From Mesaphorura yosii (Eukaryota; Arthropoda; Collembola; Poduromorpha; Tullbergiidae): 64,000 bases of DNA. A model generated the notes under the pieces. It was not told where the DNA came from. It ran no database searches and saw only the letters and a list, made by a program, of their open reading frames with translations. This document shows positions 1 through 64,000 of this stretch, piece by piece (the first letter of the stretch is position 1; each line of letters begins with the position of its first letter). The translations under genes and the position numbers were made by a program. The DNA is taken from positions 1 through 64,000 of the forward strand of contig WIXG01000347.1 in the NCBI GenBank assembly GCA_009869945.1, in the 5' to 3' direction.

Positions 1-3000
1 AATGAATTCAATGAAATTGCACGTGCAATTGAATTGACATCACAGAACGCCAAGTCGGGCAGGTTTCGTATCATGTCACACATAAATTACGCAGCTTAAA
101 CCATTGGAACCGAGTTTTCTCAAAACCCCTAAAGCAGCGATGCGTTGATACGGGTTTTTGGTAGCAGAACAAGTTGATGACCATCAGTGCGGAAAATAGA
201 GCTCCTGCCCCTCGCATTGTTATAAAATACACACGTTAGGCAGTCAGCATTTTTTCAAGCAAACTTACTCCAGTGTAGCATTTTAATGAGTGACGTGACG
301 GGCTAAATGCAACAGACAGCAACAGCGACTGGTCACTGGGCTGTGTACCTCGATCAGAAAGAATTATGGAGTCTTGGCTTGGCTTCTTGGTGGCAGAGGT
401 AGAACAAGGCAGAAATTAGACCAAGAGCAGTGTAAGTGTAACAAGCATGACGAAAAGACGATGGCTTGGTCAGGGCGCCATGACTTTCACAGTAAAATGC
501 AATGCAGGCTGTGTTTCAGTTTCAATGCCACTGCCACTTCACACTTCTGAGACAATCGTTGAACGCCCATTCATAGTTTTTATGCGAAACTACAGGAAGG
601 TTCCAACAAGACATGTCATTCATACTCTTTGCTTTAGCATAATTGTTTTGCCTGAAGTAATTCGTCAAGTTTTATGCCAAATTCATATTATTTTTGACAC
701 TAGGCAAATTATATGGTAAGCCTATTTAGCAATGTGTGTTTCAGCATTTTTTGGTGAAATTATCAAATCCGGCTACTTACGCTATCTCGGACGCTTTTCC
801 ATACTCAAGCGCTCAAACGCTTATGTTTATGAAAAAATGGGCGTTCGGGACGTGGCAAGAGCTGACGTAACCGTCAGAACAGATTAATATCATGGCAGCA
901 TTGCGCAGCGCAGTCTGTGGCTCATTTCAGCCGGAGAGCCCTTGCAGCTTCAAATGCTTAATCTGTAAAGAAAACAGAGAGAAAAGTACAAAGGGTGCTG
1001 GCATGCTGTGAAGACTAATGGGAGAATATTATATTTAGATTCACTCTGTAGGGAGTCGCGTGCCAAAGCCAATACAACATTTTTTTAATTTGACAATCTT
1101 GGCTTGGCTTGGCTGTGCTGCATTCAATTTTTATTATCATTTCGTTTGTGAATGAATTATTTAAGTACATCAAGACCAAGACGTGGACGTGGTGCAATGT
1201 TCCTTTATAAATTACACGGAGTCAAGGATCAAGAGATCATTAATAAGAATAGAGCGTATGATTTCATTCATTTTGCCCGTGTTGCCTTCGAATCTTCGAT
1301 CAGAATCATTAATATCAATACATTACAAGATTTGTAGCTGAAATTCAACGCGTGCGATATGAACGCGCACTGTGGCAGTTTGTAATTGAAATCGCTGTCC
1401 TGTTGTGCCAACAATTTTGTGGAAAGCGTGACGAATTCAGAATATTCTGAGTCCAGTATGAAAATACAATGCAAATGGGAGACGTGAATGTAAACTTTAA
1501 AATTGAAGTCGATAAGTCGAGATTTATCCTTTTAAATATTACTAATTTACTATAGCATTCAAAGCATTTCTCGCTCGTTCTTGCCTCACAGCGCATGAAT
1601 AATGGCTCGCATAATGTCAGACGAATGAATGAAATCGCGTGGTAATTAGAAAAAATTAAGGACCTGCCTTGTTCAAATATACGCGCTTTGGAGTCGAGTT
1701 CTGTAATTTGTGCTCACTCAAAATCTCCCAAGACGTTTTGTTTTTCTTTGAAAATATTTTAATAACTTGTTATTTTCATAAATATTCGTATTAAGGTGAG
1801 GAGATTCTTAGCTGAATATAAACGAGATGTTTACTACCACCATTATTACTGCGATAGTTATGAAAAGACATAAAATCCACAGGAACTTGACGGTTTTATT
1901 ATGCATAATTTTTAATGACGGTTAGTACCTTCCACTCAGTTTTACGTTATTCGCATCGCGGCTGTGACGGGCCGGAATATCTCTACTGAAACGATTACGA
2001 GCGTACCCTCGACAAACAGGTGGAAACATTCTGAGTCCTGAGATTACGGCTTGCTGATCTTAACAAAGAGAACTTGTCCACCCTCATTCAGAAATAAGAA
2101 TGAATTAATACACATTTGTTGAAATTAGAATAAGGAATGACTTCATTATGCTTCTTTTTCGTTCACAACGTAATCCAGCTTTAAGCTTTTTAAATCTTGG
2201 TATTTTAAAATGGTATTATAGAAAACTAGTTCACGCCTTTTCTTAGAATTCACAATCCACAGTTCAGAATTTCTCATTCATTTGTGAACCAAAGCCGCCA
2301 AGCAACCTCGGTGGTGTATCCCAAGCCTTTGTCTCACGCTGCCCCAAACCACAGGAAAAGTGGTCTCGCAATACTCACCATGCAATAAGAAAGTATCAAG
2401 TTCCTCTGTTCAGTCTGCAACTGTAACTGCTAGAGTTTATGAGTGTCATATTTTTACCTGCCTCCACGAAATTTACATTTATGACAAGTTGTTTGCGTTC
2501 TCCGCTTGTTTGTGCCGGTGACGGAGTCTGAATGCTAATAAGTGCCCATTTGTTTTCATAAAGTATCAATGCCACGGCACCTGTGTAATTCCAAACCTCA
2601 CGCTGCACCGCGCGGAGAGACGCAGCGCGCAGCGTGTCAGTCTCAGCTCAAAGGTGAGACGAACTGATGAGCGGAGCGTAAATATTATATTCGGCATCAG
2701 CAATAATGAAATATGTACGCATTGTTTTTGTAGCTTCTGTATTTCGTTTTCCGATTAATAACGCAAATCTAATAATAGTCATATTTAGATGTTTCAGAAA
2801 TAAATCTTGAGAAAGTCACTTCCTGAATATTAACAAGCAGCAAGCGGAGAATTCAAATATCTCATCAATACATCTTTGCGTGCCTGCTTCTTGCTTGTCC
2901 GTACAACACTGGTGACTGGTAGCAAATGAAGTGTGGTAAAACAATGAAGGTTAGTTAGTCTGGCTTCTGAACCAACGTCAAGGTGGAAAAGACCAACTTG

Positions 3001-6000
3001 TCAATGGGTCATTCTTCAAACTGAAAGTACGAAGCGACTAAAGCTGTCTCTGTCTCGAGTCAGTGTACAATTATTCCAAACTCATCATTACAGGCAAAAT
3101 AATATTGTAATTGAGCTAGTGCAAGGGAATTGGATGGTGATGAATCGGATTTAAAGGGCTCCAGTGTGAGGAGTTTTGTTCTTATTGAATTTCAGTGCTT
3201 AACAATCCGAAGGGCCCCTTCTCAAGTTCGGGCCGATGAATATTTCTCCTGACTTGACATTATTTGAGACAAGATCTCCGTGCGGAAGGCCACAAGATCA
3301 ATTTATTTTTATTACTGCATTTACATACGATACGCGGAATACACTTATTAAAAGCGTATAAAGCTTAAAGGACAGGAAAATGATGACGATGATTATTTCT
3401 CGAAGATTGAATACGGATAGAGAGCCAAATCATAGCGAGGTAAGCATGACTCTGATCCTTTATCTCATATTTTATCATTCATCGTCGTCTCACAAAAACA
3501 CTGCGTACTACAAGATAAATAATTGTCATTTTGTACTTTGTGACAAGTGGCAATCAAGAATAAAATAAATGTCAAGCCTTTAAACCTGCACTGCCGACCT
3601 TTTCGTCCGTACAACCACAGCTCTCTGCGGTACGACCACGCTCTAAACTACTGCTTGCACGTATCACGCCAAGCTCGGAACTCGACAAAGTGACAAGTTA
3701 CAGAAAATGTCCATGTTCGGTAGCCCAACGTTCAGACCTGCAATTGAGCCGCATTACACACAGGACATTGAGTGTTTAAGAAATCTTACACGTTAATGAC
3801 GCAAAGATTCAAGATTCCAGTTGGTTCAAGCTTCGAATTCAAGAATGGAGCTCTCCAGATTTGCGCCTGCAACCTTTAGCAAGCGAAGAACACAAGCATT
3901 CATAACTCATCCAAATATTGACATTAATTTATGCATAATTTACAGCTGCTTTGTTATACTTTTTCTATACTTTTACTTTTGGTAGCAAGTAGCAAGATCT
4001 CTCGTGTACGGCAATCAGTCAAAATGTTTATCTGTCACTTTGTAGTTACAATGGCATTTATTATCGACGTAATTTAATAGCAGAGCGACTTCACACTTTG
4101 GGTTAGCGTAAAATTCAAATTAGCAACCTGATAAAAACAAATGCGAGAAAACGAAGCGTGTAATCGCGGTTGAAATATTGCAATCGACGAATCAGGCACC
4201 TCAGCGTATAAATCATGCCGGGCACGCAATTCGTACACTTCCTTACATGGGTTGTGAATTTGCAGTGGAGATTTAACGGAATTTTGAATGCTGACTGTCG
4301 AATTTCGTAAATTCAGGCAACCGGCTTCGCAAATAATCTTTGGACAATTCTTGTTGAAAAAAGATGGGAAGTCGATACACATTTTTTATAAACTTTGCTT
4401 TTATTCGACTTTTCCTGTCTCGGGTTTGAGAAGCGATGCACTACAGGAAGGACCATCACGGCGTTTTAAATTGGTTGCCGGTCGCATGTAAAAAAAAACT
4501 GGCCGACCAACTGACCACCACGACCAAAGGAGCACTCTGTCTTTCATTGTGAACAGCAACAATGCTGCGATGCTCTACGAGTGTAGAGAATTGGAACAGG
4601 AAGTCAATTACTTTCAAATTGACGTGAGCTTACATGAAAGCTTTGCTGGAAGCCATGCTCATTATTTTTGGTTTATATAAATTTATGCAGAGAATCTTCT
4701 TGACTTGCATTGAGTGCTGGAATGAATTAAGCATGTGTGCTAATAAAAATCATTGCTTAATCCATACACTTTGTGTGCTCTATCAGCTGGCTCCAAATTT
4801 GCCCCTTAAACAGCAAACAGCAAGCTACTCGCTCGACTTTCGCTTTCCCATTTTCAATCTCTCGTCTCATAATTGAAGTTGCCCTACCGCCCCTTATCAT
4901 GCAAGGGGTCCCTTGTCTTTTTACATGAAGGAAGCTTCATATATGCTGGTGCTAATAAAACTTACTTGACTCGGGAACTCGGTGCATAATTTGACAACAT
5001 TGCTCCCAATGGATGCATTATAAATATTATTAGCACACTTACACAGCTAAAACTGATGTATGTAATGCTAATTTAAATTATTTCTGACATGAAAAGCTTT
5101 GAAGCTTGCCCTGGGATTCCGAAAAATACGTTCACTCTTGCTCGCTGCATTGGCGTAACAATTACCTAACTGATACTTCTTGATTCTGATTATACTGTTT
5201 CGGTCCTTTCCATTCACTCATTTCGATTAATAAAAAGCAAATTCTTGCGCTTGTCTCGCTCCCGCCGCCGTGTAGTTGGTTTATTCCGACCGGACTCTCA
5301 CCGCGATTGAAATTCAAACGACAGCTCGGATCGTATATCATTTGTTTATCATGCTCAATGTTGTAAGTATGATAAGTATGATTTGCTGAGTTGGCAAATG
5401 ATATCTAATTTATTAAATGATATGCATTAAGAAAGCGCAGAAGCCGAAGTCGGACTGCTCTGTAAGACGCTCATCATTTACATTCCGCTCGACCATCCTG
5501 CAAGATGGGTTCAGGTCAACTAATCATCAGAAAGTGATTTATAGAATTCAACTCTCTGAAACAATGTAATATTTCAGAAATTATCAGCAAGCCCCATCTC
5601 ATTTTTTGTGACTCGATTTGTTTGCGTGAAATATTTTCTCAAATCAAGTTGCGTTGTTGCGATTACACGAATTTGTTCAGCTAATTTACTTTGTATCGAG
5701 TGATAACAGGTTTTCATTAATTGTCAAAGAAAAAGTAACATCGTTTGATGTTTGCCGTTAGAATTCTAGTGCAGATGTTCCGCCGCGGCTGACAGTCGTC
5801 ATAAATTTAATTTCACGAATTAATGTAATTGCTTCTGCAATTGCGGTGCTCCTGTGCCAATCTTGATACTAAATGTCAAAGATGACCGACTCAGAGAAGA
5901 GGATCATCTGTTTCGTATGCCAAATGTTCTTGGTTCATAAGAATTCGTTCATCACAACGGATCGCTTGACAACTTTTTGGTCAATTCGAAAACGCTACTC

Positions 6001-9000
6001 AATTAAAAGGAATTACGTAGTCTTCTCAAACTTGGAGAATGAACTTCTTTGTGGAGTGAAAATAGAACACAACAGGAGGCCGTCAAAGATATCGGAAATT
6101 TCTCATGATTAAACATTTTCAGGGTAATTACTTAACGTAACGAGAAATGGGGCGCAGTAAAATTTTGAAACATTTAAGGTTTCATGGCCCTAAATAGAAA
6201 GAATGGGTGTTAACGAGAAAAGTTAAGAATAAATTTCCTGTATGGTTTCTAGGTCAAGGCTTGGCGGTGTCGGTGTCTTAATGATTCTAAGTAAATTGTG
6301 AGACAATTTTGAGCTGTGCATTTCACAAGGTTGTTAACAGCTAATCGGGGCAGACAATTATCCTTCCAGTACTACCAGGCGCAAGCAATGAGCAGCAGCT
6401 TTCATTTCAGCAAAGTGAAGTTGAAGTTGGCTTAATTTCGTATTCACGTTTTAATTGCAAAAGAACGGAAGTCGAGACAATGAAGGCTGAAAGGGCATCA
6501 AGCCAACAACTAATGTGTTTCATTTACCCTGCTGCACCGTTTTTCCGCGCAGCTTTTCTCTGGATTGCTGCCGCGTCGGTCGACTCCTTGTCCTGAGCAA
6601 AAAAGTTGAACTGGTTAAATTAATGTAAATTGAATAGAATATTCAAATTGAATTTTTGACTTGACGAACGTTGAAGTTGACGTTGACAAGAATTAGTCAA
6701 ATTTTTGTTGAAGGGTTAATTAAATATTGTGGCCAAGGCACTCGCGCTGTGGGCTGAGCCAAAACTAATTTAATTTGCAGGCAGGAGTCAAGAACAAAGC
6801 TGCAATTATGCATCAAGCTGAATGTTTGTGCAGAAAAACGATTGCGTGTGCTATGAAGTTATTATGTATGTGCAAATATTTAGTGTATGTTCGCAAAAAC
6901 TTAGTTAACAAATTGGCGCTAACAATGCGAAGAAAAAGTCGCAGCCTCTCGCATGTCGATTGCCGGAAGGCCGCCCTTCGCTCCATTTCAGCACTGTCTT
7001 AACGATTTCTCGCCGCACTTAAAAACCAAATATGACACAAAACAAGGGGTTTATTTTAGCAATGCCATATGTTCAGGTAGGCATTATTATGCCATTATTT
7101 TGGAGGTGCTTAGCACATTTTCCTTCTGCGCTTTCAAGCCTGCGACTTGGTGAAACCTGCCTGCTTAATGAGTTTCGAGCAAACATATCATTTTATGTAA
7201 ATACTTACAAACTTTTTTCTGTAAGTCTAAAAAGTTGTAACTTGTAATGAGTTATTAAACAATGACGCTTCCAAGGGCTGTGCAATTTTTCAACATGCTT
7301 CTACTTTTCACCTCTTTGTTTCAAGATTTGTTGTAAAAAAAACACCAATTTTGCGTTTCCGATGGGTAACACATTGAACTCGTGATAGCCGCTCATTTGG
7401 CAAACGATCATGACTTCATGCGTAGCAGACGGACGAAATGGGCGAAACTTATGTATTTAATGCATTTCTTTACCACTTTTTCAGGAATCGAATGGCATTC
7501 GATGAAACAGAGTAATAATTATAACAGAGACAATTGATTTTTTGGCATTTCCTGTGTAGCTTAGCCACTTAAAAAATCAGTACCGGTATGACGTCGAAGA
7601 ATTTCCAATTTCCGAATCCTCCGGTTTCGCAAGTAGAACGATCCTAAAAATGCAATCGTAAAATTAACTCAAACGAGGTAGAAATTCAAAATATAAGCTT
7701 CTTTGATTTCTTGGTCAATCTTTCAGTGCTAAACCTTTCAGAACAGAGATTCGCCTGATTCTGCACACACAACGACGCATTTTAATTGGAATTCGTTAAG
7801 TTTTCAACTTATCTTCGCCCAATCTAGTTCTTAATACAAGTGCAAGCATGCAATGGGTGACGAAAACTGGATTGGCATGGAAGTAACAAACTCCAAGCAT
7901 GAGAGGGTTTTGAACTACATCACATCGCATCTCGGCCGTTCGTGGTCGTGTTGCATTTTGTAAAGTGAACTCAACTCCACGAGACGAAAGTTCAGCTTTG
8001 ACATTAAACGGTCGTTGGGAGATTAGATTTAATCACACAAAACGTGCAAATTTATAATAGCAAAGACAAGACACCAAATCAATTTTTTGTTGAGCAACTG
8101 CATTGCAACTTCATTTAATCGACTACTCGCTGTTCTCTTTATGCGGTTGAAGTTAGATCATCAAACATGCGAGCTCATTATAATCAAGAACAGTTGACGG
8201 CTTCGAGCGAACGTAATTTGAGCAGGCAGCAGGGGTAATGAGAAAGCTTGTCCCGAGATACAATAATAGAACAAGTTTTTTTAGAATTTGTCATACTAAC
8301 GCTTCTTAATCAATAGGCTTCATCATTTTCATTGTCCGGCAGTCATCATTTGCATTTTGCATTCTCCGATTCGAATCTTGTCCCTGCACTTTGCCATTTT
8401 CCTAAGCACGTCCACAGCGCACAAGTTGAAATATTTCGCGACGGCGATTTACAAACTCGGCTCACAAACATATTCTCATGGCTCATAAACACCGAACGGT
8501 ATAATTACTCGCAATTTATCGTTAAACATTAAGTAATTTTACGTAAACGATGTAAGCAAATTAAACCGACTCGCATATCACCAACTGTAACATGAATTAT
8601 GAAGGATCGTGAATATTTTGCAATTATTAGACTTCACATGATATTAATTGCTGAGCATGCACATATTTCAGGAATTTATGGGACATGTTTTATGCTCCGC
8701 TGCGTTCCCGCAACAGCGAACAGTTTTTAACGCGGATTCGCAGTGCAATCGAATCTTGTTTGACAACATGTATAAAGTGGTCGTGAAATTCTTGTCCGAT
8801 TATTTAGCTGCACCCAAGCCAAAGCCAAAGCGCGCATCTTCTGAATTTAGAAGCTCTGCAATTTTTTGCAGTGGTCTCCTGCTAATTGATGGTGGTTGAA
8901 TATTACAGGGTGTCAAATCCCATTATTATTTGAATACTCCTTTGAATTACGACAAGAGGCTTAACAAAAGCTGAATTTATAGAAAGCAAAATTGTTTTGT

Positions 9001-10367
9001 ACGAGCCAGCGCAGTGGAGAAAAGAAGTATGAAGTAACGCGAGTACATAACAATAAAGCATGATGCGATTAGTTTTATAGACCGGCTTTTAAAAATCGTT
9101 TACCTGGCCGTGGCTTGAGGAATTGCACTTCAATTTATAATCGCAAGCCGGGCCGAGACAGCCAAATTGAATTTTACATTCAGGCGTTTGCGTTTTATTA
9201 GAAAAATCGAAATCGTGATGCTATCAAGAATGATTAACTCCACGAAAACAAAAACACTGCACTTAAACCAGAATAAAGCGAGTGAACATTGAAGTGAAGC
9301 AGTTCAACTCGCAATTCGCTTGCCTCGCTAAGCTCAGCTTTGATATTAAAACCAATTCAGTCGATGCCAATAATGGACGATCAAAACATTCGACCGCTTT
9401 TATATTTTATTACCCAGTAGGAATTACGCAAGCACAAAAGCGATCGAACAGGTGAATGAATGCAGTGCAATGCAAACATCGACATTGGTGGTCAGCGTTA
9501 TCAAAATCCAAGACATCATTCACTCAACTCTGAAGTGCGTCCATTAATAATAGTCTACATTGACTTGATGTTTCTTTTCAGCGCACTCATATTTATTTAC
9601 ACAACTTGGCATGGCAGTTAGCAGAGATTAAAATGGACCGAGTGTAAAAGTTAAGCTTCCGTATTTCCAAAAGCTTCACCGTCATCGTCGGCTCGCTAAG
9701 CATTCCAATTCGACCCATCCGAGGGTTGAGAGTGCATAAGTAACATGATCTTTCATATCTACTCGACTTCTGTTTTTTGCTTTTGCTTGTGAAGCCGCAC
9801 GATCAAAAGAAGTCAGGCCGTCCGTGTGTCCGTTCCGACAAAAGACGAAAGCGACCATAAAACTAAATGATTTTCGTATTACAATTACAAGAAAGGGTTC
9901 TCGCTTCTGTGATATTGTTGTACTACTGCGATTATCATCACCGCTATGATTTTGCTACTGATTATCATCGCCATCGCCATTAAAACGTATGTACATCACT
10001 GCCCATTGCTTATTGCCTTTATAGCTGTTGGCGTAATTACCATTAAATAAATAGCATCAATAACATGGAGACTCATTGCGCGGTGGCTGCCGCAAACATG
10101 AAATAACCGTGTCTTGTTTTATGTGAGCACATTTCTCTTCGGCCTAATTGCAGAGGTTTATGCCAGAAATAATTTTTTGTACAGATCGCTCGGAGGGTAC
10201 TTGATAATGGCTCAGGAGCTTCAATACTATACAATGTGTAATTGAATCTGTAGTCCAAAACACAGCAAGGCAAAGGAGCAGACCACAGCACACTGAGCAC
10301 ACGTATGACTATAATTTTGGACATAAAGACGATTTTTCGTATATAATCTTGTTCTTTCATCTGAATA
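1..10367. other. Gene-poor AT-rich region
   Basis: I see no gene I can support in this 10 kb. Open frames are short, lack coding-like composition and show no credible splice partners. The least unconvincing is a 79-codon plus-strand frame at 5873-6112 starting with two close ATGs, with no recognised domain. A TATA/Inr-like pair lies near the left edge and is listed separately. The stretch may be intergenic or an intron of a gene outside the window. Confidence 0.6.
221..250 (+). promoter_or_regulatory. Candidate TATA + initiator
   Basis: TATAAAATAC at 221-230 is followed by an Inr-like GTCAGCA with its A at 246, about 25 nt downstream, which is the usual arthropod spacing. The downstream sequence offers only short reading frames (a 90-codon frame at 447-719 is the longest), so no gene product can be named. 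A chance match is quite possible in AT-rich DNA. Confidence 0.22.
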
Positions 10368-10868
10368 CAGGGTCTTTCAGCGTATTTTACCCAGTTTTGA
10401 AACTCACATTTCAGCTAAATTTTACGACGGTAATCTTCTTGAGTTCTCTACGTATTCTCCTTGACGTACCATACGCAAGCCATTATAACGTTAGCGACCA
10501 TTTTCGGAGGATCATTGTTCCATATGTCGTTCAAAACTTTCCACAGGTTTGCAATTGTCCTTGCCCTCCTGCTTTCCAACTTCTGCTTCAGGTAGCCGAA
10601 TCCGTAAAAATCTATCGGGCTGGTATCAGATTTCACGGATATTTCTGCATTCGCTATGATGGTGATTCCATATTTTGAATTGACTTTTGCTGCGTGCTCC
10701 ACAGTTTTCTTCGCCGTGTGCGCCGTAGCAGCAGCATCGGGAAGAAAAGCTTTTAACGTCTCATTTCCATAGATTTCGGGAATATGGATTTCACAAATTG
10801 GTTTGAGCACATGCTCAAGATAGTAGTCCGCAATTTACGCCTTGGGTAAAATACTCTGAAAGACCCTG
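10368..10868 (-). mobile_element. Internally deleted Tc1/mariner-type transposon
   Basis: The element is 501 bp. Its ends are inverted repeats of about 26 bp beginning CAGGGTCTTTCAG (10368-10393 and 10843-10868), differing at one position. Both ends are flanked by TA (10366-10367 and 10869-10870), the target-site duplication of the Tc1/mariner (IS630) superfamily. The interior encodes, on the minus strand, only the C-terminal part of a transposase, so the copy lost the N-terminal DNA-binding half by internal deletion and is non-autonomous. The near-perfect repeats suggest a fairly recent insertion. Related full-length copies may exist elsewhere in the genome. Confidence 0.88.
10448..10810 (-). 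pseudogene. Tc1/mariner transposase, C-terminal remnant
   Basis: A 120-codon open frame retains two landmarks of DDE/D transposases. LPDAAATAHTA corresponds to the usual QD-x-AP-x-H motif carrying the second catalytic Asp, and SPIDFYGFGYLKQKL to the SPDLNPID(Y/F)..W motif carrying the third acidic residue. About 41 residues separate the two Asp, which would fit a DD41D-type spacing if no small indels have occurred. The frame continues upstream for about ten residues before a stop near the right terminal repeat. The first catalytic Asp and the helix-turn-helix region are missing, so it cannot be an active transposase. Confidence 0.8.
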
Positions 10869-11238
10869 TATTAGAACGATTATCGCCACATGAAATCTCG
10901 TCTTCGATGGGAAACTGCTCATGTCGGACAGCGCTATTTTTGGCTGCAAGTTATAAGAAACAAGCAGCGCTCATCGTCCAGAAACCGGTCGGAAGTAAAC
11001 GCGAGCGCGAGACAAGCGAACTGGAATCCACGATTCGTTTACTTGGTCGTCTTTCTACGGTGCGATGCGATTACGCGTCCGCGTCGTACTAGTCCGTCTT
11101 ATTCCCGTAAATTTTGATTCAGATTCTGAGGAAGGGTATGATTATTTTGGTATAATGAGATGAAGCGGAAAGTAGGTCAAAAAGTCCAGTTTTTATAAGG
11201 CACTGGTTCCAGCAGAAGCAGTCAGTAGGCTTCCACTC

Positions 11239-11713
11239 TCACTCCGTCTCATTATTATAATCTTTTACAAGTATAGGTCCGCCTACTCGACTTGGCTTCT
11301 GAAGATAGCCTGGAAGTTGAACTGACCGAGGCGTCCAGTCCTTCTGGATCTGGAGATAATTCACTCGCTCGCCGACTTACCTGTTTTAAGCTTAATTTTG
11401 GATGACCAAACAGATGTCTAACTCCTTTTGTTTTATTTCAACCCAGCATAATTTCTAATCTCCACACTGGTTTCTGGATTATCTCAGAGGTCTCAATAAT
11501 TCCCTCATCAAGGAAGCCATCATTCAAGGTCCTGTGATGTGAGTTATATGATATTTTTGGAAGTGAATGGTATCTTGAGTAGTGTTGAGAAGGATTGAAT
11601 GACCGAAGAATTGATGACTCGTGCACTGTGTCAACATAAATTAGTCTGGGTACGGAAATCGAGACTTTGAGACTGAACGGCCGTATTTCAGATGTTTGCT
11701 CATTATTCGACAT
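11239..11713 (-). CDS. Candidate small gene, unknown product
   Basis: An ATG at 11713 (MSNNEQTSEIRPF...) opens a 91-codon frame that stops at 11438. No domain, signal peptide or membrane segment is visible; it is Ser/Ile-rich. It is supported by a TATA/Inr pair about 107 nt upstream. The 3' structure is unsure. An AATAAA (11432-11437) directly follows the stop and could end a one-exon gene. Alternatively a clear CAG|GTAAGT donor (exon edge 11381) and TTCCAG acceptor (exon edge 11309) define a 71-nt intron, followed by a 22-residue tail and stop at 11239. Reaching that tail requires a weak donor after ...IIQKP and a poor acceptor before 11381. A 13-codon upstream ORF lies in the leader. I do not recognise the protein. 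Confidence 0.4.
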
Positions 11714-11816
11714 CTTTATCGACCCCAGACTGGCCTAGTCTCCTGTTCCTGTTCCAAGTAATTGCTTTACAGCAACAATTCCGTAACAAAGCAGAGGTGA
11801 GACATCATAACGGGTA

Positions 11817-11847
11817 AACTGAGATTACATTCGTGTGTAATTTTATA
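11817..11847 (-). promoter_or_regulatory. TATA box and initiator
   Basis: On the minus strand TATAAAA (11841-11847) is followed by TCAGTT (11817-11822), a perfect match to the arthropod initiator TCAGTY. The predicted start A is at 11820, about 27 nt downstream of the TATA. It faces the small minus-strand gene beginning at 11713. No DPE is evident at +28 to +32. Confidence 0.5.
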
Positions 11848-14800
11848 GCACCCGTGCTCAATTGGGCTCCTTTTTTGTGCATGAGAGACTTTAACCAAGA
11901 AAACGAAGGGAGATCCCATGAAATAACTTTACAGGAACAGAACCTGAACAGTGGATGAACATTCTAAGGTAAATGGATGAATATGCGGAGCGATTCCGTA
12001 TTTATTCTAATCGCAGGGTACCGAAAGAAGTACGAAGAGAAGTATTAAAAATATATTATTAAAGATATTAGATTTCGGATTAATGAGAAATCTACATACT
12101 GGAGGACTCAAGCAGAAGCTTGAGTGTGTAAAAATAGATCAGCAGCCAACACAGCTAACACAGCAGCAGCAGTTCGAATATACAAATATAATTTGTTCGA
12201 TTGTTATTTTAATTGAGGGGTACAAATTAGGATTGCGTTCTTCTTTATTGCTTGTACGATGCAGGAAACTATTTACGACCAATTTGTATCGCAGTACATT
12301 GATATTATTCCAATGTCCAGCTCGGGTCAGGAAGACGAAGCTGAATTAACTGGTCTCAAAAATTGTAATAAAATGAGATTGAACATGCAAGGCTTTATTA
12401 CAGGCAATTATTTTAAACTTTGAGCTTTCGATCGGTAGCTTCTTTTTTCTTAGGTTTGAGACGTACAAGCTTTAAACAAATACGGCAGACTGCGGCGGAC
12501 ATGGAACGAAGCACGCAATGCAACTTCAGCGTAAGGAGGTCGCATGTGAGGTGATCCCACCTGTGCCATCATCGCCGTGCGCTCGGTGATTCTTTCATTC
12601 AGAAACTCGACTTTAATTATTCATGAGATATGAGCAAGGCGAATGAAGGTAAGGGCTAAAGGAAGCGAGGACCGTGAAAAATGAGTGCAAGATGACATGA
12701 TGGGACATGGGCCAAGATGAAGAAGAATTGCACAGAAAGGAAGGGTGAAGGAAGGAATTTCAGTCGACAACTGCGACTGCGATGGAGATCCACGACGACG
12801 ACGCGGTCGGGTCGCGAGGCAAGCAAAAGCAAGAAGATAATAACTCATAAGAGATGACACAATCTCTCCGCACAAGCATTTTATCTGAATGAAAAACGGT
12901 CGTAGTGAATTAATGGAGAATGAGAGGACACATTTTTCTGTGTTAAATACGCAGACATTCGTATTATTTATGTACCAAATTTTATTCACTCATGCTGCGT
13001 GATACTTTTCAGGTCTTCAGAGCGGGTGAGCATGGAGTTATCGCGGCTCGGAGATCTTTGCAACTTGCAAATAAATAATGACTTGGCGTTGCACATTATT
13101 AGCTTATTTATGCAAGAAAAATATGACCCAAGAAGACGTGGAAGGTGGTCTTTCTCATCAGAGCAAGAATACGAGGCTCCCAAGACGAGCCCTTTCAGAA
13201 ATGTTCAAGAAGGTTACAAATTAAAGTTGAGTATGTTTGGTTGTCAAGCACTCTGGAAAGCAAAGCCGGATTTAAGCGTCATTAAGAGCTAATCGCGCCT
13301 CAAAATGGCCCAAGTAACAAATTGTAATTATGAAGGCGAGGATTCCTGAAAAGTTCACTGCGAAAACCTGAGAAACATAAAAGCTAAACGCGCAATTCAT
13401 TTCAACATTCAACTATGCGACGATTCAAAAAACCTGTGTTGATTAATGCGCGTTTGGAAAGGCTTCAGAACACACATTGTAATCTGATAATGAATTGGCT
13501 CTAGGCTGACTCCTTTCTACAATCTCGAAACACATGCGATTACTTCGTATAATTCACAACTCAACATTTTGGTATTCCGACATCCAAGCTCATTGGCCAA
13601 ACCAAAATTTTCAGTCATAACAATCATAATAACAATATTTCATTGTTTAACCATTTTCCAAAGATTTTTATCACCGTCATCATCACCGCTGCGTAGCATC
13701 GCGTATCAGATGATGTATGCAAAACTTGCAGTTGCTGTAACTTTAGTACGGGCAAATGATTAATAAAATTAAACTTCAACGAGATCCGGCTAAGCCAACA
13801 GTCAAGTCCACAAAATTCGAGCTGTTGTGCGGTTCAGCGATCAGAGAAATTTCTGCCTCGTGTAGTGCGGCGGTCCAATGGGACGTCGTGCTTGTGCGAA
13901 TGCGAATCAAAAGAAACCACGATGAGGATGATAACGGAGAGATAAATTCGTTTCACTCATTCATATTTCAACTCCCTCATTAAAAAGAGATTTTTTCTTA
14001 AAAACCAAGTTAAACTTTCCAATTTATACTACGTTTCGTCTGGACTTTGGGACTGTGTGTGCTGCGGCCGCTGCTGCTGCTACGCAACTGTTGCCGACCA
14101 GCCGGCTGTTCATTTTCCGGTTCATCTTGATGAGAATGAGAAAAGAAAGAAAAATGTATAGTGGCTTTTATGCATCATTTAATGACCAGTGCCCATCTTT
14201 CATCACATCTAAGCCGCTGCTCCTGCCTGCCGCTGCTCTGGCGAACAAAGAAAAGTATTAATTGCGATGACCGGAAATTGTTTAAGACTTACCATCACCA
14301 AAAACATAATATGTTGACGTGTACAAGGCAAGACGGAGCATCGAACAGTCGAGCAGCCTGTGGTTCTTTATGAACCATTTAACCACGTTTTATTGTGTTA
14401 CAATTATTGCGTCGGTTACACCAGCAGCCAGAAACGGCCTCAGTTCATCAATTTACGTAGTACGCTTTTACGCTTTCGTGTTCCTGCAGTGAAGTCACTC
14501 AAGCGACTTACGACTGCGACCGACCGTGCTGACAAGTTCGAGTGTCTCTGTAATAAAAACCGCAATAAACACATTTTTATATTTCATTACAATCCAGAAC
14601 TAGCACGGAATATTAAAGAGCTGCCTGCGCTGCCGAAAGTCCCATCCCTGGTCATTCAAAATTCTTGTTAGCATTCAACTCCTTGCGCCCGTCCGCGTCG
14701 TCCGTCGTTCTGCGTTAGCCAGAAGCGTAATAATTTAATAACGCGACGGTGATAAACCAGTAAGCAGTGAATTGTAGTGTGAGAATCAGAAGACATGTCA

Positions 14801-16012
14801 AGTTTCGTGCATGCGATGCACAAGCGTACAGGAAAAAAATGTATCAAATATCAACCAGGTTTTAATTCAGGGTTTTGCATAAGCGTCATGCGTCAGTCCG
14901 CCTGTCTTTTATTTCAATGTCAGTGCCAATTCCAACTCACCGCTGCAACCTTCACTTTTCACTCAGTCGAGACTCAAGAGACCCATTTGACAATGTTTTT
15001 GATGGAAGTAAGCGAGACACATCAAAGAACAGTCTGACTCGCTGGTTGGCAGTGGAATTTTACGGCCTTCACTGTTATGAGTAAATTATGACGATGTCAT
15101 CATATTTTGATTGCTCCTTTCTTGCTGAACGGACAAAGATGACAAGAGTATTTTATAAACAGGTACATCGACAAGAATTCGCCATGGAATGCTGTTTTCG
15201 AACGAGCTTAGGCTGCGACGGTTTATTTCTTTTGTCGTATTTCTTAACTTTCGAATGAACAAGTCAGTAATCCGTTTAATTCATACAATGCAATATCAAA
15301 TGGTAAGAATAGAAGCCCAAAACAATTAACAAATGCGTAAGAGTAAGGAAATACTTCCAGATATTCCAGAAGTGCTTGGCTTCAGCTTCTGTTGAAGCCT
15401 TTGGCTGAGAATCAAGAATCGAAGGACCGGCAGCACGAGCAAACAACAAACTGAAAATGAATAGTCACCCTTAAATTAACATTAGGCTCACGTCCACGAA
15501 GAAATTCTTTGATGCGTGCGTTTGAGTTCGTTCCTTCTGTTGTTCTTGTATTTAGATTTCGATGATCAGATGGAAAGGACGTGAGGCCGCGTTCGCTTGT
15601 ACTCACTTGCACCTGGACTATGTATGTTGTACGTGTGCATGTATTACAAGTGAAGCCAATTCGAATTGGACAAGCACCGTACTATAAATCTATTTTAAAG
15701 CAACAAATATGTGATTCCTTCAGTTGCTTGATGACCCTCTTGTCCAAGTTTGAGAGTAATTTTATTTAATGTGGGACAAAAGTCAAGATCCAGAGAACAA
15801 GAGCAAGGTCGAATATTTCGGTCAACGTTCTGGTTAATTGACATCACATGAAGTATATCGAGACATGATTGAAATTGACATGGACAATGACATGTGAATT
15901 TTGCTTTAAGTAGTTAGAAACGACAATTCATGATTTTCTCATCCACAAGATTAGCATTAGATTTTACGCGAATGAAATGATAAATATTTGCAGAGTAGCC
16001 AATACTCAATAC
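11848..16012. other. Intergenic stretch without supported genes
   Basis: About 4.2 kb between the small minus-strand gene and the receptor pair. Several frames of 70-120 codons exist (for example minus 12621-12989, plus 12999-13292, plus 14360-14671), but none has a recognisable domain, promoter or splice partners. They overlap frames on the opposite strand, as chance ORFs do. Confidence 0.5.
15761..15766 (-). terminator. Possible polyadenylation signal for the first IR gene
   Basis: TTTATT on the plus strand reads AATAAA on the minus strand, about 247 nt beyond the stop of the IR gene at 16013. It is the nearest canonical hexamer I found downstream; the assignment rests on position only. 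Confidence 0.3.
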
Positions 16013-18019
16013 TTAACATTTCATCATAACTTTGACCTTGAAAGTTGGCTTCTTGCATGCAGAAGCGACGACCTCACCCAAGAGAACAAGCAAAGCCGTC
16101 AAACTGCCGATGAACCACACAATGAAGCAACTGTACAAAGAATCCACTGGTAACGGCTTGGCATCAGTTGAAAGTTCCGCCAAGACTGCGTCAATCTTTC
16201 GCTTTATCTGCGACTTTGGCTGAGATTTCAGCCATCCCGCGCCCTGCGTCTTGGAATGGATCCAGTCATCAGAAATCCATTTTTCATACAAGCCAGAAGC
16301 AAATGATTGTATAAAATACATGTCAAAGGATTCAGTAAGCGGCGATCGTTTGCGAAACAGAAATGAGACCAAGATGTGCTGTGCTGGTTCCCTCGACTTC
16401 CGAAGGAGCTCATTTCTCGGAGTGTGTGGGTTCAGCGTGATGTTCGTATTCGCGCCAAAGTCGCCGTGATACTCCCAATCCAAGCAAGCTGACTTGTCAG
16501 TGAGCACCATCGCAATCAGGCAGCTCTCCGACGTGTTGTACAAAATTGCTCTCTTACTGATTGTCTTCAGAGTGGGATCAGGAGAATCCTGCGCGTACTT
16601 GTGAGCCACTCCGCCATAATATCTGAAGAATATTTTGTAGTCGCCCTTCAGCAGGTCCTTGTGCGTCTCAGGAGTTGGATCGCCCTCACCGAACGTTAAA
16701 AACTGAAACAACTTCGAGCGGTAGCCGTTTGCAAGGATGAAGCAGAAGAAGGCCCACATCAGGATGATCAGCCGAATGCGGGTGCTGCCACGTTTGCTCC
16801 GTGCCGTCGAGGCTTGTTCCAGCAGAATCGTAATCAGAGACGTTACAACCTCCACAAACACGTGTTGGTCGAATCGGTGCTGTTGCTTTTTCTGAGATTT
16901 AAAATACATTGATGCGCCGAAGTAGTATACTGGAATCATCAACAAGAAGGTGACACCTGTGCAGAGCCAAACTACTTCATCCAACGGCCAAAGAAATGCT
17001 TCCCAGTTGGTCCTGATCGGTGGTGCTCGAACGTAGAAGATTCTCCGAATCCATGCGAAGGGAATTCCTGTGTCGATGACGAGGTGTCGGTCGCCGGTGA
17101 TTCCTGCACTTGCTCCCATGTCCGCGTTGCGTTCAAAGACATCGCCAACCAGTCCGTACCACTTTCCATTCCGTTTGAAGCCTGAGGCACCACCACTACT
17201 TGCTCCTGCGATTGAAAATGTAAAATTCGCGTGCTCCCCAACTGCCTCTACCAGTGAGTAGTACACGCCGCGACCTTCCTCCAGGCTGCCATTTGGGAAA
17301 TTCTTCCACCTCAGCATCGGTGGACCAACCACGGCGGAGATGTGAAAATGCTTGCCGTTCAAAAGGCTTGGACACTTTCTGCCGAAGAGATTCAATGACT
17401 TCCCGACAGTTCCACAGCATCCGTCCAATATTTCCAGCAGCTTTGGAATAGGAGTTGCTGACACACCGTATTTGTAGCGCAATTCATCCACAAACGCGCT
17501 GCTCATGAATTTGGCGATGATTGCGTTTGTTGAGACGTACACGAAGTAGTCCTTGTGAGGACGACTTAGCCGAATCAGCACGAGCTCAATTGTCAGTGCC
17601 TCTATTGCTTGAATGACAGAGTTGATGTTGCTATTTTGCCTGACGCTCGCCTCGACGAACACGAGTTGACAATTTGGAACGAATTTTGAGGGACCGAAAT
17701 GTGTGACTTTCTGGAAATCCTCGTCTGATCTTAACTCTTGTTTGAAAAATTCCCTCCGTTCACTGCAGTTGCCCATGCGTGAATGCAACACTAATGGAAC
17801 TTCATTCAGCTGGTCGAAGTGAATGCCTTCAAGTTGCAAGGGATGTTGGTGCGCCAAGATCCAAGTTTTGCAGACGTTGTTGTTACCGCTGGAGCTTTGT
17901 GCTTGGACTATGCTGATAGCTGTGGATAGCCCTGGCACAGAAATTGGCAGAGTGGAAACTTCAGCTGAAGTTTTTCCAATCGGGATCAAAATTACAATCA
18001 GTCCAAGAATCCGAAACAT
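16013..18019 (-). CDS. Divergent ionotropic receptor, intronless
   Basis: The gene encodes a 668-aa ligand-gated cation channel subunit of the ionotropic receptor (IR) branch of the iGluR superfamily, expected in chemosensory neuron membranes. From the chosen ATG (MFRILGLIVILIPIGKTSA, a good signal peptide) there is a divergent N-terminal domain, an S1 half-domain (about 222-343), M1 (about 349-368), a pore helix (about 389-403), M3 with ANGYRSKLFQFLTF in place of the iGluR SYTANLAAFLT signature (about 415-440), an S2 half-domain, and M4 (about 629-653). In S1, GITGDRHLVID aligns with the ligand-binding T-x-x-R block, so Arg311 is kept. The same frame stays open for 52 more codons to an ATG at 18175, but that start would bury the signal peptide. 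It is head-to-tail with a paralogue 354 nt upstream. The ligand is unknown. Confidence 0.93.
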   Translation of the reverse strand: MFRILGLIVILIPIGKTSAEVSTLPISVPGLSTAISIVQAQSSSGNNNVCKTWILAHQHPLQLEGIHFDQLNEVPLVLHSRMGNCSERREFFKQELRSDEDFQKVTHFGPSKFVPNCQLVFVEASVRQNSNINSVIQAIEALTIELVLIRLSRPHKDYFVYVSTNAIIAKFMSSAFVDELRYKYGVSATPIPKLLEILDGCCGTVGKSLNLFGRKCPSLLNGKHFHISAVVGPPMLRWKNFPNGSLEEGRGVYYSLVEAVGEHANFTFSIAGASSGGASGFKRNGKWYGLVGDVFERNADMGASAGITGDRHLVIDTGIPFAWIRRIFYVRAPPIRTNWEAFLWPLDEVVWLCTGVTFLLMIPVYYFGASMYFKSQKKQQHRFDQHVFVEVVTSLITILLEQASTARSKRGSTRIRLIILMWAFFCFILANGYRSKLFQFLTFGEGDPTPETHKDLLKGDYKIFFRYYGGVAHKYAQDSPDPTLKTISKRAILYNTSESCLIAMVLTDKSACLDWEYHGDFGANTNITLNPHTPRNELLRKSREPAQHILVSFLFRKRSPLTESFDMYFIQSFASGLYEKWISDDWIHSKTQGAGWLKSQPKSQIKRKIDAVLAELSTDAKPLPVDSLYSCFIVWFIGSLTALLVLLGEVVASACKKPTFKVKVMMKC

Positions 18020-18205
18020 TTTGTAACGATCCAGCACTACTGGATTCAATGACCTGAGCGAAACTACTGGATTCAATTCGTCTTTCACTGAGTTTTCTAA
18101 AGACTTTGAGCAGTCATTCATGTAAAGCAGGACGTTTTTTGACTGGAAAATAATGCCAGTTAATGCTGAAAGCATTGTTTGTCTTCTGTCATCTTTGCTT
18201 CATCG

Positions 18206-18217
18206 TGTGACATAAAT
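18206..18217 (-). promoter_or_regulatory. 12-mer shared upstream of both IR genes (copy 1)
   Basis: The 12-mer ATTTATGTCACA (minus strand) lies 187 nt upstream of the chosen ATG of the first IR gene. An identical copy lies 206 nt upstream of the second IR gene in the same orientation. It may be a common regulatory site or a remnant of the duplicated promoter; nothing else shows function. Confidence 0.35.
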
Positions 18218-18373
18218 TGCCAGTAGAAATGGGCGAATGAATAGAATTCGAAGAAAGGAATAGGACATGAAAATTGAGATTGATTAAACATGTGAAAACA
18301 ATTCATCAGTGACTGACTTATTCGGACGTTGTACGACATTCAAGCATTTCAATTACCAGTTCTCACTGTTTCT

Positions 18374-20591
18374 TTAAACATGGTCAACATTCACATCGCG
18401 GGGAAAGTGCGCTGCTAGGCCTGAAGTTTCAAACGTGACATCCTGCAACGGATGAATCTCGTGAAATTTTGACTTTTGTACCACCTTCTTCATCAATCTC
18501 GGGACCACTTCAAACATGAATGCGATGAGCCCGGCAACGTAGCCCAAAAGTACCGTGACGAAGATAACGTGCAGACTGGTTTTCGTCAACGGTGCTGGTC
18601 CGGAAGAATCCTCCTTTGCCACATGCATCAAGACCGTCCTTAATTGAGACCCCTTTTGTTTCTTGAGCCATCCTGCGCTTGCGACTTTACGCTCCAGCCT
18701 GTCTTTATACGTCCAGTGCATCAGGAGTCCCGAAGCATGACTTCTCAGGACGACCTTGTCAAAAAATTCGATGAGCGGCGAGTATTTTCGAAATGCCCAC
18801 ACGAGAGCCGCCGCCGAGTCCGTGTCAACAGAGCGTACGAGAATCTTTTCATAAGGATTCACGGCGTCGTACGTCCCATTTGTAGCAATCGCAAAATCAC
18901 CCGTGAAGTCATAATCCAGACATGCCACATTCTTGTCCAAGATTGCTGGAATAATACAGTCTTGGGAAGTGTTGACCAGCGTGCTTTTCTGAATAATTCT
19001 CTTGTGCTTTGGATCTGGCGAATTAACTGCCCCCAAGTATGCAATGCCGCCGTAATAACGGAATAGAAGTTTAAAGTTGGATAAGCTGAGTTCCAAATGG
19101 GTTTTCGGAATTTCTTCTCTTTCCAGAAATGTGAGGAATGAGACCAAGTTGCCCCGATAGCCGGTCCCAATGACGTAGGCAAAGATGATCCAAATTATTA
19201 GCAGCAGCCGCATGCAGAACCATTTCCAATTTCTGATCGAGAGTCCTTGCTCCAGAAGCACTTGCAACAAGGTCATTGGGACATTGATGGCGCTTCTTCT
19301 TCCACTTTCACCTCCTTGTAATTGAAGCGTGCTGCGGTCTTGATGTAATCGTTGACTTGTGGCGATTATATAGTGATATGTCGGCAGCGCTGTCAGAATC
19401 GTCACCAAAGTTCCAATCCAAACGTGCGAGTGCAGTGGCCAAAATATTGATCTCCACGTGTTATGGACGGAGGGTTTTCGAATGTAAAAAACCCGCGCAA
19501 GCATCGAGGTCAGGGACGTTGCGTCAACGACGTGGTGGCCTGAGAACGTCAATCTTCGTTTAAAATTGAGGACATGAAATTATGAATTACAACCTTGACT
19601 TACGATGAACAGTGACTCCTGTGGCGAAGGCGACGTCCGCTTCTCGAGAGAAGACTTCGCCAATTGCACCCTTCCAGACACCGTCCTTCTTGAAACCAGA
19701 CGCACCACCAAAACCAGAGTACTGGATGTCGAATGTGAAATTATGCTTGAAACTGGCCTCTTCCAACATGATGAAATAAATCCCAGCACCAGATATCCGT
19801 CGGCCAGTTTCAGGGTCGTTTACATATCGGACCATTCCGGGACTCAATGTGGAAGTGGCTCTAAAGTGTTTGCCATTCACCAAGGAAGGGCAACTGCGAG
19901 AACGCAAATTAGAGGTTGATGCTTCTTCAGGGTTGAGTGCACAGAAGTCCAATAGTTTGTAATCTTGTAACGGTGACTGTGAATCCGATCCGTCTTGCAA
20001 CCAAATTCCGTACTTGAAACGAATATCTTGGAATTGCTGTCTATTTGAAAATTCCACCAGCGCCGGACGTTCACCGACAAAGAAGAAGAAATCGTTGTGC
20101 GGTCTTGCGACACGTCGCAATAATAGTTCGTTTAGGCTCCTAAACACCTGACCAGGTACGTTTGAGACGGGTACCAAAGTACACATCCCGTTGGGAGTGA
20201 ATCGCAACGTTCCAAAAATTAATGGTTTGAGTATGTTTTCTGTTGGAATCTCGCGATCAAAGAAAGTAACGTTTTGTTGCGTTGGACTTGAGTCACTTAT
20301 CCTCAGGACTGAGTAAACTGATGATGCAAATGAGAGGTTATCACTGTTGTCTTGCTTCTGTGTCGCTTCGTCTGCTAGGAAATGGAGCTCAGTGTTGGGA
20401 CTCGGTCCATTGAGCACAAATATCCATGTTTGGCACGCGTCTTTTTTATCTTTCAGGAACAATGGAACTCCTGGTGAGATCGAGATATAATTTGGCGTCC
20501 CATACTGACTTCTTTTGATGACAGTTGACTCCAAAAGCCCTAAAACTAAGCACAACAGCGCAAGCACCCGATTTGTCAAAAGGTGGTTCAT
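18374..20591 (-). CDS. Divergent ionotropic receptor, two exons
   Basis: This 717-aa paralogue of the neighbouring IR gene is spread over exon 1 (19604-20591) and exon 2 (18374-19539). The 64-nt intron has a GTAAGT donor and ...TTCTCAG acceptor and splits the codon of Arg330. Splicing yields GVTVHRHHVVDA, which aligns with GITGDRHLVIDT of the other gene and with the iGluR T-x-x-R ligand block. The start MNHLLTNRVLALLCLVLGLL was chosen because it gives a signal peptide; two further in-frame ATGs lie upstream (20606, 20666). M1 is at about 369-389, the pore helix about 416-428, M3 with GTGYRGNLVSFLTF about 438-461, and M4 near the C-terminus, followed by a cytoplasmic tail longer than in its neighbour. 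Both genes keep paired Cys in S2 (C..P/A....ACLD). Ligand and expression are unknown. Confidence 0.92.
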
Positions 20592-23500
20592 GGTTTCGTG
20601 GTTCATGGAATGTTGGGTTCGACTGACTGACCAGAGGACCAGGTTTCTTGCTTTGCTCCGGGACAATGTGACAAGATTAGCGAGACGGGAAAGTTAATCA
20701 GTATTATTGGATTTAAAAATTCATCAGAATGCATCACTAACATTTCCCACTAGCTACTCGCGGGAAAATGTATCAAAAGTGCCTGGCTTTCATGCCTGTG
20801 ACATAAATATGAGATGCGAAAAGCCGATGTCATGTAGTGGTAGAAATGTATCTCCTTTGCCACCGTCCGTCACGTAGGCCCCGAAGAACCCCATAGTTTG
20901 CTAATTTAATTGCATCATTCAGCTTAGTGTTTGTTGACTTCGTGCAGGCTAGTTGGTCATTTTCGCGAAAAACTATATTTTACCGAGCTTTGTTTTTCAT
21001 ATGCGCGTCATCATCTAATTGAATTGTTCAGTAGCTCAGAAATAGACATTTTCGTGCGGTTGAAATTTATGGAATATTTTTTCGAGAGACCGGCCTTGGA
21101 TTCCTATTTTAGTGAAATTTGGCTAATGCTGGTGAGCGATTGTGTTTGTTACATTTGATACCGCACTGGCTCAAGTCTTGATTCATAATTGCATCATTAT
21201 CTTAATAGAGTTTCAGCGCACATGTTCTAACTCCATGCCATACCATTCATCATAATCGTCGTTGTTAATATCAGGACCAATACATTATTTCTGCCATCCT
21301 TGTCAAGCAAAAGCAAACGCACTCGAACGGAGTCTGAACATATCCTTCGCTGTTTCAGTCTCAATCTCAAAGCAAACATAAACACAAACATCGAAGGAAT
21401 TACTGCGAGTGCGAGATACCAATAGGAGAAATGAGAGTTGGAAATACAATATATCTGATTCAAGTTTCATTTTATATTACGAACGTGTTCCGAATGCATA
21501 AATAAAGAGAATCTGAAAATCTATTCGCTTTACATGCTTTCGGAGGGCATTTACTATTTTCAAGAGGACAACACGGGCCACGAGCACTCCTCGGCTGGTA
21601 TTCTGGCATTTACCTTTGCTTAGGATCGGAATTCTACGGCTGCTGCCGCTGCTGAACGGGCATTTCCATCAGATTAAAGCTTGGGTTCAATATTTGGGTA
21701 AAAATATCCATAAAAATTTTATAGGCTTATTAGTACGTATTTATCGCGAGTACATGGCCACAAAACAAGGCCCACGTTAATGTTATCAATTTCATTAAAC
21801 TCTTGAATAATTATTAATTAAGGAATGAGCAGGCCATTTCCTTTTCCTGTCGCAGCCTCGCTTCGCAAACACGCTAAAGCAAAAGCGGCGCAAGCATGCA
21901 ACGCAGCCATTCTTCCTGCGTTCCTGTCAACAAATCATTAAATTAAACAAAGCCGAGTGGTTAATTGGATGCTTACTGATCTCTGATCTCTCCTTTGCAT
22001 TGAGTTGCGTTTTCTCAACCCACAGATTTTTCGCATGCCTGATGAGCACCCGGACCAAGTTTATGATCTTGTTATGGACTGTTAATGAGTGTGATATGCG
22101 AGTCGAGACGGGCTGGCTTGGGAAACTGGTCCTGGCCTGCATAAAAACCATGTTCACCTGCGCCGAATCCAGAAGATCATGTATCGTCTGCCGTGTTTCG
22201 TGTTTCATTGAAACTCTCTCGCGTAGAGCCCAACTCAGTACGTATTTGTTTCATTATGTAAATATACGAGCGTGAATTGGAAAGGGTAAAAGAGAAGCAG
22301 CACAACAGCGTCTCTTGTCAAGTGTGAGATGAGGAGTTGGTGACTTGCAAGTAATGTTTAGAAGACCAAAGACCAAGATCCGAGTCTTTTGTTTTTTACC
22401 CTTTGCTCATCATGTTTTCCCCGATTCTTCTCATTTTGGATCTTCTTGCTTGCATGGTCGGGCTTTATTAAAAGCAGGACGATGGAATGGGAGCAGGAGA
22501 ATGCGATCTCCCTTCTCTCGGTCGCTTATCACCATTATTAATCTTCATCGGTACTGCTTTTCACACGAGTCCATTTTTTCATTTTGTGCAGGGCAATGTG
22601 TAATGCGTAACGTATTGTGCACACTCATTTCACATGTTGGTGATTCTCCTTTAATTTCAAAGCCGGCCAAATCGGAATCTCCTCGTCTCCCTCCTCCTTC
22701 CTTCCCTGCTTGGCTCTGACTCTGATCTGCATTGCACCTTCATTTCAGAAGATCCGAGCATAAAAGAAGTGATCTCTTTTTCATACGTTAGAAATGAGAC
22801 CCCGTGACAGTTCATTTGTAATGAATTGAAAAACAAAGACAACTTTCAGCGCAGGGTGTGAAAAAATTCACGCAGGGAAGAATTCACCTTAGAGGCCAAA
22901 CCAGGCCAGGGCAGGACAGATTGTATTCAAATCTGTGTGATCTCTGATCTCATTCAGAGCTCTTTGCATTTGCTTTGCAAAAGAATTATCTCCGAAACGT
23001 CACAGTAGCATTACAAGCATCTCTATTCATTAAAACGCGTTTTACTCCCCAAGTCATTAGGACATTTAATGCACCATTACATCGGAGCATTGAAACGCGT
23101 TGCAGAAACGAGGACGTGGCGCGGCGGGGAATGACAGCGAGGGGAAATGTGAGATCAGGCAGAAGATGCAAATAACAACATGAAATTGAAGTAATTTGAC
23201 GGTGACACTGTGCCGCAACTGTGACACATCTTCCCCTTAAAAATTCTCACAACTTTCTCACTGGCGGCTGTGCATAAATTAATTTAATTCGCATTTCTCA
23301 TTTTTTGATACGGTGTTATGAATTGGGTGAATAATCTGGTCCGAATTTCTTGAGAGGTAGGTGTTCCACACTGAATTTTGTGGCTTAATGAACATGATAC
23401 GTGAAATCAAGGACAGATGCATTTTTCTATGCGCTTCTTCGTGCAGTCAAATTATAATGAGAGCCAAAGTGAATTTTATTTGGCCGTTAAGAAAATTTTA

Positions 23501-26500
23501 TGGAGCAGCAAATGAAGGAAGTATTTTCATCCAGCCGTAATGAATTGGCCATAAAAGTCAGGTACTAAAACTAAGGAGAAGCTTGTCTTCATTTTTTCAC
23601 AAATTTTCGTTGCACTTGTTTCTTGAAACCGACCCTGCAATTTCGTAACACGCGAAAAGCAAAAAGTGTAATAAGATTCAGCCCATCAAACTGCGGATTG
23701 GACCCAGAGGCATTTCGTTAGCTGTCTCCCCGTCGCGTCTGGCGTCTTGGCCTTCTTCGCGCTGTGTTTTCTTCATTTTCACTAAATTTAAATTTTAGGA
23801 AACTGTAAAAAGTCATGGTCCATATAATTACAAAAACTGAACTTGTAATGAGTCATTTGCAGCGTAACGCGTAGCACAGGAGCGATGCGGCGGAGGAATG
23901 GCAGCCCGAACGAATTAAAAGTTTAACAAGATTTACTGCTTGTGTCTTCTGTATTTTTTTAATTTGAATTTTTTTATTGTTTTTCATTTCGAAGTTCCCT
24001 CATACAACAAGAAATCATCGTCATCAATGAGAAAATGGTTGCATTTTTTCCGAATGGATTCCTCACGATTTTACTGCTTTTCTTCTGCGAATTTGATCAG
24101 TTTTCACTTTTGCCATCTGTTTTTGAATATTTCTCACCCAATTTGCCTGTGTAGATCAGCATTTAAAGATGGAAACAAGGTTGCACTAAGCATTATGCCC
24201 GACCACGTCCATCCAAAACCAGAATTCAATTTTATCAGAATCTATTAGTAATTGCTTTTGTTTCTCTCGCACTGATCCTGATTCCCGTCCACCTTTCCAT
24301 TCACGGGTGCATTTTTATTTTTTGCTCATTATCTTTGAAAATGTGCTGACGTGTTACTCGTCCTTCATCTCAGCCAGTAGCCGTAATCGTAATCTTACAA
24401 GTTCCCGAGTGGCTCCTCACTTCCTTTTTCAAGCGTCTGCCGCTGCCCATCATCAGAATCATCGCGTGATAAAACCGAAATAGATTACAACAAAATTGAT
24501 AGTTTACAAGTTAATGCACTTGTGCTTTGCCAGGCTGGTCAAACCAAGCCAGACGTTGATGCTGGAATGACTTTCACGGGTTCAATGAAGTATGTCAAAT
24601 GAGAGGAGCCATAAACTTCATTATCATCCGAATTCAAATTCAAACACCTTCAGACTGAGACTGGGGCAAGCAGAGAAGGGAAGAGAAGCGAAAGCGACCA
24701 AAACTCATTCTTATGGTACATGTCATGAGAGAAAAATGCAGGCAAGGGTTCACATCACAACGTGTCTTTCCAATTTTCTCAGCTCCTCATTCCAAGACGC
24801 ACTCGTTCATTGTCTAATCTAACCTTAACTTCAGCATTGAAAAATGAGCAGCAATTTATAAAACAAAAAACACGACACAGTGGTTACATTTTTTCCGTTT
24901 TTTTCAGCCCTGACTTCGTGTCGCTACATATTTTTTATAATAAAGCATCAACCCCGATTTTCCGGTACATTATTTTTCGTATTGCTTTGAGTCGTGCACG
25001 GTGCACAGGCGAAATATGCAAATTTATGCATAACAATAGTAATAGACGCAATAAAAATCAGAGTGTGTAAAAATATATAAACTAAGCATTCCACTGCGAG
25101 AAATACCCTGGGGATTTGTATGCCTTCTGCTACGCTTCTTTCCTCGTTCTGTATTTTCACGTTGAACAATTGAAGTCAACATTCTGCTCCGAAACCAATA
25201 TAAAAATGCGAATTGAATTTTTTCCCGATGCCGAATGCCATTTGAATCGCAGTGAATTGAGAAGGAATTTGTTTGCCATGAAATTGCGCAATTTTTCAAG
25301 TGAACAGTCAAATGAACGTTTACTGACATCAATGCACTCCGAATCGCAATAATAAAATACTGCACCCCATGCAAGTTTCAAGAATGCGACGCGATGAACC
25401 TGCATGGAGTGCAGGACAAAGTCTAAATGCCTGTTGACAACAGCAGCACAAAAGTACAACATATCAACTTAATTATAATTTACGTTCTCTCACATAATTG
25501 TCAAGTCGGACATCGTAAAGCAGGTAGTAATGGCTTGCTGTGACAATTATTAGGAGTATGCATGCATTTTGGGAGGAGGATTGGTTCACAGCGGAGCCGG
25601 ATTGAGAGCTTTTGGCCTCGCATGTCTTGCAAATATAAATGGTAGGTTTGACGATCATTGCAGCATCCACTGAACTTGCATCCAAAAATTCAATGAACTT
25701 GTCAAGAAATGACCATCGGAAAATGTTGAACCAGACATATGACACATTCAAAAGTTCGAATTGACAGCTTAACTAGTCATTCCGCATTGGGCCGAATAAA
25801 TAACACATGATTACGAGGGATAGAGTTTAGGCAGGTAAGGCAAGCATTAATTTATTCAAACATAAATTAAATCCTATTGAGCAAAAACTCTGTTGGATTG
25901 TTCAGGTTATTTCAGGTTCAGGTAAACAAATTTTGCAACAGCAAACGAACCTTTCAGGAGATGGAAGCATAAATCTTAAATTGACAACTTGGACCACCAG
26001 AGGCTCTTTGAATTACGATTACCTTACAATGGCATTGATTGGTGCTGCCTTCTTCAATTAATCATAACTTTCATAAGACAGTATCAATTACTGGTACAGT
26101 GGCGATGAACAAATTACAAGTGCATGCAAAGGGCAATTAAATTCCGATGAAATTTGAAGAACGAATTTGAACGAACGAGGGTTCAGGCCTTTAGAATGTG
26201 GACTAATTTGCGCATCTTGTTATCATGTTAATTAGTGTACGTAATGCTAAATGGCTGCAGTTGCTTGGATTGGAGTGCGAGACGAGACATGTCAGTTTGT
26301 GATAATAAACTCAGGAAGCTGTGCTCAATCTCGAACAGAAGAGTTGAATAATTATTACATTTCAGCGTGTATTAGAATCAGGTTCCCAATTACAAAAATA
26401 CAGGCTCGGTGTGGATTATAATTATTTTCTGCTATTTTGCATTTAATGATATGTGTACGAGTTATTTGTAATAAATCAATGCTCGCTTGCTGTCAGTTGA

Positions 26501-27081
26501 CGTGACCCGACCCAGCTGAAAGAGGAATCAATTCGTATTCTGAAATTGCCTCACAGTGTTACCAAGAATTTATTCAGGCTTCGCGCTTCAAATTGCTGAC
26601 AATTGTTGGCTTCTAAATTGTGGAGGGTTTCCCTTCCCTTTGATAAACTGAAGACCTTCAGATGTTCGATTTAAAACGATGTTCAACAAGGGACAGCGGA
26701 TGGAAAGGCACACTAAGAGAAGGCGAACACAAGCACACACTGAATACGAATGAATTGGTTGTTTACTTTGCGTTCCCTCGTCGTGTCCGATTTATTATTC
26801 CGCAACTGACTTTCGCAGTCTACACGGAAGATCAATGTCAATCACTCCTCTTTACCTACACTGTATTAATTTCATCCGTGATTGACACTTGATTGGTTCT
26901 GCTTAAGTGCAGTGCAGCGCAAGCACAATACAAATATTTGATGAGGGACAATATTGCTTCGACGAACATCTCCAAAATTCTTCCTTGACTGGTAACAGTA
27001 AATATCGATCGCCTGCCTCGGACCGAAGCTGCTAAGGAGCATCAAATTCTCAACTCAATCAGCCGAATTGGCGAAAACAAC
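20592..27081. other. Intergenic stretch without supported genes
   Basis: About 6.5 kb with no gene I can support, apart from the shared 12-mer near its left end. The most gene-like piece is a minus-strand frame at 25473-25751. It lacks an early ATG, and from an internal Met encodes a Cys-containing stretch, a Ser-rich stretch and a hydrophobic end, vaguely like a GPI-anchored tail; I do not call it. A minus-strand frame at 21227-21463 and a plus-strand frame at 22345-22719 look like chance openings. Confidence 0.5.
20797..20808 (-). promoter_or_regulatory. 12-mer shared upstream of both IR genes (copy 2)
   Basis: This is the second copy of ATTTATGTCACA on the minus strand, 206 nt upstream of the ATG at 20591. 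Sequence on either side differs from the first copy, so this is a short conserved island and not a long duplicated promoter. It could be a binding site shared by co-regulated receptors or a chance match. Confidence 0.35.
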
Positions 27082-27087
27082 GTATGA

Positions 27088-27093
27088 TTTATT
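27088..27093 (-). terminator. Polyadenylation signal
   Basis: AATAAA on the minus strand, 78 nt past the stop codon of the secreted-peptide gene at 27171. Orientation and distance fit that gene. Confidence 0.6.
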
Positions 27094-27170
27094 TAGTTCT
27101 GCGAAAATATGACAATTACGAAAGCAGAAAAGTTTCACAAGTCGGAAGTGAAATGAAGAGGTCATCGATG

Positions 27171-27430
27171 TTACTTTCCGAATCCGAAGTGGAAGTGAGG
27201 ATAATGACCTGACCCAGCGTAAACTGGAGTTTTATACACGATCCTTCGCGGTCCGCTACAGGCGATTAATGGTTTTGGAGGAGATTTTCTCAGGAAGAAC
27301 GCGCTGCTCCATTCGGGTACAATCACCAGGGCCAGGAAGGCCACTAGGCACGCACAGATCTGGAACCGGCGCATTTGAGAATTTATCTCAAGTCAAATGA
27401 TTCACAGCTTTGACTTACCAAGAATTTCAT
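27171..27430 (-). CDS. Small secreted peptide precursor
   Basis: A 66-aa precursor is built from two exons. A 12-nt coding exon (27419-27430, MKFL) is joined across a 59-nt intron (27360-27418, GTAAGT...CCAG) to exon 2 (27171-27359). The join makes a textbook signal peptide, MKFLICACLVAFLALVIVP, with cleavage likely after ..WSSA. The mature part is about 42 residues, with Lys/Pro-rich FFLRKSPPKP, one Cys, a dibasic site in SGPRRIVYKTP and an aromatic/His-rich end GHYPHFHFGFGK. C-terminal Gly-Lys is the form processed to an alpha-amide in neuropeptide precursors, so an amidated peptide after the RR site is possible. Without the intron the frame starts MRRFQ, which spoils the signal. TATA and AATAAA flank the gene. 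I do not recognise the family; an antimicrobial or cuticle-associated peptide is the alternative. Confidence 0.75.
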
Positions 27431-27530
27431 GACTTTGCTGAAATTTTCAGATGACACTTGATGTTTAAGGCACTTCACTTCTCGACAACACAAAAGTGCT
27501 TGTGACAGTTCCTTCTTAGCATATTCGCGA

Positions 27531-27538
27531 TTTTTATA
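27531..27538 (-). promoter_or_regulatory. TATA box of the secreted-peptide gene
   Basis: TATAAAAA on the minus strand, about 100 nt upstream of the ATG at 27430. Transcription would start near 27503-27510, giving a leader of about 75-80 nt. Confidence 0.5.
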
Positions 27539-28273
27539 CGAATTCGTCAGGATTCCCCAAAATGAAATCTTCAGTGATTGTAGATGTAGAGCTAGAGCAG
27601 ACCATGGAGACGACCGTCAATTACGCAATATAACCATAAATTCATTCAATTCACTGCTATTGTGAGTCTTCACTGTCGCACTCAACACTTGACGAGGTTT
27701 CCGCTCATTACGAGAAGCAAGCGCTCCAAAACTGGTTTAAACCATTATTCCATTTGAACTACTTTCAATGTGTGCGAAAGCGTGGGCTGAGGTTATCACT
27801 ATCACCATCGATTGTTTGAAATTACGTAAGCAAGCAAATGCTGGCGAGAAGAATGAACCCAAACTCAAAGGAAGAAACACCGAGAGTGGACGCTAAAATT
27901 TTAGCGAACAAAACAAAGTTTTGTGCAGCATGGAAACTCGTTGGGAAGAATGTCATAACTTTCATACTGGCTTCATTGTCTTTGTCGTTGGTTAGTTCGA
28001 GTTCACAATCGAAGCGAATATCCTCTGTTTCTATTTTGTGCCTCGACAGAAAATGACATTGGCCTTGCTGAAACCTTGATTAAGTTTACGGTGGCATTTT
28101 TGGACAACTTCTAATATCTGAAATTATTTTGCTGACGATTCTCGATCATCTCGTTTTCTTCGTACCATATAAATACACTAAAGTTTGCAGTTAGCAGTAG
28201 CTCTTAGGAGGTGTGGTTAATGTATCAAAATATTTATGATAATTACACATCGTCCACTCAGCGAAATTCATAA

Positions 28274-28558
28274 TTACAGCCTGGCGATGCGCATAAGTGT
28301 GCAGTCGACGTCCGAACCACCGCCACAGTAATCTGCAATAATTTTGGAAGAGCTTCCAGGCTTTAAAACAAATCCTTCAGATTTTACGAGTTGGACTTGA
28401 CGTCTTTCGTCTGAGTCTTTCTGACTCTGAGCCGAATCTTGTTTAATGAGATTTGTAATTTCATAACATGGCCATTGTTCATTGCACCGCAGTGCTTCAA
28501 GATGCAATTCGAAGCCACTTCTCAGCTCAGATTGATGAGATTCTTCAACTTCAACCAC
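28274..28558 (-). CDS. Possible terminal exon of a Cys-containing protein
   Basis: A 94-codon minus-strand frame without an ATG near its start ends in ...DCTLMRIARL and a stop at 28274. It carries spaced cysteines (RCNEQWPCYE and DYCGGGSDVDC), and the frame extends about five codons further upstream with another Cys before a stop, which looks like the last exon of a small secreted protein. An AG at the end of CTGCAAG just upstream could be the acceptor but lacks a pyrimidine tract, and I found no first exon. It may equally be a chance frame. Nothing identifies a family. Confidence 0.25.
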   Translation of the reverse strand: MVEVEESHQSELRSGFELHLEALRCNEQWPCYEITNLIKQDSAQSQKDSDERRQVQLVKSEGFVLKPGSSSKIIADYCGGGSDVDCTLMRIARL

Positions 28559-30091
28559 TTTCTTGCAGTAGTTTCACCCTATATTATAATTATCCAGAAC
28601 ATTATCATCTTATTACACGTTTCAGTAAAATAATTTCACTGGCTGTGAACTTGTCGAGCCTTTAACTTTTAATAGTGGCTAATAAGGGATTTACGAAAAT
28701 TGGAATGCATTTCGCCTGAAACTCGTCCGTCCGTCATATTTTAATTTTGAGTGAGTGATTGCAGGTTGTAGAGAAGACGGTAGACGGACAAGGAAGATAG
28801 AAGCTCAAAATTGCATCTCTGAAATGCTGGCAGCCTAGTCATAATTTTTCACGATGCATTGTGATTATGATGCAAGCTGAAGTGTTTCACCTGCTAGTTA
28901 CTATTTATGGGGTAGCCACCTTTCAGAACATTTGATTACAATAACGATTTATGAACGTTACTCAGATATTTTGCAATGAAGCAAATTCATGAAGCTCGTG
29001 CAATTGATTAAGATGGAACTTTCTCAAATGAGACGGTATTTTATTGATTGCCTATCAATTCATCGCATTCTTTTCTTTCGCATGCGACGGGAATTTCCAA
29101 ATGAAAGTGACACAACATGTGTTCTTTCACTCTGTGAATGGATCAATGGATTCAAAAGGAATTTAATCATTCGATTCTTCACATTCTACGCTTTGCAGGC
29201 TGCGCTGCTTAAAATTCAGATGCGGTTTTGTGTCCTGCTGAATTCGAACGTCCACATGAAGCTTAACGGCTTGTCATTAGACAAAAGAACAAATTGAGTT
29301 GATTGGCATCATGAATTACTCATTACAAAATTACAATAGCATTAAACTGCACTCGAACTCAGAATCTGCTGCATTAAATCCTGCACGGTGTTGAGTCAGA
29401 GAAAGAAAGCGTGCGCTCAAAGTTCACGAAAAATTGTGACGCTCTGAAATGAATTCGCAAACATATATGCGAATAAGAATTGACAACCTGTCAAGACCGT
29501 GGCTAAGAATAGTTCAAAATTACAAAGGAGAAATGCCAAGTTAAATAAAGCTTGAGTTCGGCTGGCTTGCTCTTGGTCAGACAGATTTCTCTGCACTTCT
29601 CCGAAATCACTCGGACACATTCATTCAGTTGCAATTACAAATGATGACTGCTGCAAAAATAGCACAGTGAGATGTAGGATAAAGAAATTACTAATTACTT
29701 GGCTTTTAAAATAATTTCCAAGCAGCAGAGTAAGAAAAAGAAGACTCGTGGGCCAAGCCCACTTTTACACTTATGCAAGGGGTTTCCACACATTACAAAC
29801 ACGGGAGATTCGTAAATAATTGAGATTTAATCTGTAACAATCGAAGTGCGCCGGACTCGCTGAAAGGAAGCGTCATTTTAACCAACAGAAGTCACTCGAC
29901 TGCCCAGTACGCGTTCTACTCGTGTTAAAACTTCTTAAAAGGCCCGACGATATGAATCAAGTCGGCACTCGGCACCCTGGTTGGGTCCTGCCGTCCAGCG
30001 TGAAATGCATTTTCAATCTCAACAGGTGTCAGTCAGTCTGATGATGAACTTCTCATTCCTTTAATCAGCGACACTCCAATTCCGCTTCCTC
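28559..30091. other. Intergenic stretch
   Basis: I see no supported gene here. A 102-codon plus-strand frame at 28989-29297 has no recognisable feature. Close to the right end, an ATG at 29952 followed by a short open stretch could be the first exon of the next coding segment. Confidence 0.45.
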
Positions 30092-30502
30092 ATGTGGGAT
30101 GCACTCATTCCTATCGTATTGACGCCGACTATACACCGTACCATTTCCACTTTAAATCTGAGGCGGGTCATTAGGAAGCAAGACCATCAACGTTTGCAAG
30201 AACTGACCCGGTGGGTAAAGACAGTTGGCAACTAGTGCGTAATATTTAGTTTAATATCAATGAGTGGATCAGTGATCCTCCATCCTCCTTCATAATCTTT
30301 AGCAACCAGGGAAGTGATGATACATTACAGACAAGTAGAATGGAAGCTCCAGTGGATTTTGTTTGACATTTACAAGGACGCACCAGATGAATCCACGCAG
30401 ACACAATCAGAATACTTAAGAAATGAATCAGTGGAAGAGAAGAAACTCGGAGCTACAGTCATTATTGACCAAAACCCGCAGCTAACCGTAGTAACTGCTT
30501 GA
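30092..30502 (+). CDS. Unrecognised two-exon coding segment
   Basis: Exon a (30092-30210) and exon b (30310-30502) join through a GTGGGT donor and CAACCAG acceptor (99-nt intron), giving an uninterrupted 103-aa frame that begins MWDALIPIVLTPT and contains a charged, helix-like middle (RRVIRKQDHQRLQELTREV). The join restores frame exactly, and both exons look coding in that frame only. The start is uncertain: the frame is open upstream to a good acceptor (TTTAATCAG, ending at 30068), so an earlier exon may exist, for example from the ATG at 29952. It sits 330 nt upstream of the SNAP gene on the same strand. I do not recognise the protein. Confidence 0.42.
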
Positions 30503-30833
30503 AAATGCACCTAAAATCAAACTTCACTTGAACTGTTTATCAAAAGCATTTGAACCTTGTTTGGAATCAATTTTGCATGTATTTCGGGAGGTTCTAGACT
30601 CCCAGTCTTATAAGGTATTAATTCTTCCAAGTTGGCAACTGTATTGGCCGAAGCCGGTTCATCATCGATTACATTTGCATATCAAAATTACACAGTACAA
30701 AATCTTCAAAAGTTTCAAAAGTTTCAAGTAATTTTGTCACTCCCACGGCCGATGCCGGACGGATTACATTGATTACGCGAAGAGTGTTGGGCGCTGCGAG
30801 CTGAACAGTGACCGGTGACGCTTGAGACGAATC

Positions 30834-32002
30834 ATGGGACGAAGCCGACGAATTAGCTCATACAAGCGAGAATATCACGGACACAAGTCGCAGATCAGGG
30901 ATATTCATCACAGAGCAAGACATTTAACGAATGAGGTAAAATCTGTTGGTAAAGCTGCACCAATGAATGTGGACTGGTGAATTGATTGGCGATCTGACTG
31001 AATGATCCCTTTGTATCATCCCCAGACCGTTGAGAGCACCAGGCGGATAAAGGACCTTGTCAATAAGGTAAGATCCTGCCGCAAATTGTTGCAATGCATA
31101 AATCGATGTAGTTGAGAGTTCTCTTTCGTAATTTCAAGGGTCACAGTGCCGGAATCCTAGTTGCAGCAAAGCTCAGCGCTCAAGAAGGTATTTAGCCAAA
31201 TGTCAAGCACGTGGCACGTTACTTGCTTGACAAATTTTTGATTGATTTCCTTGCCAGAGAAGCTGAATGAATCCGAGTCACATCTAAACTCATTGCACGA
31301 CTCCGTGAAAAGTAGTTACAGGAACTTGAGAAAAATCGAACTTGGTGAGGAGCTAGGAGAAAAGCGTGGCTGGCGGTGGTTTTGCTACGTCTGTTGCAAA
31401 TGCTACAAGTGGTAACTGAATCAACATTAATATGATTTTGTGTTTCAGACGACGAATTTTTGTTAACGTACCATTCGACTTTCAGCAGAAACATTGACGA
31501 GGCCGATCGAAATCACACAAACGGTGGTGTATCGCCTCATCATCCGAATTTTCCGATTCCTAGCCTCAAAACCAAAGTACAAAAATCCTTATCTGCGCTT
31601 AAGTTGCAATATTCCAAAAACATTGGGGAGGGACCTAACGAGGACAGCACCATTCTGGTTAAGTACGTCTACTCCGTGAAAACTTGAAACATTAACTCGT
31701 TTGCACTGGAGGACTGGCATTTTCCCCAGGATAAAAAACGATTCACAGGAAAATTCAATGGAAAAGAATCTGCACGAGGTCACGTCCCTGCATGGGACTT
31801 TGAAAGGTCTTGCGTCCGATCTGGAAACCGGCTTATCGAAGTCCACAAAGCAAATCGACAAATTAAAAGCAAAGGTATCACCAAGAGAGGTTCCATCCAA
31901 AATTACAGTTTAGTGCGCACTTGATCTGTATTTCAGACATTCAGTGTACACTCGAATATGGCCATTGCACAAGACAAGACGATGAAACTGATAAAAAAAT
32001 AG
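30834..32002 (+). CDS. SNAP-25-family Qbc-SNARE
   Basis: This 244-aa SNARE drives vesicle fusion by giving two helices to a four-helix bundle with syntaxin and synaptobrevin. Seven exons: 30834-30935, 31026-31067, 31139-31187, 31258-31411, 31486-31662, 31730-31874, 31937-32002. All junctions are GT-AG, frames join, and an in-frame stop at 30816 precedes the ATG. The Qb helix (about 22-85) has TNETVESTRRIKDLV, matching SNAP-25 ADESLESTRRML, and the zero-layer Gln is kept (LSAQEEKL, Gln63). The linker has the palmitoylation-type cluster FCYVCCKCYKC (Cys107, 110, 111, 113, 116). The Qc helix (about 176-240) has KNDSQENSMEKNL, like SNAP-25 TNDARENEMDENL, but its zero-layer position is Ser213 instead of Gln. 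The linker is longer than in SNAP-25 (usual length about 206-212 aa). SNAP-29 is less likely because of the Cys cluster. Confidence 0.9.
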
Positions 32003-32082
32003 CGTGGACTTACTAGCTACGCCGTGCCTGCGCTGACTTGGTCTCTCAGCATCGGCACTCGTGTATGATTTTATTCCGTGTC

Positions 32083-32088
32083 AATAAA
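32083..32088 (+). terminator. Polyadenylation signal of the SNAP gene
   Basis: AATAAA 81 nt past the TAG at 32000-32002, in the correct orientation and at a normal distance. Confidence 0.6.
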
Positions 32089-32493
32089 TCGATGTCTACT
32101 ATTCAATTTTGCGACGATAATGACTCATTCAACAAATGAATGCAGAGATTATCTCAACCTTCAACCACTTATTGTTCTTAGAGAAATCGTTTCAAGACAT
32201 TGCATATTGCTTACAGGTAGATATTCAGTTTCCAGGAAGGTGTTTCACGATTACATTGTATCGGCTTCGGTGAATTTCCTGAGTGAATCCTGTCAAAATT
32301 ACACTAAATTCTAAAGCAGAAAACTCTCCTGCATATCCCAAGTAGCCAAAGCCAATCGAGACGCCTTTTTACCTGCCATCATTTAAGGAATGAATAGCAA
32401 AAAGTTTGGTTTATAAGAGAGATTTTCTCGGTAAAAGACGCAGGAGCACAATCTTCACGGCACGACATTTGACGCATGTGATGAAACTTTGTT

Positions 32494-32973
32494 CAGTCGC
32501 CACATAGACACTGAAGAGCCCCCGAAGAAGGGTATCGGTTAACCTCCACATGCCAATAAGCTACCAGTTTCTCCGAATGTGGGACTTTCAACCAAACAGC
32601 AGAAGTCAGCATCCGAGCTAGAGCTTTTCTACACGAAAGATGCCAAACTGCAATCAAGCAAGAATGACAAAGTTGCAGGTGGTATAATCAAACTGATAAG
32701 TTTTCCACATTAAAGTAAATTCTCCAATTTTGGCCCAATTTGTATTTGGACGGAATAACGAACGATTCTCAAGTAGATGAAATGGCTAAAAATCTGCAGG
32801 GCTTCATATTGACGACATACAACAAGCATCTAGACCAATAATAATTACTGGAGAAGGTGGCTGATTCTTCATAAATCGGTAATACTTACAATTTCAACAT
32901 TTATGAGTCGCTTCTTCTACCCACAGACCAGCACCGCACGGGAAGCCGCTGTCATAAACCGACAAAGAGCATA
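32494..32973 (+). pseudogene. Broken tandem copy of the SNAP gene (C-terminal half)
   Basis: Fragments parallel the linker and Qc helix of the intact gene just upstream, in the same order. One piece near 32494-32535 (FSRHIDTEEP) matches CRNIDEADR. Another around 32568-32678 (PVSPN..., QKSASELELFYTKDAK) matches the VSP...QKSLSALKLQYSKN linker. A third at 32751-32870 (TNDSQVDEMAKNLQG, then EKVADSS) matches KNDSQENSMEKNL and the end of the Qc helix. The copy is broken: the acceptor before the Qc exon has no AG, about 33 nt are missing inside the Qc helix, and two adjacent in-frame stops follow. A weak match to the last exon follows an acceptor at about 32926. No Qb half was found. A very divergent gene with unusual splicing cannot be fully excluded. 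Confidence 0.65.
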
Positions 32974-33504
32974 AATACATAAAGTGGGCACAAAGAAGAA
33001 CTTCGAAACTTCTGAAGACTGACTAGAGTAAGCAGTTTGGTGGAGCCATTGACTGCTTTGACTATAATCACCAGTTAACCGGCTAAGGAAATTTTATTTA
33101 CAAAATTTGTCCAATTGAAATTCAAAGGCTAGATAAAGGTTGATCGCAGACTCCAGGATTTGGTTTGACTCTGGCGTCAGTTCTCATGCGTACTTTGTGT
33201 ACCATCTGTTATCCCGTGCTTCACACTTCATTCGACGATTTACAGTGCGGGAACGAAGAGTGTTGACTTGACCGAATTCCAAACATTATTGTGTTACCCC
33301 CTTGTACTTCTGCCTACTAGCCTGGCGAGTCGAATCAGCCAATCTATTGAAAGATTGCTGAAAGCTGAATTGCGAAATTAGGATTGTAGATCGAATCAGG
33401 CTATAATTATTACTATCGACCATCCTTATCAGCGTTAGTGCTTCGAATACTTCGAAGTTCGCCGAGCCTGACCTAATCCTGCTGTCTGTCTGCTGCAATT
33501 CACA
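32974..33504 (+). other. Leader/promoter region of the acidic-protein gene
   Basis: No coding evidence. It runs into the ATG at 33505 and probably holds the promoter and 5'UTR. A repeated palindromic CTTCGAA occurs near 33450-33463. No TATA box is obvious. Confidence 0.4.
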
Positions 33505-36500
33505 ATGTCTTCTGCTGACTTTGAACACCCCATCGAAGAAGCTGCAGCAGGTGACGAAGGGGGTGAAGTTGAATATTCATATCTACCATTCGAATTCTTG
33601 GCAAACGTAAAGCAGGAGGTTGAGGAAGGGCAGGAGGAGTTCGTGCAAGGCAACTACGATAGCGAAGATCAAGGAGCGTTCAATCATGAGATAGAAATGG
33701 ATTCCTCGGTTAAGTCTGAGGTTGAAGATATTGAAGAAGATAACGAGGAAAATAATGATTGTTTCTTTGAGTCGACTTCCAAGAGTTCCAGTTCCAGTGA
33801 AATCCTAACGGATGACTCAGAAGTATTGGAAGTAATCCAGTCGCCTACTGCCGATCCAATTCCTGTGATGTTAGTGAATTAATATTTTTTTCAGCTTTTT
33901 GTTTACTCTTTTTTGTAATACTACGTCTATGTCCATATTCTGACAGACTACCTCCGGAATCAATCACAGCAATATTGGAATCCCAGGATATTGCGGATCC
34001 GAACCCAATGATTATAGGACATTTGGGAAATGCAGCGTTGCAGCAGCTAAAGCATATCATTTTGGTAATTACAACTTTGGCTCCTTGTAACTAATCAGAC
34101 ATGCAATCTTAAATGCTATTTGGTGGTATAGGTGGCTTCGCAGGTGGCCTTCCACAATAAAGCCTCTGGAATTAGGGTCCCGGACTTTATATTCGCGGAG
34201 AAGCATTTAAATAATACTCCATATACCATTATCCATGATGGTGCCGCCGCCGCTTTTGAAGAACCTGATTATGAACTGTCGTCTAGTGGTTTACCCGTAC
34301 AAGCCCAGGGACCAATCATTGATTTAGAAGCACCAGTAAAGAATCTCGAAGGCTGGCTGGAGGGACCGGAAGAATTGAAAGAACCCTCACACACGACATT
34401 GTCAGTTCAACGGATAACTTTTCATAGCTACCAAGATGAAGAAGATTTTGAAGATTCTGAAGACAGTGGCGAAGAGTCAGTTCAAAGCGACGGCGAAAAG
34501 AAAGAAAGACAAATAGAAGCGGAAGAACAAGAGGAATCCGATTCGTCTGACTTGTTAGTTCCCAAAGAAGATGATGACGATACATTCGAAAGCACGAGTA
34601 GTGCGAATACCGATGATGATAGCGGCCATGATGGCATTCATTCGCTTACACCCAGCGAATACTACGGGCAAATGAATGGGGCTGAGGAAGAGGTGCAAGA
34701 TGGGGTGGCATTGGAAAATAAGGACACCGAAACCGCCGGACAGGAGACGGAGGAAGCGCAAGGTGATGAGGAAGAAACCGAAGAAACACCGTCCTCACCC
34801 GTTGAGGCTCCTGTCGACCCCATCGTGGTCGCAATTGTTGAAAATGAAATGGAACTCTTGGCAGGGTTGGAAGATGCATTGTCGCAGATCCCACCGGACT
34901 TTGACACGATGGGTGACGAAATATCGACAACACATGACGATACTGATGAACAAGGTTCCCGTAGTACTCTCAGCGGTAGCGAAGATGAAGGTCAGGATGA
35001 GAACTTAGACCAGGACCAAGACAATGCGATGGAAGTTGAAGCTGACGCTGCCGAAGAGAACGAAGCAGATGCTATCGTACCAAATGATGGAACTCCAGAA
35101 AACACTATTGCACACACTTCCGAAGTGGGCGCACCCGTTACGTCAAATGAAGCTCGAAAAGTTCTCAGTTCTGTTGCAGCAGAGGACAATGTCGATACTG
35201 AAGAAAATGTTGCGCTTCAAAGCGATGAAGAAACTACGGACGAGGTGCTGGAGGAGGAGGTAGATATGGAAATGGAAGTAGAATCCGATGCGTCTGATGT
35301 TCCTGCAGTTGAAAACTCAGAAGCCTCTTACTCTTCTAATAACGAAGAATCAGAAGAACCTTGCGCAGAAATTGACGAGGAAATAGAAGATGATTCCAGT
35401 TTGGCGTGGGCAGACTACATGAAAGTTTTGACCGAGGAATTCATGGCTCTCGACGATGAAGACTCACCTTCTAGCGCGCAGCAGTTGTCGCAGCTGCAAG
35501 ATGCGCGTGAGGCTGAAGTGTCGGAATTTTCTCTCTTCGTGGAAGACATTGCGAAGCATGGATTCTTGCCAATGATCTCAGTTTGGTGTGATTTCTGCAA
35601 GGATTTCTTAAAATGCAAACTGAATCCCACCGTTTGCCAAGCCCACCTTAATGGAATGCTAAGTCTGTTTGAAGCAATTCTGAAAAATCGAGTATCGGAA
35701 TGCATTACTCAAAAGCAGGTAAGCTGGATAATTTTAGAAATCTCATGTCTCTTTATATCCTAATTGTCTAAATTTCTTGCAGATGAAACAAATCCTCATC
35801 GTATTAATCGAAATGGTTTACAATTCGCCGCCCTGGGACATCCATCGCCGCTTAGTTTCCATGATTGGGCTGGTGAGTTGACAATTGAGCGAAAACTGCT
35901 CCGCTGAGTCACAGATATTGAGACTGATTTTAATTGCAGGTTTTAAAAAGCACAAAAGAAGATTTGTTATTGGAAATGATAAGCTGGATGTGCTCCTTTG
36001 TGTCAGAAACTTTCGACTGGTTCGTAAATTCAGCTCCTTGCTTTGACGATTGGGATCAGAAGTGCAGAATATTCAACATTGCGCTGCTCGTAGTCAATGA
36101 GTTGGAACAACAAGGCTTGCGCTTCATACATAAGTTCAAGTGGCACAAATTCGTTGCGAATGTGATTCGTGCCTGTGATGCTATCGCTAATTTGAGGCGG
36201 CTGGCGGTTGACAAACTCGACCTGAAGGATTTGCAAGGTATCAGGGACAAGAAATCTTCCAGCACCTCTAAGCTGGATATCGCAAAATCAAAATCGGCTA
36301 AAGACTCAGACAAATCTGAGAAAGCTGACATCAAAGCTGAAATCAAACCTGTATCTGAAGCCATAGCACAAACTCAAAATAAGGCAGCCAAAGGTGACGA
36401 TGATGGCCGTCCTACAGAGGAAATTGTGGCGCCTCAAGCTCCGGAAGAAAAGCCGGAGCCTGACTCGACGTCTGCGTCTGTCACTGTGAACGAGGATCCT

Positions 36501-37160
36501 CCATCGAACGATAAGCCTTCACAGTCTTCCAATGTTATTACAGCGGCAGAAGAAGAAAACAACAGCCCTGTCACCGACTTGGTTTCTGATGATGAAGAAG
36601 AGCCCTTGGTCTTGATCCCTACTTCGCTGACGGTGCAAACAATCCTTGATTCATTGGAGAACAAGGCACTTGCCGAAAAGTTAAGGATGGATCTAAGCGA
36701 CTTAGAAACGGACACAAGCAACGAAAGGGGAACAAGTGATAAAAAACTTAATCTAGCAGATTTTCCTTTACTTGGCAGGGAGTTTGTTCATCAGGACATG
36801 GAAAATGGAATACTGGTGAGGGATTTCGAAGTTTCTTCTGGTGTCGCAGGTTTAATATTTGCTATTTATTTACAGCTTTTCTTGAAAGCATTTTTTCGGA
36901 ACTATTCTCTCCTTGTACCTGAAGCAGAGATGGCACAAGCTCAGAGATTCGCGACTTCCTATTTTGGTGACAGGGCCAACCAGCTTGTAAGGAGCTCTCA
37001 AATGCTGGAGTTAGAGTACCCAAAGGCAAAGAGGAGAAAGAACGGAGAGGTACTTAGCACATCGGCCACTCGAAATGACCGTAAGAATGATGAAGAAAGA
37101 AAGAAAGCGGTGCATAGCCTTGAAGACTGGAGTGGCCGAGCCAAGATGGGCGGACGTTAG
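33505..37160 (+). CDS. Large acidic protein, unknown function, probably nuclear
   Basis: Six exons: 33505-33869, 33947-34064, 34132-35718, 35783-35872, 35940-36815, 36876-37160. With the last 60-nt intron removed the product is 1106 aa; kept, it is 1126 aa. Introns 1-4 are 64-77 nt with good GT-AG ends and the frame holds throughout. The N-terminus is acidic with VKQE (Lys36) and VKSE (Lys70), each followed by acidic runs, as in SUMO-acceptor sites. Exon 2 and the start of exon 3 encode an ordered segment (about 122-220), then several hundred Glu/Asp/Ser-rich disordered residues. The region from about 625 to 780 is Trp/Phe/Leu-rich and helical in appearance (SVWCDFCKDFL, WDIHRRLVSMIG, FKWHKFVANVIRACDAI). 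A Lys-rich disordered stretch and a C-terminal domain with an NLS-like PKAKRRK follow. I do not recognise the family. Confidence 0.88.
36816..36875 (+). other. In-frame, stop-free 60-nt intron
   Basis: GTGAGG...TTATTTACAG gives a good donor and a very good pyrimidine-rich acceptor, with a length like the other introns of this gene. It is a multiple of three and has no stop, so reading through adds 20 residues, including a hydrophobic run (GVAGLIFAIYLQ). The added block is compositionally foreign to its surroundings, which favours an intron. Retention would give an isoform and not a frameshift. Confidence 0.7.
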
Positions 37161-37336
37161 GCTTAAGATTGTGATCTTTCTAATATTATATTTGTTAAAT
37201 CTTGGAATACAGACAGCGAGTTTTATTTGTGAGTGGTCCTTTCTTTGTCACACTGAACACTGAACGCCGTGAACTTTTGCAGATTGTGCCGTACAAATAA
37301 CAAAATTCACATCCTGTCGTAGAAAATAGAAAATCT

Positions 37337-37342
37337 TTATTT
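37337..37342 (-). terminator. Polyadenylation signal of SRP9
   Basis: AATAAA on the minus strand, about 90 nt past the SRP9 stop at 37432. The acidic-protein gene ends on the opposite strand at 37160, so the two 3' ends converge within about 180-270 nt. Confidence 0.6.
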
Positions 37343-37431
37343 CATTTCGGGAATTTGTCGCTGTACTTGCATATTCCGTATTAATTAGCACAACATTGAT
37401 AAGGCGAATAATTCATTACTGAACGCTTAAC

Positions 37432-37839
37432 TTAGTGATCCTTAGAAGCCATGTGCCGCATGAGGTTCGTAATGAACTTTTCCATTTTCTTCAGTTCTTG
37501 TGATATTTCCGTTTTATATTGGATACACTGTGAATAAGGTAAAGGCGGTTATCATTGTCATTAGCAAGCAGGATAATCACTGATCAGTACTGAAATCTGC
37601 GGAAGGTTTTACCGTGACATCATCCGTCATCTTGACTTTGAAATATCCTCCTTTGTGATTATAGCTGGTCACGTATCGGCACTAAAAACGAGTAGAACGA
37701 TGAACGAACAATTTTAGCAAATCGCGCGTTCTCTAGCGATACTCCAAATTCTCTTAGCTCAAGAACTTACCTTTTGAGGATCCTGCAAGTAAAGTCGTTC
37801 AGCAGCTTTCTCGAAGTCTTCCCATGTGGACAAGTACAT
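37432..37839 (-). CDS. SRP9: Signal recognition particle 9 kDa protein
   Basis: SRP9 pairs with SRP14 on the Alu domain of SRP RNA and mediates the pause in elongation while secretory ribosomes are targeted to the ER. Three exons (37771-37839, 37613-37681, 37432-37527), each a whole number of codons, encode 77 aa. Exon 1 gives MYLSTWEDFEKAAERLYLQD, matching human TWEEFSRAAEKLYLADP. Exon 2 gives CRYVTSYNHKGGYFKVKMTD, matching KYRHSDGNLCVKVTDD. Exon 3 gives CIQYKTEISQELKKMEKF and ends ..NLMRHMASKDH, matching the C-terminal helix ..HSQLMRLMVAKE. All junctions are GT-AG. It is slightly shorter than the human protein (86 aa), mainly at the C-terminus. The frame is open just upstream of the ATG but contains no other Met before a stop. 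It is divergent to ena and convergent with the acidic-protein gene. Confidence 0.95.
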
Positions 37840-39142
37840 TTTCTCCGAGTAAACTCCTTTCTTCGTCGAGTGAAACTAGAAAGTCTTAACCCAACTCCAA
37901 ACTGCGCTGTTTTATTTCCCGGCCCACTCACATGTCAACTTCAGACTTCAAGCTGTTTCAACTTTCTGCTTCGAAAAAGGTGATTGGTTTGCCGGCATCC
38001 ACTTCGTCTACGCTGCGTACCTCGCAGATGGCGTACGGTACAGATTAGTTTTTGGTTTGGTTTGTGTTGAGAGAAGTGAACATCTGCCGCCGCAGCAGTT
38101 GGACTGACGAAGACCCGATCTCGAGCCCGTGAACCGAGTCTGAATATTTTACTTTTGAATGTTGTTGTGGAGGAGGAAAGCGCACTTACTACTATGCGCA
38201 CGTATTATTCATCGCATCACTGGCATCACACACATTGCACTTAACTAACACGGTAGGAGGGAGTTGGTTCAACTTTTAACGCAAGGTACTGGCAATACTG
38301 CACTGGGTACCGTCGTAGAGTAGGTACATGTTTTCAGTTCTGGTGCTGCACTGGCGTGAGCGTGAGTTCGGCTGGGCTGCGAGAATCCATTCAAAGTCGA
38401 CTCAAGCGATTCTGTACCAAGAGGAACCAAAAGTTCTATCAAAGTACCATTTGTGCAGCAGCAAACCCTTTTCCACTGCTAAACTAAAAGGAAGCTACAA
38501 AAAATATACACACTCGCACTTCCCCAGACGAAAAGACCATTTGCCATTATCCAAGCAAGTGAGAACCAAGAACCAAGCTCTTCCACGGGAAGTGGTATAA
38601 GATTAGTTGATCTTAAGTATTATTAGCACAGCGTTTAGTTCTTCTGGTGCAATCAACTCCAATTATCAACTGGATCCTAATTATATAATGAGTAGGTGTT
38701 TAAAAGCGCTCAGACTTCGCTAGTGCGTCTAGTGACAAGTTCGATCATCGTGTAACTGGCGAACTTGGACTTGACTTTGTGTCTGATGCCTGATTCTGCT
38801 CAAGATAACACCAACATTAAACTAGATCAGGAGATTTGAGGATTTATCGGCTTGAGAATCAACCAAGCCCAAGACTCCATCAACTGACTGGAGAAAAGAC
38901 ACTCTCCTAAACCGCCAGCAAATCAATCGGACAAAACAAAAGACTGATGCATGGCCAATTTCCACATCTCTTCAGTGTTACGATGGATCATGTACACCTG
39001 GACGATCATTTAACCGTGAAGTGTCATTTACTGTCGTAAACATACAAGAATCGTGGACTCTGGACTTGGACTAGTACAACATTAGCAAATTAAATTCAAT
39101 AGACATTCAACTCGCAATCAGTGTGAAATACCAGCCACAACC
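37840..39142. other. Shared upstream region of SRP9 and ena, with ena 5'UTR
   Basis: This 1.3 kb separates the divergent SRP9 and ena start codons and must hold both promoters plus the ena leader. The right part runs without an obvious intron into ACAACC-ATG at 39143. A TTTAAAAG/TCAGAC pair near 38699-38715 is a weak core-promoter candidate. A 90-codon frame at 38328-38600 would be an upstream ORF if transcribed; it shows no domain. Confidence 0.5.
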
Positions 39143-56007
<16,865 letters not shown>

Positions 56008-59000
56008 ACCTTCATTGAGTGAACCAGCGAGGAGATTACAATCTTTTTGTTTACAATCGTATTCAAGAGCCGGCAATCGTCACCAGAAGTCTGGTAATTC
56101 GCATTTATTTACTTCAACGAAATACGCAGAATTTTTAAGCCAATCTTGTTCTTAGTCGACTACAGATGAAATCTTGAAAATGGACAAAAATGTTCAGGCT
56201 TAAGTCCAAGTTGTTTTTCCTAAGTTATGTAGTTAGAAGAGGAAGGGGAACCATAATTGTTGCATGACAGAATTTTCAATTACAACGATATACTACATTT
56301 GGCAACATTCGCGTTGGCCGTAGTTTGTGTGACTTCCTGTGTTCTCGCTCGCCAGACATTTTGTTATGATCTTCCAACTCCTTCTTGATGTATTAAATGT
56401 TGTCTTCAACGTGTAATATTTCCTAGATAGCTGTTGTGTAGTTTACTAATGATTCAGCATCGTAAACGTTACGGTAGTAAGCGAAACTTCAAGTTTTTGT
56501 AACTGAGACCTACATTGATCGACCAGAATTTTGTAAGCATTAGACTATTGAATTAATTGATGACTGTTTATAGACAATTGTTAAATAGCATGCAATGTTG
56601 ACAACTTCAACACCCGAGACGCAAGCGCTAAGTTTTATAATGTGGAACCGAACTTTTATTGTATCTTGTGATCTTATTTAATTAAATATATCTCTTTACG
56701 CAGGATCTTATGTTTATGTTTACTTTACTGGCTTCATTCGGTTGATGTGAAACGTGTGCATTAAAATGATTTTGTATCTATATATTGTGAATATAGACAT
56801 AAGGCTAGTGCACGCTTTAGAGTAGGGAAACAGGAACTCTGCATTAAGACATTTTCATCAGTTTTCTATAATTCTGTTCATTCTTTGTCTCTTTCTTTAA
56901 CTCGAACTCTTGAGACTTTCTTGCCAGATGCCAGTTTTAATTGGACTCCGATTTAGTGACGAGTGTCCAAGTGAGTGTGAATGTTTGACTTTACCTGAGT
57001 ACTTGCTCTTCTTCAGTCGCGAAATGAAATGAATTTTGTATTTACATAGAAAGCGGCAGAAATTGAAAAATTTGACTAAAACTAAAAATTAACTTGCTCA
57101 ATAAGTATTCATTATTCAATTATATTAATTGGTTCAGGACTTTTGTCAGCAATGCGGAGAAAGCGGACATCAACTTTTATAAAATCGCACACAGAATTGG
57201 TAGACGAACAAATCTAACTAATTTTAGAATGCTTCAATAATTATGATTGAGGAACAGAATACTACAGAAATGAGGCATGATTCCATTTGTAAAGACTTCA
57301 ATAACTTACTATTAATCTCCCCATTTCATATGAATGTTTCACTACCCCATTTGAGTAGGTTCACAGAATTTGTTGGTTTTCGCCATCGAACCAACAAAAT
57401 AGAGCTTTTTACGAAACGACCCCATCGTCACGAACTGGATTCAAACTTTTCTAAAATAAACTAGATTTTCTACTCGTTTTTTACTTTGGTTGAGCCGGGC
57501 AGGGCAAGGCATTCATTCCTTGGTGAATTGTTTTAAGCCGTCCTTAGTTTACATTCTGAATGAAGAACACAAACTCATTCTGTCGAATCAGCTTTAATCC
57601 ACTGTGTTTCCTACGTTACTTTAAGTCTTCTTCACTTTCTAGTCTTTGTTGAGTGGAACGAGTGAATCAGTGAATCAGTCGACTGCTGTCTCATTTCTGC
57701 CTCGACCTATCTGTAAATTCCAGTTCCTGCATTCAATAGAGAGAAGATTAATCTTTAAGGATGCTTCGTAGCCATCGCGTCGCATACTTAGAACTAACGA
57801 GCATTGTATTCTTATCAATAAGTCTTAAACATATGACTCTCAACTGCCAATTCTCAAATTTCCTCTCGTATTTATTCGCGTTGTACATCTTTTACATACT
57901 ATTTGTAAGTTGATAGGCGAAGCGAGTTTAGGAGTAGACGTAAATCCTAATTAGGTTCGACCGAGGCTCTTGTGTCATCTAAATGTCAAGCTAGCACTGT
58001 CAACAGTTTCGAAATGTCAAAGGTTAAGAAGCCGCAGCGCAAAAAAGCAACAGAAGCAGAAACTTCCTAGAAAAATCTCAACAATGCATAATGCAGTGAG
58101 TTAGAAATTTCGACTCAGCGCTCAGAGAAGAAAACGATTCCTCCTTGTTTACTTGCGAAACTGTTAATTATTAATAAGGCTGATGCTTCAACACTGTCTA
58201 GCGTAAGTACTGCGAGCTGCAGCAGCGAAGGAATGAAGGATTAATTAAGTACTATTACTAATAGTATCAATATTTACTACATACAAATGAATTTGTAGAA
58301 ATTCGTGTGCTATGATGAATTTATTTAATAAAATTATGAGTTTAAAATTGTCGGCGTGCCGTGTGCAAAGTCTTTCTTCATTTAATTAAAGTCGGAAGTC
58401 TCGACTTTTCTCATGTGAGACATTAAATTTAATGACTTACAACGTGCAAAATTTGTTAATTTGCAGCGGCTTTTTTCTAATTTGCTATTTTCATCCAGCA
58501 AGTTGAATTTGTACAGTAATTGGATGCTGTAAAGTTTTCTCCTAGCAAGAAGCCACATGCATGGCTGTAGAATTTAAATTTTCTTTTATTATGCAGATCT
58601 TGGAAGTGGAAATTTGCAGAAGCAAATAATCGCGATACGAATCTCGTGCCTTGTATCCACTCATTGTTTCGTTAGCGTGGTGAAATCTTGAGATCACATT
58701 CAAGAAAAGGAAGAGTGTGAAAATGAGCACTCTGCCTTCACGCTCAGGCACCGACTTTCGACTGTCGACTCCTTGCAAGGAGCCGTCCGCGTCAGACCCC
58801 GTGTGTTCCGTACGTGTTTAATGCTTAATGCGCCTCGACTAATGTGCTGCTGGTACCGAGGTGCTCCCTGCAATGCCATTCCGCGTGCTCCTGCAGCCTG
58901 TATACATAATATACTCATACATTATTCTCATTCTACTTTTTAATGTTAACGTGCCCGTGGCCCGTGCCATTGCTTGCTAGATATGCCAGCGAAGAGTCGT

Positions 59001-62000
59001 TGCGGATACCAATGTGGACAGTTTCTCCACATAAAAGGAAAATGTAAAACGGTGAGTACCAGAAAAGACTCACAGAGTTTACTTCAACTGCAAGAACAAC
59101 TGCGACCAGTCACAGTCAATGGCAGGCAAGGGCTTTCACTAGCTCGCTTTAGGCGGCGGACTTTCTCTTCTCACTACTCTGCCGTTGCCATTGCTTTCAC
59201 TTTCTTTTGTCGTAGCGCAGCGAAGCTTGTGCCTGGCTGTCTGGTGAACTCCCATGCGCTTGATATTATGCCGTGCCTTTCGATTTCATATCTCACATCC
59301 TCTCTGCTTCTGCCTCCGTATAGCATGTCTTACTTGCACTGCTACTGCGAATGCCGTCGACTTTCCTGACTCAGACCAGGCACATTACACGCGGCAGCAT
59401 AGATATATCTTTATTAAGTTTTCTCCTTCGTTTTATGTTTATACCATTGAACGCGCTGCATCATTGAAGGTTTTTTCCAACGAAAATACTTTTACTCGTT
59501 TTTACTACCCATTACTATATATATTTATATTTCTGCCGCCCGTATTTGCCTCGGCACATTTGTTCGATCTCCTTTCATCCAACTCTTTCACGATTTCTTG
59601 TGCCGCGTGCTTTGGCTTTGTCCTTTCACTCCTTTCGCCGTTCGCCTTGCCTCTTTCCCATGCATTTTCTTTCTGCAGGGCGAGGGCGAGTTTTCGCAAA
59701 CACTGCATACTCAGACTGCGACGTGCACAACAAGAAGAACAAACGAATGAGGCGCGCATGGGTTGGTGCTTTAGCTCTGGTTCTGAGTCAGGCATGTATT
59801 TTTGTTTTATGCACACAGCCACCAGCGTACAGGCAGAGGCACAGGAACACGTCGTCGTCGGACACGAGGCAGGGACGGGAAATGATACCAAAATTTTCAA
59901 GAACATACAAAACTCTGCTCCGCGCTGGTTTTTCATGTAGATGTGGAAAATATCACGGAGACCATCGTCTTAACTTTCTCCCATCTGTTGTATTCCTGCT
60001 CGTGTGGCCGAGAAGAGAATTTCGCGGCTTTCATCTTCAACTTGTTCTCTCACCTCTTCCTTCCTCTTTTACTGCGACCGACTCGTGCTGGTCCCAGTCT
60101 TTGGTTTTTACTACGCGAGTCATCGTAAAGTAGCTCAGCGCATTTTTATTTCTCCTTCATCCTTCCTTCGCATCCTTTCATCCTGCCGTGCTCGTGCTCG
60201 TGTCTGCTTGTGCCGTGCCGTGCTGCGTGTGAATGCGAATCAGTGCATCACTTTGGGTAAATACGTTGTTTGTAAATACCACTTTGTGGAAAGCTCGGCC
60301 GTCTTACAACACTTTCCCGAGAAATCTCTCTCCAAAGGTTAATTGTACATGGACAGGCGACCAGAACACGAATTTGAACACAGAACACGCGTAAGCTGTG
60401 ACTTTCTAAATTGGCTTTTAAAACCACATTGTGCAAAGTAGCAAAGTGTGTTGCGTCGTGATTTCTTGAAACTCGTCTGCCAGTGCTTGTGTCTTTTGTA
60501 CTCGACAACTTCGGTTTCAGCTGGCCTGAATTCACTTCAACTTTGAACTTGCCTCAGCTACCACAAATAGAATTTGCTCATCACTTTGCATCGAATCTCC
60601 ATTCATCGTGCTTTGTCCTCAATAACTCATTGTTGTGTTCTGAAGAATTAACATCTCATTAACATTTCGCATTTTGCCGTGTCGTCCTACGAATTGCTCA
60701 TTGTGATACGACATTCCTTCATCAGAAGACATTAATCCCAACTCCAACTTCAACGTGAATTGAAAACTTTTCACATTCATCATATCAAAAGACACAGACG
60801 CGGTCCTCGCCCTTGCCTTTCACCTTTCTTCAATAATCGCCTAATCGCATTTGGCATTTCCCACCTGACAACTATTATTTATATCCCAAGTTTGATTACA
60901 TATTTGCTCGGGCGAACGTGAATCCGAACTGAGCACATGTGTCAACTCGCATCTGCACCTGGGAGAAAGCGAACGCGTCACGCGTGCAGTGCAGCAACAG
61001 AAGACAAAAAACGGCAACTGAAAAGTTTGTTGTCTCCTTCCGCATCCTTTTGGGATGGGTGGTTCACAATTTCAAATAAATCTTCCAGTCACACGGCGAG
61101 CGTAAACGCTGGAAAACTCATGTCTCGTGAGCAATGTAAAGTGAGCGCATGCCTGGCGTACGGTAAGTGAGGTTTCCGTTCCATTGCTCGTAATATCTCG
61201 TGGTTATGATATTTTGGTTCACCAAGTCGCAAGTACCATTTGCCATGCGAGTGAAATGCCATCCGGAGGCTGCTGCCAGTTTGGATTTCGGCTTCCAAAA
61301 CGTTTGGTTCTCAAAGTGGAGATGGCAGGTTATGCTTTTCGGTGCGAGAGAAAGTTTGTGCAAGTGAAATGAGTTCAGCCGTTTCTGACGATGAGCGACG
61401 CTCAGTGTCTCAACACTAGGCGCTGAGCTTGCAGCAAGAATTCGACTTTTTAAGATCTCAAGTGTAGAACAAGGATTGCACGCCCTTGAATACGCCTCGC
61501 CTTAATTTCATGCATCGCCTAACAACTTTAAAAATTAGTGAACTTAGTCGTTACTACTTCTGCCTCTTCTCCTGCCCGCCCACGAGCAGCACTGATCACT
61601 GTGCACCAATGAACAGAGCTGAACCAAAATCTTAGTTTACAAGTTTATACGGCGCTTGTTTGCTGGAAGCTGTAATTATCATGCAGCAGCTGTACGAAAG
61701 CGGTAATTAATTTCTAGCCGTCAAGATTTTATGGCGTAGTATTGAGAAAGTGCATTCTGCACCGGCACCGCGGTTTTGCTGGAGAAAGAAAGTTTGGCTG
61801 ATTCATCGCAAGTCGCATTTTGCGTCGTACATCCACTCACGTGAGAGAAAGTTGGAATCGAATAAAACGGCACAAGCACAATGGAAATCACCAATGGAAG
61901 AAGAAATCCGATTTGCCATTTGCCTTCGCCGTTTTACTGCATTAGGTTATTTGTATCCATTCCATAATACTTAAGCCCTAAGCTCCTTTCTTGCTCTTTC

Positions 62001-64000
62001 TTCTCTGCCACTGCTGTCGTGGCCTAGCTGGCTTAACTTGAAACTCGCGTCTTTCTTTCGTTACGAGCACAAGGACGAACAAGTCATGAGTGCTTTCTAA
62101 GGCTATAACTTTAAACGTTTGAAACACAATCGCTGCATTTACATTCGGTTTACTCTGCACTTCTGCCGTCGTCGTCGGTAAAAGCCAACCTACGCAAGCC
62201 AAATTCGTCGTCATTCATGTCATTCGATTGTCTTGCCTTTTCTCTCCGTGTCTTCGTTGCGCTTTTACTTTCTCCTTCGCGTTCCGTATCTCTTCTCACT
62301 GTCAATAAACTTTCAGCATTCAGCTTCTCGATTTCTTCTTATCCCCGTCGGAATCTCGAGCGTAGAAGGACAGAATTTAAATGCATTCGTGCCTCGTATG
62401 AATTCATACTTCATTCAAGAATCGTTGCCGTCTCCATTCGTGTTCATGTTGGTCTTGACGTCAAGTCAAGTTTTCCGTTCGTGTAAATGCTCCGCTTTTA
62501 ACTTACCTTCTGAATTCTGAATTCGATTTATCCATACATTTGACTGCAATAACTATTTGGCTCCCCGTTGCATACAAAGACGTCTGGCGTTTTCGTAGCG
62601 TCTTTGTTTATGATTACAGGCCTCCTGATCTCATCTATTTCTGTATCGGAGACAGAGTCAAGTTTTCCGATGTCGGTGTCGGTATTTGGTATGCGTAATG
62701 TCTTTTCGTATTTATGTTTGTTTGTTGCCTACTGACATTTTCTTGAGACTCGTTTCCGCTGCCTTCCTTTCATCTGATTCATTGGAAAGCTCATTTTACT
62801 CCGCGCCACTCCAGGCCAGGCGAGGCTCCGGCGTTAACTTTGCGTCATTTTCGAGCTACACTTGAATTTTCTCGGTGCTCAGTCCTCAGAGTCGGGAGTT
62901 GGCACTCAGTTGGATAAAAGTTCAAGTTAAAAACTTTCATAATTGTTTACATAACACACATCCATGTAAAGTGGTACTTAGAGCACAGGCTTGACTACAT
63001 TTTGCTCTTGCGACTACTTTCTGGATGCTTGCTCCAGAGACTTTTTGACTAGAACGCCAGGCAAAGTGCACCGTGCAGTGAAGTAACGAGCGAGCATGTA
63101 AAAATACTTGCCTCGGAGAAATGTGCAGAAACTGCTAATACCACACACAATGGAAATTCCGGGAATGGAAGCGAAGAATGGAAAGGAAGGTAGACTTCAT
63201 TCATTTAAAACCTACGCCTTGCCTCGCCTAAACTCATCCACGGTAATTTGCAGTTGTGCTTTGAAATTTGAAAGCGAAAAAGTTGAGAAGATACGCACGC
63301 ATTTAATTCAAAGCCGGGAAGCAGCGCGTCAGCATCAGCGAGGGCAGCAGGGTAAAGTTTTACGGGAGGGACGTGCAGGATAATTGAAAAGCCTCGTGCG
63401 TATGTTTCTGGTTTAATTTTAATCGTATATTCTTTTCTTCCCTCATACGCATTCGCATTTCACAGTTTTACGGCCGTCATTTATTATTCTCGGCTTGTAC
63501 ATTCAATTTCAGCTTCTTTCTTTTTTTTCATCCGTCTCATCATTCCATCATCTTCACTGCTCTGCTGCATTGTATCTTGTCTTGTCTATGATTTTATAAA
63601 TTCTGTGCCTCCCTCTTGCACACGCACGGCTCGGCTCGTGCCTCCATCTTTCTATTATTATTACTTATCATTATCGTTATTATTATGCGCGTATTATATT
63701 TCTTCTCCATTAGACTTGTCCTCTCACCCACGTTCATGCTCGTGCCATAAAATGAACGTCTTCAATCGCTTTGCTTTGTCGACTGCCTGCGCGCTCGATC
63801 TGCGTTCGCACGTGCTCATTTTTGTTTACTCTTAAATCCAGGAATGAGGCGATCGAACACATGCAAGCAAGCAAGAATTTGGTTTCAACGGATGGAAGGC
63901 ATTTGAACGAAATTTATTACGCTGCATGATTTTATCTTTGCGACAGAGCGTCTTAACTCAAATCCGAATTTAAGAAACAAATGCTAATTTCAATCAAACT
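56008..64000. other. ena 3'UTR, then sequence without supported genes
   Basis: The first several hundred bases are probably ena 3'UTR. Beyond that I see no supported gene. From about 59.0 kb the plus strand becomes pyrimidine-rich with frequent GTGC/CGTGC words, which by itself removes stop codons and opens long overlapping frames (for example 59254-59940 and 59546-60133 plus, 59505-59936 minus). These have no domain, are low in Asp/Glu and overlap on both strands, so I treat them as chance. The right end may lie in an intron or the upstream region of a gene beyond the window. Confidence 0.5.
56681..56686 (+). terminator. ena: Possible ena polyadenylation signal
   Basis: ATTAAA, the common variant hexamer, lies about 675 nt past the ena stop in an AT-rich context. 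No canonical AATAAA was seen before it. A further ATTAAA lies near 56760, so the choice is tentative. Confidence 0.3.

Follow-up and report, generated by a model that had tools for sequence, protein, structure and literature searches.

Can a Qbc-SNARE of the SNAP-25 type dispense with the glutamine of its Qc zero layer and remain a working protein, or is a gene with this change already on its way to becoming a relic? The question is raised by a gene in a 64,000-nucleotide stretch of DNA from the collembolan Mesaphorura yosii (hereafter the window), for which a first-pass annotation had proposed seven exons, a full Qbc-SNARE with serine at this layer, and a product that was either specialised or regulatory, or in early decay. 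The seven-exon count is borne out, as the exons splice into 735 bases that read open through 244 codons to a stop (Table 1). All six introns are bounded by GT and AG, the acceptor of intron 2 being AAG, which is weaker than the CAG at the remaining five. An in-frame TGA starts 18 bases 5' of the ATG, and the only AATAAA or ATTAAA between 32003 and 32400 lies at 32083. Stop codons, frameshifts and broken splice sites were looked for in the gene and none was found. By codon usage the gene is only weakly coding-like (0.044, where the next frame has -0.052). Scanning the window for Rfam families and tRNAs gave no matches. Elsewhere in the window, three long frames on the reverse strand (16016-20693) match ligand-gated channel and glutamate-binding domains, as in ionotropic receptor genes, the domain match of the third falling under the Pfam cut-off, and two long open frames of 543 and 408 amino acids on the forward strand (34132-37160) have no Pfam match at E 0.01. 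The cuticle domain Chitin_bind_4 is matched 66 times in the 93-Mb assembly.

Table 1. Positions in the window of the divergent SNAP-25 copy and of the decayed pieces downstream of it.
Feature	Position	Strand	Remarks
Gene, seven exons	30834..32002	+	Spliced open frame
Exon 1	30834..30935	+	N-terminus and first part of Qb motif; intron 1 phase 0
Exon 2	31026..31067	+	TVESTRRIKDLVNK (SNAP-25 SLESTRRM...); intron 2 phase 0, AAG acceptor
Exon 3	31139..31187	+	Qb zero-layer Gln63 (CAA 31181-31183); intron 3 phase 1
Exon 4	31258..31411	+	Last part of Qb motif, plus Cys cluster WRWFCYVCCKCYK-C; intron 4 phase 2
Exon 5	31486..31662	+	Linker; intron 5 phase 2
Exon 6	31730..31874	+	Bulk of Qc motif; intron 6 phase 0
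Codon TCC	31842..31844	+	Ser213, Qc zero layer (SNAP-25 Gln174)
Exon 7	31937..32002	+	End of Qc motif, then stop
AATAAA	32083..32088	+	Possible poly(A) signal
Decayed tandem copy	32495..33017	+	Three colinear pieces
Relic, linker piece	32495..32641	+	E 0.003; in-frame TAA at 32540
Relic, Qc-start piece	32755..32799	+	ITNDSQVDEMAKNL; E 0.10-0.22
Relic, Qc-end piece	32970..33017	+	Weak alone, E 2.2

Judged by its homology and its introns, the gene is a paralogue of SNAP-25 and belongs to the SNAP-25 gene lineage. A phmmer comparison with PDB proteins gave a SNAP-25 match over residues 18-240 (E 4.3e-14), and the Qc motif alone aligned ungapped with squid SNAP-25 (1l4a; E 4.6e-8), so that the earlier Qbc-SNARE reading is upheld by homology over both SNARE motifs. 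A Pfam search by itself would not have revealed the gene, since V-SNARE_C reaches only E 0.076, under its cut-off, and the linker domain PF00835 is absent from the protein at E up to 10 and has no match on C347, the contig to which the window belongs. The genome holds three intact canonical SNAP-25 genes (C112, C46 and C83), each with Gln in both zero layers, together with a SNAP-29 (C302; PDB SNAP-29 match, E 1.3e-18). All six intron phases of the divergent copy (0, 0, 1, 2, 2 and 0) are common to C112 and C46, the latter having one extra intron; five of the six introns fall in the same alignment column in the three genes, and intron 4 is displaced by a single column within a gapped stretch of cysteines. 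This common structure indicates that the duplicate was made at the DNA level, and it speaks for the exon 4/5 junction by which the Cys cluster WRWFCYVCCKCYKC is retained. A shorter model, with a donor at 31345 and an acceptor at 31449 (234 amino acids, the serine then being Ser203), likewise leaves the frame open; it was set aside because the Cys cluster is missing from it and its exon 4 closes in phase 1, whereas C112 and C46 show phase 2 after the cluster. Chance assembly of unrelated exons is ruled out by the two E-values and the six shared phases. A tree gave long branches and no supported fork, and left the long branch of the divergent copy without placement. Of the canonical genes, C83 (reverse strand) is a SNAP-25 paralogue with a single intron in its coding part, and C112 has two alternative Qc exon pairs (3058-3501 and 5407-5698) whose products differ at three residues only, with the zero-layer Gln in both Qc exons.

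The zero layers were read from an alignment of seven rows (the divergent copy, C46, the two C112 isoforms, C83, SNAP-29 and one PDB SNAP-25), on which layers were placed by what we take to be the heptad spacing of the neuronal complex, the computed check covering only the Gln at positions 53 and 174. Glutamine occupies the Qb zero layer in all seven rows, Gln63 of the divergent copy matching SNAP-25 Gln53 as the first-pass annotation had it, in a numbering that fits the 244-codon model. At the Qc zero layer the divergent copy has serine and the six comparison rows have Gln. That Ser213 stands at the position of Gln174, as also proposed, is confirmed by this alignment and by a clear ungapped register: unshifted, the Qc motif has BLOSUM62 scores of 59-80 against four SNAP-25s, and none of the other shifts of up to 11 residues scores above 5. 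On a strict residue definition the protein therefore lacks one of the two glutamines, and we class it by descent, among the SNAP-25 paralogues, and outside the Q-SNAREs that are 3Q:1R in the strict sense. It is highly improbable that a wrong gene model or an assembly error masks a Gln at this point. Some room for such an error is left by a model drawn from DNA only, by the weaker acceptor of intron 2 and by the alternative exon 4/5 junction. Against it, the TCC codon differs from CAA and CAG at all three bases, which excludes a single sequencing error as its source, and it lies within exon 6, ending 30 bases ahead of the donor and away from the junctions. The clear register and the fit of all six intron phases to SNAP-25 argue in the same direction, and when SNAP-25 proteins and Qc peptides were run against the window by tblastn, no second intact Qc exon appeared, so that an alternative one carrying Gln was rejected.

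The first-pass annotation drew its readings of the product from the zero-layer change, a weight that proves too high when it is set beside the overall divergence of the protein. Identity between the divergent copy and the SNAP-25s is 25-28%, compared with 57-66% among the SNAP-25s themselves (leaving out the two C112 isoforms, which are 99% alike). The divergent copy keeps 27 of the 64 motif positions that are invariant in C46, C112, C83 and the PDB SNAP-25, Q174S being one of the 37 changes, and 17 of 30 when SNAP-29 is added to the invariant set. What persists is the heptad pattern of both motifs: hydrophobic residues (VILMFAC) fill 21 of the 29 non-zero layers and 14 of the 74 other positions (one-sided Fisher p 5.5e-7; Qc layer +8 was omitted because the PDB reference piece stops before it), compared with 24/29 layers in the SNAP-25s and 20/29 in SNAP-29. 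Besides Ser213, the unusual layer residues are His196 (Qc -5) and Ser70 (Qb +2), both of which would be expected to weaken the core.

Divergence on this scale, with 37 of the 64 invariant positions changed, is also what a gene in early decay might display, if selection had been lifted recently and the open frame had so far escaped a hit. The surroundings of the gene lend this some colour. When the window was searched with the exon peptides, the gene's own exons being masked, a decayed tandem copy was detected immediately downstream as a colinear three-piece chain of 63.8 bits, compared with a maximum of 39.2 in 240 dinucleotide shuffles and 18.8 in the reversed window. No AG occurs in the 25 bases (32730-32754) that precede its Qc-start piece, which reads into an in-frame TAA TAA from 32839. 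The relic linker is matched only by the peptide of the divergent copy and by none of the other SNAP proteins used, which suggests that the divergent copy's own lineage was duplicated in tandem and that one copy died. At the DNA level the alignment of gene and relic scored 329.2, which is not above the null, as 60 shuffles reached 333.8 and other stretches of the window as much as 349.8; since only the protein-level chain is significant, the duplication looks old. A lone Qc-like piece with a stop, upstream on the forward strand (29369-29449; E 0.02-0.04), may or may not be a further relic. On the reverse strand of C302, a SNAP-29-like copy broken over three frames (about 3002-3623) lies beside the intact SNAP-29 frame (reverse 5581-6318). 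The tandem relic and this broken copy together indicate that SNAP copies do die in this genome.

The divergent copy itself has none of these marks. Its lack of any stop, frameshift or broken splice site stands against the in-frame stops and missing acceptor AG of its neighbour, and its layer pattern persists at a divergence where simulated neutrality closed every frame: of 300 runs in which C112 took point mutations without selection down to 27% identity, none stayed open (7.8 stops on average), a result that counts against long-standing neutrality and not against very recent loss. Early decay is therefore not favoured; we regard it as unlikely, and as less likely than a specialised, non-synaptic Qbc-SNARE.

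The nature of that specialisation is indicated by the linker and by the contact sites of synaptic SNAP-25. The linker carries a cluster of five cysteines, putative sites of S-acylation, in keeping with the three to five found in SNAP-25s and unlike the linker of SNAP-29, which has none. The zDHHC17-binding consensus [VIAP][VIT]XXQP (PMC4571948), present in all five SNAP-25 rows compared, is absent from the divergent copy. In the acidic patch D51/E52/E55, through which SNAP-25 is described as binding the C2B domain of synaptotagmin-1 (PMC4878868), D51 is replaced by Ser and E52 by Ala, E55 being kept, as in SNAP-29. C46 also has no acid at position 52, so that loss at this position is not peculiar to the divergent copy. 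Retention of the Cys cluster with loss of the zDHHC17 motif and of D51 and E52 would fit a membrane-anchored Qbc-SNARE that acts outside fast calcium-triggered release.

A change in one strand of the bundle might in principle be offset in another, and the other SNARE matches of the genome were inspected at the zero layer, which we located by motifs that we presume to mark it. Among the eight synaptobrevin-family matches listed, seven have the zero-layer Arg and one is a fragment; among the eight SNARE-domain matches listed, five have the zero-layer Gln, and the remaining three start just past the layer, after an exon boundary. A compensating partner for Ser213 was thus not seen among the matches listed, and the expected central layer is 2Q:1S:1R.

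Taken together, these features lead us to a preferred reading, to which we give a probability of about 60%: the gene would be an intact, fast-evolving and specialised SNAP-25 paralogue, a non-synaptic Qbc-SNARE with a 2Q:1S:1R layer that serves fusion in a restricted cell type. The 'specialised or regulatory' half of the first-pass annotation accords with this, given the intact frame, the retained heptad layers and Cys cluster, and the lost features of zDHHC17 and synaptotagmin contact. The two SNARE helices would join syntaxin and VAMP in a four-helix bundle as its Qb and Qc strands, the central layer holding two Gln, a Ser and an Arg, and the Cys cluster would anchor the protein to the membrane by S-acylation, probably independently of a zDHHC17-type enzyme. 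With the features tied to synaptic calcium-triggered release lost, the task of such a protein is probably fusion in some restricted cell type. Its expression, its S-acylation and the enzyme responsible, its partners, its fusion activity and its cell type are steps that we infer from sequence.

Whether a bundle with such a layer could function is a matter on which the reports gathered here are mixed, several of them describing changes that were well tolerated, and none of the passages cited covers Ser in SNAP-25. SNAP-25 with a double Q-to-E change supported exocytosis and a zero-layer syntaxin mutant rescued worms, while zero-layer changes were harmful in yeast Sec22, yeast Ykt6 and syntaxin 17 (all as related in PMC5937789). 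Replacement of Gln by Arg in a Q-SNARE is described as costing function, which a return to 3Q:1R often rescues (PMC11091695). Among the papers listed by searches of open-licence PubMed Central, no report was seen of a SNAP-25 without the Qc zero-layer Gln. A further reading of the gene takes its departure from recycling: the protein could be an inhibitory or regulatory SNARE that joins syntaxin and VAMP, whose zippering or recycling is impaired by Ser213, His196 and Ser70, and which thereby modulates the fusion driven by canonical SNAP-25. The weakening of layers Qc 0, Qc -5 and Qb +2 in a protein that has kept its Cys cluster would suit this role, as would the proposal that the zero layer is important for disassembly by NSF; however, the same source allows that disassembly is still possible with mutated zero layers (PMC4520572), and the double Q-to-E SNAP-25 was active in exocytosis. 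We think such a role improbable. 

More speculatively, a lineage-specific derivative of SNAP-25 may have given up 3Q:1R altogether and work in vivo as a 2Q:1S:1R Qbc-SNARE, possibly an inhibitory or slow-recycling one; this bolder claim is doubtful, and were it true the protein would amount to a natural experiment on the purpose of the zero layer. If the gene is expressed, nature would have supplied an animal Qbc-SNARE that lacks Gln at the Qc zero layer, on which the role of 3Q:1R could be tested in a protein kept by evolution instead of in point mutants. The gene likewise exemplifies the shedding of synaptic contact features by a SNAP-25 copy whose fusion core stays.

Compared with known systems, the protein looks like a specialised copy of a familiar one and not a new kind of machine. 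Bet1, which has a single SNARE motif and acts in ER-Golgi traffic, provides a parallel at the zero layer although it is not a Qbc protein. In the fungus Beauveria bassiana, Bet1 is given as having Ser where the Qc zero layer usually has Gln, Sft1 as having Asp and Syn8 as having His (PMC11204939). SNAP-29 is closer in architecture, being a Qbc protein that likewise lacks the zDHHC17 motif and the acids at positions 51 and 52, but its linker is without Cys, both of its zero layers have Gln and both of its motifs lie in one exon. The closest likeness is to SNAP-25, with which the Qb and Qc motifs align without gaps, and which shares the Cys-rich linker and, in C112 and C46, the six intron phases; from it the divergent copy departs in its low identity, in Ser for Gln174, in the loss of D51, E52 and the zDHHC17 motif, and in 12 extra residues ahead of the Cys cluster.
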